A DNA stretch of 64,000 bases from an uncultured Candidatus Melainabacteria bacterium (GTDB lineage Bacteria; Cyanobacteriota; Vampirovibrionia; Gastranaerophilales; Gastranaerophilaceae): positions 124,001-188,000 of the forward strand of contig CANARY010000001.1 of the NCBI GenBank assembly GCA_947364235.1, read 5' to 3'. Within the stretch, counting starts at the first letter, position 1. The number at the start of each line of letters is the position of its first letter. A program made the position numbers and the translations under genes. The notes below the pieces were generated by a model. That model was not told the DNA's origin, did no database searches, and worked only from the letters and a program-made list of their open reading frames with translations. Shown here one piece after another: positions 1-64,000 of this stretch.

Positions 1-121
1 TTGCAAACCCGGCTGCAGCAAGAATAAACGCAGTACTAACAGCCAAGCCCGCAAGTATCAAACGGGTTTGGGCAGTCATCCCCTTCTTTTTACTCTTCTC
101 TTTTTGAGCGCCTGCTTCCAT
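1..121 (-). CDS. N-terminal part of a small membrane-anchored protein (partial)
   Basis: Reading frame open to the left edge. It starts with ATG at 121 and encodes a Lys-rich cytoplasmic N-terminus (EKSKKK), then a hydrophobic segment (LILAGLAVSTAFILAAAG), so a membrane anchor or uncleaved signal is likely. A second Met (MTAQT) lies at residue 15. The gene begins 20 bases after the stop of the upstream deaminase gene on the same strand, so the two are probably co-transcribed. The rest lies outside the window, so no function can be assigned. Confidence 0.55.
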   Translation of the reverse strand, partial: MEAGAQKEKSKKKGMTAQTRLILAGLAVSTAFILAAAGFA

Positions 122-140
122 AACGAAATTATATCATCTC

Positions 141-599
141 TTAAACGTGTAAGCAAGGATTTTCCAACTCTTTTTTTATTTCTTCAACCGAAACATGCAA
201 AATCGGCGAGTTGTCATCCTTTTTTAAATACACATCAACAATTCCTGATTGGACAATAAATCTTTTACAGAGAATACAAATAAAATTATGTCCGTAAATA
301 TACATTGAAGCCCCTGTACACCTATCTTGCCCTGCTTGAATAATTGCATTTTGCTCAGCATGAATCGAACGGCAGGTCTCATAGCAGGTTCCTGAAGGAA
401 TATTATTTTTTATTCTGAAACATTCACCGCGTTCATAACAAGACTCAACCCCTGAAGGAGTTCCATTATATCCGGTAGCTTTAATCTTCTTATCCTGCCC
501 TACAATAACTGCTCCAACTTGAGCACGCAGACAATTAGAACGTGAAGAACAAGTTTTTGCTAAATCTAAAAAATAATCAGTCCAGGATTTTATTGACAT
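141..599 (-). CDS. dCMP / cytidine deaminase family protein (ComEB-like)
   Basis: Zinc-dependent deaminase of the dCMP deaminase group, which converts dCMP to dUMP in thymidylate supply. Visible motifs: RAQVGAVIV, the GYNGTPSG loop typical of dCMP deaminases, HAEQNAI (zinc His and catalytic Glu), and a downstream C-x-x-C (CILC) that completes the zinc site. CILC lacks the Pro usual before the first Cys (PCxxC). Length (about 152 residues) fits the family. The ATG at 599 is preferred over the in-frame GTG at 605 because GGAGG at 609-613 lies 9 nt from the ATG and only 3 nt from the GTG. It lies downstream of rpmH. Confidence 0.85.
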   Translation of the reverse strand: MSIKSWTDYFLDLAKTCSSRSNCLRAQVGAVIVGQDKKIKATGYNGTPSGVESCYERGECFRIKNNIPSGTCYETCRSIHAEQNAIIQAGQDRCTGASMYIYGHNFICILCKRFIVQSGIVDVYLKKDDNSPILHVSVEEIKKELENPCLHV

Positions 600-630
600 A
601 AACACATACCTCCATAAATATTATTACATA

Positions 631-663
631 AAGAGGGCACGCCTTAAAAAGACCTGCCCTCTT
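631..663 (-). terminator. Hairpin between rpmH and the deaminase gene
   Basis: Inverted repeat AAGAGGGCA (631-639) / TGCCCTCTT (655-663) with a 15-nt loop, just after the rpmH stop on the minus strand. The following sequence is AT-rich but has no clean U-tract, so it may terminate only partially and let some transcripts continue into the deaminase gene. Confidence 0.5.
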
Positions 664-690
664 TATTAAAACTTTTAACAGACTAAATTC

Positions 691-843
691 CTAAGCGCGT
701 TTGCTGCCAGAAATTGCTATTTGGTGTCTGCCTTTAGCACGTCTTCTATTCAAAACTTCCTGTCCTCCAGGAGTAGCCATTCTTGCTCTGAAGCCGCTTA
801 CGTGCTGTCTTTTAATCTTTGTTCCTTCTAGTGTACGTCTCAT
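691..843 (-). CDS. rpmH: 50S ribosomal protein bL34
   Basis: A 50-residue, highly basic protein starting MRRTLEGTKIKRQ, with the L34 core GFRARMATPGG and NRRRAKGRH. These match the conserved GFRARM...VL..RRAKGR signature of bL34, a structural protein of the large ribosomal subunit. A weak Shine-Dalgarno GGGA precedes the ATG. The C-terminal tail (ISGSKRA) is slightly longer than in the usual 44-46 residue proteins. In most bacteria rpmH is followed by rnpA and yidD. Here it is followed by a deaminase, and yidD lies about 38 kb away. Confidence 0.93.
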   Translation of the reverse strand: MRRTLEGTKIKRQHVSGFRARMATPGGQEVLNRRRAKGRHQIAISGSKRA

Positions 844-1026
844 TGTTTTATTCCCTTTTTAGCTAATTTTACATATTATGCCCTCATGCTATACAAAACA
901 TGCTCTTCCGTCAAGTGCTATGCACGCAGATATATTGTCGGTCGGCATAAGTATGACTACAAGGCGATTTTAGGACTTACAGCCTCCCTCAAAGTATTAC
1001 TCCAGATTTGAGGTTCTTATATATTT
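844..1026. promoter_or_regulatory. rpmH upstream region
   Basis: 183 bases without a gene. On the minus strand TTGACG (914-909), followed after 15-17 nt by TATAGC/TAGCAT, is a possible rpmH promoter. CCTCAAA/TTTGAGG (around 984-1014) can form a weak hairpin beyond the SEC-C gene. The stretch 916-945 is a copy of a dispersed repeat (separate entry). No tRNA or small ORF was recognised. Confidence 0.35.
916..945 (-). repeat. Dispersed repeat, copy upstream of rpmH
   Basis: Read on the minus strand this segment has the order CCGACC, CAAT, TCTGCGTGCATAGCA. The same order occurs at 63597-63622 on the plus strand (CCGACC, CAAT, TCTACGTGCGTAGCA, 13 of the last 15 bases identical), inside an aminotransferase gene. 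A related word (ATATCTACGTGCG) occurs at 20450-20462. Confidence 0.5.
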
Positions 1027-2274
1027 CTACATTTTACCGCAGCAATTTTTATACTTTTTACCGCTTCCGCAAGGACAAGGCTCGTTTCTGCCGATTTTAC
1101 CCATGACTACAGGCTGCTGAGGTTTTGGCTCAGAAATAAAATCAAAAATTTCTGAAAACGCATTTGAACAGAAAAGAATTGTTGCTGAAGAATAAATCTT
1201 GTTTTCAAAGTAATCAGATTTGTATCTCTTAATCAACTCTTCATAATTATAACTTGTACCCATAAACTCATTTACTACATCCATAAAATTGGAATATTGA
1301 GTTGAAACTCGGTCTAAGATAGTATTTGGAATGGAATCATTAGTTAAGAAATATTCTACGCAGCCTTTTGCATTTTCAACTTCATCCTTGTTTTCAAACA
1401 CTTTGCAGAATGTTTGATAAAAAGGAATTGCATACAGCCCGTTCTGTTCATCAAAAATTACCGCAACATCGTAAGTTTCGTTGTGTGAAGAAAATCCGCC
1501 CATTGAATTTTCAAGGAAGTTTGAATAATTATTATCAAGTTCTCTTACATGGAAAAACTTATAAGATTCAATATCGCATCCTTTATCAGAAAGGTCTACA
1601 TCTTCACCTTCGTTAAACGCGCCAATAATATCGTCTGCGTATTTGTTTGTTGTAAGAATAATATCTTTATCGAAAGTTTTGATAAACTTTGAGTACATCT
1701 CAGAAATTGTAGATTTAATTTCTTCTTCTTTTTCAGGATTGTCAAAATAAAGCAGCCTTGGTGTGTGAACCAGCTTCATAACTGCATATCTGTAAGCTTC
1801 TTCTTTCTGAGAATGAGAAAGAACACTTGAAATTTCAATAATATAGTATTCTCCATCAAGTTCAAACACTCTGGCAGCGATAAACTGACCTGCGTAAATC
1901 CCTCTAAAGCTTGTCATTTTAGTTAATGAAAGAACTGTATAAGTTTTTTCGTTTACAAGATTGTAGAGTTCAAACCCGTTTTTAAGAATTTTTTTAATTT
2001 CAAAAATTGATGACTGAGCTTTGATAAAGCTTTCTAATATAGGAGTGGAGCCGTTTTCTTCTTTAAACATTTCAAGAATTGACTTGTCTCCAATTCTGCG
2101 CTCAAAAACATAAGGTAAAAAGATTTTTTCCATGCGGTCAAGAGAAATATTTCTTGCTCCGATTGTAGACAAATATTCGTCAAAATCAGATTTTACCTGC
2201 GCATTTGACTGTGTAAACTCAAATATCTTTTTAACAATATCATTAATTTCAGTGATTTTTTCAATAACTGTCAT
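1027..2274 (-). CDS. SEC-C zinc-motif protein of unknown function
   Basis: About 415 residues. The last ~20 residues carry a canonical SEC-C motif ([17 protein letters not shown]), the zinc-binding tail found on SecA and many stand-alone proteins that contact other proteins or ribosomes. The rest is mixed alpha/beta with no recognised catalytic motif or signal peptide. A longer frame begins at 2319, but GAGGAG lies just upstream of the ATG at 2274, which is therefore chosen. It is monocistronic between rpmH and a divergent regulator gene. The SEC-C tail is certain; the role of the main body is unknown. Confidence 0.8.
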
Positions 2275-2516
2275 CGCTTTCTCCTCGTAAGTCCTATGTG
2301 AATAGGATACATTAAGCAAGATATTTTCGCAATCATACTGTTAGATAAAGTTTTGTAAAGAAAGAGCTGAAAGCTTTAAAAGCACTAATTTCAACAAAAG
2401 GTTGGATTTATTTACCATTTTTCTACAACTAAAGTATAAAATTTTAAAAAAAGATTAAAGTTTTTGAAAATTATGCCGTTATATAAAATATAAAGACAAC
2501 ATGGAAGGTATTTTTT

Positions 2517-3884
2517 ATGACAGATAAAGAAGAATTAGGTGCATCACTCTTTAGCCGTTCACTGGATTTAATGGAAAACGACCCGCTTGAGGAAATTTTT
2601 GCACTCAATATCGGCGACTTTATCTCTGAATATTTAATTTCCGAAGATTTAGCTAACAAAATCGGAAAAGATGTCAAGGATAAGACTACAAAACTAAAAT
2701 CCCAGCTTAAAGAACTTATTTCTATATATTCTTTAGACAACACTCTTTGTGTTTTAGGGTTTAACTCTCAAGACGAGTATGTTGTTTATAACTCAATTGC
2801 AAAGACATTAGCACAAATTCTTGATGCTGATGCATGCCATATTTACCTTACAGACGAGTTCACACACGGTTTGAATTTTGAAAACAAGCTTCTCGGACTT
2901 GTCGGCTCTTCAATTGATTTTGATGAAGATATTTACGCAAAAAAACTTGGATACGCAAAAGACGATAAATCCATTGTCGTGAAAGCTTTCAATACATTAG
3001 AAAAAATTCAGATAAAAGATATTTCAAATGTTGAAAATTTCACACCAAAATACGAACTTAGAGAATTTGACGTAAAATCTCTAGCTGTCGTTCCAATGCA
3101 CAATAATGCTCATGTTGTCGGCATTATTGTCATAGAAAACTACAAAGAAAAAATGATTAAGCGTGCTTACATGAACCTGCTTGAAACAATTGCAAGGCTT
3201 TTCGGCACTTCTATGCACCTTCAAAAAACAATTGAAGAAACAGAAGTCTTAATAAACGATGAGAACGTATTTGCCGAAGATTTACAGCACAAAAGAGCTG
3301 AGCTTACTGCTCTTATCGGAGACTTAGGCGTTCAGCAGCAGGCTTTTGTTGAAAAACTTGCCAAAGCAGTGGATGAAAAAGGTCAGTACAAAGTTGCTCA
3401 CTCGCAGAAGACTGCTGAGCTTTCAAAGAAACTTTGCAAACAGCTTGGCTTAAACGAAAAGACTACAGATTTAGTTTATTACGCAGGTCTTTTACAGAAT
3501 ATCGGAAAAATTACCCTGCCTGAATCTTTATTTGCAAACAAAGGCAAACTCTCAAAAGACGAATGGGAAAAACTTCAAAACCACCCGAATGTTGGAGTAA
3601 ACTTGCTTATGAACATAAATTTCCTATCAGAAGTTATTCCATACATTCATTACCACAAAGAACGCTGGGACGGCAAAGGCGAGCCTGAAGGCTTAAAAGG
3701 CTGCTCTATTCCATTCGGTTCAAGAATTATTGCTGTTGCAGACGCTTACACAGCCATGACATCTGAACGTTCATACCGCGAAGCTATGGATAAAGAGTCT
3801 GCGCTTAATATTCTAAAAGAAGAAGCAGGTATAAAATGGGACCCTGCAGTGGTTAACGCTTTGTTTGATTTATTGAATAAATAA
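2517..3884 (+). CDS. GAF domain + degenerate HD-GYP domain protein
   Basis: A 455-residue signalling protein. Residues about 65-220 resemble a GAF sensor domain; about 285-455 form an HD-GYP domain, the fold of cyclic-di-GMP phosphodiesterases. Conserved pieces present: an early metal His (AHSQKTAEL), HPNVG, HYHKERWDGKG and ADAYTAMTSERSYREA. The central HD dyad (normally HDIGK) reads QNIGK, and GYP reads GEP, so the canonical metal site is broken. It may sense or bind rather than hydrolyse. Start: ATG at 2517 after GGAAGG. It converges on an intact HD-GYP gene across a perfect palindrome. Confidence 0.85.
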   Translation: MTDKEELGASLFSRSLDLMENDPLEEIFALNIGDFISEYLISEDLANKIGKDVKDKTTKLKSQLKELISIYSLDNTLCVLGFNSQDEYVVYNSIAKTLAQILDADACHIYLTDEFTHGLNFENKLLGLVGSSIDFDEDIYAKKLGYAKDDKSIVVKAFNTLEKIQIKDISNVENFTPKYELREFDVKSLAVVPMHNNAHVVGIIVIENYKEKMIKRAYMNLLETIARLFGTSMHLQKTIEETEVLINDENVFAEDLQHKRAELTALIGDLGVQQQAFVEKLAKAVDEKGQYKVAHSQKTAELSKKLCKQLGLNEKTTDLVYYAGLLQNIGKITLPESLFANKGKLSKDEWEKLQNHPNVGVNLLMNINFLSEVIPYIHYHKERWDGKGEPEGLKGCSIPFGSRIIAVADAYTAMTSERSYREAMDKESALNILKEEAGIKWDPAVVNALFDLLNK

Positions 3885-3890
3885 GGTTCA

Positions 3891-3922
3891 GGGGCGGGGT
3901 TTTGTTAACAAAACCCCGCCCC
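3891..3922. terminator. Bidirectional terminator-like perfect palindrome
   Basis: GGGGCGGGGTTTTGTT (3891-3906) is followed directly by its exact complement (3907-3922), a 16-bp perfect inverted repeat between two convergent genes. U-tracts outside the stem are weak, but the stem itself carries TTTT/AAAA. Confidence 0.7.
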
Positions 3923-3928
3923 TTACAG

Positions 3929-4669
3929 TTATACAGCTTTTTCAAGCGCAGAGTAAATCTCAGGAGTAATCAACCCTGATTTCACATCTTCGTACAATAT
4001 CTTTAAAGCTTCATCTCTGCTCATTGCAGATTTGTAGCTCCTCTCTTCTCTAAGCGCCGAATACTTATCAGCCGCTGAAAGTATTTGAGCTCCGGCATTC
4101 GGGCTAAAATCTTCGCCAATTGCCGGATATCCGCTTCCTTCAGAAGTCTGGTGATGGTATTTTATCATCTGCAATACATTTTCATTAACTCCAAACCCTT
4201 TTAAAAGCTCGTATCCAAGCTCCGAATGAAGCTCCATAATCTCTTTTTCTTTTTCGTTAAACTTGCCTTCTTTATTCAAAATCTTCTCAGGAATAAGCGC
4301 TTTTCCGTAATCGTGAAACATTGCTGCTTCCTGCAAATCTTTAAGATTAACTTCTGATTTTATATTCTCCGGAAGAGCTGAATACATTTTTGCTGCAACT
4401 AAACGAGTATCTTTCAAATGCCCTTGCTGGAGTTTTTCCAGCTCTTTTGTATTAAATTTTACAGGAATTTTATATTCTGCTAAAATCTCTGCTATCTTCG
4501 AATTTGTCCTCGCTGCTTGAGCCAGAGCGTTTATATCCGTAATCGGATTTGTACTAAATGAATCCTTTGAATGTTCAAAAGGAGCCGTATAGACCGCAGA
4601 ATTAGAACGGAATTGGACACCGGAAACATTTATTTTGTTAAATATCGGGGTATTTTGGACAAAATTCAT
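3929..4669 (-). CDS. HD-GYP domain protein (putative c-di-GMP phosphodiesterase)
   Basis: About 246 residues with an intact HD-GYP set: AAMFHDYGK (metal dyad), ELHSELGYELL, YHHQTSEGSGYP (HH and GYP) and AADKYSALREERSYK. This predicts hydrolysis of cyclic di-GMP, fitting the flagellar and PilZ genes elsewhere in the window. There is no sensor domain; the N-terminal ~45 residues are low-complexity and include VQFRSN, similar to the F-[KR]-G peptide of several neighbours. The frame opens at GTG 4675, but ATG at 4669 is the more usual start. No strong Shine-Dalgarno site is visible. Confidence 0.85.
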   Translation of the reverse strand: MNFVQNTPIFNKINVSGVQFRSNSAVYTAPFEHSKDSFSTNPITDINALAQAARTNSKIAEILAEYKIPVKFNTKELEKLQQGHLKDTRLVAAKMYSALPENIKSEVNLKDLQEAAMFHDYGKALIPEKILNKEGKFNEKEKEIMELHSELGYELLKGFGVNENVLQMIKYHHQTSEGSGYPAIGEDFSPNAGAQILSAADKYSALREERSYKSAMSRDEALKILYEDVKSGLITPEIYSALEKAV

Positions 4670-4767
4670 TTTCACACTACAAAGCTAACTACACTACAGT
4701 TATTTAAAGTATTTTTTTAATGATGAATTGCCCGAATGTCCTATAGATTTAATAAATTGTTACAAAC

Positions 4768-5271
4768 TTATTTCTTTATCCATTTGCAGAGTAAGCGCCT
4801 AGGGTCGGCCAGCTCAAATCCATTCTTTCTATAAAATTCCAGAGCAGATACAGCTGAATGTAACTCAATAGAGTTATGCATTTTCTTTAAAATATTCAAA
4901 ATGCTTGTACCCAGACCGGATTTTTTCATCAAAGGGTTGACCTGCAAATACTCAATATAAGGTGTTCTTCTATTATTAACAGCAGTCACTTCTACAATCC
5001 CTAAAATCTGCCTGCTTTCTACATTTTTAAAATTTTCTTTTTGAGAAGTTAAAGCAAAAACCTTTGAATTTATTCTCGGTCTGTTTGAACTAAGCTCCAC
5101 AACATCGTCACAAATATTTCCTGCATAAATAGCGTCATACCATTCATATGAAAGTTTTTTCACAGCTTCAATGTCAGAAGAAGACTTAGGATTTATTTCA
5201 ACAAAAGAAGCCTCACGCGAGTCAGGTAAATTTACTTTCTGTATTAATTTTGCACGAAAATTGACTGTCAT
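4768..5271 (-). CDS. GNAT family N-acetyltransferase
   Basis: A 167-residue protein with the GNAT core: the beta-4 strand IEYLQVNPL, the acyl-CoA pyrophosphate loop KKSGLGTSIL (an R/Q-x-x-G-x-G/A variant), and the C-terminal SALEFYRKNGFEL typical of the family. The substrate cannot be read from sequence. The N-terminus (MTVNFRAKLI) again has an N-F-R-x element like the short peptide seen on other proteins here. It has its own gap on both sides and probably forms its own transcription unit. Confidence 0.8.
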   Translation of the reverse strand: MTVNFRAKLIQKVNLPDSREASFVEINPKSSSDIEAVKKLSYEWYDAIYAGNICDDVVELSSNRPRINSKVFALTSQKENFKNVESRQILGIVEVTAVNNRRTPYIEYLQVNPLMKKSGLGTSILNILKKMHNSIELHSAVSALEFYRKNGFELADPRRLLCKWIKK

Positions 5272-5303
5272 ATTCTTATTAATACATGTAAAAAAAATAT
5301 TTG

Positions 5304-7274
5304 CTAGCTAATTACCTTAAGCACTTCATAAATATCCATTTTATGAGATTTACCTCTGATTTCAACATCAGAAATCTTTATCACATCTACAAAATTTCTT
5401 GTAGTTTCATAAGTTGAAGCGCTTATAAGCATTTTTGTTTTATAAACTTTATTATAGCTTTCAAGCCTGCTGGCAAGGTTTACAGTATCACCGATTACAG
5501 TGTACTCCATTCTGTTAATTGAACCTATATTACCGACAAACACTTCACCTGTATTAATTCCGACTCCGATATCAATCTTTGGTTTTCCTTCATCAGCCCA
5601 TTTCTGCTGCAGCTCTTTAACCCTTACAAGCATTTCATACCCGCATTTTACAGCGTTTACAGCATGATTTTTGTCTTGAATAGGCTCACCAAAAATTGCC
5701 ATCACAGCGTCTCCGATAAACTTATTTATTATTCCGTTGTATTTTGTAATAATCGGCTCCATTTCTGTAAAATATTCGTTCAAAATTTCAGAAACCTGCT
5801 GTGCCGACATATTTTCTGACATTGAAGTAAAACCTCTGATATCTGAAAACAAAACCGTTACAGTCGCTTTCTTACCGCCAAGCCCAAGATTATCTATATT
5901 TGAAATAACACGTTTCATGACATCTTCTGACATGTATTTACCCATCGCAGACTTAACCTTTTCTTTGCTGCGATTTTCAAGCACAAACTTATGCGTATAA
6001 CCGATAAGCATTGTTACAATAAACATTACCGGCGGTGTAACAACATTTATTACTGCGCCGAAATAAAAACATAAAGCAGAAATTATAAGATAGCCGGCAA
6101 TTAAGAAAATAGAAAGAGTAATTGATTTGAATAAATCGTTTAATCTTATAATTCCATATATTAAAAGCATTCCGAAGATAGTAATTAATAAATTAAAGCT
6201 ATGCGGAGCGACTTTTAAGAAATCGTTATGAATAATATTATCAATAGCAGTAGCTTGAATATCTACACCGGGATGGTTTGAAATTATCGGCGTATTTTTG
6301 TTGTCATTAAGTCCTGTGCCTGCAGGAACATTTGCTCCGATAAGAACAATTTTTCCGTCAAAAAAGGCCGGATTTATAATCGGTTTCTTTCCTGCTTTTA
6401 TATTGTCATAAGAATCCATAATATCAACAGCAGGAATCATTGTATGCGTATACCCGTCTTTAAGTTTATAAAATTTTAAAGGTACAACTGAACGGTAAGC
6501 TGTCGTTTTTTGTTTAATTTTGTATTCAAGCTCAGGAAATTCAATATAAGAATTTGTAAGAACTGCTTGAGGTTTATTATTCTTCAGCAGGAATGTTTCA
6601 AGTGCAATAGAAGGGTAGACTCTGCCTTTATATTTCAAAAAATATTCATGCGTTCTAAAAATTTCATCCATCGCATAAGATGCAAAGCTTCCGTTTATAA
6701 ATCCTGGAAACATAGAAACTGCACCGGAATGCTTAACTGAGTCAAGATAAGATTTCGGAAACGGAATCACACTTGAATAAAAATAAGGGATTGAAGTTGT
6801 TTTATCTTCAGCTTGTATTGAATATTTAATAAATTTCTTGTCATAAACTTCACCGGACTCTTTATTTTCCCAGCTTCTCACCGAAGGAAGAAATCCTGTT
6901 ACAAGGTTATCCATTTTACTTATAGAATTGAAGAATTTCTTATCAGAGCTGGAATTGTCTGTGTTAGATATAAGCGAATCAAACACAACAACTTCTGCTT
7001 TTGTATATTCGTGCAGATAATCAAATATTTTGCAGTATAACTCTCTTTTCCAAGGCCAGCGGTATCTTTCAGCTGCTTTTGCATCGATTACAATAAGAAC
7101 AATATCTTCACTTCCGTAAATTTGTTTGTTATGAAACGGCAGTTTCTCTGTAAGAGCATGTTTTATCATAAAATCATACCCTTTCGGCTCAACGAAATTG
7201 TATGTTACGAAATAAACAAATATAAGTCCCAAAAGTACAAGAGTACTAAATAAAGCTAATTTAATCTTATTCAA
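5304..7274 (-). CDS. CHASE2-domain class III adenylate/guanylate cyclase
   Basis: A 656-residue membrane receptor cyclase. Order: an N-terminal membrane segment (residues ~7-27), an extracytoplasmic CHASE2 sensor domain (~30-340, with VLIGANVPAG near its end), three membrane helices (~355-430) and a C-terminal class III cyclase domain (~470-652). Cyclase motifs: LFSDIRGFTSMSE (first metal Asp), NKFIGDAVMAIFGEP, GINTGEVFVGNIGS and EYTVIGDTVNLASRLE. It would make cAMP or cGMP in response to an external signal; nucleotide specificity cannot be settled by eye. Separate promoter, divergent from the aldolase operon. Confidence 0.93.
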   Translation of the reverse strand: MNKIKLALFSTLVLLGLIFVYFVTYNFVEPKGYDFMIKHALTEKLPFHNKQIYGSEDIVLIVIDAKAAERYRWPWKRELYCKIFDYLHEYTKAEVVVFDSLISNTDNSSSDKKFFNSISKMDNLVTGFLPSVRSWENKESGEVYDKKFIKYSIQAEDKTTSIPYFYSSVIPFPKSYLDSVKHSGAVSMFPGFINGSFASYAMDEIFRTHEYFLKYKGRVYPSIALETFLLKNNKPQAVLTNSYIEFPELEYKIKQKTTAYRSVVPLKFYKLKDGYTHTMIPAVDIMDSYDNIKAGKKPIINPAFFDGKIVLIGANVPAGTGLNDNKNTPIISNHPGVDIQATAIDNIIHNDFLKVAPHSFNLLITIFGMLLIYGIIRLNDLFKSITLSIFLIAGYLIISALCFYFGAVINVVTPPVMFIVTMLIGYTHKFVLENRSKEKVKSAMGKYMSEDVMKRVISNIDNLGLGGKKATVTVLFSDIRGFTSMSENMSAQQVSEILNEYFTEMEPIITKYNGIINKFIGDAVMAIFGEPIQDKNHAVNAVKCGYEMLVRVKELQQKWADEGKPKIDIGVGINTGEVFVGNIGSINRMEYTVIGDTVNLASRLESYNKVYKTKMLISASTYETTRNFVDVIKISDVEIRGKSHKMDIYEVLKVIS

Positions 7275-7342
7275 AATAATAACCTTTTCGCTTAATTTAC
7301 CCCTTCATGATATAATAATTCCAAGCAAAGGAATACATACAA

Positions 7343-7972
7343 ATGAGTGAAAATTATATAGAATTAATAAAACAGGACAAAGTTTATCCTATTATAAGAT
7401 GCAAAGATGCCCAACAAGCTGTTGAAATCGCGAAAGCACTTGTAGAAGGCGGAGTAAGAGTTTTAGAAATCAATGTTGAAAACCCTTCTCTTTACAAAGC
7501 TATTAACAAAGTTTCACAGTTTGCACATGTCTGCGCTGGCGGTATTATAACTTCTATGCAGGCAGATGCAGCTTTAGAAAGCGGAGCGCAGCTTATTGCT
7601 TCACCTATTTTTCAAATGAATATGGTGAGAATATCTAAAAATAAACGAATTCCTTTCATTGCAGGAGCTTCAACAGCAAACGAAGCTTATAACGCTTGGA
7701 AATCAAGAATACCTTTGATTAAGCTTTATCCTGCTGATGCTTTAGGCGGAGTTCAATATATTGAAAACATTCTAAGGCAAATGCCTTTCTTAAGCTTGAT
7801 GCCGATGGGAAATATAAAGCTTGGCGATGTTGTGACTTATATCAAAGCAGGAGCTTCAGCTGTCGGAGTCGGCAGAGATTTCTATCTTGGATTTACTCCG
7901 AAAGAAATCACTTCACGCACAAAAGAAATTATGAAAGAAGTTAAGGATTTTTCCGAATGGATACAAAAATAG
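7343..7972 (+). CDS. eda: 2-keto-3-deoxy-6-phosphogluconate aldolase (KDPG/KHG aldolase)
   Basis: Class I aldolase that splits KDPG to pyruvate and glyceraldehyde 3-phosphate. Visible: YPIIRCKDAQQAVEIAKALVEGGVRVLEIN (catalytic Glu in LEI), GGIIT, IAGAST and IKLYPAD, whose Lys forms the Schiff base, then GASAVGVGRDFY at the phosphate site. 209 residues is the usual length. TATAAT at 7312-7317 and an AAGGAAT Shine-Dalgarno site precede the ATG. The 3' end overlaps the next gene by 16 bases, a pair for the lower Entner-Doudoroff or uronate route. Confidence 0.9.
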   Translation: MSENYIELIKQDKVYPIIRCKDAQQAVEIAKALVEGGVRVLEINVENPSLYKAINKVSQFAHVCAGGIITSMQADAALESGAQLIASPIFQMNMVRISKNKRIPFIAGASTANEAYNAWKSRIPLIKLYPADALGGVQYIENILRQMPFLSLMPMGNIKLGDVVTYIKAGASAVGVGRDFYLGFTPKEITSRTKEIMKEVKDFSEWIQK

Positions 7973-8889
7973 ATATTGCAATCATCGGCGAATGTTTGAT
8001 TGAACTTTCGTCAAACGGAACTTTAGCCGACACTTCAACTCTTAACAAGTATTTTGGCGGAGACACCGTAACAACTGCTGTTGCAATTTCCAGGCTTGGA
8101 GGAAATGTAACTTATCTTACAAAAGTCGGCAACGACGGGTTCAGCGAATTTATTCTTTCAAGCCTGCAAAAAGAAAATATCGACACTTCTTTGATTAAAT
8201 CAAATGATGAACAAAACGGAATGTACATTGTTGCAAAAACAGTAGATACAAAAGAGCTCTTGTATTACAAACGTAAAACTGCCGCAACAAAACTTTCTAT
8301 TGAAGATATTTCAGAAGACTGTATAAAAAAGCTCAAACTTGTATACTCAACAGGAGTAGTTCAATCTTTAAGCGCAAGCTCAAGAGAACTTGTAAGAGAA
8401 ACTTTCAGAATTGCAAAAGAAAATGATGTCTTAACTGCTTATGACCCAAATTATACATCTTGTTTCATGAACTCAGCTGACACCAAAGAATATTTTGAAG
8501 AAATTGTTGATTTTACAGATATTATATTCTTAAGCTTAAAAAATGATGCTCATAAACTTTATGAAGTAGATTCAATGGATAAAGTAATGAAGTATTTCTG
8601 GGATAAAGGAGTTAAAATTGTTGTTGTAAAATCGCATATTGATAACGGGTATTATACAGGATACAAAGGCGAAATAAGCTTTACAGAGTTTTACAACACG
8701 CAGAAAGCAATTGATACAACAGCTTCCGGCGACGTATTTAACGGCGGTTTCTTATACGCCTTGACTCACGGCTATACACCTAAAGATGCAACAAAATTTG
8801 CTTCTGTCGTCTCAGGACTTCAAACCCAAAACTACGGAGCTATTCAAGCAATACCTTATCTTAACGCTGTTCTGGAGAATATCCAATGA
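7957..8889 (+). CDS. kdgK: PfkB-family sugar kinase, probable 2-keto-3-deoxygluconate kinase
   Basis: A 310-residue ribokinase-fold kinase. The N-terminus IAIIGECLIELS matches KDG kinases. GGNVTYLTKVGNDGFSEF is the PfkB N-terminal region. TTASGDVFNGGF carries the C-terminal signature with the catalytic Asp, although the usual G-A-G-D / A-A-G-D reads A-S-G-D. It overlaps the aldolase gene by 16 bases, which supports phosphorylation of 2-keto-3-deoxygluconate to KDPG. It also overlaps the start of csaB by 4 bases (ATGA), so the three are translationally coupled. Confidence 0.87.
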   Translation: MDTKIDIAIIGECLIELSSNGTLADTSTLNKYFGGDTVTTAVAISRLGGNVTYLTKVGNDGFSEFILSSLQKENIDTSLIKSNDEQNGMYIVAKTVDTKELLYYKRKTAATKLSIEDISEDCIKKLKLVYSTGVVQSLSASSRELVRETFRIAKENDVLTAYDPNYTSCFMNSADTKEYFEEIVDFTDIIFLSLKNDAHKLYEVDSMDKVMKYFWDKGVKIVVVKSHIDNGYYTGYKGEISFTEFYNTQKAIDTTASGDVFNGGFLYALTHGYTPKDATKFASVVSGLQTQNYGAIQAIPYLNAVLENIQ

Positions 8890-9767
8890 CGAAATATATT
8901 GTGTCCGGATACATTGGATTTGATAATTTCGGAGACGAAGCTATTGCAAAAGTTTTGACAGAAAAACTTAAAAGGGAAGGCGCAGAGAAAATAACTTTAA
9001 TTTCTTCTAACCCTGTCCGTACTGCAGAACTGCATAAAGTTAACTCTTGCAGCATGCTCAGGTTTTTTAAAGATTTAAAAGATGCTGATGTTTTGATTTC
9101 AGGAGGCGGAAGCCTGCTTCAGGATGTTACCAGCTTAAAAAGCTTAATTTATTATCTGGGCGTAATTTATACAGCGATTCTTTTAAGAAAAAGAGTTGAG
9201 ATTTTCGCACAGGGAATCGGACCGATTAATTCTAAGACAGGGCGTTTTTTAACGCAAATTGCGTTAAAAAACGCCTCCAAAATCTCTGTAAGAGATAAAA
9301 AATCACAAGAACTTTTAAAGAGCTGGAATATAGATTCTGAGCTTGTACAAGACCCTGTATTCAGCTTAAATCTGCCGCAAAAAAATGCAAAAGGAGTTGT
9401 CGGCATTCAGCTTAGAAGCTTTCCAGCTTTAACCGATAAATTTTTAGAAAAACTTGCTCAAGATGTTAGAGAAAAGTTTTTTGATAAAAAAATTCAAATT
9501 ATCTCGCTTCAAGACAGCATTGATTTAGAAGTTTGTGAAAAATTTAAAAGAATGCTGGATTTGGAAAACGCAGAAGTATTGAGCAGACTTTCGATTAATG
9601 ACGTTTTTGAAGTAATTTCTAACTTGGAATATTTGATTGGCATGCGTTTTCACGCAAATGTTGCTGCAATAAAATGCGGAGTAAAAACTACTGCAATAAA
9701 TTATGATATCAAAGTTAAGAAATTAGCCGAAGAGTATAATCTGCCTCTGATAGAATTAAATTTGTAA
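8886..9767 (+). CDS. csaB: Polysaccharide pyruvyl transferase (CsaB-like)
   Basis: A 293-residue protein of the polysaccharide pyruvyl transferase family, which adds ketal-linked pyruvate to secondary cell wall polymers that anchor surface-layer proteins. Motifs: SGYIGFDNFGDEAIAK at the N-terminus, LISGGGSLLQDVTS, FAQGIGPINS, KISVRDKKSQELL, VQDPVFSL and LIGMRFHANVAA. The 4-base overlap with the sugar kinase gene puts it in the same operon. The donor would be phosphoenolpyruvate. The family is certain; the exact acceptor polymer is unknown. Confidence 0.9.
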   Translation: MTKYIVSGYIGFDNFGDEAIAKVLTEKLKREGAEKITLISSNPVRTAELHKVNSCSMLRFFKDLKDADVLISGGGSLLQDVTSLKSLIYYLGVIYTAILLRKRVEIFAQGIGPINSKTGRFLTQIALKNASKISVRDKKSQELLKSWNIDSELVQDPVFSLNLPQKNAKGVVGIQLRSFPALTDKFLEKLAQDVREKFFDKKIQIISLQDSIDLEVCEKFKRMLDLENAEVLSRLSINDVFEVISNLEYLIGMRFHANVAAIKCGVKTTAINYDIKVKKLAEEYNLPLIELNL

Positions 9768-9858
9768 ACTTTTATTGCAAAAAAGTGCAAATTAAACATG
9801 TTTGTCCTAACATATACCCAATATATTTTTAGCGAGTGTGTATATTAAGGAGGCAAAA

Positions 9859-10812
9859 ATGAACATATCACCAATCAGTTTCAAAGGTCGTTTTGTATAC
9901 AATTACAATGAATCAACCTTAAAAAACAGCCAATACTGGCACAAAAATTCCAGCATAGAAGACACTATCGGCTCTTATCACTCAAACAAAACACAGCAAG
10001 CTTACTTTGCAGATCCGATGGAAAAAGTTTCAGACAAAATTAAAGAACAAGCTGACTTTATTGTGTATGACAATGAGCCGGCTTATCCGCATTTAGACGA
10101 AGTTAAAGAAAACTATTTAGGCACTTTGAGAAGAAACTTTAGAGAAGCGTTTGAAGAAGTAAGACTTTATTTTTATAGACGCGAAATGGGCGGACACGCT
10201 GATATTAACGAAGCAAAAGGAAAACAATCTGAAGCTGCAAATTTAACATATCTATATGATAAAGCCGGTGATTTGCGATACAAAAAAGAAACCGGCGAAG
10301 ACAAGGTTAAAGAACTTGAAAAAGAAAAATCCGCGCTTACTGCTGAATTGAAATCTGTGAAACGAGATTTATCAAACAAACAAGAAGCAAGAACACACGT
10401 AAACAAACAAATCCAAAACTTAAAAAACCTGCAGACACCTTATGAAGAACTGACAGCGCAAATTAAATCGGGAATTCCAAATGAAATTGACACTAACTTT
10501 TACATACAAGAAAAGTCAAAAAGTTCTGGATACAGTATGGAATCAAATGCAAGACATATGCAGAACCAGATTGAATCATTAAAAAGCACTGTTAATAAAC
10601 TTGAAACTTTAAAAACTGAATATTCAAGCGGAATAAGTGCACTCAAAAACCGCATCAAATCAATTGAAGAAAGAATTGCTTTAACTCAAAAGAATATTGA
10701 ATTGAAAAATTCGTTCATTGAAGAATATAAAACAAAGCTTGCTCCGTTATTTGAAGAACTTAAGAATTTCTATGCAAAACAAGGTATTAAAAATATTAAA
10801 AGAGGTTTATAA
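9859..10812 (+). CDS. Lineage-type coiled-coil protein with N-terminal SFKG peptide
   Basis: About 317 residues; function not recognised. It begins MNISPISFKGRF, a short peptide ending in F-K-G that recurs on other proteins here. Residues ~120-300 are dominated by Lys/Glu-rich heptad-like segments (EKEKSALTAELKSVKRDL, QIESLKSTVNKLETLK), predicting long coiled coils. There is no signal peptide or membrane helix. The frame opens at a GTG (9838), but AAGGAGG at 9847-9853 clearly serves the ATG at 9859. It is followed after 2 bases by a second FKG coiled-coil gene, so the two are probably a unit. Confidence 0.75.
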   Translation: MNISPISFKGRFVYNYNESTLKNSQYWHKNSSIEDTIGSYHSNKTQQAYFADPMEKVSDKIKEQADFIVYDNEPAYPHLDEVKENYLGTLRRNFREAFEEVRLYFYRREMGGHADINEAKGKQSEAANLTYLYDKAGDLRYKKETGEDKVKELEKEKSALTAELKSVKRDLSNKQEARTHVNKQIQNLKNLQTPYEELTAQIKSGIPNEIDTNFYIQEKSKSSGYSMESNARHMQNQIESLKSTVNKLETLKTEYSSGISALKNRIKSIEERIALTQKNIELKNSFIEEYKTKLAPLFEELKNFYAKQGIKNIKRGL

Positions 10813-10814
10813 TT

Positions 10815-11687
10815 ATGCAAATTCAAGCAATAAATAATACAAATTTTAAAGGACTATTTACAGATAGAAGTGTACAAAACTGCGGTAACTGGCTGATGGA
10901 ATACAGTCCGTACAGCTGGGAAAGCAATAACACAGGCAAGATGGCAAATCAGACAGACATTGATATGTATGCAAGCTCTTTACCTGAAAATGATAAAATT
11001 TACACACACAATTTAGTAACACGCAGAAAATCCGCAAAAGATATATTAGGAACAGAATTTTATTTTGAAAACGCTGACGGCACAATGCGCAGAACGATTA
11101 CAGAAGTTCCTGAAATGAATCGTGAAAACTCTTTGAGAGTTCTTGATAATAAGCTGGGTGTATTTCTTGACAAAAAACAAGTATTGAAAACTGAGTTAGA
11201 AAAAACTTTTAATACTTTAAACTCAAATATTAAAGACCAGTCATTAAAATATAATAATGCATCTTTTGAATACGAAAAAGGATATTTCGATAGAAGCGAC
11301 AGCAAATCCAGATTAAAAGTGAATATGGACAAATACAAGTCAGAAATGGCAGTACAAGCTCAAAAAATGTCTGATAATATCCAAAAATACATCAACTTGA
11401 TAAATTCAATAGAAAGCACTAAACAAATTAAACAAGCAGGATTAAAAGAACTTGAAATTATTAATGAGCATAAAAAAGCTGGAACATTTATAGATATCAG
11501 CAGACGAAACATATTTAATCCAAACGAAGCTTTAGCAGCAGCTTGTAATAATATGAAAACTATTTCTGAAAAAGTATTATGCTTGCCGGATAGACTTGTT
11601 TCGATGAAATCTATCTTAGAAAAACTCGGACATAATTATTCAGCAGATGATGTTATCAGAATTGTTGAAAAAATGATTGCAAGATAA
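10815..11687 (+). CDS. Second coiled-coil protein with N-terminal NFKG peptide
   Basis: A 290-residue protein of unknown function. It starts MQIQAINNTNFKGLF, the same type of F-K-G N-terminal peptide as the gene before it. After a stretch rich in aromatic residues (MEYSPYSWES; the neighbour has a similar Trp/Tyr-rich part), residues ~105-215 are strongly helical and Lys/Glu/Asn-rich. The C-terminus (NYSADDVIRIVEKMIAR) is a short helical domain. Two bases separate it from the preceding gene. The two proteins may be distant paralogues or partners; alignment would be needed to tell. Confidence 0.72.
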   Translation: MQIQAINNTNFKGLFTDRSVQNCGNWLMEYSPYSWESNNTGKMANQTDIDMYASSLPENDKIYTHNLVTRRKSAKDILGTEFYFENADGTMRRTITEVPEMNRENSLRVLDNKLGVFLDKKQVLKTELEKTFNTLNSNIKDQSLKYNNASFEYEKGYFDRSDSKSRLKVNMDKYKSEMAVQAQKMSDNIQKYINLINSIESTKQIKQAGLKELEIINEHKKAGTFIDISRRNIFNPNEALAAACNNMKTISEKVLCLPDRLVSMKSILEKLGHNYSADDVIRIVEKMIAR

Positions 11688-11717
11688 ATTGTCTAATCAG
11701 AGAATGCAAAATTTCAT

Positions 11718-11751
11718 AATTCCTCCTAATCTAACTTAGGAGGAATTTTTT
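11718..11751 (+). promoter_or_regulatory. Terminator-like hairpin that contains the thioredoxin gene's ribosome binding site
   Basis: A perfect 12-bp stem, AATTCCTCCTAA (11718-11729) and TTAGGAGGAATT (11736-11747), with a 6-nt loop and a run of Ts (11746-11751) directly before the ATG at 11752. The descending arm contains AGGAGG (11738-11743), 8 nt from the ATG. The same element therefore looks like an intrinsic terminator of the upstream operon and sequesters the Shine-Dalgarno site of the downstream gene. Confidence 0.75.
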
Positions 11752-12051
11752 ATGCTAAAAGAACTTACAAAAGATAATTTTGATAACGAAATAAAAGAAG
11801 GGCTTAAAGTTGTTGAATTTTACGCTCCGTGGTGCGGTTACTGCAAGAAACAGGAAGAAGAACTTAAAAACTTAGACAAAGTTTGGATTGGACAAGTTAA
11901 CTCTGATGACAACCCTGAGCTTGCAATAAGACACGGCATTCATTCTTTCCCAAGTTTTATTCTTTTTAAAGAAGGTAAAGAAGTTGAACGCTTCAGCGGA
12001 CTTCGCAAAAAAGAAGATTTGATGAATACTGTTATGAAACATTTGAGGTAA
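11752..12051 (+). CDS. Thioredoxin-like protein
   Basis: A 99-residue thioredoxin fold with active site FYAPWCGYCKKQEEE (Trp-Cys-Gly-Tyr-Cys instead of the usual WCGPC) and the cis-Pro loop HSFPSFILFKEGKEV. It would act as a cytoplasmic disulfide reductase; there is no signal peptide. The Gly-Tyr pair between the cysteines is more like glutaredoxin or DsbA-type variants and may shift its redox potential. Translation should depend on opening the hairpin that covers its Shine-Dalgarno site. Only 7 bases separate it from the DJ-1 gene downstream. Confidence 0.88.
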   Translation: MLKELTKDNFDNEIKEGLKVVEFYAPWCGYCKKQEEELKNLDKVWIGQVNSDDNPELAIRHGIHSFPSFILFKEGKEVERFSGLRKKEDLMNTVMKHLR

Positions 12052-12058
12052 GAAAGAA

Positions 12059-12703
12059 ATGAAAAAACTGCTTATTATTGTTACTAACTCATCCGGAAAT
12101 GAAAACATACCAAATACAGGAGTTTATTTAGAAGAATTTGCTGTACCTTTTCTTGTTTTTGAAAAGTCCGATATTGAAATAACTGTTGCAAGCCCTGAAG
12201 GCGGAATTTCTCCGGTCGATGAAAATTCTATGTCCTGCTCAAACCCTCAGGAATGGGATAAATGTATCAAAATTTTGAGAAATACAAAACGATTATCTCA
12301 AGTTGATTACAAGAGTTTTGACGGAATCTATTTTCCGGGCGGGCACGGACTTTTGTTTGATTTAGTTAATTGCAGAGAAGTAATCAAAATTATTGAATAT
12401 TTCTGCTGCAATGACAGATTAATCAGCGCAATCTGCCACGGTCCTGCGGTTTTTGTGAACACCAGCATTGTTGAAGGCAAGCGCCTGACTGCTTTTACTG
12501 ATGAAGAAGAAAGCATAATGAAACTTACAGAACTTGTTCCGTTTCTTCTGGAAACAAAACTGCGTGAGCTTGGAGCAGATTTTATTGCAGAAAAACCTTG
12601 GTCTGAACACGTTGAAGTTGACGGCAGCTTAATCACAGGTCAAAACCAGAACTCTGCACTTTTGATTGCTGAAAAAATTGTCGAATTTTTTAATCGCGGG
12701 TAA
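12059..12703 (+). CDS. DJ-1/PfpI family protein (class I glutamine amidotransferase-like)
   Basis: A 214-residue protein with the nucleophile elbow SAICHGPAVFVN, the Gly-rich FDGIYFPGGHGLLFD, and an N-terminus KKLLIIVTNSSG typical of the DJ-1/PfpI superfamily. The longer form with ENIPNTGVYLEEFAVPFLVFE resembles the Hsp31/YajL-type glyoxalase-III or protein deglycase branch. It is probably a stress or carbonyl-repair enzyme, co-transcribed with the thioredoxin gene. Its last 14 bases overlap the convergent radical SAM gene. Confidence 0.87.
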   Translation: MKKLLIIVTNSSGNENIPNTGVYLEEFAVPFLVFEKSDIEITVASPEGGISPVDENSMSCSNPQEWDKCIKILRNTKRLSQVDYKSFDGIYFPGGHGLLFDLVNCREVIKIIEYFCCNDRLISAICHGPAVFVNTSIVEGKRLTAFTDEEESIMKLTELVPFLLETKLRELGADFIAEKPWSEHVEVDGSLITGQNQNSALLIAEKIVEFFNRG

Positions 12704-13937
12704 TTTCTTCATACTCTGCCAGAGTCATGCCTTCGTGCCAAAGGTATTTTTTCTTTGCTTGAACTCCAGCAATATCTCTTTCAAGAGTATTTGCAGCACT
12801 TATTCCGTTACAGAGCTTACAGAAAGTATCATAACCAAGCTCAGAAAATCCCAGCAGAAATTCTGCCAGCTCTTTTTTGTCTACAGCCGAGTTTAAATCA
12901 TAGTAATTCGCCGGATTATCCTGTATAATTCCGGCAGTTACTGCTAAAGATGAAAAACAACAATAGAAGACCTTTCCTTTTCTTAAATTATGCCAAGGCT
13001 GCAAACCCCAGCATTTTTCTGCTCTCTCGGCAAGCTCTTCATCGGACCATTTTGAATAATCTTCCGCTGCAGGGAAAAATTTGAAAAATTCCTGCTCTTT
13101 TTCATAGTTTCTAAAATCAATATGATTATTCTCTAGATGCTTGATAAGCTTATCTCTTGTTATCTGCGTTCTTGGAACAGCTTTTGTATAATTATCCAGC
13201 AGTAAAATCACGTTGTATTTTTTCAAAATCTTTGTAAGCTTTTCATCAGGAATCAAAGTTCCATTTGTAGCAAGCAAAATCTGGCCAATTTTTGAGCTGT
13301 AAGTCTGAGCAAGCCATTCGATATATTTTCCCAGCTGTTTGTAAGACAAAGGTTCACCGCCGGAAATCTGGAAAAATCCGACTTTATCAACTGATTTGAA
13401 ATAAACATCAGCTTCTTCTTTTAATTTCTCCAGCGAAATAGGAGCAGGATTTTGAAGAAAAGGTGTAAAGTTTAAACAATATTTGCAGTTTAAAGTACAA
13501 ACCGTAGTTACAATGATGCAAGTATCTCTGACGTAAGTTTTATCTTTAGAGTACACCGAAAGAATTGACAGATACTTCTCAAAAAACTCATTTGTCGAAA
13601 AAATCAACTTCTCTGGATACTTACTTTTTAAATACTCACACAACTTATAAACTAAAGTCATTTCAGAATAATGGTAATGCGGAACAATAATTGCTTTTTT
13701 CTCTTTCAAATTTATAAAACTTACCGCAAATTTCATTAAATCTCGATGTTTTAAAAATATTTTCGGCAATTTAACAAACTCAATTTTTACATCTAAAAAG
13801 TTCAAAAAATCTTTTATAGATTTATCAATATAGTAATGAGTTTGATTAAAATCATCTCCAATAAATACAATCTTTTTTATTTCTTTAAATTTATTTCCAA
13901 GTTCGTCATACTCATGACCTTTATTCTGCCATTTCAT
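12690..13937 (-). CDS. Radical SAM protein
   Basis: A 415-residue protein. After an N-terminal Rossmann-like part (residues 1-140) it has the radical SAM cluster motif CTLNCKYC (C-x3-C-x2-C) and the GGE motif FFQISGGEPLSYKQLGKYIEWL. A C-terminal Cys-containing segment (CWGLQPWHNL, FYCCFSSLAV, FCKLCNG) could bind an auxiliary cluster, as in SPASM-type enzymes. It lies 2 bases after a glycosyltransferase/DUF1796 fusion gene, so it may modify a sugar or peptide linked to surface polysaccharide synthesis. The exact substrate is unknown. Confidence 0.85.
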   Translation of the reverse strand: MKWQNKGHEYDELGNKFKEIKKIVFIGDDFNQTHYYIDKSIKDFLNFLDVKIEFVKLPKIFLKHRDLMKFAVSFINLKEKKAIIVPHYHYSEMTLVYKLCEYLKSKYPEKLIFSTNEFFEKYLSILSVYSKDKTYVRDTCIIVTTVCTLNCKYCLNFTPFLQNPAPISLEKLKEEADVYFKSVDKVGFFQISGGEPLSYKQLGKYIEWLAQTYSSKIGQILLATNGTLIPDEKLTKILKKYNVILLLDNYTKAVPRTQITRDKLIKHLENNHIDFRNYEKEQEFFKFFPAAEDYSKWSDEELAERAEKCWGLQPWHNLRKGKVFYCCFSSLAVTAGIIQDNPANYYDLNSAVDKKELAEFLLGFSELGYDTFCKLCNGISAANTLERDIAGVQAKKKYLWHEGMTLAEYEEITRD

Positions 13938-13939
13938 GC

Positions 13940-15295
13940 TTATTTTCTCCTAAAAATTCTATTTAACTTTTGTTTTAGACTTAAATGTTTTCCGCTAATT
14001 TTGTACGTTTGAAATAAATTCTTTAACAACTCATTATCAGCAGCGTAAGCATGCCCTTTTAAATATGCATCATAATCAAAACTCACCCTGAAAATATTAT
14101 CTGAAACTTTAAACACCTTTCTATTAGGAAAATCCACTTCTCTTGTAGAAAATAGGTACAAAATATTTATATCCGTGTTTTTGTATTTGTTTTGTAAAAG
14201 TTCATACGCTTTTATCAAATCCTTCTGTAAAACTTCTTCTCTGACATCAGGTCTTTCAATATACACGAATAACACACTTTTGCTTGTTTTTATCTGATTT
14301 AGAAGCCTTGCAATTCTTCTATTATATTTTTCCTTAACTTTAAAAAAACTTTCTTCTAAAGAAACATTTAATGGAAAATCATGATTAAACACAATTCCTG
14401 TTTTCAAATTCTTGTAAATATTACAAGGCAAAGGAAATTCTCTTTTTCCGGCATATTCTAAATCTTCTTTATTTAACCAAAACTGAAAATCTTCTAATAA
14501 AATATTTACTCTTCCTAAAAAATTTGATCCGTAAAGCCAATCAAACGGATAAGAAAAATACTGCAATCTGTTATCTCTAAGAGTTTGAGAACATGAACAA
14601 GCTGCTCCTAATGAAACAAACAAATCAAAATTTTTCTGCAAATCTATTTTTTCAAACAATTTTGCATCAATTTTCTGATAAAGCTTTACATCATTTAGTT
14701 TAATTAAATCAAATTCTCTAAGCGAACTTGTGTTTGAATGCAAATGTTTAATATCAACATTATACATTTTATAATTTCCAAATCCGTTATTCATTTTAAA
14801 CAAATAATCATCGCCGCACCAAATTTTTATATCACTTGGAATATGACAAAATTTTTCTTTCCTGCCAAAAATAGCAGAACCCCAGCAGTTATCTCTAACA
14901 TCAACAGGTGAAAACTTAACTTCTCCATCTTCAGGATAATTCAGAACTTCCGATTTTCCACATCGTTTTATACTATCCAATCCCAAAAGCCCAAATTGAT
15001 TTTTTAATAAAAAGTCATGAATTTGTTCAAACGAATTTTTCGGAAAAATAATGTCATCATTTAAAATCCCTACAAACTCATATCTGCTCTCTCTTACACC
15101 TAAATTCCATGCCGGATTTACATATAAATTCTCTTCAGGAATAATCACCCTTACTTTATCAGAAGCAGGAAACCCTTTTCGTGAATTATCTATGACAATT
15201 ATTTCACCAGTGTATTTACTCACAGCAAGTTCTTCAATCAGCAAATTTAAAACCTTGTTATCTCTTTGAAGAGTCGGTATTACAAATGAAAACAT
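13940..15295 (-). CDS. Glycosyltransferase family 2 fused to a DUF1796 domain
   Basis: A 451-residue two-domain protein. Residues 1-200 are a GT-A glycosyltransferase (FVIPTLQRD, IIVIDNSRKG, PAWNLGVRES, GILNDDIIF as the DxD-like site). From about residue 207 it carries a DUF1796 domain: LFVSLGAACSCSQTL, SYPFDWLYG and later SVLFVYIERPD. DUF1796 is described as a putative papain-like cysteine peptidase family often near capsule genes. It overlaps the next glycosyltransferase gene by 16 bases. A stand-alone DUF1796 protein occurs at 62169-62990. Confidence 0.83.
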   Translation of the reverse strand: MFSFVIPTLQRDNKVLNLLIEELAVSKYTGEIIVIDNSRKGFPASDKVRVIIPEENLYVNPAWNLGVRESRYEFVGILNDDIIFPKNSFEQIHDFLLKNQFGLLGLDSIKRCGKSEVLNYPEDGEVKFSPVDVRDNCWGSAIFGRKEKFCHIPSDIKIWCGDDYLFKMNNGFGNYKMYNVDIKHLHSNTSSLREFDLIKLNDVKLYQKIDAKLFEKIDLQKNFDLFVSLGAACSCSQTLRDNRLQYFSYPFDWLYGSNFLGRVNILLEDFQFWLNKEDLEYAGKREFPLPCNIYKNLKTGIVFNHDFPLNVSLEESFFKVKEKYNRRIARLLNQIKTSKSVLFVYIERPDVREEVLQKDLIKAYELLQNKYKNTDINILYLFSTREVDFPNRKVFKVSDNIFRVSFDYDAYLKGHAYAADNELLKNLFQTYKISGKHLSLKQKLNRIFRRK

Positions 15296-16131
15296 ACTAA
15301 CCCCGCAAATAATACAAGCTCAACAATCGAAATCCATAGAAAAATTTCCCAAAGCTTTTTGTACTTATGATACTTATTATAAACAGCTATCTCACAGTTG
15401 CGGTCATAAACTCTTTTATAAAATTCTTCATTATCTAAATACAAATCCCGATGATTTCTAAAAATTTCTTTGAAAATTTCCATTCTTGATAAAAAAGCCT
15501 TATCTGTGCGAGTTTTTAACTCAGTTCTCCTGTAATGAAATAAAATTTCATCAATTCTAAAAACTTCAACTCCATTTTTTATGATTGAAATCCATAAATC
15601 CCAATCTTCACATCCTATATTCATACACTCTTTATATCCGCCTGCTTTTTCAAAATCACTCTTACGGAAAAGTGCAGAGTTGAAAATCAAATTTTGAAAT
15701 ATAATATCATCTCTGGAATATTCCTGCAACCTCCAAATTTTCTTTTTCACTCCAAAAAAATCCGCCTTGCAGTAAACAATTCCAACTTCCGGTTTCTCAT
15801 TGAAAACATTAAGAGCTTTCTCAACATAAGCCGGCTCAATTTTATCGTCAGCATCAAGAGGCAGAATATATTCGCCGGTACAAGCTTTTATTGCCAAATT
15901 TCTTGAAAAACAAACCCCTCTGTTAAGTTCTTCATTAAAAAATAAAATATTCTTATACTTATCAGCATACTTTTGAATAACCTCTGAACTATTATCTGAA
16001 GAACCGTCATTTACACAAACAATTTCAATATTAGAATAAGTTTGACTCAAAGCTGATTCTATTGCTTCTCCGACATAAGAAGATTGATTAAAACAGGGTA
16101 TTATTATCGAAACTTTTGGTAAAATATTCAT
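15280..16131 (-). CDS. Family 2 glycosyltransferase with C-terminal membrane segment
   Basis: About 283 residues: SIIIPCFNQSSYVGEAIESALSQT is the classic GT2 N-terminus, VNDGSSDNS the nucleotide-sugar loop, LPLDADDKI the metal-binding DxD region and NIGCEDWDLWI the ED acceptor motif. The last ~20 residues are hydrophobic (ISIVELVLFAGLVC), suggesting a membrane anchor. ATG at 16131 is preferred over the in-frame GTG at 16143. It is the first gene of a minus-strand operon with the fusion and radical SAM genes, probably for surface polysaccharide or protein glycosylation. Confidence 0.87.
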   Translation of the reverse strand: MNILPKVSIIIPCFNQSSYVGEAIESALSQTYSNIEIVCVNDGSSDNSSEVIQKYADKYKNILFFNEELNRGVCFSRNLAIKACTGEYILPLDADDKIEPAYVEKALNVFNEKPEVGIVYCKADFFGVKKKIWRLQEYSRDDIIFQNLIFNSALFRKSDFEKAGGYKECMNIGCEDWDLWISIIKNGVEVFRIDEILFHYRRTELKTRTDKAFLSRMEIFKEIFRNHRDLYLDNEEFYKRVYDRNCEIAVYNKYHKYKKLWEIFLWISIVELVLFAGLVCFHL

Positions 16132-16284
16132 GATAACTCTCACACTTTATAATACTGAACATTATATTTTTATCAAATATTAATGTTTTACTACATATTT
16201 TATACAGTTATACAGTATAAGTCAAGCGATTTTATATCATAGTGCTGTATTTATTTTTTATATTAATAAAAAGATAATAGAATT
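16132..16284. promoter_or_regulatory. Divergent promoter region between glycosyltransferase and XRE genes
   Basis: 153 very AT-rich bases. On the plus strand GATAAT at 16273-16278 ends 6 nt before the GTG start of the XRE gene, a leaderless arrangement. On the minus strand, TATAAT-like sequences precede the glycosyltransferase start. The XRE regulator may act here, but no clear operator dyad was picked out. Confidence 0.4.
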
Positions 16285-16608
16285 GTGAGAGAAACAAACA
16301 ACATAAAAAAGCTTCTAGGCAAAAGAATTCAAGAGCTTAGAAAATCAAAAAAATTAACACAAGAAGAGCTTGCTGAGAAAATCGGGATAGGAACACCGAA
16401 TATAAGTTATTTTGAGACAGGCAGATTTTCTCCTGCTATAGAAACTCTTGAGAGGATTGCCAAAGCCCTTGATGTAGAGATTTATGAGCTTTATATGTTT
16501 AACCCGCTAAAATCTGCAGAAGAAATTAGAACTGAGCTTGAAAAAGCAATCTATTCTGATGAAAAGATTTTACGAATGCTTTACAAGTTTTATTTAAGTA
16601 TTAAATAA
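16285..16608 (+). CDS. XRE-family transcriptional regulator
   Basis: A 107-residue protein with an N-terminal helix-turn-helix of the Cro/CI (HTH_3) type: LGKRIQELRKSKKLTQEELAEKIG, followed by NISYFETGRFSPAIETLERIAKALDV. The last ~40 residues are helical and may dimerise. It starts with GTG. No Shine-Dalgarno site is visible and GATAAT lies 6 nt upstream, so the mRNA may be leaderless. It is divergent from the glycosyltransferase operon, a usual setting for a local repressor, but this is inference. The 3' end overlaps the convergent DAHP synthase gene by 8 bases. Confidence 0.85.
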   Translation: MRETNNIKKLLGKRIQELRKSKKLTQEELAEKIGIGTPNISYFETGRFSPAIETLERIAKALDVEIYELYMFNPLKSAEEIRTELEKAIYSDEKILRMLYKFYLSIK

Positions 16609-17614
16609 TTTCTTTTCCTACAATTGGCGCGATTTGTTTAATTTGTTTGTATAACAAATCATACTGCCAAGGATAAAGTGATTGAGCGCCGTCGCAGACT
16701 GCTCTATCCGGGTCGTGGTGTACTTCGATTATCAAGCCGTCACATCCAGCAGCAACTGCTGCTCTTGACATAGGTTCGACCTTATCTCTTAACCCGGTTG
16801 CGTGAGACGGGTCAATAATTACCGGCAGGTGGCTTAACTTCTTGATTACAGGGATTGCTGTTAAATCAAGAGTATTTCTGGTATATTTTTCAAAAGTTCT
16901 AATTCCGCGCTCGCAAAGGATTACCTGATTGTTTCCGCCTGCCATAATATATTCAGCAGACATGAGCCATTCTTCATAAGTGGAAGAAAGTCCGCGTTTA
17001 AGAATTACCGGTTTATGGGCATGCCCGAGCTCTTTAAGCAAATTAAAATTCTGCATATTTCTCGCCCCAACTTGGAGAATATCAACATATTTTTCAAACA
17101 GCTCAAGCTGAGACACTTCCATTATTTCAGAAGTTACAGCCATACCGTGGTTATCAGCAACACTTCTTATAATCTTTAAACCTTCTTCGCCTAAACCTTG
17201 GAAAGCATAAGGGCTTGTTCTCGGCTTAAAAGCGCCGCCTCTTATTATTTTCACATTAGATTCTGAAAGTTCTTGCGCAGTCTCATCCATCTGGTCGTAA
17301 GATTCGATTGTACAAGGTCCTGCAATCAAGCCTGTGTATTTGTCGCCGAACTTTACTCCATTAACTTCTACAACAGTGTCTTTTCCTTGGCAGGCACGTG
17401 CTGCAAGCTTATAGTTTGTCGTAAGCCTAATAACTTCATCAACTCCATGAAGCAGTTCAAAATCTCTCTGGTCAACTTCTTTAACTCCGATAGCGTGAAC
17501 AACTGTTCTTGCTTCTCCATGAGAAACTCGCGCTTCAAAACCTTTTGATTCAATAAATAATTCCACACGTTTAATATCTTTTTCTGTTGCGTGGCTATTC
17601 ATTACAACTAGCAT
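16601..17614 (-). CDS. aroF: 3-deoxy-7-phosphoheptulonate (DAHP) synthase
   Basis: A 337-residue type I-beta DAHP synthase, first step of the shikimate pathway (PEP + erythrose 4-phosphate). Residues 1-70 are the ferredoxin-like regulatory domain used for feedback inhibition. The barrel carries GLIAGPCTIES, RGGAFKPRTSPYAFQG, ILQVGARNMQNF, VILKRG and VIIDPSHATG. It is complete and of usual length, with a Shine-Dalgarno GGAGG before the ATG. It complements aroC-aroK-aroB about 8 kb away. Confidence 0.94.
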   Translation of the reverse strand: MLVVMNSHATEKDIKRVELFIESKGFEARVSHGEARTVVHAIGVKEVDQRDFELLHGVDEVIRLTTNYKLAARACQGKDTVVEVNGVKFGDKYTGLIAGPCTIESYDQMDETAQELSESNVKIIRGGAFKPRTSPYAFQGLGEEGLKIIRSVADNHGMAVTSEIMEVSQLELFEKYVDILQVGARNMQNFNLLKELGHAHKPVILKRGLSSTYEEWLMSAEYIMAGGNNQVILCERGIRTFEKYTRNTLDLTAIPVIKKLSHLPVIIDPSHATGLRDKVEPMSRAAVAAGCDGLIIEVHHDPDRAVCDGAQSLYPWQYDLLYKQIKQIAPIVGKEII

Positions 17615-17692
17615 TTACGACATACCTCCAGTAAATACTATTATAACTCAAAATATTTAAATTTTTCATATTGCGTGGTATAATAAAATTAA

Positions 17693-19060
17693 ATGACAAT
17701 ATTTGATGAAGATTTAATTCTAGAAACTATTAATATGATTAAGCTTCACAATTTTGATATAAGAACTGTGACGCTTACAATAAGCTTGAGAGACTGCCTG
17801 TCAGAAGACGTTAATACTGTTTGTGACAAAATTAAGTTCAAGCTTGATAAGTATGCAAAAAATCTGGTGAGCTATGCAAAAGATATAGAAAACGATTATT
17901 CTATTCCGATTGTGAACAAACGGATTGCAGTAACTCCGATTTCTCTTGTTGGAGAAGCTTGCAAGCACAAAGATTACGTAAAAATAGCCAAAACACTTGA
18001 TGAATGCGCAAATAACCTGGGAATAGATTTCATTGGCGGTTTTTCTGCTCTTGTAGAAAAAGGGTTTACTCAGGGTGATTTAGGTTTGATTGAATCTATT
18101 CCGGAAGCTTTAGCTTCAACTTCAAGGCTCTGCTCGTCAGTTAATGTTGCAACTTCAAAAGCAGGCATTAATATGGATGCCGTCTTGAAAATGGCAGACA
18201 TAATTAAACAATCAGCAGAGTTGACAGCCGACAAAGACGGCCTGGGCGCTGCAAAGCTGGTTGTATTCTGTAATTCTGTTAGTGATAACCCGTTTATGGC
18301 AGGTGCTTACTGCGGTTACGGCGAGCCTGAATGCGCTTTAAATATTGGCGTCTCCGGCCCCGGCGTTGTAAGAGCTGCAATAATGGATTTACATAAAGAT
18401 GCTGATTTAGGAGTTTTATCAAATAAAATCAAGCAGACTGCTTATAAAATAACTGCGACTGGTGAGCTTGTAGGAAGAAGGCTTGCTGAAAGATTAAATA
18501 TTCCGTTTGGAGTCATCGACCTTTCTCTTGCGCCGACTCCTGCTATCGGTGACAGCGTAGCGCAAATCTTTCAAGCAATGGGATTAGAACATGCCGGTGC
18601 TCACGGAACAACAGCTGCTTTAGCAATGCTTAACGACGCAGTTAAAAAAGGCGGAATTATGGCAAGTTCTTATGTAGGAGGACTCTCAGGCGCATTTATT
18701 CCTGTTTCGGAAGATGCCGGCATGATTGAAGCAGCAGGAAAAGGCTATTTGACATTTGACAAACTTGAAGCGATGACCTGCGTTTGTTCTGTTGGTTTAG
18801 ATATGATTGCAATACCAGGCAGCACGCCTGCTTCAACTATTGCAGGCATGATTGCAGATGAAATGGCTATAGGTATGATTAATAAGAAAACTACAGCAGT
18901 AAGAATTATTCCGGCTCCAAATAAAAACGTCGGAGACAAAGTAGTTTTCGGAGGGCTTCTGGGTGAAGCACCGATTATGAAAGTTAACACGCTTTCTTCA
19001 GCAAATTTCGTAAATAGAGGCGGCAGAATTCCTGCTCCAATACACAGTTTAAATAATTAA
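17693..19060 (+). CDS. UPF0210 / PFL-like (DUF711) family protein
   Basis: A 455-residue protein of the UPF0210 family, distantly related to glycyl-radical enzymes but without the glycyl radical loop; biochemical function is not established. Family features: [12 protein letters not shown] near the N-terminus, [44 protein letters not shown] and the C-terminal [18 protein letters not shown]. In many genomes it is paired with an ACT-domain protein; none is next to it here. TATAAT at 17679-17684 ends 8 nt before the ATG, with no Shine-Dalgarno site, so the mRNA is probably leaderless. Confidence 0.9.
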
Positions 19061-19072
19061 AGGATAAAAACA

Positions 19073-19402
19073 ATGGCAACATTCAAAGATTTAGAAGACA
19101 GTTTGAAAAAATTTATGATAGACGAGCAGGCCGACGCCCACAACGTCAGAAACATGAACGTTACAAAGTACAATAACATGAGGATATGGATGGATCCAGC
19201 TAAGTTCCAGCAGCCGCATTTTATTGTTCGAATCTCTATTTCTGAAGCAGTTTTCTCTCTTGCTGACTGTTCAAAAATTAACGGCGGTCTGGGATTTGAA
19301 GAAAGGCTCGTTATCAAATGGTTTGGCAGAATGGGTATAAAAGATAGAATCAGAGAGCTCTGGGGTACAACTCAAGGTAACGATGAAGAAGAAGGAAAAT
19401 AA
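19073..19402 (+). CDS. Conserved small protein of unknown function
   Basis: 109 residues, not recognised. It is mixed alpha/beta with an aromatic- and Ile-rich centre (QQPHFIVRISISEAVFSL) and an acidic tail (GNDEEEGK). It has no signal peptide or membrane helix. A good AAAGGA Shine-Dalgarno site lies before the ATG. It sits 12 bases after the UPF0210 gene and 5 bases before an HxlR regulator gene, so it belongs to the same transcript. Confidence 0.7.
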   Translation: MATFKDLEDSLKKFMIDEQADAHNVRNMNVTKYNNMRIWMDPAKFQQPHFIVRISISEAVFSLADCSKINGGLGFEERLVIKWFGRMGIKDRIRELWGTTQGNDEEEGK

Positions 19403-19407
19403 TCCGG

Positions 19408-19746
19408 ATGCAATTCAAAGACTTAGCTGTAAATCCTGTAAGCGTAGTGCTTCAGCTGGTTGGAGCAAAGTGGAAAATCTTGATTATTCAAGAGCTTTTA
19501 AAAAAAGAGCTTAGGTTTAGCGAGTTAAAAAGCAAAATCGGATGCACAGCAAAGGTACTTACAAACTGCCTCAAAGAGCTTGAAGAAGACGGACTTGTGG
19601 TAAGAGAAGAATATGAAGGACTTCCTCCTAAAGTCGAATACTATCTTACAGATATTGGTTACACTTTAAGACCGGTAATTGAGTCTATGCAAAAATGGGG
19701 CAAAGAATATAAAAGGCTGCGTAAACTTATGGAAAGGAGAATTTAA
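19408..19746 (+). CDS. HxlR-family winged-helix transcriptional regulator
   Basis: 112 residues with the HxlR pattern: LVGAKWKILIIQELL, RFSELKSKIGCTAKVLTNCLKELEEDGLV (recognition helix) and PPKVEYYLTDIG (wing, the Y-x-L-T-x-x-G signature), then LRPVIESMQKWG. These regulators often respond to electrophiles or redox stress. It lies in an apparent operon with the preceding unknown gene and the following metal-dependent hydrolase (3-base gap). The conserved N-terminal Cys of several redox-sensing HxlR proteins is not seen. Confidence 0.88.
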   Translation: MQFKDLAVNPVSVVLQLVGAKWKILIIQELLKKELRFSELKSKIGCTAKVLTNCLKELEEDGLVVREEYEGLPPKVEYYLTDIGYTLRPVIESMQKWGKEYKRLRKLMERRI

Positions 19747-19749
19747 ACA

Positions 19750-20397
19750 ATGAATATTGTTTATCTTGGTCATAGCGCATTTGAAATCGAAACTACAGGC
19801 AAAAAAATCTTAATAGACCCTTTTCTTGTTTGTTCTCCAAATTACAAACCCGATAACATAACCAATATATTTGTCACACACGCACACGGAGACCATCTAG
19901 GCAGCGCAATCGAGATTTCGAAATCATCAGGAGCTCCAATTACTGCTGTTTATGAGCTTGCAAATTACTGTGCAAAACAAGGAGCTAAAGCAATAGATAC
20001 AGGCTTGGGAGCTTGGATTGAATACAACTGGGGAAGGGCAGCCGCTGTTCCTGCGTTTCATTCAAGCTCCACGCCGGACGGAGTATACGGCGGCTGCCCT
20101 TGCGGTTTTGTTTTTGAAATCGAAGGAAAAACTATTTACCATGCCGGAGATACTTCTTTAAGCAATGAAATGAAAATGATTGGCGAAGTTTATCAGCCGG
20201 ATACAGCTATGCTTCCGATTGGCGGTAAGTACACTATGGATATTGAACACGCTGTAAAAGCAGCTGAATGGCTTGGAGCAAGCGAAGTTATCCCGATGCA
20301 TTACAATACTTTCGATGCGATTAAAGTTGATATAAATGATTTTGAACGTCAAATCAGAGAAATCGGCAAAATTCCGATGACTATGAAAATTGACTAA
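19750..20397 (+). CDS. Metallo-beta-lactamase fold hydrolase (UPF0173 family)
   Basis: A 215-residue metal-dependent hydrolase. Zinc-binding motifs: VTHAHGDHLG (H-x-H-x-D-H), later FHSS, HAGDTSLS and MHYNTFD supply the remaining ligands. The N-terminus MNIVYLGHSAFEIE is typical of the UPF0173/YtkL group, whose substrate is unknown. It ends the operon begun by the UPF0210 gene. A hairpin-bearing repeat follows the stop codon. Confidence 0.9.
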   Translation: MNIVYLGHSAFEIETTGKKILIDPFLVCSPNYKPDNITNIFVTHAHGDHLGSAIEISKSSGAPITAVYELANYCAKQGAKAIDTGLGAWIEYNWGRAAAVPAFHSSSTPDGVYGGCPCGFVFEIEGKTIYHAGDTSLSNEMKMIGEVYQPDTAMLPIGGKYTMDIEHAVKAAEWLGASEVIPMHYNTFDAIKVDINDFERQIREIGKIPMTMKID

Positions 20398-20400
20398 GAG

Positions 20401-20490
20401 TGCGGGGGTAAATGAAGGGGTTTGTCGTTGTACCTACTAGCTTGGAAGAATATCTACGTGCGGGGTTAAATGTGCTGCGCACATTTAACA
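20401..20490 (+). repeat. Intergenic repeat with 11-bp hairpin
   Basis: It contains GGGGGTAAATGAAGGGG (20404-20420), which recurs exactly at 39539-39555. It also has ATATCTACGTGCG (20450-20462) and GTGCTGCGCAC (20472-20482), both shared with an element inside the aminotransferase gene at 63565-63669. GTTAAATGTGC (20465-20475) and GCACATTTAAC (20479-20489) form a perfect stem that may also end the upstream transcript. Its base composition is richer in G than its surroundings. Confidence 0.6.
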
Positions 20491-20576
20491 ATTTGTAACA
20501 TGAAGTCAATTTTCCCGTCCTAAATGTTTTTAATAATATATAGGGAATTTAATAATAGGGATTAGGAGACTTCAAA

Positions 20577-20819
20577 ATGGCAATCGGAGCAAGAGATTAC
20601 ATCGACAAGTTACTTGTAAAAAAATATGCGGAAGAAAAAGTTGACAACCATGATGCAATGGAGTCAATGATTGACCCTAATAAAATGCTTGAAACAATGA
20701 ACGATGTTGCAGCAATCCAGAGAAATATGTTTATGCTTTCACAAAAACTTTATTCTGCTTGTTACGCAGTGAACGCAAGAGCTGCGAGATATCAGAAAAA
20801 AGAAGTGAATGAAAACTAG
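20577..20819 (+). CDS. Small helical protein of unknown function
   Basis: 80 residues, not recognised. It is predicted nearly all-helical (ARDYIDKLLVKKYAEEK, then AAIQRNMFMLSQKLYSACYAVN), with no signal peptide. A strong TTAGGAGA Shine-Dalgarno site precedes the ATG, and an AT-rich promoter region (around 20525-20560) separates it from the upstream operon, so it is expressed on its own. The 3' end overlaps the convergent SIS-domain gene by 4 bases. Confidence 0.7.
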   Translation: MAIGARDYIDKLLVKKYAEEKVDNHDAMESMIDPNKMLETMNDVAAIQRNMFMLSQKLYSACYAVNARAARYQKKEVNEN

Positions 20820-21886
20820 ATATTATTATCCACAACAACTTTGTGAAGTCCTTTCGGATGGTCAACATTTCGTTTAAGCTTTAACGCTGTTTCTAAAGCG
20901 ATTTGCTGACAGACGAGAACGTTCGCAAACATTTGCTGAATTTCGTTTTCACAAACTACGTTTATGTTAAAATCTGCTTGAATTTCATCAGAACCTATTA
21001 TAACAAGTCTCGGATTGTAATCTTCTTTGATTTTTTGCAAGTTTGCAGCTGAGCGTTTAGAAATTTTGTCAACTGCAATATAGATAAGAGTTGATTTATT
21101 ATTAAGAACTGCAACATGCCCGTGCATAAACTCGCCTAAAATCGCAGCACTTATGTTTTTATAAGAAGTTTCTTTAATCTTTAAAGCAGCTTCTTTTGCA
21201 AGCGAGTAAGAAATTCCGTCTGCTGTAATCACAATCAAAGTTTCTTTTGCAAGTTTTGAAGCAAGTTTTTTGATTTCTTTCCGTTTTGCAAGCGCTCTAT
21301 CAATAACAGCTGGAAGGGTAAACAGAGATTTTTTATAAACTTCAGCTGACTCTCTGCTGTGGCGTTCAATTAACTTCAGAGTAATCAAAATTAAGCAAAG
21401 CATCTGAGAAGTAAACGATTTTGTCGCTGCAATACCCTGTTCTGTACCTGCGTAACAGGCAACTTTATAATCACAGACATTCCAAATTGCAGAATTTTCG
21501 TTATTTGTAATACAAAGCGTTGAAATATCCGGAAGTTCTTTAACTTTTTGGGCAGATTTAACAGTGTCGCTTGTTTCGCCGGACTGCGTAATAAAAATAT
21601 AAAGAGTGTTTTTATCACGCGGAATTACATTTTTTAAAAGAAACTCGCTGGAATAAATTGCACGTGATTCGATTTTTGAAAATTTTTCAAGCAAATCAAC
21701 AGCAAATCTTGCACAGTGATATGAAGAACCGCTTGCAACAAGTACAATTTTTTGAATATTGTCAGGCAGGTCGATTTTAACTTCACCAGTCTGAGGATTG
21801 ATATATTTCATCAAAATATATGGAATGATTTTGGATTGTTCAATTATTTCAAGCTCCATATTGGTTTTTACATTCTTTTTGAACAT
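20816..21886 (-). CDS. SIS-domain sugar-phosphate isomerase, GlmS C-terminal-like, without glutaminase domain
   Basis: 356 residues with two SIS domains like the isomerase half of glucosamine-6-phosphate synthase: VASGSSYHCARFAVDLLE, TQSGETSDTVKSAQ, CITNNENSAIWNVCD, GTEQGIAATKSFTSQ, KIKETSYKNISA, EFMHGHVAVLN, and a C-terminus HPKGLHKVVVD that keeps the catalytic Lys. The N-terminal Cys amidotransferase domain is absent, so it more likely acts as a deaminase/isomerase (FrlB/AgaS-like) than as GlmS. Its start overlaps the preceding small gene by 19 bases, in an operon with that gene and a DUF1653 gene. Confidence 0.85.
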   Translation of the reverse strand: MFKKNVKTNMELEIIEQSKIIPYILMKYINPQTGEVKIDLPDNIQKIVLVASGSSYHCARFAVDLLEKFSKIESRAIYSSEFLLKNVIPRDKNTLYIFITQSGETSDTVKSAQKVKELPDISTLCITNNENSAIWNVCDYKVACYAGTEQGIAATKSFTSQMLCLILITLKLIERHSRESAEVYKKSLFTLPAVIDRALAKRKEIKKLASKLAKETLIVITADGISYSLAKEAALKIKETSYKNISAAILGEFMHGHVAVLNNKSTLIYIAVDKISKRSAANLQKIKEDYNPRLVIIGSDEIQADFNINVVCENEIQQMFANVLVCQQIALETALKLKRNVDHPKGLHKVVVDNNI

Positions 21887-22032
21887 AAGCTCTCCAATCT
21901 TGATTTCAGCATTTTCATTTCTTCTCTTGTCAGAAAGTCAGAAAAGCGCATAAATTCGTACATCGCATCATCATACGAATACTGGCCGCGTTCAACTTTC
22001 TGAATCCACTCTCTTACTTCTCTCGTCATCAT
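21868..22032 (-). CDS. Small helical protein of unknown function
   Basis: A 54-residue ORF (MMTREVREWIQKVERG ... SRLESLCSKRM). Its ATGATG overlaps the TGA stop of the DUF1653 gene, and its stop lies 19 bases inside the SIS-domain gene. The tight overlaps on both sides and its helical, charged composition support a real, translationally coupled gene. No known family was recognised. Confidence 0.6.
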   Translation of the reverse strand: MMTREVREWIQKVERGQYSYDDAMYEFMRFSDFLTREEMKMLKSRLESLCSKRM

Positions 22033-22319
22033 ATCAGCGTAAACCTCAGCACTGCATGCGGGGGTTCGGCAGACAGCTTAATATCACCGCAATTATCTTG
22101 TACTGCCAGGCCTGCCTCAGCGCAAGCCTCCATATTCCCTGTATTTACCACAACCGGCTCATTCCACATGCTTTTCGGACGCACCCAAACATCTCCCTTC
22201 TCCACATTCTGATAAACAACCATGTCTTCACAGGTTTCCGAATGTTTAGCAAGTGCAATAATTTCGTAAACATTGCCTTTGTAATGCTTGTATTTTTTTC
22301 CGACTGTAATTTCCTGCAT
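22029..22319 (-). CDS. DUF1653 domain protein with an internal insertion
   Basis: A 96-residue protein. The DUF1653 core is clear: YKHYKGNVYEIIALAKHSET, EDMVVYQN, VWVRPKSMWNEPV and the terminal LRFTLI. Family members are usually about 65-75 residues, with the RF element directly after the MWNE strand. Here about 28 extra residues (about 62-89, encoded by 22053-22136) intervene. Function of the family is unknown. TATAAT at 22326-22331 (minus strand) ends 6 nt before the ATG, so the mRNA is probably leaderless. It is the first gene of an operon with the 54-residue ORF and the SIS gene. Confidence 0.82.
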   Translation of the reverse strand: MQEITVGKKYKHYKGNVYEIIALAKHSETCEDMVVYQNVEKGDVWVRPKSMWNEPVVVNTGNMEACAEAGLAVQDNCGDIKLSAEPPHAVLRFTLI

Positions 22320-22423
22320 AAGTTGATTATAACATATTATTCGTAAAACAATATTTTTTTACTCATACTGTTGCATTATATAAATAATTCGTTTATAACG
22401 TAATTAGTAGAAGAGGTGAAAAA

Positions 22424-23230
22424 ATGTATACTATCGGATTTATCGGCTCTGGCAAAATGGCAGGAGCAATCATAAAAGGACTTATCAAAACAGGGTTTGC
22501 GAAGCCTGAGGAGCTTATTGCATCTCAAGCCGAGACAGAAGGTATAGAAGAGAAATCAAAAACACTTGGTATAAAAATAACTCTTGATAATAAAGAAGTT
22601 GCAAAAAATTCAAAAATTATTCTTATTGCAACAAAACCTAATCAAGCAGTCGATGTTTTAGAAGAAATCAAACCATTTATCACTTCTGATAAGCTTATAG
22701 CTTCAATTGCAGCAGGAGTAACAACAAAAAGACTTGAAGCGCATCTTCCTGAAAATACACGCGTAGTAAGGATTATGCCGAACACTCCGGCTTTAGTCGG
22801 CGAAGGCATGAGCGGAATGGTCGGCGGAAAATTTGCAAAACAAGAAGATTTAGATTATATTTACAATCTGCTCTCTACTATAGGCAAATGTATTGTTGTT
22901 GATGACGAAGCCCAAATTGACATTGTAACAGCGATTTCCGGCTCTGGACCTGCGTTTTTCTACAAAGTTATAAACGAGATTGCCCGCGCTGGAGAAAAGC
23001 TTGGCATGGATTATGAAAAAGCGCTTCTTTTGAGCATCCAAACCGCAATCGGTTCTGCAAAAATGGCTTTGAACAGAGAAATATCTATGGAAGAACTTAT
23101 CTCCAATGTTGCAACAAAAGGCGGATGCACCCGTGTCGGAGTTGACTGCATGGACGAATATAACACAGAGAAAGTATTCTTTGATGTAATCAAGAGCACG
23201 ACAGAAAAAGCCTGCGCCTTAGGAGGATAG
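22424..23230 (+). CDS. proC: Pyrroline-5-carboxylate reductase
   Basis: A 268-residue NAD(P)H-dependent enzyme for the last step of proline synthesis. The N-terminal Rossmann fold reads IGFIGSGKMAGAIIKGL. VVRIMPNTPALVGEGM and the C-terminal ISGSGPAFFYKVINEIARAGEKLGM and TKGGCTRVGVD match the P5CR signature (GxTxxA region in variant form). AGAGGTGA precedes the ATG. A promoter of the form TTGCAT-N16-TTATAA is possible upstream. It stands alone, divergent from the DUF1653 operon. Confidence 0.93.
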   Translation: MYTIGFIGSGKMAGAIIKGLIKTGFAKPEELIASQAETEGIEEKSKTLGIKITLDNKEVAKNSKIILIATKPNQAVDVLEEIKPFITSDKLIASIAAGVTTKRLEAHLPENTRVVRIMPNTPALVGEGMSGMVGGKFAKQEDLDYIYNLLSTIGKCIVVDDEAQIDIVTAISGSGPAFFYKVINEIARAGEKLGMDYEKALLLSIQTAIGSAKMALNREISMEELISNVATKGGCTRVGVDCMDEYNTEKVFFDVIKSTTEKACALGG

Positions 23231-23250
23231 TAAATTACAAAGCTAAATCA

Positions 23251-23270
23251 GCAGGCAGGCAATGCCTGGC
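23251..23270. terminator. Possible weak bidirectional terminator
   Basis: CAGGCA (23256-23261) and TGCCTG (23263-23268) form a short inverted repeat in the 59-base gap between convergent proC and phosphoesterase genes. The word GCAGGCAGGC also occurs at 39671-39680 in another repeat-rich gap. Confidence 0.3.
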
Positions 23271-23289
23271 TAAATAAAACATACAAGCC

Positions 23290-24033
23290 TTAGAAGTGTC
23301 TTACTTCCGGATTTAAGAGCATACTTGCAAGTTTTTCTGCGCCTTCAAAATCTCGCTGCGCAAGCCTCTCAGAAGCGCGTTCTTTATTATATTTCACAAA
23401 ATGGTGCTCAAATACACATTTGCCGTCTTCCACATCAATCGTCAAATAACAAGAATCCGGTCTTGAAGTAAACGGACGTCCAATACTGCCTGTGTTTATC
23501 ACTGTTTGTTTTGTTGAAGTCTGAAACCCGCACGGAATATGGGTATGACCGCATAGAACTACTTCTGCTTTAACATTTTCAAGCATTTTTTCAACTTCTG
23601 CAATTGGTGTATCAGGAAGAATGTCTTCATTATTCTTCCTTGGAGAGCCATGTACAAGAAGAAACTTAACTCCTCCAGCTTCAACTTCTTTCTGAATTGG
23701 TAAATTTTTCAAAAACCCTTTTTGAACAGGGTTAAGAAGCTGTGCATCTTTTTTTAAAGCTTCTGCCATCACCGGAGCTTTTCCCTTCAAGCTTGAATAA
23801 AGTTCGTCTGAATAATCTGCAATCATCAAATCCGTATTACCTTGTATCATAACAAATTTGGAATCATTCATTCTGCTCATGAAAAAATCAACAGTATCAG
23901 AAGGTTCAGGCCCTGCCATAGCATAATCGCCAAGTACAAAGATTTTATCACATTCCTTCTCTGTAATATCTTGCATAACCGCTTCAATCGCTTCCATATT
24001 GCCATGGATATCTGAGATTACTGCTATTTTCAT
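23290..24033 (-). CDS. Metallophosphoesterase (YfcE/MJ0936-like)
   Basis: 247 residues with the calcineurin-like phosphoesterase motif series: ISDIHGNMEA (D-x-H), VLGDYAMAGP (G-D), IQGNTDLMI (G-N-x-D), LLVHGSPRKNNE and CGHTHIPCGF (G-H-x-H). This predicts a soluble, two-metal phosphodiesterase or phosphatase; substrate unknown. GGAG precedes the ATG. It is monocistronic, convergent with proC and divergent from ispG. Confidence 0.9.
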   Translation of the reverse strand: MKIAVISDIHGNMEAIEAVMQDITEKECDKIFVLGDYAMAGPEPSDTVDFFMSRMNDSKFVMIQGNTDLMIADYSDELYSSLKGKAPVMAEALKKDAQLLNPVQKGFLKNLPIQKEVEAGGVKFLLVHGSPRKNNEDILPDTPIAEVEKMLENVKAEVVLCGHTHIPCGFQTSTKQTVINTGSIGRPFTSRPDSCYLTIDVEDGKCVFEHHFVKYNKERASERLAQRDFEGAEKLASMLLNPEVRHF

Positions 24034-24120
24034 GTTTTAGCTCCTTTTGGTTTTATTGACAAAATAACTTAATAATACCATAAATTGTGCTTCCATTCAA
24101 TTTCGTGGTACAATGACTGT

Positions 24121-25185
24121 ATGATAAACAGAAGGAAATCAAAACAAATTTCAATAGGGAACGTAAAAATCGGCGGAGACGCTCCAATTAGCGTTCAGTC
24201 TATGTGTAATACAGATACAAGAGACGTTGCAGCAACTCTTGAGCAGATAAGCGAACTTGCTTCTGCAGGATGCGAAATCGTAAGGCTTGCAGTTTTAAAC
24301 AAAGACGCAGCAGCTGCAATCAAAGACATTACAGCAAAATCTCCGGTACCTCTGGTTGCAGATATTCATTTTGATTACAGGCTTGCTTTGACTTGTATAG
24401 AAAACGGGATTCATGCACTTAGAATTAATCCGGGAAACATCGGCAAAAAAGAACACACAGTTAAAGTTGTTGAAGCAGCTAAAGCACACGAAATTCCAAT
24501 AAGAATAGGAATTAACGGAGGCTCTTTAGAAAAAGAATTTGCTGAAATGGACATTCCGCTTGCTGAAAAAATGGTTTTAAGCGCAATGAGACACCTTGAA
24601 ATTCTTGAAGATTTGAACTTTTACAATACAAAAGTTTCTCTAAAATCTTCAGATGTTTTAACCACGATAGAAGCTTACAGGCTGATGGCAGCAAAAGTTG
24701 ATTATCCGCTTCATCTCGGAGTAACAGAAGCTGGGACTTTAAAATCCGGTTTAATCAAGTCTTCTGTAGGGTTAGGCACACTTCTCAGCGAAGGAATCGG
24801 AGACACAATCCGAGTTTCTCTTACAGAAAACCCGGTTGAAGAAGTCCATGCAGGATTTGGAATTCTTAAATCTTTAAATTTGAGGCAAAAAGGTATTAAC
24901 TTTATTTCTTGTCCGACATGCGGAAGAACTCAAATTGATTTAATCGGGCTGGCTAAAAAAGTTGAAGAACGGTTTAAAAACCTTGACTTACCTATTACAA
25001 TTGCGGTTATGGGCTGTCCGGTAAACGGTCCCGGCGAAGCTCGGCACGCAGATTTTGGGATAGCAGGAGCAATAAAAGAAGGGTACATTTTCAAAAAAGG
25101 AGAAATTATTGCAAGAGTTCCCGAAGCCGACTTGATTAATTCTTTAGAAAATATTATAATGGAATCATATAGTTCAGTTAAATAA
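24121..25185 (+). CDS. ispG: (E)-4-hydroxy-3-methylbut-2-enyl-diphosphate synthase (GcpE)
   Basis: A 354-residue iron-sulfur enzyme of the MEP isoprenoid pathway. The N-terminus reads SIGNVKIGGDAPISVQSMCNTDTRD. The C-terminal 4Fe-4S site has ISCPTCGRTQIDL and MGCPVNGPGEARHADFGIAG. It belongs to the short, two-domain bacterial form. A frame extends to 24085, but the ATG at 24121 gives the family N-terminus. TGGTACAAT ends at 24114, only 6 nt before this ATG, and there is no Shine-Dalgarno site, so a leaderless mRNA is likely. Confidence 0.94.
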   Translation: MINRRKSKQISIGNVKIGGDAPISVQSMCNTDTRDVAATLEQISELASAGCEIVRLAVLNKDAAAAIKDITAKSPVPLVADIHFDYRLALTCIENGIHALRINPGNIGKKEHTVKVVEAAKAHEIPIRIGINGGSLEKEFAEMDIPLAEKMVLSAMRHLEILEDLNFYNTKVSLKSSDVLTTIEAYRLMAAKVDYPLHLGVTEAGTLKSGLIKSSVGLGTLLSEGIGDTIRVSLTENPVEEVHAGFGILKSLNLRQKGINFISCPTCGRTQIDLIGLAKKVEERFKNLDLPITIAVMGCPVNGPGEARHADFGIAGAIKEGYIFKKGEIIARVPEADLINSLENIIMESYSSVK

Positions 25186-25187
25186 GA

Positions 25188-25511
25188 ATGGGTGTTATGA
25201 GAAGAAATTTATTTTTAGTTTTAGCTTTATTTACAGCTTTATGTATTAGTGTAAAAGCAGACATCACGCCTGCACAGCAAACAGATCCTGAATACGTTAT
25301 TAACAACGGTTATTCAGAAGCATTTGCAGAACATGTTATGATTCAAAAACAGCGTGCTGCAGGAGCTCCGGTTGAACCTTTGTATGAAAAGAAACACAAC
25401 AAATTTGTAAGATTTTTACAAAACTCTTATTCATACTTAGATCCTGCTGTTGATAACCAGGAAAGATATCACCACGATATTCATCAATCTCCTAGTGTTA
25501 GAGATTTATAA
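25188..25511 (+). CDS. Small secreted protein of unknown function
   Basis: 107 residues. The N-terminus is a signal peptide (RRNLFLVLALFTALCISVKA, likely cleaved before DIT). The mature part is short and polar with NSYSYLDPAVDN and a His-rich patch (RYHHDIHQ) that could bind metal. It begins 2 bases after ispG and is followed by a strong terminator, so it is co-transcribed with ispG. ATG at 25188 or 25197 are both possible starts. No known family recognised. Confidence 0.72.
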   Translation: MGVMRRNLFLVLALFTALCISVKADITPAQQTDPEYVINNGYSEAFAEHVMIQKQRAAGAPVEPLYEKKHNKFVRFLQNSYSYLDPAVDNQERYHHDIHQSPSVRDL

Positions 25512-25521
25512 GATTTAAACA

Positions 25522-25549
25522 AAAGGCGTCAACATCAGACGCCTTTTTT
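25522..25549 (+). terminator. Rho-independent terminator after the ispG operon
   Basis: AAAGGCGTC (25522-25530) and GACGCCTTT (25538-25546) form a 9-bp stem with a 7-nt loop, followed by a T-run. The next promoter (-10 TATAAT at 25554-25559) starts only a few bases later. Confidence 0.9.
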
Positions 25550-25565
25550 GTTGTATAATAATGGC

Positions 25566-26729
25566 ATGGAAAAATTCAGATTTTTAACATCAGGAGAAAG
25601 CCACGGAAAGTGCTTGAACGCAATTATTGAAGGAGTTCCAGCAGGTTTTCGCATAAAAACTTCTGTAATCAACGAAGATTTAGCCCGCCGTCAGGTCGGA
25701 TACGGCAGAGGCGGAAGAATGAAAATTGAAAAAGACACCGTAGAAATCAAATCAGGCGTAAGGTTTGGCAAATCTACAGGTGCTCCTATCTGCCTTGAAA
25801 TCAAGAATAAAGATTTCGAAAACTGGCAGGATGTAATGAACACAGAAGCTCAAGAATATCCCGCTCAAGAGACTTTAAAAAAGATTGAAGAAAAGTCTTT
25901 TACAACCGTAAGACCAGGGCATGCCGATTTTGCAGGCTCTAAAAAATACAATTTCTCCGATTTGAGAAATGTTCTAGAACGCTCAAGCGCCAGAAAAACT
26001 GCTATTGAAGTTGCAGTAGGCTCAGTCGCAAAACAGATTTTAAAAGAGTTTAACATTATGGGATTTTCTCATGTCACTCAAATTGGAAATGTAAAACTTG
26101 ATTTTTATCCGAAAACATATACTTTAATCAAAGAAAAAGCCGAAAAATCTGACGTCAGATGTGCAGACGATTTGACAGCTGACAGAATGCGAAACGCAAT
26201 AGATGAAGCTTCTCAAGCAGGAGATACGCTTGGCGGAAAGTTTGAAGTTATTTTCGGTAACCTTCCGGTTGGCTTAGGCTCTTATGTACATTGGGATAGA
26301 GCTTTAGACGGCAGATTAGCGCAGGCAATTATGAGTATTCCAGCAGTTAAAGCTGTTGAAATCGGAGCCGGAGTTGATGCAGCTTCACTTAAAGGTTCGC
26401 AAATGCATGATGAGATTTTTGTCAAAAACAAAATTACTTATCGACAAACAAACAATGCAGGCGGTTTGGAAGGCGGAATGACAAACGGCGAAACTTTGAT
26501 TATCAAAGGCACAATGAAAGCCATACCGACAATGAGAAAATCGTTAGCAACTGTTGATATCAAAGACATGCAGCCGGCAAGCGCGCATTTTGAGCGTTCT
26601 GATACTTGTGCCGTACCTGCTTGCGCGGTTGTCGCAGAAGCAAGAGCTGCCATTATTCTTGTTGATGAGCTTTTAGCAAAATACGGCGGCGACAATTTTG
26701 TAGAAATGAAGGCTCATTATGAATGCTAA
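25566..26729 (+). CDS. aroC: Chorismate synthase
   Basis: The last shikimate enzyme, converting EPSP to chorismate with reduced FMN. Motifs: FLTSGESHGKCLNAIIEGVPAG, RRQVGYGRGGRMKIE, TVRPGHADFAGSKKY, SSARKTAIEVA, NNAGGLEGGMTNGE and the C-terminal ERSDTCAVPACAVVAEA. 387 residues is the usual length. TATAAT (25554-25559) lies 6 nt before the ATG at 25566 and no Shine-Dalgarno site is seen, suggesting a leaderless mRNA. The gene overlaps aroK by 11 bases. Confidence 0.95.
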   Translation: MEKFRFLTSGESHGKCLNAIIEGVPAGFRIKTSVINEDLARRQVGYGRGGRMKIEKDTVEIKSGVRFGKSTGAPICLEIKNKDFENWQDVMNTEAQEYPAQETLKKIEEKSFTTVRPGHADFAGSKKYNFSDLRNVLERSSARKTAIEVAVGSVAKQILKEFNIMGFSHVTQIGNVKLDFYPKTYTLIKEKAEKSDVRCADDLTADRMRNAIDEASQAGDTLGGKFEVIFGNLPVGLGSYVHWDRALDGRLAQAIMSIPAVKAVEIGAGVDAASLKGSQMHDEIFVKNKITYRQTNNAGGLEGGMTNGETLIIKGTMKAIPTMRKSLATVDIKDMQPASAHFERSDTCAVPACAVVAEARAAIILVDELLAKYGGDNFVEMKAHYEC

Positions 26730-27228
26730 TATTGTTTTAGTAGGCATGCCGGCAAGCGGAAAAACAACAATTGGAAATCTTTTGGCTGAAAAGCTTCCTG
26801 AATATTCGCTTTATGATACAGACAGCATAATTGAAAAAACTCAGGGGATGATGATTTGCGAGATTTTTCAAAAGTATTCGGAAGATTATTTTCGGCAGCT
26901 TGAACATGACACAATAAAAATGGTCTGCACCGGGGTTAACAAAATTATTTCTATTGGAGGGGGTGCATTTGAAAACCCTGACAATAGAGCAGCGCTGTTA
27001 AAATTCGGTAAAGTCTTTTATTTAAAGTCAGACCTTGATATACTATATTCAAGAATATCAGAAGATTCAACAAGACCGCTTTTAGCGCAGGAAAATCCGC
27101 GCAGAATCTTAGAAAAACTGCTTGAAAAGCGGGAAGAAAATTATCAGAAAGCTCACTGCATTGTAGATACAAGTTCTCTTAATGAAGATGAAATTATAAG
27201 GTTTATATTGAATGAAACAAACTCTTAA
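26719..27228 (+). CDS. aroK: Shikimate kinase
   Basis: A 169-residue P-loop kinase. Walker A VGMPASGKTTIGNLLAE, substrate-binding Asp and Arg in YDTDSIIE and YFRQLEHD, and the Gly loop SIGGGAFENP are all present, as is the LID Arg in STRPLL. It phosphorylates shikimate at the 3-hydroxyl. It overlaps aroC by 11 bases and aroB by 17, so the three enzymes are translationally coupled. Confidence 0.94.
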   Translation: MNANIVLVGMPASGKTTIGNLLAEKLPEYSLYDTDSIIEKTQGMMICEIFQKYSEDYFRQLEHDTIKMVCTGVNKIISIGGGAFENPDNRAALLKFGKVFYLKSDLDILYSRISEDSTRPLLAQENPRRILEKLLEKREENYQKAHCIVDTSSLNEDEIIRFILNETNS

Positions 27229-28288
27229 AGTTAACTGCGAAAAAGAATACTTAATCGAAATTTCTGACAACAGCTTTGAAAAACTTAATCAAGAAATAAA
27301 CGAAGCAACAAAAGGTCAAAAAAGGCTTATTGTTATCTCAAAAAAGGTTTATAAGCTTTATTATACTAGATTAAATTTTTCTGAAGATGAAATCTTTGTT
27401 CTAAATGACGGCGAAAAAGAGAAGAATTACAAGAATTACTTAAAAATCATTGAGCGCGCTAAACAAATAGGACTCACAAGAAAAGACGTTATGATAGCTA
27501 TTGGAGGCGGGGTTGCCGGAGATATAACCGGGTTTGCTGCATCAACTTATATGAGAGGTATTGAGTTTATACAAGTTCCAACTACTCTTTTATCTGCTGT
27601 TGACTCTTCTGTAGGCGGTAAAACAGCAATTGACTTAGCTGATGCAAAAAATGTTATCGGAACTTTTTACCAGCCAAAAGCCGTATTTATCAACACAAAC
27701 TTCCTTGCAACACTTGATAAAAAACAGTTCATGTCAGGGCTTGGAGAAGTTTTAAAATACGCGTTTATTGAAGAAAGCTGCGGTCATACAAATCCTTTGT
27801 ATTTGTTTGAGTTTTTGACTCTCGGATGCGAAAAAATCATGCAAAAAGAGCCTTTAACTATGATTAGGATGATTGAATACTGCTTGAGCTTAAAAATTGC
27901 GGTTGTTAATCAAGACGAGAAAGAAGGCGGGCTCAGAAAAGTGCTGAATTTCGGACACACTCTCGGTCATGCACTTGAGACAATAACCAAATACAACAAA
28001 TTTACCCATGGAGAGGCAGTCGCTTATGGAATGTATTTTATCATCAAGTGGGCATATAATCATGAGTACATTGGTTATGCATATTACAGGCTTTCAATGG
28101 AGTTATTGGAAAAATACGGGTTCAAACCGCTTAAGAAAAAATTTCAGAAAGAAAAATTAATTGAACTTATGATGAAAGACAAAAAAGCTTCAGAAGGAAA
28201 AATCACTTTTATCATTCCTTGTGACAAGAAAAAAGTTAGAGAAATCAAACTTACTCCGATTGAAGCGGGGTACATGTTTGATGAATAG
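27212..28288 (+). CDS. aroB: 3-dehydroquinate synthase
   Basis: 358 residues. NAD-dependent, metal-containing enzyme converting DAHP to 3-dehydroquinate. Motifs: LNDGEKEKNY, AIGGGVAGDITGFAASTYMRG, VPTTLLSAVDSSVGGKTAID, GLGEVLKYAFIEE and the metal ligands in NFGHTLGHALE and FTHGEAVAYGM. Complete. It overlaps aroK upstream and the next P-loop gene by 8 bases downstream, so the aro operon includes that gene. Confidence 0.94.
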   Translation: MKQTLKVNCEKEYLIEISDNSFEKLNQEINEATKGQKRLIVISKKVYKLYYTRLNFSEDEIFVLNDGEKEKNYKNYLKIIERAKQIGLTRKDVMIAIGGGVAGDITGFAASTYMRGIEFIQVPTTLLSAVDSSVGGKTAIDLADAKNVIGTFYQPKAVFINTNFLATLDKKQFMSGLGEVLKYAFIEESCGHTNPLYLFEFLTLGCEKIMQKEPLTMIRMIEYCLSLKIAVVNQDEKEGGLRKVLNFGHTLGHALETITKYNKFTHGEAVAYGMYFIIKWAYNHEYIGYAYYRLSMELLEKYGFKPLKKKFQKEKLIELMMKDKKASEGKITFIIPCDKKKVREIKLTPIEAGYMFDE

Positions 28289-28943
28289 ACAAGTAGAAGT
28301 TTTTGCAGGAGCTTATGCAAGCGGGAAATCTGAGACATCAATTAACCGCGCACGCCAGTTTGCTCAAAATGGCAGGCAAATTACGCTTGTTGATTTAGAC
28401 TCGGTAGAACCGGCTTACACTTTGCGCCCAATTGCAGGAAAGCTGAGAGAAGAAGGGATTAACGTTATTACTCAGCCGGATAATTTCGGGCTTGGAGAAG
28501 CTGCCAGCTACGTCACTCCGCAGCAGATAAACTGCCTAAATCAAGAAGGAGATATTATTATTGATGTCGGATACGGAGCCGGAGGGCTGGATATTTTAGA
28601 TATTTTGACAGGGATTAAAGATGAAAATAACCTGAAAATTTATCTGGTTGTTAATACTGCAAAATTTGAAACTTCAACTGTTGAAAATATAATAGAATAC
28701 ACAAATTTTTCTCAAGGAAAGTACAAATTCACCGGTTTAGTTTCAAATACACATTTTGGCAGTGAAACAACAAAAGAAGATGTTATAAATGGATATAACA
28801 AGCTTAAATCTGCGTCTGAACAACTCGAGCTTCCAATCAAAGCAATTGGTATCGATAAAAAACTTGAACCTGATTTTGAAAAGAACTTTGACGGTGTTGA
28901 GATTTGGGTTTACAACAGAATAATGCCTTGCGCTTTCTGGTAA
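28281..28943 (+). CDS. P-loop NTPase (MinD/CobQ-like), unknown function
   Basis: About 220 residues. Walker A is FAGAYASGKSETS, with VDLDSVEPAYTLRP following as in MinD/ParA or dethiobiotin-synthase-like NTPases. IIIDVGYGAGGLDIL is the likely Walker B, and YLVVNTAKFETST / TGLVSNTHFGSET supply base-recognition strands. ATG at 28281 overlaps the aroB stop. The role within an aro operon is unknown; it could be a regulatory or chaperone ATPase. The C-terminus ends at the convergent HAD gene. Confidence 0.75.
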   Translation: MNRQVEVFAGAYASGKSETSINRARQFAQNGRQITLVDLDSVEPAYTLRPIAGKLREEGINVITQPDNFGLGEAASYVTPQQINCLNQEGDIIIDVGYGAGGLDILDILTGIKDENNLKIYLVVNTAKFETSTVENIIEYTNFSQGKYKFTGLVSNTHFGSETTKEDVINGYNKLKSASEQLELPIKAIGIDKKLEPDFEKNFDGVEIWVYNRIMPCAFW

Positions 28944-29285
28944 CTAAGAATAATTCCTCCAATGCGGCTTAAAATTAATAATCGCATCAATAGTTTCATT
29001 AAAATTACCATTAAATTTTAAAGCACGATCATCTATTATAATACTTGCGTGCGGACTTTTTTGGTTTGTAATATCACTTATAAATTTATTTAAATGATTA
29101 TCATCCAGCCATTTTTGGGTAAGTTTTTTATCACGTACTGTAAAAATTTCTATTCTATACTCTTTAGACACTTGTTCTAAAAATTCTGAGACTCCTTCTC
29201 TTGGAGGCGAAATCTCATATTCTTTATAGTCACCGCAGTATGTGTTAAGAACACCATCTAAATCTATCAATAAAGTTTTTGTCAT
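28944..29285 (-). CDS. HAD-superfamily hydrolase (small, nucleotidase-like)
   Basis: 113 residues. N-terminal LLIDLDGVLN has the catalytic D-x-D of HAD phosphatases, IEIFTVRDKK the second motif (T), and SIIIDDRAL the acidic motif IV (D-D). It lacks a cap domain. Its closest look is to the small 5'-nucleotidase/polynucleotide phosphatase-like proteins, but the substrate is not evident. It stops exactly where the convergent P-loop gene ends. Confidence 0.78.
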   Translation of the reverse strand: MTKTLLIDLDGVLNTYCGDYKEYEISPPREGVSEFLEQVSKEYRIEIFTVRDKKLTQKWLDDNHLNKFISDITNQKSPHASIIIDDRALKFNGNFNETIDAIINFKPHWRNYS

Positions 29286-29482
29286 AACATACTCCTAAAA
29301 TTTCCGAATACAGAAACATTTATAAATAATATCATTTTTAGCTTTATTATGCAAGGATATAATAAGTTATGCAAAAATACTATAGGCTGATGACCTTAGC
29401 CGGTTGTAAAAAATGTTTACAAGTTGAAAAGATTTTTTATGTAAGCTATTATTAATATTGAGAGATTGTGTGCGGGGAGTAC
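29286..29482 (+). promoter_or_regulatory. fliF upstream region with TTGTAAA-N5-TTTACAA dyad
   Basis: A 197-base gap. A perfect inverted repeat TTGTAAA (29404-29410) / TTTACAA (29416-29422) could bind a CRP/FNR-family regulator. TATAAT at 29358-29363 lies 5 nt before an ATG that opens a 28-codon ORF (29369-29455) of unclear status. No sigma-28 consensus and no recognisable c-di-GMP riboswitch were found. Confidence 0.4.
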
Positions 29483-31027
29483 ATGGAAAATAATTATTTT
29501 GCGCTATTAGCAACTGATGTAAAAAAGTTATGGAACGGTTTAGACGGAAACCAAAAGCTTGGAATGCTTGCTTTAATTGTAATTACAATTGTTTCTGCAA
29601 CTTTTTTCTTATCAAAAGCAATGGAACCTGATTGGGTTGTTTTATATTCAGACTTAAATGAAGTTAATGCTATGAGCATAGTTCAGAGCATGAAAAAGAA
29701 TGGATATCAGTACAAGATTTCTGACGACCATTCTTCAATACTTGTACCTTCTAATGTTCGTGATGAAATGAGGGTTTTTGTCGCAGAGAATGATTTGATA
29801 AAAGGCGGAGATACAGGCTTTGAGCTGCTGGATGATATGCAGTTAGGCTCAACCGATTTCAAAAACAAATTAACAAAACAAAGAATTTTTCAAGGCGAGC
29901 TTACACGCTCAATCGAAAAAATTCAAGGCGTCAAATATGCGCGTGTTCAGCTTGCTGAACCTGAACGCTCCATCTTCGACGATAATGATGAAAAACCTAC
30001 AGCTTCTGTTGTTCTGGTTTTAGAACCTGGGTATAAAATCAAAAGCTCGCAGGTTAAAGCAATTAAAAATTTGGTTGCTTATGCTGTTCCAAGAATGACT
30101 CCAGAACAAGTTTTCATAACTGACCAAAACGGTACAAGTTTATCTGACGAAACTTCTAAAAACTCAACTGATATGGAAAGTTTTAAAGGCAATCTTGAAA
30201 AAGATACTTCCAAAAAAGTTTCTGAGGTTTTAGAAAAAATTGTCGGCAAAGGCAATGTATCTGTTCAAGTTAATGCTGATATCGATTTTAACTCAGCTAA
30301 AGCAACTATTGAAAGCTATCATCCTTTAGAAGGTACTGATAAAGGAGTTATGACAAGCTCGCAGACAGAAGTTGAGACTTATGAAAATCCTAATAATGTT
30401 CCTAATCCAAACAATGTTAATCAGAGAAATTTGAACTATTCTAAACAAAAAACTTCTGTGAATTATAATGTAACAAAAGAAGTTAAGCAGGTTATTTACG
30501 CACCAGGCACAGTTAAGCGGCTTTCTATCGCAGTTGCTGTAAACAAAGTTTTAACTGATTCAGAAAAAGACGAGATAAAAAATCTTGTGCTTTCAGCTGC
30601 CGGAGTAGATTATTCAAGAGGCGACGTAATTTCTGTTTCCGGACTTCAGTTTGAAGGCGCAACAATTGATAAAAAAGCTCAGGAAGAATTTGCAGAACAG
30701 TATCAAAAAGAACAAATGATGTACTTTGTAACATCTTCTGTAATTCCTCTTATTGTAGTTCTTATCCTTGGATGTTTTGCTTTATATATTCTCAAAAACT
30801 TCATAGCCAAGATGCCGTCTTCAAGACGTCAGGATAAAATAATTACTCAAGAAGATATTATTGAACGCCATGACGATATCGAACCAGAAGAAGACACTTT
30901 GAAAATAGAACTTAGCAAAAACGAGATTAAATCTCAGAAAGAGCAAAGTATAAACGAGATTAATGAAGCAGTAATGGCATCTCCGGAAGATGCTGCAAAA
31001 CTCTTAACTTCATTCATCAGAGACTAG
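29483..31027 (+). CDS. fliF: Flagellar MS-ring protein FliF
   Basis: About 514 residues. It has an N-terminal membrane helix (LGMLALIVITIVSATFFL), the periplasmic ring-building domains (ELTRSIEKIQGVKYARVQLAEPE, ASVVLVLEPG, AVPRMTPEQVFITDQNG), a C-terminal helix (SVIPLIVVLILGCFALYIL) and a cytoplasmic tail (AAKLLTSFIRD) that binds FliG. It forms the MS ring, the assembly base of the flagellar motor and export gate. The GTG at 29468 opens the frame, but GGGGAG precedes the ATG at 29483. First gene of fliFGHI. Confidence 0.95.
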   Translation: MENNYFALLATDVKKLWNGLDGNQKLGMLALIVITIVSATFFLSKAMEPDWVVLYSDLNEVNAMSIVQSMKKNGYQYKISDDHSSILVPSNVRDEMRVFVAENDLIKGGDTGFELLDDMQLGSTDFKNKLTKQRIFQGELTRSIEKIQGVKYARVQLAEPERSIFDDNDEKPTASVVLVLEPGYKIKSSQVKAIKNLVAYAVPRMTPEQVFITDQNGTSLSDETSKNSTDMESFKGNLEKDTSKKVSEVLEKIVGKGNVSVQVNADIDFNSAKATIESYHPLEGTDKGVMTSSQTEVETYENPNNVPNPNNVNQRNLNYSKQKTSVNYNVTKEVKQVIYAPGTVKRLSIAVAVNKVLTDSEKDEIKNLVLSAAGVDYSRGDVISVSGLQFEGATIDKKAQEEFAEQYQKEQMMYFVTSSVIPLIVVLILGCFALYILKNFIAKMPSSRRQDKIITQEDIIERHDDIEPEEDTLKIELSKNEIKSQKEQSINEINEAVMASPEDAAKLLTSFIRD

Positions 31028-31127
31028 AAGAGGCAGCGGAGCAAACGAAGAGGTTTGGAAGTTCAACCTGCAAACCGGTGTATAGCGGAATATCACCCGC
31101 ACAAGTAGTTATAAAATGGTGAAAAAA
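31028..31127 (+). promoter_or_regulatory. fliF-fliG spacer with possible RNA structure
   Basis: A 100-base gap unusual within the otherwise overlapping operon. GGTTTG (31051-31056) and CAAACC (31070-31075) can pair. The words CGGAGC and GAAGAGG resemble a portion of the repeat region at 39640-39660. It may modulate fliG expression, but no known element was recognised. Confidence 0.3.
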
Positions 31128-32177
31128 ATGGGTATAGAAGAAATAAAAAAAGCAAAAGAAGATTCAAAAAAGACGTTAACACGCCCAAGCCAGAAGGTTG
31201 CTGCGCTTTTAATCGCACTTGGACCAACTACAGCTTCTGAAATACTTAAAAATATCAAAGACGAAGATTTGCTTGAACAAATTACTCTTGATATCGCCAA
31301 CCTCGGAAAGATTTCTGATGAAGATTTAAACGAAGTTCTGCTTGAGTTCAAAAGCGTATTTCAAGCAAGAAACTATATAGCTCAAGGCGGTGTCGGATAT
31401 GCAAAACAGCTTCTTACTCAAACTTACGGTGACGCTGAAGCTTCTAAGCTTCTTGAAAAAGTCAACTCAATGGTTAACACCAACCCGTTTTATTTCCTTA
31501 ACGAAGCTGACCCGTCTCAGCTTGCAAACACTTTCGCTTCTGAAAACCCGCAGCTTTTAGCATTAATTTTAGCTTATTTAAGACCTCAGCTTGCTGCGCA
31601 GGTTCTTGCTTTTCTTCCTCCTGACATACAGGCAGTTGTTTCAATGCGGATTGCAGATATGACACCTACAAACCCGGAAATCCTTTCTACAATTGAAGAT
31701 ATTGTAGAACGTAAGTTCTCTGCTCTGCTTGTTCAGGATTTCTCAAACGCAGGCGGCGTAGAATCCCTTGCAAATATCTTAAACTGCTGCGACAGAGGCA
31801 CAGAAAAAAATATCATGGAATGGCTGGATATCGAAAACCAGCAGATGGCTCAAGAAGTCCGCGATTTGATGTTTGTATTCGAAGACATCATTATCCTCGA
31901 CGACAGAGCTATTCAAAGACTGCTTAGAGAAGTTGATTCTAAACAGCTTGCACTTGCGCTCAAGGGTACTAAAGAAGAAATCAAAGACAAAATATTTAGA
32001 AACATGTCTGAAAGAGCACGTCAGATGCTTGCTGACGATATGGAATACCTCGGACCGGTTAGAGCTAAAGAAGTTCAAGAAGCTCAAACAGGTATCGTTA
32101 ATTCTATCAGAACTCTTGAAGCAACAGGCGAAATTACTATTACACGTGCTAGTGTTGAGGATGAGTTAATTGAGTAG
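31128..32177 (+). CDS. fliG: Flagellar motor switch protein FliG
   Basis: About 349 residues with N, middle and C domains: KVAALLIALGPTTASEILK, EQITLDIANLGKIS, EADPSQLANTFASENPQLLALILAYL (the armadillo repeat facing FliM), and the C-terminal torque helix DRAIQRLLREVDSKQLALALKG ... NMSERARQMLADDMEYLGPVR with charged residues that face the stator. An ATG at 31116 is also in frame; the ATG at 31128 is preferred because GGTGA lies 6 nt upstream. The stop overlaps fliH by 8 bases. Confidence 0.94.
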   Translation: MGIEEIKKAKEDSKKTLTRPSQKVAALLIALGPTTASEILKNIKDEDLLEQITLDIANLGKISDEDLNEVLLEFKSVFQARNYIAQGGVGYAKQLLTQTYGDAEASKLLEKVNSMVNTNPFYFLNEADPSQLANTFASENPQLLALILAYLRPQLAAQVLAFLPPDIQAVVSMRIADMTPTNPEILSTIEDIVERKFSALLVQDFSNAGGVESLANILNCCDRGTEKNIMEWLDIENQQMAQEVRDLMFVFEDIIILDDRAIQRLLREVDSKQLALALKGTKEEIKDKIFRNMSERARQMLADDMEYLGPVRAKEVQEAQTGIVNSIRTLEATGEITITRASVEDELIE

Positions 32178-32928
32178 CAACAGAATAAAATCCGGAGAAA
32201 TTCAGATTGGCGGAAATTACGTTCTGCCAATTGAACAAACACGCGTAACAAGGCAGCAGGCAAAAGTTCAGCAGATAATCGAAGAAACTGACGCTAAAGC
32301 ACAGCAGATTATTAATGAAGCTCAAAACAAATCTCAAATCGTTATTCAAGCAGCTAATACTGAAGCTGAAACTATTATTCAAAATGCTAAAAAGAAAGCT
32401 GAACAAGAATATGAAACAATTAAAAACCAAGCTTATCAGGAAGGGTTTAAAAAAGGCGAACAAGACGGGCTTTATAAGTTCCAAAACGACGCTTTTGAAG
32501 GAGTTAAATCCCTTGACACTCTTGCTTCAAGCGCGTTTGAGCTAAAGAAAAATATTATTGACTCAGCTTCACGTGATATTGTTGAGCTTGTCTCAGCAAT
32601 TGCAGACAAAGTATGTCATCAGAAATTTGACGATGAAGTTTTATATAAGATAACTGTTGATGCAATTAAACAGCTTAATGACAAAGAAAATATCACAATT
32701 ATCGTAAATCCTGAGCTTGTAGAAAGGATTAACGCACTTGCTTCCGATTTTAGAGCCGAGTTTCCAAAACTTGAAACATTAAAAATTTTAGAAGATATTT
32801 CACTTTCTGCAGACGGCATAATTGTAGAAACTCCTGATACAAGACTTGATTCCAGGGTTTCTGCTCAAATAGCAGAGATTACAGAAAAAATGATTAGAGG
32901 CAGCAGTGACAGATTGGAACAAGAATAG
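32170..32928 (+). CDS. fliH: Flagellar assembly protein FliH
   Basis: 252 residues starting at a TTG that overlaps the fliG stop. The middle is a long coiled coil rich in Gln/Ala/Lys (QQIIEETDAKAQQIINEAQ ... NAKKKAEQEYETI). The C-terminal ~130 residues resemble FliH/V-ATPase subunit E (FELKKNIIDSASRDIVELVSAIADKV ... ADGIIVETPDTRLDSRV). It binds and regulates the FliI ATPase in the export apparatus. The fliI start lies inside its last 23 bases. Confidence 0.9.
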   Translation: MSSNRIKSGEIQIGGNYVLPIEQTRVTRQQAKVQQIIEETDAKAQQIINEAQNKSQIVIQAANTEAETIIQNAKKKAEQEYETIKNQAYQEGFKKGEQDGLYKFQNDAFEGVKSLDTLASSAFELKKNIIDSASRDIVELVSAIADKVCHQKFDDEVLYKITVDAIKQLNDKENITIIVNPELVERINALASDFRAEFPKLETLKILEDISLSADGIIVETPDTRLDSRVSAQIAEITEKMIRGSSDRLEQE

Positions 32929-34222
32929 ATATCTGGAAATAATAAAAAATACCCAGACTATTAAAGAAATCGGAAAAATTACTGAAATTATCGGACTTAC
33001 AATCGAATCTGACGGGCCGAGGTCTTCTATCGGCGATCTTTGCTATATATACAATAATTACAACGACAAACCAACTATGGCAGAAGTTGTCGGGTTTAAA
33101 CGCGACAAAATCCTTTTGATGCCTTTGGCTTCTCCTGACGGAATTCATCCCGGAGCACTCGTAGTTAATACTGGAGGAGCAATGAAAATCGGAGTCGGAA
33201 ACCAGCTTATTGGAAGAGTTTTAGACGGACTTGGAAACCCTATTGATACTCTGGGCGATTTAAAATTCTCTGAATACCGTTCAACAAGAGCGGATGCGAT
33301 TAACCCTCTAAAACGTAAAAGAATTACTGAGCCGCTTTCTCTGGGTATAAAATCGATTGACGGGTTTATGACCGTTGGAAAAGGTCAAAGAATGGGGATT
33401 TTTGCAGGCTCAGGCGTCGGAAAAAGCACAACAATCGGTATGATGGCAAAAAATACTTCTGCTGATTTGAACGTTATTGCTTTGATTGGTGAACGCGGAA
33501 GAGAAGTAAAAGAGTTTATAGAAGAAATACTCGGAGCAGAAGGAATGAAACGCTCAATTGTAATCGCTGCAACTTCCGAACAGCCTTCTTTAGTTAAGAT
33601 TAAAGCAGCTTTTGTCGCAACTTCAATTGCTGAATATTTTAGAGACAAAGGCTTAGATGTTTTGTTTATGCTTGACAGCGTAACCCGTATTGCAATGGCC
33701 CAGAGAGAAGTCGGGCTTGCAATCGGCGAACCGCCTGCAACACGAGGATATACTCCTTCTGTTTTTGCGCTTATGCCAAAGCTTATGGAAAGAGCCGGAA
33801 CAAACGAAGTCGGAACAATTACCGGACTTTATACGGTTCTGGTTGAAGGTGATGATTTTAACGAGCCGATTTCTGATACAGCAAGAAGTATTTTAGACGG
33901 TCACATTGTGCTTTCGCGTGATTTGGCACACAAAAACCATTATCCGGCTGTTGATGTACTGCAATCTCTGAGCAGAGTTATGGGTGATGTAACAGCCAAA
34001 GAACACAGAGCAGCTGCAGGAAACTTGAGAAATCTGCTTGCTGTTCATAAAAAGAATGAAGATTTGATTAACATCGGTGCTTACGTAAAAGGTTCTGACC
34101 CTGCCTGCGATAAAGCGATTGCAATGATGAATGAGATTAACGGATTTTTACTCCAGTCGACAGAAGACAAAATTGATTACGAAGAAACAATAAATAAACT
34201 TTTGCAGCTAGGCGCAAACTAG
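32906..34222 (+). CDS. fliI: Flagellar export ATPase FliI
   Basis: 438 residues, F1-beta-like. Walker A GIFAGSGVGKSTTIGMM, the catalytic stretch GERGREVKEFIEE, Walker B VLFMLDSVTRIAMAQRE, and ATRGYTPSVFALMPKLMERAG are all as in FliI. It starts with GTG inside fliH. It energises or gates export of flagellar axial proteins. Its TAG stop at 34220-34222 forms the first bases of a -35 box (TAGACA) of the small-peptide locus that follows. No fliJ is next to it. Confidence 0.95.
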   Translation: MTDWNKNRYLEIIKNTQTIKEIGKITEIIGLTIESDGPRSSIGDLCYIYNNYNDKPTMAEVVGFKRDKILLMPLASPDGIHPGALVVNTGGAMKIGVGNQLIGRVLDGLGNPIDTLGDLKFSEYRSTRADAINPLKRKRITEPLSLGIKSIDGFMTVGKGQRMGIFAGSGVGKSTTIGMMAKNTSADLNVIALIGERGREVKEFIEEILGAEGMKRSIVIAATSEQPSLVKIKAAFVATSIAEYFRDKGLDVLFMLDSVTRIAMAQREVGLAIGEPPATRGYTPSVFALMPKLMERAGTNEVGTITGLYTVLVEGDDFNEPISDTARSILDGHIVLSRDLAHKNHYPAVDVLQSLSRVMGDVTAKEHRAAAGNLRNLLAVHKKNEDLINIGAYVKGSDPACDKAIAMMNEINGFLLQSTEDKIDYEETINKLLQLGAN

Positions 34223-34248
34223 ACAATATATTAAAAGTATTGTAAAAT
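34220..34248 (+). promoter_or_regulatory. Promoter of small-peptide mRNA, locus A
   Basis: TAGACA (34220-34225), 17 nt, TAAAAT (34243-34248); predicted transcription start near 34255 (AGGGTAG). The same -35/-10 pair and spacing occurs in locus C (TAGACA-N17-TAAAAT). The -35 overlaps the fliI stop codon. Confidence 0.7.
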
Positions 34249-34324
34249 TGATTCAGGGTAGTACCCGCACCAACCCTCTGACACACATGTACTAATGAAA
34301 GAAGTCAGAAAGGGGGTGAAAACT

Positions 34325-34390
34325 ATGTTAGCAGAAATAATAAAGCTACTAATCGTAGCAACGCTATTCATAGTAGCTTTTAAACTGTAA
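34325..34390 (+). CDS. Locus A: 21-residue hydrophobic peptide (type I toxin-like)
   Basis: ATG at 34325 follows a strong GGGGGTGA ribosome binding site. The peptide starts MLAEIIKLLIV and ends FIVAFKL: one hydrophobic helix flanked by Lys, like small membrane toxins. The 5' UTR (from ~34255) has a hairpin CTGAC (34278-34282)/GTCAG (34304-34308) holding ACACACA (34281-34287). The 5' segment TAGTACCC (34259-34266) is complementary to GGGTACTA (34399-34406) downstream of the stop. Homologous arrangements occur at 49862-50153 and 54495-54763. Toxicity is inferred, not shown. Confidence 0.7.
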   Translation: MLAEIIKLLIVATLFIVAFKL

Positions 34391-34451
34391 ATCATAGGGG
34401 GTACTAAGTGAAGCTCTGAGGAAGTAGCATTTCTTCAGGGCTTCCCCCTAT
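34390..34451 (-). ncRNA. Locus A: predicted antisense RNA
   Basis: Predicted start near 34451 from a TTGACA-N17-AATAAT promoter. The transcript begins AUAGGGGGAAGCCC and folds into the hairpin CATAGGGGG/CCCCCTATG (34393-34401 with 34444-34452) with an inner GAAGC/GCTTC stem, ending before a U-containing stretch. It is fully complementary to the 3' untranslated part of the peptide mRNA, including the GGGTACTA segment that can pair with the mRNA 5' end. Confidence 0.6.
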
Positions 34452-34457
34452 GTTTAC

Positions 34458-34486
34458 ATTATTTATGATTTTTCAGCTTTTGTCAA
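34458..34486 (-). promoter_or_regulatory. Antisense promoter, locus A
   Basis: On the minus strand TTGACA (34486-34481), 17 nt, AATAAT (34463-34458). The same hexamers and spacing are found at the antisense promoters of loci B and C. It lies across the 3' end and stop codon of the PHP-domain gene. Confidence 0.72.
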
Positions 34487-35299
34487 GGGTATGAGTATTG
34501 TTAATTTTTCGCTTTCAATTTGTTTGTTTTCCGTATTCAGCCTGCCTGCCGGAATATCTTTGTTTTTTCCGTGATAATCGCTTCCTCCGGAAACCAAAAG
34601 CCCGTACTTTTCAGCACATTCGACAAGAAATTTGATTTCTTCCATATTGTATCTGGAATAATAACATTCAAGACCTTGGATTCCAAATTCAAGCATATTT
34701 TTAAGCTTAGGCAAAAACTCTTCTGCTGATAAATGTCTTTCGCCTTCACCTCCCAGAGGATGCGCCCATACAGGTATTCCGCCTGCAGAAATTATTGCGT
34801 TAATCGCTTCTATGCCGTCAAACCTTGTATTGCCTGTTTTACAATCATCCAAGTATTTTTTCATCGCTTCAATATTATTAGAAGCTAGACCTCGATTTAC
34901 AAGTACATTTGCAAGATGTGTTTTCACAACACTTTTGCGGGAATACAGCCAGTTAAGTTCTTCTTCTGTAAGCTCAATTCCATGTACTTCTTTAAGATAT
35001 TTTATCCTTGTTTCAAGTTTTTGCCTGCGCAAAACTTTACCTTTTTCAATCAAAGCGTTTAGCTCAGCATTCTCTATATCAATACCGTAACCCAAAATAT
35101 GGCATTTTATTTCACCGCAAAGGCAGGTCAGCTCTACACCTCTGATATAATCGCCTTTTAAGCTTCTGCAGCCTTCAACTGTATCGTGGTCAGTAAGTGC
35201 AAACAGGCTTACTCCTGCTTTTCGGATGATTTCCGGAAGTTTTAGAACATCATCACTGCCATCTGAGCAATTTGAGTGTATATGTAAATCTGCTTTCAT
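34463..35299 (-). CDS. PHP-domain phosphoesterase
   Basis: 278 residues. ADLHIHSNCSDGSD gives the first metal ligands of PHP (H-x-H), LTDHDTVEG the next, GVELTC, WAHPLGG, and SGGSDYHGKNKD the C-terminal ones. It resembles the YciV/RNase AM group that hydrolyses 3',5'-bisphosphonucleotides or trims RNA 5' ends. It follows murF with a 4-base overlap. Its 3' end contains the antisense promoter of locus A. Confidence 0.88.
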   Translation of the reverse strand: MKADLHIHSNCSDGSDDVLKLPEIIRKAGVSLFALTDHDTVEGCRSLKGDYIRGVELTCLCGEIKCHILGYGIDIENAELNALIEKGKVLRRQKLETRIKYLKEVHGIELTEEELNWLYSRKSVVKTHLANVLVNRGLASNNIEAMKKYLDDCKTGNTRFDGIEAINAIISAGGIPVWAHPLGGEGERHLSAEEFLPKLKNMLEFGIQGLECYYSRYNMEEIKFLVECAEKYGLLVSGGSDYHGKNKDIPAGRLNTENKQIESEKLTILIPLTKAEKS

Positions 35300-36582
35300 T
35301 TCAGCCTTTCGATTATTTGCTCAAATTTCATACTTCTTGAAGCCTTTAAAAATATTTTCGATTTTTTATCAAGAGTTTTTATAAAACTTACTGCATCTTC
35401 TATTGTCTCAAAGTGTTTTGAAGGACAGCTTTTAACCTCATCTGTAATGTATTTTGAAAGAGTTCCGATTGATAAAATCATTGTATCTTGTTTTTTATAT
35501 GCGTTAATGTACCTTCCAAGTTCTCTGTGGTACTTGATTTCATCCTCTCCGAGCTCGCCCATATCACCAAGAATAATAATAGAGTTTTGATAAAGTTCAA
35601 AAATTGTATCAACAAACGCTCTCATTGACTCAGGGTTTGCATTATAGCTGTCGTTTATAATCTCAAATCCGCCTGCGTTTACTGATTCCCAGCGTTTTTC
35701 AATCGGTTTATATTTTTTAAGTCCTGCTTGAATTTCTCTGATTTCCATACCGAGAGCAAGCCCTGTATTTATTGCGCTCAAAGCGTTTTCAATATTATAA
35801 TCACCGCCTGTATTAAGCTCATAAACATTTCCTTTGTATTCAAACTTAGAATAATGTTCTGATTTTTCTAAGATTTTAACATCTTTTATCGAGTAAAAAA
35901 TCTTTTCTCCATCAAATTCAACTGTATTTTTTATAAGTTCATCATCGTGCGCAATAAAAGTTTTACCGCGCTGATATTTCACAATTTCACATTTAGCTTT
36001 TGCAATATTTTCGCGTGAGCCGAGCCGTCCGATGTGCGCAGTTCCGACATTTGAAATAATCGTAATATCAGGTTCGGCATATTTTGAAAGAAGCTCAATT
36101 TCTCCTAATCCGCGCATCCCCATCTCAAGTACAAGGACTTCTGTATCATCCGGAGCTTCAAAAATTGTCTGGCAAAGCCCAATTTCGTTATTGTGGTTTA
36201 AAGGCGTCTTAAATGTCTTAAATTTTTCTGAAAGCGTTGCAGCAACGAGTTCTTTTGTTGTTGTTTTTCCGGAGCTTCCGGTCACTGCAACGACTGTAAA
36301 ATTGAGTTTTCTGCGTCTAAAGTTTGCACATTGAAGATAAGCGGTGAGAGTATCACTAACCTGCAAATGTCCGTCTGTTCCTGTACAAAACGCTCCGGCT
36401 GCACCTTTTTCTAAAGCTTGTCCAATAAATTTTTCTCCGTCAAAGCTTGCTCCTTTTAAAGGCAGATAAAAATCACCTTTCTGAATAGTTCTTGTATCAG
36501 TAGAAATTCTTACATCTAAGCTTTCGTCAATTTCTTTTAAAACTTTTGCGCCTGCTGCGTTTATTAAATCTTTAATATACAT
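35296..36582 (-). CDS. murF: UDP-N-acetylmuramoyl-tripeptide--D-alanyl-D-alanine ligase
   Basis: About 428 residues. The N-terminal domain has STDTRTIQKGDFYLPLKGASFDGEKF (UDP-MurNAc binding). The ATP loop is VVAVTGSSGKTTTKELVA, then LNHNNEIGLC, LEMGMRGLGEI, and the C-terminal domain NDSYNANPESMRAFV with GDMGELG. It adds D-Ala-D-Ala to the peptidoglycan precursor, so the cell makes a conventional wall. AGGTGAGA precedes the ATG at 36582, chosen over the GTG at 36591. Divergent from mnmE. Confidence 0.93.
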   Translation of the reverse strand: MYIKDLINAAGAKVLKEIDESLDVRISTDTRTIQKGDFYLPLKGASFDGEKFIGQALEKGAAGAFCTGTDGHLQVSDTLTAYLQCANFRRRKLNFTVVAVTGSSGKTTTKELVAATLSEKFKTFKTPLNHNNEIGLCQTIFEAPDDTEVLVLEMGMRGLGEIELLSKYAEPDITIISNVGTAHIGRLGSRENIAKAKCEIVKYQRGKTFIAHDDELIKNTVEFDGEKIFYSIKDVKILEKSEHYSKFEYKGNVYELNTGGDYNIENALSAINTGLALGMEIREIQAGLKKYKPIEKRWESVNAGGFEIINDSYNANPESMRAFVDTIFELYQNSIIILGDMGELGEDEIKYHRELGRYINAYKKQDTMILSIGTLSKYITDEVKSCPSKHFETIEDAVSFIKTLDKKSKIFLKASRSMKFEQIIERLK

Positions 36583-36634
36583 AATTCTCACCTGTATTTA
36601 CTATACTACAAAATAATGGTGGTATAATAAATTT

Positions 36635-37969
36635 ATGAATATTTTAGAAGAATTTGACACAATAGCAGCTCCTGCAACTCCAATGGGAGCAGGCGGAGTA
36701 GGAATAATAAGGATTTCAGGCGAAAAAGCGTTTGAAATTATCGGGAAAATTTTTACAAATCCGAATTTTCAGCCTCGAAAATTTAACCACGGCTGGATAA
36801 TTGACGGTGATACACGTATTGACGATGTAATCGTGCTTCCTTTTTTTGCTCCAAACAGCTATACAGGAGAAGATGTAATTGAAATTCAGTGCCACGGCGG
36901 AGTTCAGGTTGTTAAAAACATACTTAACCTTGTTTTAAAAAACGGAGCAAGGCTTGCAGAAAAAGGCGAGTTTACAAAACGCGCATTTCTTAATAAGCGT
37001 ATGGATTTATCTCAAGCTGAATCTGTTGCTGATATTATTCATTCAAAAACAGGTGAGTTTGCTAAAGTTTCAATGAAAAACTTATCAGGAGTTTTAAAAG
37101 AAAAGATTAATGACATAAGAAACGACATCTTTGAAGTTCTTTCTAAAATTACCGCAGGCATTGATTTTCCAGAAGATGTAAAAGAACCTGAATACTCGTA
37201 TTTAACAGAAAGATTTGAAAATATCATCACACAAATTAACAGTGTTCTTACCGGAGCAAATACGTCAAATATTTTTCGTCAAGGTGCTTCTGCTGCTATT
37301 GTCGGAAAACCAAATGTCGGTAAATCTTCTTTATTCAACGCGCTTTTGAACCTCGAAAGAGCAATCGTAACTGACATTGCAGGAACAACCAGAGACATTC
37401 TCAGGGAAACTCTTGACTTAGGAATACCGATAACTTTGGTTGATACAGCAGGAATTAGAGAAGATGAAGAAGTTTCAAAAGTCGAAAAAATCGGGATTGA
37501 ATATTCGAAACAATCACTTGATGAAGCTGATTTAGTCTTATTTATTTACGATGCTTCAAAAGGTTTAGACAATGATGACAAGGAAGTTTTAGAGCTTTTA
37601 AAAGACAAAAACCATATTGTTATTTCAAACAAATCAGATTTGACAGCAGAACGTAATCCAGAAGCGCTTTGTGTTTCTGCACTTACAGGAGAAGGAATTT
37701 CTGAGCTGAAAGAACTTCTGAAGAAAAAAGTCTGCGACATTGAGCCTGAAAATCTGGAGTTTGTAACAAACACACGCCAACAGGAATGTTTAAAGAAAGC
37801 ACGTGCAGCAATAGAGCAGGCATTTCTGGCTGCAAGTCTGCATGAGCTTCAAGATTTGATTTCAATTGACGTAAAATCTGCTGTTCTGGCTTTAGATGAG
37901 CTTACTGGAGAGCTCGTAACAGATAATATTTTAGAAAATATTTTTGAACACTTTTGCATAGGAAAATAA
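36635..37969 (+). CDS. mnmE: tRNA modification GTPase MnmE (TrmE)
   Basis: 444 residues. N-terminal folate-binding domain with TPMGAGGVGIIRISG and ENSYTGEDVIEIQCHGG-like sequence, helical domain, GTPase domain (AIVGKPNVGKSSLFNALL, GTTRDILRETLDL, LVDTAGIRE, SNKSDL) and the invariant C-terminal FCIGK with the catalytic Cys. It works with MnmG on wobble uridine. TGGTATAAT ends at 36628, 6 nt before the ATG, with no Shine-Dalgarno site, so the mRNA is probably leaderless. Confidence 0.94.
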   Translation: MNILEEFDTIAAPATPMGAGGVGIIRISGEKAFEIIGKIFTNPNFQPRKFNHGWIIDGDTRIDDVIVLPFFAPNSYTGEDVIEIQCHGGVQVVKNILNLVLKNGARLAEKGEFTKRAFLNKRMDLSQAESVADIIHSKTGEFAKVSMKNLSGVLKEKINDIRNDIFEVLSKITAGIDFPEDVKEPEYSYLTERFENIITQINSVLTGANTSNIFRQGASAAIVGKPNVGKSSLFNALLNLERAIVTDIAGTTRDILRETLDLGIPITLVDTAGIREDEEVSKVEKIGIEYSKQSLDEADLVLFIYDASKGLDNDDKEVLELLKDKNHIVISNKSDLTAERNPEALCVSALTGEGISELKELLKKKVCDIEPENLEFVTNTRQQECLKKARAAIEQAFLAASLHELQDLISIDVKSAVLALDELTGELVTDNILENIFEHFCIGK

Positions 37970-37970
37970 T

Positions 37971-38594
37971 TTACAATTTTGAATTTCTTTTATTTTCCAA
38001 TTGCTTTCGAATGCATTTTTGAGAAATAATATCTCTTGAATTTTCATCAAGGTGTACAAAATTAAACGATGCTTTTAAAATTCCTTCTTCATCATCTATT
38101 CGTATAAACTTCGCTTTTGTCTTGATATTTTTAGGTGTGAAAAGTATATCAAGCATTACATTTTCCGGAAAGTGCATATATTTTTCCAGCTTTAAACGCA
38201 CACCATTCGCTGAGAGGTCAAAAGTTTTACAAGAAATAACTGTATCAGAAAAAGTCATAATAACATTTTCTTCCATACGTACTCTGAAATATTCTCTATT
38301 CTGCTGAAATTCAAGTCCTTGAGGAGTTTTAAGCGTTAGAAAAACATAAGGTTCAGCGTTTTCAATAGATTTAAGTATTGTATTTGTTCGATAGAGCCCG
38401 TTTTCACAAATAAAACTTACTGAAACTTCCTGAGGAGTCTCAATGTCAAGCCCGTCTTCAAATTTCGCACAAGCATAAAGCTCATTTTCACTCATACTTC
38501 TTATTGCTGCTTTGAGAAAATGCACATTCTCTTCTCTATCTTTGTATACAATTTTAGTATACTTGATATTTTCTAAATTAAGATTAAACTGCAT
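37971..38594 (-). CDS. PilZ-domain protein (YcgR-like, c-di-GMP binding)
   Basis: About 207 residues. An N-terminal YcgR-type domain (residues ~1-100) is followed by a PilZ domain with QQNREYFRVRM (the R-x-x-x-R motif) and DLSANGVRL (D-x-S-x-x-G), both needed for cyclic di-GMP binding. It likely slows the flagellar motor or tunes surface behaviour. The ATG at 38594 is chosen; TGGTATAAT (-10 at 38606-38601 on the minus strand) lies 6 nt upstream, another probable leaderless mRNA. Convergent with mnmE. Confidence 0.87.
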   Translation of the reverse strand: MQFNLNLENIKYTKIVYKDREENVHFLKAAIRSMSENELYACAKFEDGLDIETPQEVSVSFICENGLYRTNTILKSIENAEPYVFLTLKTPQGLEFQQNREYFRVRMEENVIMTFSDTVISCKTFDLSANGVRLKLEKYMHFPENVMLDILFTPKNIKTKAKFIRIDDEEGILKASFNFVHLDENSRDIISQKCIRKQLENKRNSKL

Positions 38595-38658
38595 ATAAAT
38601 ATTATACCACATTTTGTAGTATAATGGAGGTAAATACAAACCAGCAGGAAAGAGTATT

Positions 38659-39336
38659 ATGAAAGGCATTATTTTTGATTTTAACGGAACATTGTACTGG
38701 GATTCACAGCTTCATTATGACGCGTGGAAAGAATTTTCTGCTATCTTGAGAGGCGAACCGTTTACCAACGAAGAAATGCGCGATAAAATGTTCGGGCACA
38801 CAAACGAAGATATCATTGAATACGCAATCGGGCATAAACCTTCAAAAGAAATGGTTGAAAAATATGCCAAAGAAAAAGAATCCCTGTACAGAAAAAGATG
38901 CCTTCAAAATAGAGAAAGCTTTAAGCTCGCACCCGGAGCAATTGAGTTTTTGGATTTTCTCAAAGAAAACAGCATTCCAAGAACAATCGCAACAATGTCA
39001 GAATGGGATAATGTCGAGTTTTACATAAAAGAATTTAAACTTGAACGCTGGTTTGATTTAGATAAAATCGTTTACTCAGACGGAACAATTCCCGGAAAAC
39101 CTGCTCCTGATATATTCTTAATTGCAGCAGAAAAAATCGGATTAGCACCAAAAGATTGTGTTGTTGTAGAAGACGCCATTGCAGGCATAAACTCTGCAAA
39201 ATCAGCAGGCATCGGAAAAATTATTGCAATAGACTCGCTTGAACCGATTGAGTTTTATCAAAACATCGACGGGCTTTCTGGAATTATCAGAAGTTTCCAC
39301 GAGTTTGACAGAGAAATGTTCAGGTGTTTTGTATAA
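38659..39336 (+). CDS. HAD-superfamily sugar phosphatase / beta-phosphoglucomutase-like
   Basis: 225 residues. [20 protein letters not shown] is HAD motif I (D-x-N instead of D-x-D) with an alpha-helical cap; [14 protein letters not shown] is motif [19 protein letters not shown] motif [21 protein letters not shown] motif IV. The Asn in place of the second Asp of motif I is unusual and may alter or lower phosphatase activity. Promoter TATAAT at 38620-38625, Shine-Dalgarno AGGAAAG. It overlaps the yidD start (TAATG). Confidence 0.88.
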
Positions 39337-39560
39337 TGAAAAAATTAATTTTGTTTTTAATCAAAATTTATCAAAAAATCTCAGCTCTGACTCCGCCAAG
39401 ATGCCGATTTTATCCGACCTGTTCCGAATACACACGTCAAGCAATCGAAAGGTTCGGACTTTTAAAAGGCGGCTGGCTTGGAGTTAAAAGAATATGCAGA
39501 TGTCATCCGCTCAACGAAGGCGGAGTCGATTTGGTTCCGGGGGTAAATGAAGGGGCGTAG
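39336..39560 (+). CDS. yidD: Membrane protein insertion efficiency factor YidD
   Basis: 74 residues. It has the N-terminal amphipathic stretch [15 protein letters not shown] and the YidD cysteine motif [18 protein letters not shown], then [24 protein letters not shown]. It helps YidC-dependent membrane insertion. Normally the protein ends near the P in DLVP; here the frame continues through a repeat (VNEGA), so the last residues come from the dispersed GGGGGTAAATGAAGGGG word. Usually near rpmH/rnpA, but here coupled to the HAD gene. Confidence 0.92.
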
Positions 39561-39763
39561 CCCGGTGTGAATGTCGGTGTTGCGTTGCGAGAGCAATGCA
39601 AGCAGGACACGAGCACAACGACACCACCGTTGTGACGGAGCGAATGCGAAGGAACGGACAAAGTGAATTAGCAGGCAGGCGGAATGTGCTCCGACTGAAT
39701 GGGTAAAAGGTAAATGAAAGGGCTGGTAGGTATAACATACAAGCTGGTAAGAGTGGTATAAAA
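39539..39763. repeat. Intergenic repeat-rich, GC-richer region
   Basis: About 200 bases without a gene. It holds GGGGGTAAATGAAGGGG (39539-39555, identical to 20404-20420), a degenerate second copy GGTAAATGAAAGGG (39709-39722), a hairpin TTGCGTTGC/GCAATGCAA (around 39586-39609), ACAACG/CGTTGT and a GCAGGCAGGC word shared with 23251-23260. No conserved ORF is visible. Composition differs from the flanking genes, which suggests a composite of mobile or amplified small repeats. Confidence 0.55.
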
Positions 39764-40270
39764 ATGATTATTATATTTTCAGGCAAACAATATTCAGGAA
39801 AAGACACAGCAGCAAAGATTTTAATGAACGCTATGCCAGAGTTTAAACGCTGTGCAATGGGCGATATTATTAAAATCGAATACGCAAAACAAAATGGGCT
39901 TACCTTTGAAGAAATCGAAGCAAATAAACCTAAATATCGTCAGGGTTTGATTGATTTAGGGAATTTGGGCCGCTCAAAGAGTCCGGATTACTGGCTTGAG
40001 AAAATCATAGCTCAGGAAGGTAATATTGTTGTAACAGATGTCAGAATTAAGCATGAATATGAAGTATTCAAAAACGCAGGCGCAATTTCAATCAGAGTTG
40101 AAGCTTCGCGCGAAATTCGAGAATCACGCGGAGGAAAACTTGTCGGAGAAAACGACGTTACTGAAGTTGATTTAGATAATATTCAAGATTGGGATTTTGT
40201 AATCGACAATAACACGGATTTTGAAACATTGCAAAAAAATGTGCTGAAAATTGTTGAAAAATTAAGTTAA
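39764..40270 (+). CDS. P-loop kinase, phosphomevalonate kinase / dNMP kinase-like
   Basis: 168 residues. Walker A IFSGKQYSGKDTAAKIL, then EYAKQNGLTFEEIE, YRQGLIDLGNLGRSKSPDYW, VVTDVRIKHEYEVF, RVEASREIRESRGG and DWDFVIDNN. This order matches the animal-type phosphomevalonate kinase family, related to phage deoxynucleotide kinases. The window also encodes ispG (MEP route), so a mevalonate role is doubtful; a nucleotide monophosphate kinase is more likely. No operon partner; upstream is the repeat region. Confidence 0.75.
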   Translation: MIIIFSGKQYSGKDTAAKILMNAMPEFKRCAMGDIIKIEYAKQNGLTFEEIEANKPKYRQGLIDLGNLGRSKSPDYWLEKIIAQEGNIVVTDVRIKHEYEVFKNAGAISIRVEASREIRESRGGKLVGENDVTEVDLDNIQDWDFVIDNNTDFETLQKNVLKIVEKLS

Positions 40271-41694
40271 GCATTTTTTACCTCCGACTTGTTATTATGT
40301 TTATTGACTAAATTATCTGCAATACTTCCGGCTTTAGAGAACCCGTAACCTGCAGCTGAGCCTAAAAGCATTCCTTGAACTCCGGAATACAGCATAGCTG
40401 TAAGCGCAAGAGAAGCGCCAACCCCTGCCACAGCCGGAAATCCAAGAGTTAAAGCACGTGAAATTCTGTCTTCTTTTGTATCTGCTGCTCCAACTGCAAT
40501 CCCGCTCAGCCCAATCATGCCGGCACCTGTCAGAATATCTGTCGGTGCTCCGCCAAGAATCAAATCACGTTTCTTGTCAAAATATTCTATGCATTCGCTC
40601 TTATTAGCTTTTGTAAGTTTTTTACCTGTTTTTTGAAAGCTAGACTCAAGAATAGACTTCTCTTCTTTACTCAAATGCGGCGAAATCAACTCGATAATCT
40701 CATTGTATTTTCCTTTGGTATCTTTACCGTTTCCAATAAGCATATCAACTGCTCTTTTGCCGTTTTCTTCAAAAGTATTCCTTGCAGGCATAAGCATATC
40801 TTCCGCCCAGTAAGACATGTTATTCCTAATATGTTTGGCATTTTGACCTAAATCACCTTTTTTAAAATTCTTTAGAAAATCATTAAACAGCCTTTTCTTA
40901 AAATTCGTTTCAAGGTGTTCCATAGATTTTTCCTGTGCAAGCAGCCTTTCTGCAGTTTTATCCTTCGCAAAAAATTTTTTTGCTTGTCTAATTTCAGAAA
41001 GCTTTGCTTCAAATAATTTTTTTTCGTGAGGAGAAAGCCTATCTTTGTATGTTAAAGCAAGTTCTTCAAACGATTTCATCTGTTTTTCTGCTTTTGCATA
41101 TTTTCTGTAAACTGTGCTTTTGCTGATTGTATCAAACGCGTTCGTTATTCCATTATGCGCAGTTGACATAACTTTTCTAAATCCTGCATCACATTTTTGC
41201 AAAATATTTCGCAGACCATCATTTTTTACATTTTTGAATTTTTTGCCGCAGCAGAGCCATTTAAAGCCTAAGTCTTTTCCTGCATTTACCGTATTTGTAA
41301 ACTGGAAAAAATCTGCAACACCGTTAAAATACTTTTCTCCTGCACGATAAAATTTGCTTGTAATAAAGCTGTTTTTATTTGTTTGTGCTTTAGCTCCGGC
41401 TTTAGAAGACATTGTTTTTAATTTTTCAACAAGCTTCCCTGAAAACCTCGGATTTAAAAGTGCAGTAAGCGCGGTTAAAACAAATACCGTACTTCCTGCT
41501 GTAATAGCAGTTTTATGTGATTTTTTCTTATGCTCATCTTCAGGTTCTTTAACAAAAGTGTCAACTGTATTATTAACAATATTTTCAACTTTTTGAACAG
41601 GTTTATTAATAAGGATTTCTTGCGCATCCTGAGTTTTACCGCGAAATTGCGGATACGTAAAATTGTTTATGCCGTGATTAAACGAAATAGACAT
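40267..41694 (-). CDS. Large membrane-associated protein with N-terminal QFRGK peptide
   Basis: 475 residues, function not recognised. It starts MSISFNHGINNFTYPQFRGK, with the F-R-G element typical of several proteins here. A hydrophobic helix (ITAGSTVFVLTALTALL, ~65-81) is followed by ~280 Lys/Phe-rich helical residues, and the last ~90 residues hold Gly/Ala-rich hydrophobic segments (GAGMIGLSGIAVGAA, GFPAVAGVGASLALTAMLY). It could be a cell-envelope or surface protein. Divergent from the ClC gene; its stop overlaps the kinase gene by 4 bases. Confidence 0.75.
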   Translation of the reverse strand: MSISFNHGINNFTYPQFRGKTQDAQEILINKPVQKVENIVNNTVDTFVKEPEDEHKKKSHKTAITAGSTVFVLTALTALLNPRFSGKLVEKLKTMSSKAGAKAQTNKNSFITSKFYRAGEKYFNGVADFFQFTNTVNAGKDLGFKWLCCGKKFKNVKNDGLRNILQKCDAGFRKVMSTAHNGITNAFDTISKSTVYRKYAKAEKQMKSFEELALTYKDRLSPHEKKLFEAKLSEIRQAKKFFAKDKTAERLLAQEKSMEHLETNFKKRLFNDFLKNFKKGDLGQNAKHIRNNMSYWAEDMLMPARNTFEENGKRAVDMLIGNGKDTKGKYNEIIELISPHLSKEEKSILESSFQKTGKKLTKANKSECIEYFDKKRDLILGGAPTDILTGAGMIGLSGIAVGAADTKEDRISRALTLGFPAVAGVGASLALTAMLYSGVQGMLLGSAAGYGFSKAGSIADNLVNKHNNKSEVKNA

Positions 41695-41789
41695 AATTGT
41701 ACCTGACTAAAACCTGCTACATGAATATAAAGTTTATTTTCTTACAAAAATTGCTTGTGATAACACTTTTATTAAGATATATTAAAGTT

Positions 41790-43019
41790 ATGAAAAAAGG
41801 GTTTCCAAGAATATTCTGGCAGTCAGTATTCGTCGGTTTATTAACCGGCATGGTTGTACTGCTTTTCAGGCTTGGGATTGAAAATTTATTCAAGTTTATA
41901 ATGACACATTTTTATTCGCACCCGCTAATTTTTCTAGCAATAACAACTCTGGGCGGCTTAATTTCAGGGCTTCTTGTAAACAAGCTTGCACCTGAAACCG
42001 GAGGAAGCGGTATTCCTTACGTAAAAATGTCGCTTACAAAACATAACAAAAAAATACGAGTACGAACTGTGTTTGTAAAATTCTTTGCAGGAATAATCGG
42101 AATAGGCACAGGGCTTTCTCTGGGACGTGAAGGTCCAAGTGTTCAGCTCGGAGCAGGAGTAGGTTCATTCGCAGGCAAAATATTTAAGCTTGACGGGCTT
42201 AGCCGTGACAAGCTTATTGCATCAGGAGCAGGAGCCGCGATTGGCGCGACATTCAACGCGCCAATCGCGGGAACTTTGTTTGTATTAGAAGAACTGACCC
42301 GCAAATTTACTCCTGCAATGCTTTTCCCGACACTTGTCGCAACTGTTGCTGCTTCAACTGCTGCAAGGCATTTTGCAGGCTCTAACCCTTGTTTTAATAT
42401 TTCTTTAAACCAAATAACAATTGAAAGCTGGATTTTACCTGTATCAATAATTTTAGGACTGCTCGCAGGGATTTTTGGTGTTTTGTTTTCAAAAACTATT
42501 TTTGCATTTAAAAACTTATACTCAAAAATAAAAATTCCTAATTACGCAAAACCAGCGCTTGCCGGATTTTTCACCGGAGTTATCGGTTTAGTTCTCCCGT
42601 ATATTTTATCCTCAGGAAACGGAACTGTAGAAATGCTTCTGCAAAACAAATTTCCAATCACTCTTGTTCTAACAATTTTCTTTGCAAAATTTATTATCAC
42701 TCCTTTGTGTTTCGGCTCAAACGCTGCCGGAGGAATATTCCTGCCGATGTTAATGCTTGGCTCGCTGCTTGGATACATTACCGGGTTTACTGCAAACACT
42801 TTTGGAGCAGAAGTAAGCCTTGCAGCCGCTGCTGCTCTTGGCATGGCTGGATTTCTTTCTGCTGTTGCAAGGACACCTTTAACAGCTGTTATTATGGTAT
42901 TTGAAATGACCGGAAGCTACGAATGTATTCTGCCGCTTATGCTTACTGCTGCGGTAGCTGATATGACAGCAGCAAAGCTAAAGCATCAGCCAATATATGC
43001 AGAGCTGATTAATCACTAA
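41790..43019 (+). CDS. ClC-family chloride channel / H+:Cl- antiporter
   Basis: About 409 residues, ~10-12 membrane helices. Filter motifs: GGSGIPYVKM, GREGPSVQLGAGVGS (gating Glu) and GSNAAGGIFLPMLMLG. LFVLEELTRKF keeps the internal Glu associated with proton coupling, so an antiporter is likely. A frame extends to 41697, but ATG at 41790 matches the family start. TTGTGA-N17-TATATT ends 6 nt before this ATG and no Shine-Dalgarno site is seen, consistent with a leaderless mRNA. Confidence 0.92.
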   Translation: MKKGFPRIFWQSVFVGLLTGMVVLLFRLGIENLFKFIMTHFYSHPLIFLAITTLGGLISGLLVNKLAPETGGSGIPYVKMSLTKHNKKIRVRTVFVKFFAGIIGIGTGLSLGREGPSVQLGAGVGSFAGKIFKLDGLSRDKLIASGAGAAIGATFNAPIAGTLFVLEELTRKFTPAMLFPTLVATVAASTAARHFAGSNPCFNISLNQITIESWILPVSIILGLLAGIFGVLFSKTIFAFKNLYSKIKIPNYAKPALAGFFTGVIGLVLPYILSSGNGTVEMLLQNKFPITLVLTIFFAKFIITPLCFGSNAAGGIFLPMLMLGSLLGYITGFTANTFGAEVSLAAAAALGMAGFLSAVARTPLTAVIMVFEMTGSYECILPLMLTAAVADMTAAKLKHQPIYAELINH

Positions 43020-43975
43020 AGTTCTTTTTCTTTTATATATCTCGGTCTTGCTTTGACTTCATTAAATATTTGACCAAGATATTCACCAATAATTCCAAGG
43101 CAGAAGATTTGCAAGCCCCCAAAAAACGCCAGCAGGATTACAAGGGTTGCCCATCCGCTTGGCATATCGTTTAAAAAATATTTCTCAAATACTACATCAG
43201 CTGCAAGCAAGAAACTTCCAAGTACAGTAAGAAGCCCCATCGCAGCTATAATTCTCAAAGGAACAATACTGTATGCTGTAATTCCGTTTAAAGCAAGGCT
43301 CGTTAGAGAAAAGAAATTAAACTTAGAATTTCCAGCAGTTCTCGGTTTGACATCAAAATAAACATAAGCTGTTTTAAGCCCGATTTCATGGAAAAAACCG
43401 CGCAGAAATAATCCGGCTTCTGAATATTTTTCAAGAATTTCAAGCCCCTTGTAACTTACAAGTCTAAAATCTGAATGATTAGGCGGGATTTTTACGCCCA
43501 GTATATTCATAAGCTTGTAAAAACAAAATGCTGTAGATTTCTTAAAAAACGAATCTGTTTTTCTATCATTTCTAATTCCCGAAACAATTTCTGCTCCGTT
43601 ATGAAACTCATCAATAAAAGCTTCAATAGCATTTTCATCCTGTTGTAAATCAGCATCAATAGAAATCACACAGTCGCATCCAAGCTCTTTAACTCCCATA
43701 AGCCCGGCAATTAATGCTTTTTGGTTTCCATAATTCCTAACAAACTTTGCTGCCCGGACCCTATTGCCAAATATGTTATGCAGTTCTTCTATTAAGCTCC
43801 AAGTTTTGTCTTTAGAGCCGTCGTCTACAAGATAAATATAACTTTCTTCTGAAATTTTTTCTTTTGCAATAATTCCGTCTAAAACAGCCAAAAGAGTTTC
43901 TACCGTTGATTTTATTGCTAACTCTTCATTAAAACACGGAATAATTATTGCGAGTTTTGTTTTATTATTGCTCAT
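43016..43975 (-). CDS. Polyprenyl-phosphate-type glycosyltransferase (GtrB/ArnC-like)
   Basis: 319 residues. The GT2 catalytic domain (IIIPCFNEELAIKSTVETL, YLVDDGSKDKTW, SIDADLQQDENAIE with the DxD) is followed by two membrane helices (LRIIAAMGLLTVLGSFLLAADVV, LVILLAFFGGLQIFCLGIIGEYLG), the arrangement of enzymes that transfer a sugar to undecaprenyl phosphate. GAGGAA precedes the ATG. It is divergent from the YdjC deacetylase gene and converges on ClC with a 4-base overlap. Confidence 0.9.
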   Translation of the reverse strand: MSNNKTKLAIIIPCFNEELAIKSTVETLLAVLDGIIAKEKISEESYIYLVDDGSKDKTWSLIEELHNIFGNRVRAAKFVRNYGNQKALIAGLMGVKELGCDCVISIDADLQQDENAIEAFIDEFHNGAEIVSGIRNDRKTDSFFKKSTAFCFYKLMNILGVKIPPNHSDFRLVSYKGLEILEKYSEAGLFLRGFFHEIGLKTAYVYFDVKPRTAGNSKFNFFSLTSLALNGITAYSIVPLRIIAAMGLLTVLGSFLLAADVVFEKYFLNDMPSGWATLVILLAFFGGLQIFCLGIIGEYLGQIFNEVKARPRYIKEKEL

Positions 43976-44017
43976 TGTATTCCTCTGCTAAATATAATAC
44001 AATAGTTTAAGGAATTA

Positions 44018-44899
44018 GTGAAGGGAAGAAATTTGTCAGAAAAAAAATTTATACTTAACGCAGATGATTTCGGAATGAGTAAAGCTTTCAACAGAGCTGT
44101 CTTAGAAGGTTATCAATATGATATTATTAAAAGTGCCAGCTTAACTCCTAACGGTGAAGCTTTTGAAGATGTTTTTGAAAATATTATTCCTGCCTGCCCG
44201 AATTTAGGTGTTGGAGTTCATTTGAATATAATTGAAGGCAAATCTCTATGTTCAGACTTAGATACTTTGACTGACTCAAACGGGAATTTCAACAATTCTT
44301 TCGGAGAGCTGCTTTTAAAATCTTTAAATTCAGAGATTTTTTTAAAACAAGTTGAAAAAGAGTTTAGAGCACAAATTAACAGGGTTATTGCAAGAACAAC
44401 TATAACTCACATAGATTCACACGTTCACACTCATTCAATTCCAAAGATTTTTGAAATTGTATGCAAACTCGCAAAAGAATACGGAATAAAACAAGTTCGG
44501 ACTCAGCATGAAAAACCTTACCTTATTCCTGACGTGTTTAAGCATCTGAACTTGAAATATCCGGTAAATTTAATTAAGCTTTCGCTTCTAAACACCTTTA
44601 CACTTATAAACAAAAATACTGTCAAAAAATACGGACTTAGCACAAATGATTATCTTTTAGGAGTGACTTACACTTCAATGATGAGCAGTTTAGCAATATC
44701 TTACGGGCTTATGGCAATAAAAGAGGACAATATTACTGCTGAAGCTCTCATCCACCCTTGCAGGTATGATGACGGAACTATTGATAACCATTTTGAAGAA
44801 TTTCAGATTACAAAAAATATAAAGCTTAAAGAAAAAATAGAAAGAATCGGTTATAAAATAACAAACTACAGAGATGAGGTACTGTGCGCACAAAAATAA
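44018..44899 (+). CDS. YdjC/ChbG-family carbohydrate deacetylase
   Basis: 293 residues. FILNADDFGMSKAFN (metal Asp pair), GVGVHLNIIEGK and THIDSHVHTHSIPK (metal His residues) are the YdjC signatures. It removes an acetyl group from N-acetylated sugars such as chitobiose or membrane glycolipid intermediates. Start GTG at 44018 or TTG at 44033; both have some Shine-Dalgarno support. Divergent from the polyprenyl glycosyltransferase and overlapping the PLD gene by 16 bases, so the three may act on one envelope lipid-sugar. Confidence 0.85.
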   Translation: MKGRNLSEKKFILNADDFGMSKAFNRAVLEGYQYDIIKSASLTPNGEAFEDVFENIIPACPNLGVGVHLNIIEGKSLCSDLDTLTDSNGNFNNSFGELLLKSLNSEIFLKQVEKEFRAQINRVIARTTITHIDSHVHTHSIPKIFEIVCKLAKEYGIKQVRTQHEKPYLIPDVFKHLNLKYPVNLIKLSLLNTFTLINKNTVKKYGLSTNDYLLGVTYTSMMSSLAISYGLMAIKEDNITAEALIHPCRYDDGTIDNHFEEFQITKNIKLKEKIERIGYKITNYRDEVLCAQK

Positions 44900-46533
44900 T
44901 AACTTCTGTCATTTTAATCACAGCGTTTATTCTTTTTCTCATATTTTTATATCCTCAAGAAAAAGATTATTATGTAAAACAAATTATCTCTCCCTGTGAA
45001 ATAGTAATGGAAAATGGCAAAGTTTTTAAGTTCAATGATTTAGACAGCTTTGACCCTGATTTCACAGAAAAGAATAAAAGATTAGGAGAAAGCCTCGGGC
45101 TAAATGAAGAAGAAGCTTTTGTAATCGGACATTTAGGTAAATACTGGAGTGAAACTCTTCTTGGAAGAAGAAAAGTTAATATTACTGACAACAACCTTGT
45201 GTATCACAAATTTGGTTATAAAACAAAGTTTGAAAACTCGCCTTACTGTATAAAAGACGGAAAATTCACAAACCCAAAAGCTGCACAAGATTTAATCGAG
45301 AGAGTAAAACGTACCAGATACGGGCTTTTAGACATTGATGAAAATAAATTTTATCCAATTACAAGAGATAATCAACCTGAAAACTTTATCGTTGCAAGAA
45401 GAGGATATAAGAAAAAAACAACAACTCCTAAAAAGAAAAGTACATCAGTTTTACAGTTACAAGATTTCAAGTTAATTTTGTCCGATTTTACCAAAAAACT
45501 CAAGCCGGATAGAAATTGTTCAACTGAAATTTGTAAAGAACTTTTGAACAATATCAACAACGCAAATAAAAGTATTGATATTGCAATTTATGGATACTCT
45601 TCTATTCCTGCTATAGAAAATGCGCTCCAAAAAGCTCAAAACCGAGGCGTTTATATTAGACTTGTTTATGATTTAGACACAAAAGGTGAAAATATTTACG
45701 AAAATACGCAGGATTTAGTGAATATAATCAAGAATACAAAAAATGACAGATCATCAAAAGAAGCAAGAGCAATCATGCACAATAAATTTTACATATTTGA
45801 TGACAAAACAGTTATTACAGGCTCTGCAAATCTATCTTCTACAGATATGTCCGGCTTCAACTCAAACTCAATTGCAGTAATACACTCTGAAGAGACCGCA
45901 AAAATTTACAAACAAGAATTCAACCAAATGTATTCAGGAAAATTTCATTCTGACAAAATTTCATCAAAAAACAAAAAGGGTATCTATTTTTCACCTCAAG
46001 ATAAAGGAATAACAAATGGAATCTTACCTTTAATAAAAAATTCAAAACAATATATTTATATCCCGGCATTTTTGATTACAGAAAATCAGATGACAGAAGA
46101 GCTTATAACATGCAAAAAGCGCGGGATTGATGTAAAAATTATAACAGACGCAGTAAACGCTTCCAGTAAATATTCTAAAGTTAAATACTTGAGAGCTGCA
46201 GGAATTCCTGTCAAAATAGAAAACTACGCCGGTAAAATGCATTCTAAAACAATTATAATTGACGATAAATACTTAGTTTTAGGTTCAATGAATTTTTCAT
46301 ACAACGGTGAAAACAAAAACGACGAAAATATGATAATTATTGATAATCCAGAAGCTGCTAAATTTTATAAAGAATTTTTCCTTTACCTCTGGACAAAAAT
46401 TCCTGATAAATGGCTTAAAGGATATCCACGCGCAGAAAGCCCGGACTCAATCGGCTCATGCTCAGATGGAATTGATAATGATTATGACGGTTTGATTGAC
46501 AGCGCAGATGACAGCTGCAGGCAGATTAAATAA
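44884..46533 (+). CDS. Membrane-anchored phospholipase D-like protein with Ca-binding tail
   Basis: 549 residues, GTG start overlapping the deacetylase gene. An N-terminal membrane segment (IITSVILITAFILFLIFLY) anchors or exports it. Two complete HKD motifs are seen: IMHNKFYIFDDKTVITGSANLS and MHSKTIIIDDKYLVLGSMNFS, so a phosphodiesterase/nuclease or phosphatidyl-transferase is likely. The C-terminus CSDGIDNDYDGLIDSADDSC looks like a calcium-binding D-x-D-x-D-G (thrombospondin-3/dockerin-like) motif between two cysteines, which fits extracytoplasmic action. Confidence 0.88.
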   Translation: MRTKIITSVILITAFILFLIFLYPQEKDYYVKQIISPCEIVMENGKVFKFNDLDSFDPDFTEKNKRLGESLGLNEEEAFVIGHLGKYWSETLLGRRKVNITDNNLVYHKFGYKTKFENSPYCIKDGKFTNPKAAQDLIERVKRTRYGLLDIDENKFYPITRDNQPENFIVARRGYKKKTTTPKKKSTSVLQLQDFKLILSDFTKKLKPDRNCSTEICKELLNNINNANKSIDIAIYGYSSIPAIENALQKAQNRGVYIRLVYDLDTKGENIYENTQDLVNIIKNTKNDRSSKEARAIMHNKFYIFDDKTVITGSANLSSTDMSGFNSNSIAVIHSEETAKIYKQEFNQMYSGKFHSDKISSKNKKGIYFSPQDKGITNGILPLIKNSKQYIYIPAFLITENQMTEELITCKKRGIDVKIITDAVNASSKYSKVKYLRAAGIPVKIENYAGKMHSKTIIIDDKYLVLGSMNFSYNGENKNDENMIIIDNPEAAKFYKEFFLYLWTKIPDKWLKGYPRAESPDSIGSCSDGIDNDYDGLIDSADDSCRQIK

Positions 46534-46537
46534 GAAT

Positions 46538-46591
46538 AATAAAAAGAAAGTCTTGCAAAATGTGCAAGACTCAAAAATATACATTTACCCC
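46538..46591 (-). ncRNA. Predicted independent small RNA between recA and PLD genes
   Basis: A strong minus-strand promoter TTGACA-N17-TATAAA (46626-46598) lies downstream of the recA terminator. About 54 nt later an 8-bp hairpin AGTCTTGC/GCAAGACT (46571-46564 with 46556-46549) runs into a T-rich tract (minus-strand reading). The transcript would begin GGGGUAAAUG. The hairpin also serves as the plus-strand terminator of the PLD gene. No convincing ORF is present, so a regulatory RNA is most likely. Confidence 0.55.
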
Positions 46592-46597
46592 ACTAAC

Positions 46598-46626
46598 TTT
46601 ATACCATAGATAAAAATCTTTGTCAA
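46598..46626 (-). promoter_or_regulatory. Promoter of the recA-downstream small RNA
   Basis: TTGACA (46626-46621), spacer of 17, TATAAA (46603-46598) on the minus strand, in the convergent gap between recA and the phospholipase gene. Confidence 0.6.
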
Positions 46627-46649
46627 GTAAATCATTCAACTTATTTAAA

Positions 46650-46679
46650 CAAAAAGAAAAACCGGATTTTCACCCGGTT
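46650..46679 (-). terminator. recA terminator
   Basis: On the minus strand AACCGG/CCGGTT (46679-46674 with 46665-46660) forms a hairpin followed by TTTCTTTTTG (46659-46650), 28 bases after the recA stop codon. Confidence 0.8.
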
Positions 46680-46706
46680 CATAAAGTTTATATTTTTACT
46701 GAAAAT

Positions 46707-47726
46707 CTAATTATTTTCTGCTAACTTTTCACGTACTAAAGTTTCTACCTGGTTTAAAATTTCAGGATTGTTAGCAAGAAATTCTTTTGCTTTATCTCTT
46801 CCTTGACCAAGCTTATCATCATTAAAGCTGAACCAAGAGCCTGCTTTTTTTACAATATCCAAATCAACAGCTACATCAAGAATGTTGCCGATTTTACAAA
46901 TACCTTTTCCAAATATAATATCAAACTCAGCTGTTCTAAAAGGAGGAGCAACTTTATTCTTCAAAATACGAACTCTGACATGGTTTCCGATATCTTCGCC
47001 GTCTCCTTTTAAACCTTCAACACGTTTAATTTCCAAACGAACAGAAGCGTAATATTTAAGCGCATTACCTCCGGTAGTTGTTTCAGGGTTTCCATACATA
47101 ACCCCGATTTTTTGTCTCAGCTGGTTGATAAAAATAACAGTTGTTCTTGTTTTACCAATAATACCGGTAAGTTTTCTCAAAGCTTTAGACATCAATCTTG
47201 CTTGTAAACCCATCTGCTGGTCTTCCATAGAACCTTCTATTTCAGCTTTTGGCACAAGAGCTGCAACAGAGTCAACAACAATTATATCAACTGCTCCTGA
47301 ACGTACAAGCTCTTCTGTAATATCAAGAGCCTGCTCACCTGTATCAGGCTGAGAAATAAGAAGTTCATCAATATTTACACCGAGGTTTCTTGCATATTCA
47401 GGATCAAGAGCGTGTTCAGCATCAACAAACGCTGCGATTCCGCCTTTTTTCTGGCATTCAGCAACAATGTGCTGAGCAAGAGTTGTTTTACCTGATGATT
47501 CAGGACCGTAAACTTCAATAATACGTCCGCGCGGAATACCGCCGACTCCAAGAGCCACATCAAGAGCAAGCGCGCCTGTAGGAATAGTTTCAACGCTTAC
47601 AGCAGGCTTGTCACCAAGCTTCATAATTGCACCTTTTCCAAAATCTTTCTCGATTTTTTCAATTGCAAGCTTTAATGCTTTATTTCTTTCATCTGTTGTA
47701 TTTGTTTCTACTACTTCTTTAGCCAT
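46707..47726 (-). CDS. recA: Recombinase A
   Basis: 339 residues. Walker [33 protein letters not shown], Walker [35 protein letters not shown] (loop 1), [25 protein letters not shown] (loop 2) and the C-terminal domain are all intact. It catalyses strand exchange and SOS signalling. No obvious LexA box is seen upstream. A HTH/coiled-coil gene lies 86 bases upstream on the same strand. Confidence 0.97.
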
Positions 47727-47811
47727 CTTTTTTATTCACCATAATTTATTTTTACTTATAAGCACTCATTTTAAACAAGCGGCCAGCTGGATGAGCGCCC
47801 AAACATCAAGT

Positions 47812-48330
47812 TTATAACATGAAGTTTGTTTCTTCTTCTTTTTTTACATAAAAACCGCACATAAGAGGTTTAAAACTGCTTAAAACATTCTTAAGTTTAA
47901 AGTTTTCTTTATTAAGTTCGTTAACTTTGTTTTTTAAATTTTCGTTTTCTGTTTTACATCTAACAAGTTCTAAAACTACATCATCCATTCCTTCAAGTTT
48001 TTCATCAATCAGTTTGGTCATAGATGTAGTAATATTATTTTCCATTTTATTAAGTGTATCCAGCAAGCCATTTACAACAGCTTGTGAATTCGGCTTTGTC
48101 ATAACGGGTAATGTCATCTTCTTCTTTTCTTCCTTTTCATTCATTCCTGTAATCACTGATGATTTTGCATTTCTTAATTTCTTAACTTCGTCTATTGAAA
48201 AATATATTTGACCTTTGTGGTCTTTTTTAGGGGTCACAGAAGTCTTTTTACATAACTCAACTATTTCTTTATTATCAACATTTAAAAGTTTTCTAACATC
48301 ATTAGGCAAAAGTACTTTGTTAGCATTCAT
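47812..48330 (-). CDS. MerR-like HTH protein with coiled coil
   Basis: About 172 residues. The N-terminal ~50 residues (VLLPNDVRKLLNVDNKEIVELCKKTSV ... GQIYFSIDEVKKLR) resemble a winged MerR/Excisionase-type DNA-binding helix-turn-helix. Residues ~75-160 form a long coiled coil (ENLKNKVNELNKENFKLKNVL). ATG at 48330 follows GAGGGG. It could regulate the neighbouring recA or glnA gene, but this is inference. Divergent from glnA. Confidence 0.72.
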   Translation of the reverse strand: MNANKVLLPNDVRKLLNVDNKEIVELCKKTSVTPKKDHKGQIYFSIDEVKKLRNAKSSVITGMNEKEEKKKMTLPVMTKPNSQAVVNGLLDTLNKMENNITTSMTKLIDEKLEGMDDVVLELVRCKTENENLKNKVNELNKENFKLKNVLSSFKPLMCGFYVKKEEETNFML

Positions 48331-48396
48331 AGTGAAATTTTCCCCTCTATCTCTACCCAATAATTATTCTAATCAATAAAAAAAATTATTTCCAGT

Positions 48397-48464
48397 ATTT
48401 GTAACAATTTTTACAAATTCTTAATATAAAATATGTTGACCTTATAAAAAAAATAATATACACT
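48397..48464 (+). promoter_or_regulatory. glnA promoter with NtcA-like dyad
   Basis: A perfect dyad ATTTGTAA-N6-TTACAAAT (48397-48418) contains GTA-N8-TAC, the cyanobacterial NtcA consensus. Downstream is TTGACC (48436-48441), 17 nt, TACACT (48459-48464). The dyad centre lies about 63 nt before the predicted start, farther than the typical -41 NtcA site. Confidence 0.55.
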
Positions 48465-48489
48465 ACGAAAAAGAAGAATGGAGGGAAAT

Positions 48490-49851
48490 ATGGAATTTCA
48501 ACACCAGCCGCTTAACGGCGCAACTTACACAGATGCTGATATAAAAAGGCTTATTACTGAATATAATGTTCAGTTTATCAAGCTTCAGTTCGTTGACATA
48601 AACGGGCAGGTTAAAAACTTAGCTGTACCGTCAGAGCATATTGACAGAGTGCTTAATAATGAAATGATGCTTGACGGCTCTTCGATTAAAGGATTTAGAA
48701 ACATTGAAACTTCCGACATGTTCTTTTATCCTGACAAAAACACATTTCAAATCCTTCCTTGGCAGGAACGTGACGGCAAAAATTCTGCAAGATTAATTTG
48801 TGATATTTACAACGCAGACGGAACTCCGTTTGAAGGATGTCCAAGATGCAACTTAAAAAGGCTTATGGCAGAAGCTCAAAAACTTGGTTTCTCAATGAAT
48901 GTAGGACCTGAAGCCGAGTTCTTCCTGTTTGAAAAAGATGAAGAAGATAGAATTACCACAAAAACTCATGACCGAGCAGGGTATTACGATGTCGGACCTG
49001 ATGATTTAGGTGAAGCTGTACGTTCAGACATCGTAAGCACTCTTCAAGAAATGGATTTTGATATAGAAGCTTCTCACCATGAAGTTGCAGACGGCCAGCA
49101 CGAAGTTGATTTCAAATATTCAGACATCTTAACAACAGCTGACAATGTTGCAACTTTTAGAGTAGCAGTTAAAGCAGTCGCTGCACAATATGGTTTACAC
49201 GCTACATTTATGCCAAAGCCTGTTTATGGAATTAACGGTTCTGGTATGCACTGCAACATTTCTTTATTTAAAGACGGTAAAAACGCTTTCTTTGATGAAA
49301 AAGCTGAATATCAGCTTTCTGATACTGCCAGATATGCAATCGGCGGTTTATTAAAACATATAAAAAGCATAACAGCAATTCTCAATCCTACAGTTAACAG
49401 CTACAAGCGTTTAGTTCCGGGTTATGAAGCTCCTGTTTACATGGCTTGGTCTCTTGCAAACAGAAGTGCTCTTCTAAGAGTGCCTGCTAAACGCGGAATG
49501 TCTACACGTGTCGAACTTCGCTCGCCAGACCCTAGCTGCAACCCTTATCTTGCTTTTGCAACTATTCTTGCAGCCTGCCTGGATGGTGTAAGAAACAAAA
49601 TCGAGCCTCCAAAACCGGTAGAAGCTAATATTTACAAGCTCTCAGACAGAGAAAGAAAGAAAATGAAAATTGAATCTCTTCCTGGAAGTTTAGAAGAAGC
49701 TTTAGGATACATGGAAAAATCTCTTATTTCTAAAACAGCCCTCGGAGATCATATTCTAGACGAATTTTTGACAGCAAAAGAAATTGAATGGAATTCGTTC
49801 AGAACTTACGTTTCTCAATGGGAAATAGATAAATACCTGGCTAGATACTAA
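48490..49851 (+). CDS. glnA: Glutamine synthetase, type I
   Basis: About 453 residues. QFVDINGQVKNLAVP, MMLDGSSIKGF, GPEAEFFLFE, DGQHEVDFKY, NGSGMHCNISL and the ATP/glutamate region NSYKRLVPGYEAPVYMAWS, RSALLRVPAKRG match GSI. Its short length and lack of a clear adenylylation-loop Tyr (KLSDRERKKMKIESLPGSL) suggest the GSI-alpha subgroup. GGAGGG precedes the ATG at 48490. The stop at 49851 is followed directly by the antisense promoter of locus C. Confidence 0.95.
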   Translation: MEFQHQPLNGATYTDADIKRLITEYNVQFIKLQFVDINGQVKNLAVPSEHIDRVLNNEMMLDGSSIKGFRNIETSDMFFYPDKNTFQILPWQERDGKNSARLICDIYNADGTPFEGCPRCNLKRLMAEAQKLGFSMNVGPEAEFFLFEKDEEDRITTKTHDRAGYYDVGPDDLGEAVRSDIVSTLQEMDFDIEASHHEVADGQHEVDFKYSDILTTADNVATFRVAVKAVAAQYGLHATFMPKPVYGINGSGMHCNISLFKDGKNAFFDEKAEYQLSDTARYAIGGLLKHIKSITAILNPTVNSYKRLVPGYEAPVYMAWSLANRSALLRVPAKRGMSTRVELRSPDPSCNPYLAFATILAACLDGVRNKIEPPKPVEANIYKLSDRERKKMKIESLPGSLEEALGYMEKSLISKTALGDHILDEFLTAKEIEWNSFRTYVSQWEIDKYLARY

Positions 49852-49861
49852 TAAGGTAATA

Positions 49862-49890
49862 TTGACAAATATATTAAAATAGTAAATAAT
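49862..49890 (+). promoter_or_regulatory. Antisense promoter, locus C
   Basis: TTGACA (49862-49867), spacer 17, AATAAT (49885-49890), start near 49898. Identical hexamers and spacing drive the predicted antisense RNAs of loci A and B. Confidence 0.75.
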
Positions 49891-49897
49891 AAAAATA

Positions 49898-49977
49898 CAG
49901 GGTGGCACCTTGAGAAAGTGCCGATACTCTATAGAGATTGAAGTAACACTTATCTGTTTAGATGGGTGTTACTTTTT
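49898..49977 (+). ncRNA. Locus C: predicted ~80-nt antisense RNA
   Basis: It begins ACAGGGUGGCACC, has a small hairpin GGCAC/GTGCC (49903-49907 with 49918-49922), and ends in a classic terminator: AAGTAACAC (49941-49949)/GTGTTACTT (49966-49974), extended inwards by two U-G pairs and ATCT/AGAT, then TTTTT. It is complementary to the last codons, stop and 3' UTR of the peptide mRNA on the other strand. Confidence 0.7.
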
Positions 49978-50030
49978 ACTATGTATAAAATCAAAAATAA
50001 CATTATTAACGTTAAATTGAGATTTTCCAT
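49950..50030 (-). CDS. Locus C: 26-residue hydrophobic peptide (type I toxin-like)
   Basis: Minus-strand ORF from ATG 50030 with an excellent AAAGGAGG site 5 nt away. The peptide begins MENLNLTLIMLF, has a hydrophobic run to YIV and ends KSNTHLNR. Its 5' UTR (start near 50117) contains ACACACA (50084-50078) in a GAAC..TCAAC / GTTGA..GTTC hairpin. The 5' segment GATACTCT (50108-50101) is complementary to AGAGTATC (49930-49923) in its 3' UTR. The end of the ORF is overlapped by the predicted antisense RNA. Third member of the same family as loci A and B. Confidence 0.72.
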   Translation of the reverse strand: MENLNLTLIMLFLILYIVKSNTHLNR

Positions 50031-50124
50031 AATTACCTCCTTTCTCCGGAACTATCAACCGAGATTGAAACATAAATTGTGTGTTGACGGTTCTTTGAAA
50101 AGAGTATCTTTTACCCATATAATA

Positions 50125-50153
50125 ATTTTACAATAAATTTTCCAATTTGTCTA
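50125..50153 (-). promoter_or_regulatory. Promoter of small-peptide mRNA, locus C
   Basis: Minus strand TAGACA (50153-50148), 17 nt, TAAAAT (50130-50125): the same pair as in locus A. The first TAG is the coaX stop codon, exactly as the fliI stop is used in locus A. Confidence 0.72.
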
Positions 50154-50900
50154 TTTATTCAGCTGATACAAAAATCTCAAACCTTCTAAAGTTAGATAAG
50201 GATTAACAAAATCAAATTTTCTTGTCATGTATTTAGAAATCAAAGTTGAGTATCCGCCGGTTGCAATAATAATTGATTTACCGATTTCTTTTTCACATTG
50301 CTCAATCAAACCTTCAATAGCGCATGCAGAACCTCTGATTACGCCGGACAAAATTGCATCTGCTGTATTATCGCCCACAGCTTTTTCCGATTTATTGATT
50401 TCGATTTTAGGAAGTTTAGAAGTAGCACTATTCAATGCTTTTAACTGCAAATTCAGTCCCGGCATTATAACTCCGCCTATAAAATTACCTTCTTTATCGA
50501 TAATATCAAAAGTTGTTGCTGTACCTAAATCTACAATAATCGCAGGTTTTGAATACAGAACATAAGCTCCGCAAGCGTTTGCAATTCTATCTGCTCCAGC
50601 TTCTTTAGGGTTTTTAAGTTTGATATTAATACCAAGATTAGATTTTTCAGTAAGTAAAATTGAATTCAAATGAAAAACATTATCAAGCGCATGTTTAAAT
50701 ATTAAGCTCAATTCATCGACTACAGATGCAGTGATACAAGCACTGACTTTATATTTTTTAAACAAAGTATGTAATAAAATTTCATATTCTTCCTGCGGAA
50801 GTTCTTTATCAGAAGGAAGTCTAAATGTCTCAACAAGGTTTTCGTTATCAAAAATTCCTAACGTAATACTGGTATTACCAATATCAACCGTCAAAAGCAT
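50151..50900 (-). CDS. coaX: Type III pantothenate kinase
   Basis: 249 residues, ASKHA fold. LTVDIGNTSITLGIFD (phosphate 1), ACITASVVDEL, NPKEAGADRIANACGAY and AIIVDLGTATTFDIID (phosphate 2) with GGVIMPGLNLQLKAL are the CoaX signatures. It starts coenzyme A synthesis and needs a monovalent cation. It follows two WYL-regulator genes with a 0-base gap, so it shares their transcript. Confidence 0.93.
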   Translation of the reverse strand: MLLTVDIGNTSITLGIFDNENLVETFRLPSDKELPQEEYEILLHTLFKKYKVSACITASVVDELSLIFKHALDNVFHLNSILLTEKSNLGINIKLKNPKEAGADRIANACGAYVLYSKPAIIVDLGTATTFDIIDKEGNFIGGVIMPGLNLQLKALNSATSKLPKIEINKSEKAVGDNTADAILSGVIRGSACAIEGLIEQCEKEIGKSIIIATGGYSTLISKYMTRKFDFVNPYLTLEGLRFLYQLNK

Positions 50901-51770
50901 TTATTTTATCTCCCCATAATTAATTAAAGCACTGTTTATAATCTGCGCCATTTCTTCACGATAACTTTTCGGATGAATAATTTCACATTTGTCATCATAT
51001 CTGAGTAATCTTGATAACAAAACTTCTTTGCTGTCGCTTTGATTTGAAATTGTGATGCTTTGTCCATCATAAGCTTTGATAAGTCGTTCATTTTCTCTAA
51101 GATTGTATCTTAGCGCTAAATCTCCTTTAAGTTCGAAAACAACAACCTGTTCATTAAACGTAGCAATAAATTTTTCATTTAAAACTTCCAAGCCTGAAAC
51201 TCTGTTAATATCAATTAATTTATCTTTATTCTTTGAAATAACATGGAAAAAAGTTTTTCCATTATTTACTGCCATTTTAACAGGAATGCAATCAAGAATA
51301 TCCCTATTTTTGAACATAAGTCTTACTTTTCTTTTATCGCCTATTGCATGTTCAAAAAGTTCAGCAGAAATCTGATAAGATTCTTTTTCTACTCTTGCTA
51401 ATTTTCTGTTAGTAAATTTATTAACTTTTTCTATAAACTCATCAAAAATTTTATTGTATTTTTTAGCCATGTCATTTCTTACAATACTTTGCAAAGTTTC
51501 AAGAAGGTTAACTTCACAAGTTGTAAGCTCAAAACCAAAAGGCATACTGGTAACAAAATATTTGTTATGAATTTTAGGTATTTCAATTCCGCAATGTCTG
51601 CAAGTATTGATATACTTACTTACAACGGCATTATTAAAAATCGGAGCAGTTTCCTGCTTGTTAAGTTTTTCAATAATTTCCTGCATTGAAAAATTGCCTT
51701 GAAGCAGCACATTTAATGTTTTTAAAACCTGGATACAAGATTGATTTTTTTTCATAGAAATCTTAGGCAT
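50901..51770 (-). CDS. WYL-domain transcriptional regulator (second of a pair)
   Basis: About 289 residues. The N-terminal ~75 residues form a helix-turn-helix region (CIQVLKTLNVLLQGNFSMQEIIEKL). The middle is helical (ETLQSIVRNDMAKKYNKIFDEFIEK), and residues ~130-280 form a WYL-like domain (GDKRKVRLMF, FFHVISKNKDKLIDINRVSGLEVL, then a WCX-like C-terminus). It overlaps the upstream WYL gene by 8 bases. Such pairs recall PafB/PafC, which activate DNA-damage genes on ligand binding. The target here is unknown. Confidence 0.8.
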   Translation of the reverse strand: MPKISMKKNQSCIQVLKTLNVLLQGNFSMQEIIEKLNKQETAPIFNNAVVSKYINTCRHCGIEIPKIHNKYFVTSMPFGFELTTCEVNLLETLQSIVRNDMAKKYNKIFDEFIEKVNKFTNRKLARVEKESYQISAELFEHAIGDKRKVRLMFKNRDILDCIPVKMAVNNGKTFFHVISKNKDKLIDINRVSGLEVLNEKFIATFNEQVVVFELKGDLALRYNLRENERLIKAYDGQSITISNQSDSKEVLLSRLLRYDDKCEIIHPKSYREEMAQIINSALINYGEIK

Positions 51771-52695
51771 TATAAACATTCCTCATACTTTTTAATTTTC
51801 TTATAACTTCTTCTCTCAACTCAACAGGTTCAAGAACAGTACAGTTTGCACCAAAAGATAAAATTCTCTGAACAGCAAAAAATTCGTTATAGTACCTGCC
51901 CTCTACAATATATCCGTTTTCAAGTGTTTCTAATATCTGTTCATTTTCTTCATCAAGCTCATTTACACCAAAATTCTTGAGGAAAAATTTTACGTTTGTT
52001 GTCCGAATTTCAATTCCGCAGTCTCCTGCTATTCTTGATATTATTGAAAGAATTCGCTTTACGTTCAGAACTACAGATTTATTTTTGTTAGTATCAAAAC
52101 CATACAAATAAACACTATCATTTTGCAAAGTAACTTTCTGGCATACAATTGTTTTTTCTGAATTTTCTTTTGCAGAAGGATTTTTATAAATTAACTTAAC
52201 AGTTTTTCTTTGTTTACTATCATCAATAAGATTTTTGATTAGCTCTGTATCAAAAGATTTTAAAATAGAAATACCATATAAACTTTGCTTAATTTCTTCT
52301 TCACTTACGTGTTCAGCAAACTTTTTAAACAAATCGTCAAACTTAAGTATAAGCCTGATATCAGCTTTGCTTTTAATTTTTTTATATGCACGATTAAGTA
52401 CAGCAACTTCATCTTTAGAGATATTAATTGAAAATGGGTGTTTTGTCAGAATGTATTTACCATCGCTCCTGACATCAGCTCTTGAAATTTCGCATCCCAT
52501 ATATCTTAAAGTATTTAAATCTATTCTCAGAATATCATCTGAATGCTCAGGTTCCATTATATTCCAGGAAATAAAAATATCTCTTATTTCCTGCAAAGAC
52601 CTTGGAGCTTCAATCAATAAGCCCATCATGGCAATTGCTCTCATGCCGGTAAGTGATATTTGATTTAATTCTGATTTCTCTGCCGGTTTAAACAA
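51763..52695 (-). CDS. WYL-domain transcriptional regulator (first of a pair)
   Basis: 310 residues, same layout as its neighbour: N-terminal HTH part (TGMRAIAMMGLLIEAPRSLQEI ... LRIDLNTLRYMGCEISRAD), central helical linker, WYL domain (RKTVKLIYKNPS, VYLYGFDTNKNKSVVLNVKRILSI) and a WCX-like end (AVQRILSFGANCTVLEPVELREEVIRKL). It probably forms a heterodimer with the second protein. The engB gene lies 20 bases upstream on the same strand, so the engB-WYL-WYL-coaX group may be one operon. Confidence 0.8.
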   Translation of the reverse strand: MFKPAEKSELNQISLTGMRAIAMMGLLIEAPRSLQEIRDIFISWNIMEPEHSDDILRIDLNTLRYMGCEISRADVRSDGKYILTKHPFSINISKDEVAVLNRAYKKIKSKADIRLILKFDDLFKKFAEHVSEEEIKQSLYGISILKSFDTELIKNLIDDSKQRKTVKLIYKNPSAKENSEKTIVCQKVTLQNDSVYLYGFDTNKNKSVVLNVKRILSIISRIAGDCGIEIRTTNVKFFLKNFGVNELDEENEQILETLENGYIVEGRYYNEFFAVQRILSFGANCTVLEPVELREEVIRKLKSMRNVYNA

Positions 52696-52715
52696 AATAT
52701 ACCCCTCATATAAAC

Positions 52716-53300
52716 TTACGTACCACTATTAAGACACAAATTCATTAAATATTCAATCGTATTTTCACAATATCTTCTATCTTGGGCACTAAAAGGCAGG
52801 ACATCACCGGAAAAATTCCTCTTAACATTTGCAAGAACTCCTTGCTGTTTGCTTTTTGGGATATAATCAATTTTTGTTACTATTGTAAATATCGGCAGAT
52901 TATAAGTTTCTACCCATTCTCTCATTTGGTAATCATTTTTCTGAATATCATGACGCGCATCAACAAACTGTATCAAAGATTTAATCTGTTTTCTGTTTAA
53001 AAGATATTCTTCTAAATATTTCTGCCACTTTGCTTGAGCTTCTTTAGATACTTTTGCATATCCATACCCCGGAAGGTCAGCAATCATAAAACTATCTGCA
53101 AAATTAAAGAAATTTATCAGTCTTGTTTTACCCGGAGTATTAGAAGTTTTTGCCAGTTTTTTATTATTTGCAAGAGCATTAATAAACGAAGATTTGCCTA
53201 CATTTGAACGCCCAAGCAGCGGAAACTCCGGTATTGTAAAATCCGGGCACTGAGAAAGTTTTTCTGCGCTTATTATGAAATTTGCATTACAAGACTTCAT
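52716..53300 (-). CDS. engB: Ribosome biogenesis GTPase EngB (YsxC)
   Basis: About 194 residues. G1 LLGRSNVGKSSFINAL, G2 in TSNTPGKTRLINFF, G3 DLPGYGYAKVSK, G4 TKID and the C-terminal FSAQ (G5) are complete. It helps assemble the 50S subunit. ATG at 53300 follows AAGGAAAAAG. The start codon lies inside the end of the preceding small gene (14-base overlap). Confidence 0.92.
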   Translation of the reverse strand: MKSCNANFIISAEKLSQCPDFTIPEFPLLGRSNVGKSSFINALANNKKLAKTSNTPGKTRLINFFNFADSFMIADLPGYGYAKVSKEAQAKWQKYLEEYLLNRKQIKSLIQFVDARHDIQKNDYQMREWVETYNLPIFTIVTKIDYIPKSKQQGVLANVKRNFSGDVLPFSAQDRRYCENTIEYLMNLCLNSGT

Positions 53301-53529
53301 GTTCTTTTTCCTTTTTATTTGCTCTATTTTGTGCAAGCGTTAATAAATTAAAAACTTTTTCGTTATTAACAACTGTTAACTGAGTTTTATTATTAATCAT
53401 ACTTACATCTATCGACGGTTTGTTTTCAAAAATATTTCCTGTTTGAATACTTACAATCTGAATAAAATTGTCCCTTAGAATGCTAAGGGGTTCTTTTAAA
53501 AATGTCTCGAAAGTCTTAAAAATATTCAT
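53287..53529 (-). CDS. Small protein of unknown function upstream of engB
   Basis: 80 residues, not recognised. It begins MNIFKTFETFLKEPLSILRD and has a beta-rich middle (IDVSMINNKTQLTVVNNEKVF) and a charged tail. No signal peptide. Its 3' end overlaps engB by 14 bases, suggesting coupling. It starts 46 bases from the divergent recombinase gene. Confidence 0.65.
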   Translation of the reverse strand: MNIFKTFETFLKEPLSILRDNFIQIVSIQTGNIFENKPSIDVSMINNKTQLTVVNNEKVFNLLTLAQNRANKKEKEHEVL

Positions 53530-53574
53530 ACTTACCGCTTCTAACTTTTGTATAAGTATTGTATAATAAAAAAA

Positions 53575-54483
53575 ATGAATAATACAGAGAAAGAATATAT
53601 TGAATCATTTAAAACATACTTGAGTGTAGAAAAAAATTTTTCCAGCCACACGCTGAAAGCTTATGAATCTGATGTCATAAGTTATATTCTCTGGCTGGAT
53701 GGTACAAGCTGTATAGAAGTAGATTTCAATAAACTTCGTGAATATTTGCATTTCATTCAAAGATTTGATTACAAAAAAACAACCATTGCAAGAAAAATTG
53801 CTTCCATAAGAACTTTTTACAAATTTTTATTTCGTGAAAGATATATTGACTCAGACCCTGCAGTTTCTTTGTCAGCTCCAAAACGTCCGAAACCTTTGCC
53901 AAAGTTCTTGACACAAGCAGAAGTCGAACAAATTTTAAACAACGTAAAAATTGACACTCCCGCAGGGTTTAGAAACCGTGTTATTCTTGAGCTTCTCTGG
54001 GCTACAGGAATGCGTGTTTCTGAGCTTAGCAATTTAAACTTCGGAGATTTAAACATAGAAGAAAACGAAATCCGTGTTTTCGGTAAAGGTGCAAAAGAAC
54101 GTATTGTTCTTATATCTGACCGTGCAAAAAAATATATAACCCAATACATAAGCTCTGCTAGAAGCCTTCTTGCTCCCGGTTACAATATAGGAGAAATTAA
54201 CGACAATTCTCCGCTTTTCATAAACAGCACAGGTTTCAGGCTTCAAAACAAAACAATCAGAAAAGTTATCAACGAAATTGTAGAAAAAATTGAGCTTCCC
54301 AAAAAAGTTACCCCGCACGTTTTCAGACATAGTTTTGCAACAAAGCTGATAGAAAACGGAGCCGATTTAAGAGTTGTTCAGGAGCTTTTAGGTCACGCAG
54401 GGATATCGAATACACAAATTTATACTCATATTTCGTTAAAACACATGAAAGATGTTTATGAATCAGCGCATCCGCATAGTTAA
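53575..54483 (+). CDS. xerC: Tyrosine recombinase XerC/XerD family
   Basis: 302 residues. The N-terminal SAM-like DNA-binding domain (ESFKTYLSVEKNFSSHTLKAYESDV) is followed by a catalytic domain with the R-H-R-Y residues: ELLWATGMRVSELSNL (Arg), HVFRHSFATKLIENGADLR (His, Arg), LLGHAGISNTQIYTH (His, nucleophile Tyr). It most likely resolves chromosome dimers; there are no flanking phage or integron features. TATAAT (53562-53567) ends 7 nt before the ATG with no Shine-Dalgarno site, a probable leaderless mRNA. Confidence 0.92.
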   Translation: MNNTEKEYIESFKTYLSVEKNFSSHTLKAYESDVISYILWLDGTSCIEVDFNKLREYLHFIQRFDYKKTTIARKIASIRTFYKFLFRERYIDSDPAVSLSAPKRPKPLPKFLTQAEVEQILNNVKIDTPAGFRNRVILELLWATGMRVSELSNLNFGDLNIEENEIRVFGKGAKERIVLISDRAKKYITQYISSARSLLAPGYNIGEINDNSPLFINSTGFRLQNKTIRKVINEIVEKIELPKKVTPHVFRHSFATKLIENGADLRVVQELLGHAGISNTQIYTHISLKHMKDVYESAHPHS

Positions 54484-54494
54484 ATTTTGATATA

Positions 54495-54523
54495 TTGTCA
54501 AAATTTATAAATTTATTTATAAT
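54495..54523 (+). promoter_or_regulatory. Promoter of small-peptide mRNA, locus B
   Basis: TTGTCA (54495-54500), 17 nt, TATAAT (54518-54523), start near 54530 (GTAGGGC). It lies 12 bases after the recombinase stop codon. Confidence 0.75.
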
Positions 54524-54602
54524 ATATTTGTAGGGCTTAGCACATACGCTACTTCATCACACACAATTTACAGAGAAATTGGATGAAAGGAGGGTATGAA
54601 CT

Positions 54603-54671
54603 ATGATTAAGCAAATAATAATGCTATTACTGGCATTTGCAATCACAGTAATAGCACTAAAATTGAATTAA
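54603..54671 (+). CDS. Locus B: 22-residue hydrophobic peptide (type I toxin-like)
   Basis: ATG at 54603 follows AAAGGAGGG. The peptide starts MIKQIIMLLLAF and ends VIALKLN, close in length and C-terminus (I/V-A-x-K-L) to the locus A peptide. The 5' UTR has a long hairpin TTCATC/GATGAA enclosing CAATTT/AAATTG, with CACACACA in between (54558-54565). Its 5' end GTAGGGC (54530-54536) is complementary to GCCCTAC (54722-54728). A single hydrophobic helix with Lys near both ends suggests a membrane peptide; toxicity is inferred. Confidence 0.7.
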   Translation: MIKQIIMLLLAFAITVIALKLN

Positions 54672-54729
54672 TCGTAGGGTGCAGAGGGTTCTTAGCAGGT
54701 TGCTTAAGTTGTTAAGAACTCGCCCTACT
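54672..54729 (-). ncRNA. Locus B: predicted antisense RNA
   Basis: Start predicted near 54728 from a TTGACA-N17-AATAAT promoter on the minus strand. It begins GUAGGGCGAG and folds into GTAGGG/CCCTAC (54674-54679 with 54723-54728), with an inner GTTCTTA/TAAGAAC stem (54688-54694 with 54713-54719). It is complementary to the 3' UTR of the peptide mRNA and covers the segment that can pair with the mRNA 5' end. Confidence 0.6.
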
Positions 54730-54734
54730 TTATT

Positions 54735-54763
54735 ATTATTTACTATTTCAATATATTTGTCAA
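54735..54763 (-). promoter_or_regulatory. Antisense promoter, locus B
   Basis: Minus strand TTGACA (54763-54758), spacer 17, AATAAT (54740-54735), immediately beyond the stop of the phosphoesterase gene. The same pair is present in loci A and C. Confidence 0.75.
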
Positions 54764-54765
54764 TA

Positions 54766-55518
54766 CTAATTAATAACAACAATCTCAGGAACAGCGCCAA
54801 ACCTGACTGGCAAAATACTTGTACCTAATCCTTTTGTAATTATCATTCTATTTTGAGTTTCATTAATCTCATTCTTTGCCATTTTTGAACCGTAATCAGA
54901 CGGAACGATTGGTGCTCCGATTATTGGAAAACTTACCTGACCGCCGTGGGTATGTCCTGCTAAAATTAGGTCAACTTTTTCTTTAACATCATAATAAATA
55001 TCAGGAGAATGAGTAAGAAGTATTCTTTTACCTGATGTGCCTTTTAAAGCTTTTTCAACATTAGGAGTACCAGTCTGCTTATCTTCCACTCCTGCAATAT
55101 ACATTTCATTAAACCCAATATTTGAATTAGATAATACAAATATTCCGGCATTTTTTAACGTTTCTGCAACTTTTTCTTTATCATACCAGCCGTCATGATT
55201 ACCCAAAACCGTAATAAAAGGAGCTTCTATTTTACTTAAAATCTCTGCTTGTTCTTCAATTGAAAGCGTATTTTTCCCATCGTGTCCTTTTATAAAATCT
55301 CCGCCTGATAAAACAAGATTAGGATTTTGCTTGTTTATAAGTTTCACAATTCTTTCCAGCCTGCCTTTATCACATTTTGAAATATGAAAATCGCTGACAA
55401 AAACAATTCTTGTTCCTTCAAAAGATTCTATATTATAATGTTTAGTCACAAGCAGATGAGGTTCAATAAAAAATGACCATATAAATAAAAATATGAGTAT
55501 TAATATTATTTTTGACAT
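54766..55518 (-). CDS. Membrane-anchored metallophosphoesterase (YkuE-like)
   Basis: 250 residues. A hydrophobic N-terminus (IILILIFLFIWSFFI) anchors it with the catalytic domain outside. Metal motifs: FVSDFHISKCD (D-x-H), LSGGDFIKG (G-D), VLGNHDGWYD (G-N-H-D), LLTHSPD and LAGHTHGGQ. It resembles YkuE/lipid A-type UDP-diacylglucosamine phosphoesterases acting on envelope phospholipids. It starts 29 bases from ferritin, divergently. The antisense promoter of locus B begins 2 bases after its stop. Confidence 0.88.
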   Translation of the reverse strand: MSKIILILIFLFIWSFFIEPHLLVTKHYNIESFEGTRIVFVSDFHISKCDKGRLERIVKLINKQNPNLVLSGGDFIKGHDGKNTLSIEEQAEILSKIEAPFITVLGNHDGWYDKEKVAETLKNAGIFVLSNSNIGFNEMYIAGVEDKQTGTPNVEKALKGTSGKRILLTHSPDIYYDVKEKVDLILAGHTHGGQVSFPIIGAPIVPSDYGSKMAKNEINETQNRMIITKGLGTSILPVRFGAVPEIVVIN

Positions 55519-55547
55519 AATATAATAATAGCATGGAGGGCGAAAAA

Positions 55548-56057
55548 ATGATTAATGAAAAATTACAAGAAGCATTTAATGACCAAATCAACAAAGAGTT
55601 ATACTCTGCGTATCTTTATCACGCAATGAAACTTTATTTTGAAGAGCTAAACCTTCAAGGATTTGTAAACTGGTTTGACGTTCAAGTCCAGGAAGAAAGA
55701 GCACACGCTTACGGAATGATTGATTATTTGAACGAACGCGGCGGCAAAGTTGATTTAAGGGCAATTGAAAAACCTGTCGTAGAAGGTTCTACCCCTTTAG
55801 AAGTTTTTGAACATGTTTTGAGACACGAAGAGTTTGTAACTTCAAGAATTAATGCGTTAGCTGACGCAGCTGATGAAGTTCGTGACAGAGCTGCTATTAA
55901 TTTCTTGAACTGGTACATAAAAGAACAGGTTGAAGAAGAAGCAAGCGTTAGCGGAGTTTTAGCTACTTTGAGACTAATCGGAGACGATAAAAAAGCTTTA
56001 TTAATGCTTGATAAAGACCTTGCAGCAAGAGTATTTAACCAACCGGTTATTGGATAA
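55548..56057 (+). CDS. ftnA: Bacterial non-heme ferritin
   Basis: About 169 residues, four-helix bundle. Ferroxidase ligands: the Glu of QINKELYSAYLYHAM, EERAHAYGMIDYLNERGG (E-x-x-H), and Glu/Gln in WYIKEQVEEEA. It stores iron and limits oxidative damage. ATG at 55548 follows GGAGGG (an upstream in-frame ATG at 55533 is rejected). A TATAAT-like -10 lies about 25 nt upstream in the narrow divergent gap. A strong terminator follows. Confidence 0.94.
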   Translation: MINEKLQEAFNDQINKELYSAYLYHAMKLYFEELNLQGFVNWFDVQVQEERAHAYGMIDYLNERGGKVDLRAIEKPVVEGSTPLEVFEHVLRHEEFVTSRINALADAADEVRDRAAINFLNWYIKEQVEEEASVSGVLATLRLIGDDKKALLMLDKDLAARVFNQPVIG

Positions 56058-56060
56058 AAA

Positions 56061-56087
56061 AAAGAGGGTTAAAACCCTCTTTTTTTT
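56061..56087. terminator. Bidirectional terminator between ferritin and kor operon
   Basis: AAAGAGGGTT (56061-56070) and AACCCTCTTT (56073-56082) form a 10-bp stem with T-runs on the plus strand and A-rich sequence (T-run on the minus strand) on the other side, serving both convergent transcripts. Confidence 0.9.
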
Positions 56088-56355
56088 ATACTTTACGTTG
56101 TATCCTAATCGCACTATCAGGACAAGTCATTTCACACTGACCGCACGCGATACAAATTTCAGGGTCAGGAACAACAGCAGGAGTCTGGTATAATCCGACT
56201 TCTTTAGACCATTGCAGACATTTTTTTCCGGCTTTATTCATCGGACATTTTGCTATACAAAGTCCGCAGCCTTTGCAAAGGTCTGTATAAACATAATAAT
56301 CTGCTTTTCCTTTACCGACACCTTCTATTTTATAACCTTTATATTCTTTATCCAT
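56086..56355 (-). CDS. korD: 2-oxoacid:ferredoxin oxidoreductase delta subunit (2x[4Fe-4S] ferredoxin)
   Basis: 89 residues with two C-x2-C-x2-C-x3-C clusters: CKGCGLCIAKCP and CIACGQCEMTCP. It carries electrons from the thiamine enzyme to ferredoxin. It overlaps korC by 8 bases and is the last gene of korABCD. It ends in the shared terminator region. Confidence 0.92.
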   Translation of the reverse strand: MDKEYKGYKIEGVGKGKADYYVYTDLCKGCGLCIAKCPMNKAGKKCLQWSKEVGLYQTPAVVPDPEICIACGQCEMTCPDSAIRIQRKV

Positions 56356-56917
56356 TATGCACCGCGCTTTCTTTTACAAGTCCCATTCCCATCTCAAGAG
56401 CTTTATAATTCAGCTCTCTAAGCTCAGGTTTTGCATCAAATTTCTTGCCAAGAGCCATTTCCATAGCGTTTTTAATATCGCTAAGCTCAAGAACTTTTGT
56501 AGCTTCAAGCAGCGCCCCAAGAATAATAATATTAAATACTCTGGAACTTAACTGCTCATTTGCAATCCTATTCGCATCAATTCCGATAACTCTTTTGCAT
56601 TCGCAGTTTGGCTCGTGTGTACAAACAGAAGTATCATAAACAATTGTTGACTCTTTATCAACATAAGCTTCGCATCTATCCAATGCTCTATCAGAAAGCA
56701 TTATAACAATATCACCCTTAGCAAATCTCGGTTCACCGATTTTTTCGTCAGAAATTTGACAGAAAGCTATTGAAACTCCGCCTCTTTGTTCTACGCCAAA
56801 GTTTGGAATATATAAAACTTGCTTGCCTGCTTCATAACCTGCTTCTACAAGAATTTTAGCGATTGATTGAACGCCCTGTCCGCCTTCTCCGGCTAAAACT
56901 ATTTTTGTTCTTGCCAT
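56348..56917 (-). CDS. korC: 2-oxoacid:ferredoxin oxidoreductase gamma subunit
   Basis: 189 residues. IVLAGEGGQGVQSIAKILVEAG, YIPNFGVEQRGGVSIAF and FNIIILGALLEATKVL are typical of the gamma (POR_N-type) subunit that binds CoA and helps close the active site. It is in frame between korB (3-base gap) and korD (8-base overlap). Confidence 0.92.
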   Translation of the reverse strand: MARTKIVLAGEGGQGVQSIAKILVEAGYEAGKQVLYIPNFGVEQRGGVSIAFCQISDEKIGEPRFAKGDIVIMLSDRALDRCEAYVDKESTIVYDTSVCTHEPNCECKRVIGIDANRIANEQLSSRVFNIIILGALLEATKVLELSDIKNAMEMALGKKFDAKPELRELNYKALEMGMGLVKESAVHNG

Positions 56918-56920
56918 GTT

Positions 56921-57673
56921 CTACACTCCTTCCGGTACCAAAAATTCTTTAACTTCAAAGAATTCTTCCATTTGCTGTAATCTTCCAAATGTATCTTCAT
57001 TATTTGTTCTCCAGTTAAGAGGACAGATTGAAAGAACTTCTACAAAAGAAAATCCGCCGTTTTCAACATTTTTCAAAGCTTTTACAAAAGTTTGTTTAAG
57101 CTTCATCATATTAGAAACAGTAGAACGTGCTACGAAAGATTTTGAAGGGTCAGCAATTGCTGCAACCATTTCTGCTGCTTTAGCAGGCTTGCCTGTAACT
57201 GAACAATCTCTTCCGTAAGGAGTTGTTTCTGTTTTTTGTCCCGGCATGGTTGTTGGAGACATTTGACCGCCTGTCATGCCGTAGTTTGTATTGTTTACAA
57301 CTACAATCATCATTCTTTCACCGCGTACAGCTGCGTTAACAAGGTGCTGAGCACCGATTGCAAGACCGCCGCCATCTCCCATATATGCGATTCCTATTGC
57401 TTCAGGATTTGCTCTTGTAAATCCGTAAATAACCGGAGTTGTTCTGCCGTGGTGGGTTTGAACTGTATCTAAGTCCATATAATTCCACGAAAGAAGTGAA
57501 CAGCCTATATCACATCCAAATACAGTTTTCTGCTGGATACCAAGCTCATCAATCGCTTTTGCAAGCGCTTTTAAAGTAATACCGTGACCGCAGCCAGGGC
57601 AAAATTTACTTGCTCCAACTTCTGCGTTCTGGGATTTTGGTAAGTTTGGAGGTAGATTTAATATTTCTGCCAT
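56921..57673 (-). CDS. korB: 2-oxoacid:ferredoxin oxidoreductase beta subunit (TPP-binding)
   Basis: 250 residues. KFCPGCGHGITLKALAKAI, DIGCSLLSWNYM, TPVIYGFTRANPE, YMGDGGGLAIGAQHLVNAAVRG and the TPP-Mg motif VVNNTNYGMTGGQMSPTT (G-D-G / N-x-x-Y-G-M-T-G-G) are present. With korA it oxidises 2-oxoglutarate or a related 2-oxoacid to the CoA thioester, reducing ferredoxin. GGAGGG precedes the ATG. Adjacent to korA without overlap. Confidence 0.94.
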   Translation of the reverse strand: MAEILNLPPNLPKSQNAEVGASKFCPGCGHGITLKALAKAIDELGIQQKTVFGCDIGCSLLSWNYMDLDTVQTHHGRTTPVIYGFTRANPEAIGIAYMGDGGGLAIGAQHLVNAAVRGERMMIVVVNNTNYGMTGGQMSPTTMPGQKTETTPYGRDCSVTGKPAKAAEMVAAIADPSKSFVARSTVSNMMKLKQTFVKALKNVENGGFSFVEVLSICPLNWRTNNEDTFGRLQQMEEFFEVKEFLVPEGV

Positions 57674-58771
57674 TTATATACCCTCCTTTATAATTTCTTC
57701 AACTTTATTAACTACATCATCACCTGTAACTCCAACACCCATTTTAAATAATGTTGAATAAGGTGTATTAAGCCCGTAGAGCTTTTCAAGAACCATTTGC
57801 GCAAGCTGTCCGTTTGCAGATTCTGTAAATAAAAGATGTTTTGCTCTTGAAACAGCTGCTCTTAAAGGTTTTACAGCAAGAGGTCGGATTGTAATCGGTC
57901 TGAATAAACCTGCTTTTATTCCTTTTTCTCTCAGCTCATCAATTGCTGTTCTTGCTGAACGTGCAACTATACCGTGAGCAATAACAAGAATTTCAGCATC
58001 TTCTGCTTTGTATTCTTCCCATTCTTCAATCTCTTCTGACATTTTTTCGTAATCAGCTTTATAACCTTCAAGAACTTCCATAAGTTCTTCTTCCATATTA
58101 TAAGTATTTCTAAGGTGAGCAGATTTTCTGTCAACTCCGATTTCACCTTCACTTAACAAAGCTTTTGTTGCAGGAACCATATTAATACCGCGTGAAGCAG
58201 GGTCATAAAGAACAACCGGTTCTCTCATTTTTCCCTGATATCCATCTGCCAGCACATAAGTTGGAAATCTATACTTCCAAGCTGTGTTAAATGCTTTTAT
58301 CATATAATCATACAAATCCTGATGACCAGCAGTTGAGTAAACTACTCTAAAGCCTTCGCCGTTACCGCCGTAGCAAGTCAATCTTGTTTCCTGCTGAGCA
58401 TAAATTACTGTAGCTGTAGAAGGTCCTCCTCTTTGCATTACTGCACATACAAAAGGTATTCTCATCATCTCAGCCATAGACTGAGCATCTTGCATAATTA
58501 CATTACCGGGACCAGCTGTTGCAGTAAAAGCTCGTTTTCCTGCAAGAATTCCGCCGATTGTTGAAAATCCAGCAGAAATTTCATCTTCTGTCTGCAAAAA
58601 TCCAGCTTCTGTTTTAGGCAGAAGTTTGCACCAGGTGTGCATAATTTCGTTTTGAGGTGTAATCGGATATCCATACATAAATTCTGCTTCTGCAGAGTTA
58701 GCTGCATAAGCAAGTACTTCATTTCCGGTTAAAAACATTTTAGTATCTTCTTTAATAAGTTTGTTTACCAT
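57674..58771 (-). CDS. korA: 2-oxoacid:ferredoxin oxidoreductase alpha subunit
   Basis: About 365 residues. FLTGNEVLAYAANSAEAEFMYGYPITP is the substrate-side N-terminus; EDEISAGFSTIGGILAGKRAFTATAGPGNVIMQDAQSMAEM is the pyrimidine-domain core. It is a separate alpha without a fused gamma, as in KorAB systems. AGGAAGG precedes the ATG at 58771. First gene of the operon korABCD. The 2-oxoglutarate specificity is likely but not proven. Confidence 0.93.
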   Translation of the reverse strand: MVNKLIKEDTKMFLTGNEVLAYAANSAEAEFMYGYPITPQNEIMHTWCKLLPKTEAGFLQTEDEISAGFSTIGGILAGKRAFTATAGPGNVIMQDAQSMAEMMRIPFVCAVMQRGGPSTATVIYAQQETRLTCYGGNGEGFRVVYSTAGHQDLYDYMIKAFNTAWKYRFPTYVLADGYQGKMREPVVLYDPASRGINMVPATKALLSEGEIGVDRKSAHLRNTYNMEEELMEVLEGYKADYEKMSEEIEEWEEYKAEDAEILVIAHGIVARSARTAIDELREKGIKAGLFRPITIRPLAVKPLRAAVSRAKHLLFTESANGQLAQMVLEKLYGLNTPYSTLFKMGVGVTGDDVVNKVEEIIKEGI

Positions 58772-58899
58772 ATTAATAACCTTCCTATTTCTACACATAT
58801 ATATTACTACAATTATTATTTTGGGTCTATAATAGGGGTAAATATATCGGGATGATTTTAGAATTACCGGATAAAAGTAATAATAAGGGGATATTTTGT

Positions 58900-60432
58900 A
58901 TGTTTATTAATCTTAGAGATGAATTTTGCAAAAAATTAGAAAAAGTTTCTATCAATTTAGAAAAAACATGCTGGGATTTTTATACAAATTCTACAGAAGA
59001 AAATATGCAAAAATACGAAAAAGCACAGGAAGATTATTCTAAACTTTTTCAAAACAAAGATGAATACAATAAATTCTTAGCTGTTGATAAAAATGAATTA
59101 TCAAAACACGAACAAAAACAGCTGAAAGATTTATTGAAAGAATTTGATGAAGAACTTAATACAGGTGAAGAATTAAAAGCACTTCGCAAAAAAGAAAACG
59201 AAATTGCACAAAAATTTAATTCTTACATACCTAAAATTGACGGAAAAGAAATTACTAAACCTGAAATTTTTAAAATTATTCAAACAGAAACAATTCCCGA
59301 AATCAGAAAAAAAGCTTATGAAGCAAAAATCAAAGGTGCTGATTTAATCGCAGATGATTTAATAGATTTTGTTAAAATGAGAAACGAATACGCAAAATCT
59401 AAAGGTTATAATACTTATTTTGACTACAAGCTAAAAGAAGATTATGACGTTGATTTGGAATTTTTGAACAAATTAATTAACGAAGTTTACGCAAATGCTA
59501 GCAGTAAAATAAAAGAAATTTTAGAAAGAAAAGAGAACGAATTAAAAGAATTTTTCGGAGTTGAAAAATTAGAAAATTACCACTACGGACTTCTTTTAAA
59601 TTCAAACCCAGAAAAAGGGGTAAATGAGATTTTAATTGACCAAGATATTATTCAAATATCAAAACAAACATACCTGAATATGGGATATGATATTAACAAA
59701 TTAGAGTCGGAAGGTAAGCTTACTCTTGATTTATTTGCAAGAAAAGGCAAGAATACACACGGTTTCTGTTTCGGAGTCGAAGCTGGAAAAGACTCAAGAA
59801 TTTTAGCAAATCTTATAAACAATGTTTCAAGTTTAGACACTTTAAATCACGAGCTTGGTCATTGCGTTTATGATTTAGGAATTTCCACCGAGCTTCCTTT
59901 TCTTGACAGGAGAGCGTCCTCTCCGGCCCTTACTGAGGCGATTGCTATGATGATGGGAGATATTATCAAAACTGAAAATGTTTTAGCAGAAATCGTCCCT
60001 GATGAGCTCTTAAAAAGATTTAAAGATAAGCACAAAGAAGATGAAGCAGCTTTCGTTGCAAGAAGTCTTTTGATAATTGATTTTGAACGAGAGCTTTACA
60101 ACAATCCTGACCAAAATCCGGCTGAGTTGTGGAAAAATTTGAATAAAAAATACTTAAATAAAAACTGTGAAACAGGAAACGAATGGGCTTCTATTCCACA
60201 TTATCTCTCTCATCCGGCTTATTATCAGAATTATTTTAGAGCAAACCTAATGAAAGTTCAGATTTATAACTATCTTGTATCTGAGCTTAGATATCTTACA
60301 GAAAACAAAAACACTGCAGAGTTTATGAATAAAAATATATTCGCTTATGGTGCTGCAATCGAAGAATATGATTTAATAAAGCAGCTGACAGGTGAAGAAT
60401 TTTCTGCTAAAGCTTTTTGTAACAATTTGTAA
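58900..60432 (+). CDS. Zinc metallopeptidase (M3/M2-like)
   Basis: About 510 residues, mainly helical. The zinc site is LDTLNHELGHCVYDLG (H-E-x-x-H in the form HELGH) with the third-ligand Glu in SSPALTEAIAMMMGDI about 30 residues on. This is the M3/M2 gluzincin arrangement, a cytoplasmic oligopeptidase or carboxypeptidase. There is no signal peptide. The frame extends to 58852; ATG at 58900 follows AAGGGG. TATAAT lies at 58829-58834. Confidence 0.85.
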   Translation: MFINLRDEFCKKLEKVSINLEKTCWDFYTNSTEENMQKYEKAQEDYSKLFQNKDEYNKFLAVDKNELSKHEQKQLKDLLKEFDEELNTGEELKALRKKENEIAQKFNSYIPKIDGKEITKPEIFKIIQTETIPEIRKKAYEAKIKGADLIADDLIDFVKMRNEYAKSKGYNTYFDYKLKEDYDVDLEFLNKLINEVYANASSKIKEILERKENELKEFFGVEKLENYHYGLLLNSNPEKGVNEILIDQDIIQISKQTYLNMGYDINKLESEGKLTLDLFARKGKNTHGFCFGVEAGKDSRILANLINNVSSLDTLNHELGHCVYDLGISTELPFLDRRASSPALTEAIAMMMGDIIKTENVLAEIVPDELLKRFKDKHKEDEAAFVARSLLIIDFERELYNNPDQNPAELWKNLNKKYLNKNCETGNEWASIPHYLSHPAYYQNYFRANLMKVQIYNYLVSELRYLTENKNTAEFMNKNIFAYGAAIEEYDLIKQLTGEEFSAKAFCNNL

Positions 60433-60517
60433 AAAATACACTTTAGGTGATACTAAACATGTTATATAATAAGTGTATATAAGTATATTATTATCAATTA
60501 ATGGGACATGTATAGAA

Positions 60518-60955
60518 ATGAGTACAGAAAACAATCTGGCTCCGTATTCGCCTTCTGCAGTTTATGGACAGCTGACATCGCCGTTTACGCCTAAAACAAT
60601 TACTATTAACGCTCATACTTCTTTTGATAAAGTTGAAAAAACTGAATCAAGAGTATTTAATCGTACAGATTTTACTGGAAAGCCTCAAACAAAAATTATT
60701 TATTCAAAGTTATCAAATAATTATCTTTTAGAAGTTGAACCAGAAGACGATAATATTTTAAGTTACAGTGATGTATCAAGTTTTTCTATTTCAGAATTTT
60801 CGAATGATAATATATTAAAAGGAGTTTTAATTTCTGGATATTCTCCTAAAGAAGCTGTTATTATAAAAAATGCAAATGAAGCTTATAAAAAAAGTGTTAT
60901 TTTAACTAATAAAGCTCCGGAAGTTTTAAGTAAATGTTCTTATAAAGTTTTCTAA
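60518..60955 (+). CDS. Small protein of unknown function with TDFTGK element
   Basis: About 145 residues. It begins MSTENNLAPYSPS; residues ~48-56 contain RTDFTGKPQ, similar to the F-x-G-K element at the N-termini of other proteins here but not at its very start. The remaining sequence is mixed, with acidic and Ser-rich parts (EPEDDNILSYSDVSSFS). No signal peptide or membrane helix. ATG at 60518 is preferred over 60473 because a stable family start is unknown and the earlier segment is repetitive and hydrophobic. Its role is not evident. Confidence 0.55.
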   Translation: MSTENNLAPYSPSAVYGQLTSPFTPKTITINAHTSFDKVEKTESRVFNRTDFTGKPQTKIIYSKLSNNYLLEVEPEDDNILSYSDVSSFSISEFSNDNILKGVLISGYSPKEAVIIKNANEAYKKSVILTNKAPEVLSKCSYKVF

Positions 60956-61207
60956 AAGTTTTTTTTTATATTAATTATTATATTATTTATTTATATATAA
61001 ATAATCTTCTTCATAATAAGCTCCAATTATTTGTTCAAAACTATGTGAAAGTATTGTGAATATAGAGTTTTTCATGTTCAAAAAAATGTAGAAAGATTGT
61101 AGAAAAATAGAAAGTTTTGAACATCTTTGAACAATTTAGATGAAGAAAAAAAATAATAAATAAAAACTATGTAGATAAATGTATAAAACTAAAAAGTTTT
61201 GAACATG
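60956..61207. repeat. AT-rich gap with TTTTGAACAT repeats
   Basis: 252 bases without a gene. The word TTTTGAACAT (or TGTTCAAAA on the other strand) occurs around 61032, 61074, 61115, 61125, 61197, 61219 and 61231, the last copies running into the 3' end of the glycosyltransferase gene. TTATTTATATATAAATAA around 60991-61008 is a long palindrome. It looks like an iteron or operator array. Confidence 0.5.
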
Positions 61208-62152
61208 TTATTTACACTTTTTGAACATAGTTTTGAACATGTTTTTAAGATTAAAAAATAAAAGTTTTAAATCGAATCTATTATTCAAGAAGTTATCAAT
61301 GACTTTTAAATTTTTTCCTTCAAATAGGCTTAATACTTCTTCTTTACTGATATGATCATTCATAATAAAAATTTTAAGTTGTTTTAAAAATGTTATAGGC
61401 AAACGTTTTTTCTTCCAATATTTATTATAATATTGTGAAATACTTATTACTTGTCTTTTATAATTCTCAGAAATATTATTTGAATGCCTTCTATAATTAA
61501 TGCTTTCTTTATGCAGAACTTTTAATTTTAATTTTCTGTTTTTAATAATGTATCTGGATATTTTTGTTCTAAGAATGATATCGTCGCAAATACAGCTTTC
61601 GTCAAAGCCTTCAACTGCATCAATTATATTTTTTCTATAAACAGTACCTTGAATATAATAAGAATGTATTTTATTGAAATCCAGTTTTAAAATATCTTTA
61701 GCAGAAGGATCTTTTATGTTATCCAGTTTCATTATAGGATAATTCTTGATTTCGTTATTATTTTCATCTACAACTCTGATTTTTGAATCACAAACAAAAA
61801 CAATATTTTCGTTTTTATTTAAAATATCTATTTTTTCAGGGATAGTATTTTCAATAAAGCTGTCGTCGCAGGCAATAAATGTTATGTAATCTCCTGAAGC
61901 TTTGCTGATAAGTTTATTAAAATTAGCTCCTATATTTCCGCAGTTTTTTTGAGAAATAATTGTCATAGGAAAAGGGCTGATTTCTTTAAGTTTTTGAAGT
62001 TTTTCAAAGCTGTTATCACTTGAACCGTCATCAAGAACTATAATTTCTATATTGCTGTAATTTTGTTTCCATATACTTTTTATACATTCTTCTATAAAAG
62101 CAGAATGATTATATGATAAGCAGCAAAAAGATATTTTTTTATTTGTATTCAT
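61208..62152 (-). CDS. Family 2 glycosyltransferase
   Basis: 314 residues. ISFCCLSYNHSAFIEECIKSIWKQNYS is the GT2 N-terminus, VLDDGSSDNS the nucleotide-sugar loop, ITFIACDDSFIE the DxD site and SCICDDIILRTKI the catalytic region. The C-terminal ~12 residues (KNMFKTMFKKCK) are coded by the TTTTGAACAT repeats. It follows the DUF1796 gene after 16 bases and belongs to the second sugar cluster. Confidence 0.88.
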   Translation of the reverse strand: MNTNKKISFCCLSYNHSAFIEECIKSIWKQNYSNIEIIVLDDGSSDNSFEKLQKLKEISPFPMTIISQKNCGNIGANFNKLISKASGDYITFIACDDSFIENTIPEKIDILNKNENIVFVCDSKIRVVDENNNEIKNYPIMKLDNIKDPSAKDILKLDFNKIHSYYIQGTVYRKNIIDAVEGFDESCICDDIILRTKISRYIIKNRKLKLKVLHKESINYRRHSNNISENYKRQVISISQYYNKYWKKKRLPITFLKQLKIFIMNDHISKEEVLSLFEGKNLKVIDNFLNNRFDLKLLFFNLKNMFKTMFKKCK

Positions 62153-62168
62153 TAATTCTTACCAATAT

Positions 62169-62990
62169 TTATATTTCTATCCCATTTTTTATTTTACCAA
62201 GACAAAAGTTATACCGGATACCAAAGAAATATAATTTAAAAGCAGCAATTGTTGGCAGCTTTGAAAATAAGTGAATAGATATTCCACGTTTTACTTTTTT
62301 TATTTTCAACAAAACAGGTTTTTCTTTTTCGTTAATATTAACTTTTTTGTTAATATTAACTAACTTTACATCATCTAAAAAAGCCCATTCGTAATTGGTT
62401 CTGATATAATCGTATACATTATTGTCTCTTTTATATCTAAACATTTTTACGTTAGGATGTTCAATCAATTCATCTTTTTCACAAGAAAAAGCAATTGAAA
62501 CAATATCAAAAACTTTTGAAGGATATAATTCTTTTAATACGTTAATTAAATTTATAAGAGGTTCTTCTTCAATTTGAAAACAAGTACTTAAAACAAACAA
62601 AATTTTATCTGAATTATCGATATATTCAAGCATTCTTTTTATTCTTCTATCCAATTTTGTTTTTACAATTTCGTATTCGTCGGAATTATCAATCTTTTTG
62701 GAAAAATGATTAACATAATAATATCCTGTATAAGTATCTTTATATTGTGCGTTATCTGTATGAGCACGATTATATTCATCTTCTGTCAGTTCTTGTAGAT
62801 TTTCTTTTAACAGAAAATTTTTAAAACCTTCTTGAAAACATTTTGCAAGATTATTAATAGCGTTTCCAGATTTAATATAAGTCCAGTCAAAAGGCAGTGA
62901 AAATGTACGCATTCCTCTTTGTTTGAGATTACTTGCTCCAGAGCAATTACCGCCTAATGAGCAGACAAAATCATATTCTTTAGTATTCAT
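62169..62990 (-). CDS. DUF1796 protein (putative cysteine peptidase-like)
   Basis: 273 residues. [31 protein letters not shown] is the DUF1796 signature (conserved Cys and P-F-D-W); [17 protein letters not shown] is the later motif. The family is described as putative papain-like cysteine peptidases but no activity is established. A second copy here is fused to a glycosyltransferase (13940-15295), suggesting a shared role in surface glycan handling. It overlaps the aminotransferase gene by 11 bases. Confidence 0.83.
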
Positions 62991-64000
62991 TTACAACCTC
63001 AACTACTTTTTTAACTTCTTCGTTAGTCATAACAGGAGAAATCGGAAGACTGATAATTGTTCTATGAATTTCTTCTGAAACCGGGAACGACAAATTATTC
63101 CATTCACTGTATGCTCCTTGTTTATGAGGCGGAGTCGGGTAGTGAATAATTGTTTGTATTTCATTATCAGATAGATATTTTTGAAACTCATCCCGATTTT
63201 CTGTTCTGACAACGAAAACATGCCATACAGAAGCGTTTTCATCATAAGTTTGCGGAAGTATTATTTTTGCATTTTTAATATTTTCTCTATAATATTTTGC
63301 AATTTCTCTTCTGCGTTCATTATCTTTTTCTAAATATTTAAGCTTAACATCCAGAACTGCAGCTTGAATTTCATCTAAACGAGAATTTGTGCCCTTATAA
63401 ATGTGGTGGTATTTTCTGTCAGAACCATAATTAGCAATTGCTTTAATTTTTTCATAAAGTTCTTTATCATTAGTAGTAATTGCTCCGCCGTCACCCATAC
63501 ATCCGAGGTTTTTGCCCGGGTAGAAAGAAAATGCGCTTGCATCACCCAGATTGCCTGCACGACGTACTTGTAGAGAACACTCTGAGGACATGTCATCCGA
63601 CCCAATGTCTACGTGCGTAGCAGAGGTAAACAAATCCGATTTGTTGTTACAGCCTACGTGCGCAGCACCACCGTGGGCTTGTGCAGAGTCTTCTATTATT
63701 TTTAAATTATACTTTTTCGCAAGCTCCCAAATTTTTTCCATCTGAACAACTTGACCGTAAAGATGAACAACCATAATTGCTTTTGTTTTATTAGTAATTT
63801 TTTCTTCTATCAAATCAGGATTAATATTGTAAGTGTTAATATCAGGTTCTACAAGAACAGGAGTGCATCCGTTTTCTGAAATAGCTAAAATACTTGCAAT
63901 GTAAGTATTAGCAGGAACAATAATTTCATCTCCGTTACCAAACCCAAAGCCTTTAATGATAAGGTTTAAAGCGTCAAGCCCGTTTGCGACTCCAAGGCAA
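62980..64000 (-). CDS. DegT/DnrJ/EryC1 PLP sugar aminotransferase (5' end outside window)
   Basis: Open to the right edge; at least 340 residues visible. [13 protein letters not shown] (cofactor phosphate site), [23 protein letters not shown] (Asp stacking on PLP), [21 protein letters not shown] (Schiff-base Lys) and [12 protein letters not shown] are standard. It makes an amino-sugar nucleotide for the glycan cluster. Between AHGGA and RRAGNLGD about 30 extra residues replace the usual 3-residue loop; they map to 63565-63669 and match the dispersed repeat. The extra loop probably still allows function. Confidence 0.9.
63565..63669 (-). repeat. Dispersed repeat inserted in frame in the aminotransferase gene
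   Basis: About 105 bases. It contains two direct copies of a 13-bp word (GCTGCGCACGTAG and GCTACGCACGTAG on the minus strand) flanking a palindrome AACAAATC-G-GATTTGTT. CCGACC..CAAT..TCTACGTGCGTAGCA (plus, 63597-63622) recurs upstream of rpmH (916-945). GTGCTGCGCAC and TCTACGTGCG are shared with the gap at 20401-20490. No stop codon is created. Confidence 0.65.

Follow-up and report, generated by a model that had tools for sequence, protein, structure and literature searches.

The locus between glnA and coaX in this Gastranaerophilales genome, which is from a gut bacterium related to cyanobacteria, is very probably a type I toxin-antitoxin module that is encoded on the chromosome and represents a new family, where the toxicity of the peptide and its neutralisation by the antisense RNA are inferred. 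At the level of sequence, this reading rests on the parts of the module, the conserved complementarity of its two RNAs, the coding constraint on the peptide, the multi-copy spread of the element, and the asymmetry of its lesions. The locus is part of a 64,000-nucleotide stretch of DNA (the window), in which glnA (48478-49851, plus strand) and coaX (50151-50900, minus strand) flank two converging transcription units. Both host genes are directed towards this cassette, which is hence located downstream of both. The following features were identified, with all transcript starts and ends inferred from the sequence in the absence of expression data for this uncultured organism:

49862-49890, plus strand: antisense RNA promoter, TTGACA (49862-49867)-N17-AATAAT (49885-49890), 11/12 consensus, containing the family signature TTGACAA-N8-AAATNGTAAATAAT used in the signature search
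49897-49978, plus strand: predicted antisense RNA and putative antitoxin of ~82 nt (fold -29.7 kcal/mol, z = -4.5; hairpin pairs co-vary in 28 cassettes)
within 49897-49978, plus strand: predicted 5' stem-loop of the antisense RNA, AGGGUGGCACC..GUGCC..CUCU
49941-49974, plus strand: predicted 3' terminator hairpin of the antisense RNA, followed by a U run
50125-50153, minus strand: toxin mRNA promoter, TAGACA (50153-50148)-N17-TAAAAT (50130-50125), 10/12 consensus
near 50118, minus strand: inferred start of the toxin mRNA
49886-50118, minus strand: predicted full-length peptide mRNA of 232 nt with a 5'-3' closed fold (-59.2 kcal/mol, z = -5.1; class A alignment)
50102-50116, minus strand: 5' arm of the long-distance interaction, GGGU (50116-50113) and GAUACUC (50108-50102), from own versus cross pairing and the predicted fold
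50036-50043, minus strand: Shine-Dalgarno sequence AAAGGAGG
49950-50030, minus strand: 26-codon hydrophobic ORF, putative toxin of class A, MENLNLTLIMLFLILYIVKSNTHLNR and stop (15-residue hydropathy 2.65)
49933-49937, minus strand: 3'-UTR anti-Shine-Dalgarno UCUCU, pairing with the Shine-Dalgarno sequence in the consensus fold (pairs 87-91/193-197)
49900-49929, minus strand: 3' partner of the 5' arm, GAGUAUC (49929-49923) and ACCC (49903-49900), from own versus cross pairing and the predicted fold
49922-49904, minus strand: predicted mRNA terminator hairpin GGCAC/GUGCC, flanked by the 3' partner segments

The strong promoters that an earlier note on this DNA had proposed for both strands were found to be present, as was its hydrophobic ORF, with a Shine-Dalgarno sequence upstream. 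The proposed plus-strand RNA of ~80 nt was also recovered, with a terminal hairpin of 16 bp preceding a stretch of U's, but a strict terminator scan of the locus did not flag this hairpin and called no terminator. The two RNAs are complementary over ~80 nt, including the last ~9 codons, the stop codon, and the whole 3' UTR of the peptide mRNA, in agreement with the antisense overlap put forward before; the mRNA itself ends in a hairpin and a U-rich run around 49886. In contrast, the ~90-nt leader, described in that note as structured, is not an independent structured unit, as its 5' end is predicted to pair with the 3' end of the mRNA. A T-box was considered for the start of the antisense RNA, where AGGGUGGCACC resembles the T-box core, and was rejected given the absence of an Rfam match and the variation of the motif among cassettes.

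Further copies of the element were found in the host genome through a DNA search. The signature occurred three times in the window, compared with 0.03 occurrences expected from shuffling, and the window holds three cassettes, with antisense promoters at 49862, 54735, and 34458. The second and third cassettes comprised the following features:

54735-54763, minus strand: antisense promoter of the second cassette (signature)
54603-54671, plus strand: class B peptide of the second cassette, MIKQIIMLLLAFAITVIALKLN
34458-34486, minus strand: antisense promoter of the third cassette (signature)
34325-34390, plus strand: class B peptide of the third cassette, MLAEIIKLLIVATLFIVAFKL

Across the genome, ten copies of the signature with at most one mismatch were identified, all within the same kind of cassette. 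Together with a cassette at C1:348000 (L002) and one at C1:43629, which was counted as weak and probable, the genome contains about 12 cassettes. They have in common two promoters, a leader, a Shine-Dalgarno sequence, and an antisense RNA over the ORF end and the 3' UTR. More than 100 cassettes of the same architecture were found in relatives, and the two units were conserved together across many genomes, as the earlier note had predicted.

At least one signature match was present in 27 of 58 genomes of the same genus, with a maximum of ten per genome. Some of these matches were arranged in tandem at distances of ~310-330 nt, and a few were promoters of something else. The named matches were mostly from Candidatus Gastranaerophilales or Melainabacteria bins. 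A sequence model of the class A toxin side (R1) matched 26 of 56 same-genus genomes and, in the order as a whole, 71 of 192 genomes, representing 25 of 45 genera, with one exception in the same family; outside that family, no R1 match was found among 292 sampled genomes of the phylum. Many copies used a second form of the antisense promoter, TTGAAA-16/17-TATAAT. A strong promoter-like site from which the antisense RNA could be transcribed accompanied 65 of 66 class A ORFs, with best scores of 10.8-12.8. While 12.5% of random 200-nt windows reached a score of at least 10.8, most of the class A scores were at least 12.5, a level reached by 1.2% of such windows. Outside the near relatives, the strict signature was also observed upstream of type IV pilin-like genes (L097, L120, L127, L162, and others), with an N-terminus like FTLAEVLITLGIIGVVAA on the opposite strand of the scanned frame. 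This suggested a wider use of the promoter form in the order, and promoter matches alone were for this reason not counted as cassettes.

An ORF scan of all copies identified a Shine-Dalgarno sequence and a hydrophobic ORF of 20-33 residues opposite the antisense RNA in about 100 of them. Both were present in all peptide classes, with the Shine-Dalgarno sequence at a near-constant distance. At least seven classes were distinguished, besides which a further one was seen:

Class A: MENLNLTLIMLFLILYIVKSNTHLNR, at 49950-50030 of the window
Class B: MIKQIIMLLLAFAITVIALKLN
Class C: MTKEIIKTVITVIITVFKILLIWL
Class D: MIFCITEKALWLILAITIALIFIK
Class E: MISLLFYIVKCHKEKFPALEILEIILKS
Class F: MIVEILTTITKALVILELLAKLILAILQL
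Class G: MREVIKKALALIGLLIDIILLIL
Further class beyond A-G: MQLEINARELALLIILILELKVLFS

Among 59 distinct class A ORFs, pN/pS was 0.43 in frame compared with 0.75 and 2.87 for the two alternative frames, indicating from sequence variation that the class A ORF is under coding constraint. No match to the peptide was found in Pfam, NCBIfam, or PADLOC at E values up to 5, and the suggestion of a candidate new peptide family was thereby strengthened. In class A, the antisense terminator hairpin is located at the ORF end; in other classes, such as B, it falls inside the ORF. Covariation of its base pairs was observed across 28 cassettes. A shift by one base altered the C-terminus of the peptide (LKTVLTRKNKNR) in several copies of class A that had retained the hairpin, suggesting that the constraint acts on the protein in the membrane core and on the RNA in the tail. 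Some class B copies, such as L015, have an antisense 5' domain resembling that of class A, which suggests that parts were exchanged between cassettes; whether the classes share a common ancestor or were exchanged was not resolved.

The toxin mRNA of almost all cassettes begins with GGG or AGG, and the next few bases are complementary to the sequence immediately downstream of the stop codon. In class A, the 5' GGGU is also able to pair with ACCC at the 3' end. Because RNAalifold missed the long helix in the class A alignment, where the 5' arm was misaligned by MAFFT, duplex energies were compared between own and swapped arms. For 27 class A cassettes, the own arms reached -11.7 kcal/mol compared with -7.45 kcal/mol for permuted arms (sd 0.50; 0/2000 permutations). 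Further class A cassettes (N = 61, mostly newly fetched, with some overlap with the first set) gave -11.84 versus -8.05 kcal/mol (sd 0.30; 0/2000), and the other classes (N = 72, including some wrongly anchored 5' ends) gave -7.99 versus -6.11 kcal/mol (sd 0.22; 0/5000). Pairing of the 5' arm with an ORF segment revealed no clear difference between own and permuted arms. Among 72 class A cassettes, 48 distinct helix cores were found, for example GATACC/GGTATC, GATGCC/GGCATC, GACAGCTC/GAGCTGTC, and AAATCTC/GGGATTT. The much stronger own pairing, achieved through 48 different helices, suggests that the full-length toxin mRNA is probably closed between its 5' and 3' ends, as are the hok and AapA mRNAs, while the fold itself was not probed. 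In the consensus fold, the Shine-Dalgarno sequence pairs with a UCUCU-like element of the 3' UTR; this pairing is conserved with little variation and is therefore not proven by covariation. The 5' arm covers part of the segment targeted by the antisense RNA, an arrangement that recalls the hok and aapA mRNAs. A class A subgroup with TTGAAA-type antisense promoters (L245, L247, L225, and L227) carries another version of the closing helix, with AAGGGGCAAACCTGTATC at the mRNA start and TACAGGTT as the 3' partner.

A mechanism can be proposed from these features. The minus strand would yield a stable toxin mRNA, in which 5' GGGU...GAUACUC pairs with its own 3' GAGUAUC...ACCC and the Shine-Dalgarno sequence is sequestered by the 5' arm together with the 3'-UTR anti-Shine-Dalgarno element, so that no translation is expected from the full-length message. 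On the plus strand, a promoter close to consensus would give rise to a short antisense RNA, fully complementary to the ORF end and the 3' UTR, and the target of this RNA would be the segment also used by the 5' end of the mRNA. Opening of the mRNA, for example through an inferred 3' trimming, may expose this segment to the antisense RNA, leading to destruction of the message, probably by RNase III, whose role is likewise inferred. If the antisense supply failed, for example after loss of the locus, translation would follow and the peptide, a presumed membrane-inserting toxin, would harm the cell. The convergent, 3'-overlapping arrangement with an antitoxin RNA remained the best reading of the locus, as first proposed, where the support is limited to the architecture and the inferred function because data on toxicity and neutralisation are lacking.

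The copy at the glnA-coaX junction is lineage-specific, as the junction was empty in three relatives. In G044, glnA and coaX are convergent and ~36 nt apart without a cassette, and no cassette was present at the junctions of G043 and G022. In the latter two (L275 and L277), short repeats of the CACTATTCACTA form were observed to occupy the cassette site. The earlier note had held that host genes conserved without the element, combined with decay of the ORF, would refute the proposal; of these, the empty sites were observed, but the ORFs were not decaying. Among damaged copies, the antisense unit was kept while toxin parts were lost in L071, L077, L079, and L081, an insertion separates the leader from the ORF in L224, the leader was replaced in L251, and the toxin carries a frameshift in L301, all with the antisense unit retained. 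A loss on the antisense side was seen once, in the last tandem copy of G036, where an intact class A ORF lacks an antisense promoter; the other tandem copies could act on this ORF in trans. Toxin-side lesions thus outnumbered antitoxin-side ones by seven listed to one, with low counts that depend in part on the search strategy. Among eleven paralogues of the genome, the antisense RNA averaged -161 kcal/mol on its own mRNA compared with a mean of -48 kcal/mol on the others, and the nearest paralogous pair reached -114 kcal/mol. This strong preference suggests that paralogous cassettes are probably largely independent of each other.

Short single-span peptides can be non-toxic regulators, and coding constraint by itself is no evidence of toxicity, leaving room for a small, non-toxic membrane peptide with a regulatory or structural role, the amount of which is adjusted by the antisense RNA. 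We consider this unlikely, as a host regulator poorly fits up to about 12 copies, unrelated peptides in one RNA architecture, patchiness, tandem arrays, and empty sites, while the toxin-side lesions with the antisense unit kept, and the resemblance of class C to the toxic peptide ShoB (see below), suit toxicity better. The strong RNA structure, the multi-copy spread, and the C-termini that are frameshifted with the hairpin DNA retained could also be explained by a non-coding RNA pair or a small repeated mobile element with an incidental ORF. Such an origin appears very improbable given a pN/pS of 0.43 in the ORF frame only, the Shine-Dalgarno sequence conserved at a near-constant distance, and a hydrophobic ORF in every class; for a mobile element, the flanks also differ, and terminal repeats or a transposase were not seen in the cassettes examined.

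The position between glnA and coaX, in turn, raised the possibility of an attenuator, leader peptide, or riboswitch of either gene. This was rejected as hardly tenable, since gene orientation already contradicts it by placing the cassette downstream of both genes, cassettes also occur at unrelated sites, relatives have a glnA-coaX junction without a cassette, and an Rfam match is absent. A type I toxin-antitoxin module remained the preferred interpretation.

No match to the element was found in Rfam, or by BLASTn in phage and plasmid collections, and a search of the titles and abstracts of the available papers retrieved no report of such a system in Gastranaerophilales or Melainabacteria. Judged by sequence comparison, the family belongs to no known system, while its predicted mRNA behaviour is like that of hok and aapA and its layout is like that of TxpA/RatA. 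The TxpA/RatA and BsrG/SR4 pairs of Bacillus and the convergent pairs of C. difficile likewise combine a convergent 3' overlap with a hydrophobic toxin. To our knowledge, a 5'-3' closing helix like the present one is undescribed for any of these, and end-to-end pairing of the mRNA in a TxpA/RatA-like convergent layout is new here. The C. difficile pairs, including CD2517.1-RCd8, encode toxins mostly of 46-53 amino acids, with two of 34-35 (PMC6563280); they are multi-copy as here, but their toxins are longer than the 20-30 amino acids of the present family and share no detectable similarity with them.

The hok/Sok system of Proteobacteria shares the closure of a stable toxin mRNA by 5'-3' pairing, where 3'-end processing is needed for activation (PMC6733600), with the closure in the present family resting on sequence covariation only. 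The target of Sok is close to the site at which translation of the leader gene begins (PMC12390103), whereas the antisense RNA here covers only the ORF end and the 3' UTR; the peptides are unrelated, and no overlapping leader ORF as in hok was identified. The aapA/IsoA systems of Helicobacter and relatives, which also require 3' trimming for activation, share a multi-copy chromosomal family, an antisense RNA of ~80 nt, a long-distance 5'-3' interaction, and a downstream anti-Shine-Dalgarno element sequestering the Shine-Dalgarno sequence (PMC6733600). They differ in occurring in another phylum, in the lack of any peptide or RNA similarity found, and in the antisense terminator hairpin, which here is located at the ORF end or within the ORF. 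In the same phylum, Cyanobacteriota, MsoT1/MsoA1 of Microcystis was the only candidate found; the antisense RNA likewise covers the coding 3' end and the 3' UTR, MsoT1 has 63 amino acids and two predicted membrane helices, unlike the 20-30 amino acids here, and 5'-3' closure is not discussed in the parts of its report that were consulted (PMC12390103).

Class C peptides aligned without gaps to E. coli ShoB over 20-22 residues, with scores of 39-53 (47-53 for four of the five members) compared with 20 +/- 4 and a maximum of 33 for 29 other membrane segments. Class A, with a score of 27, did not stand out. The resemblance to ShoB may reflect convergence, as homology was not shown; OhsC, unlike the present antisense RNA, is encoded apart from shoB and has no overlap with its 3' end.

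Taking the classes together, we lean towards a superfamily with an RNA chassis, consisting of the antisense promoter, the end-to-end closing mRNA, and the antisense terminator embedded in the coding region. Unrelated membrane peptides would have been swapped into this chassis, giving rise to at least seven classes. Such a superfamily would join hok-like closure to TxpA-like convergent control and spread addictively through chromosomes and at least one prophage. The large paralogous family, the several peptide classes, the end-to-end mRNA closure, and the antisense terminator inside the ORF were all absent from the earlier note. The family looks like a new and rapidly spreading group of RNA-controlled toxins, of a kind almost unknown in this branch: up to 2025, when a single Microcystis candidate was added, reports of type I systems were confined to Proteobacteria, Firmicutes, and Tenericutes (PMC12390103). 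If confirmed, the presence of this family in many copies and many genera of the non-photosynthetic sister group of cyanobacteria would extend this range, and more than 100 natural variants of one RNA switch would be at hand. The conserved closing helix gives a precise, testable prediction of how translation is blocked, the proposed swapping of peptides within a single RNA frame is relevant to the origin and spread of such modules, and the strict antisense promoter signature offers a practical handle for finding further cassettes.

The insertion in the class A cassette of L224 (G027:C69, ~490-700) is about 200 bases long, has the inverted ends CACTACTGTCCGGT and ACCGGACAGCAGTG, and resembles a small non-autonomous transposon. 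A complete class B cassette was also observed in a phage or prophage, IMG/VR contig 3300010163_000078 (L201, ~2200-2560), where it is located between the tail tape-measure and baseplate hub genes.
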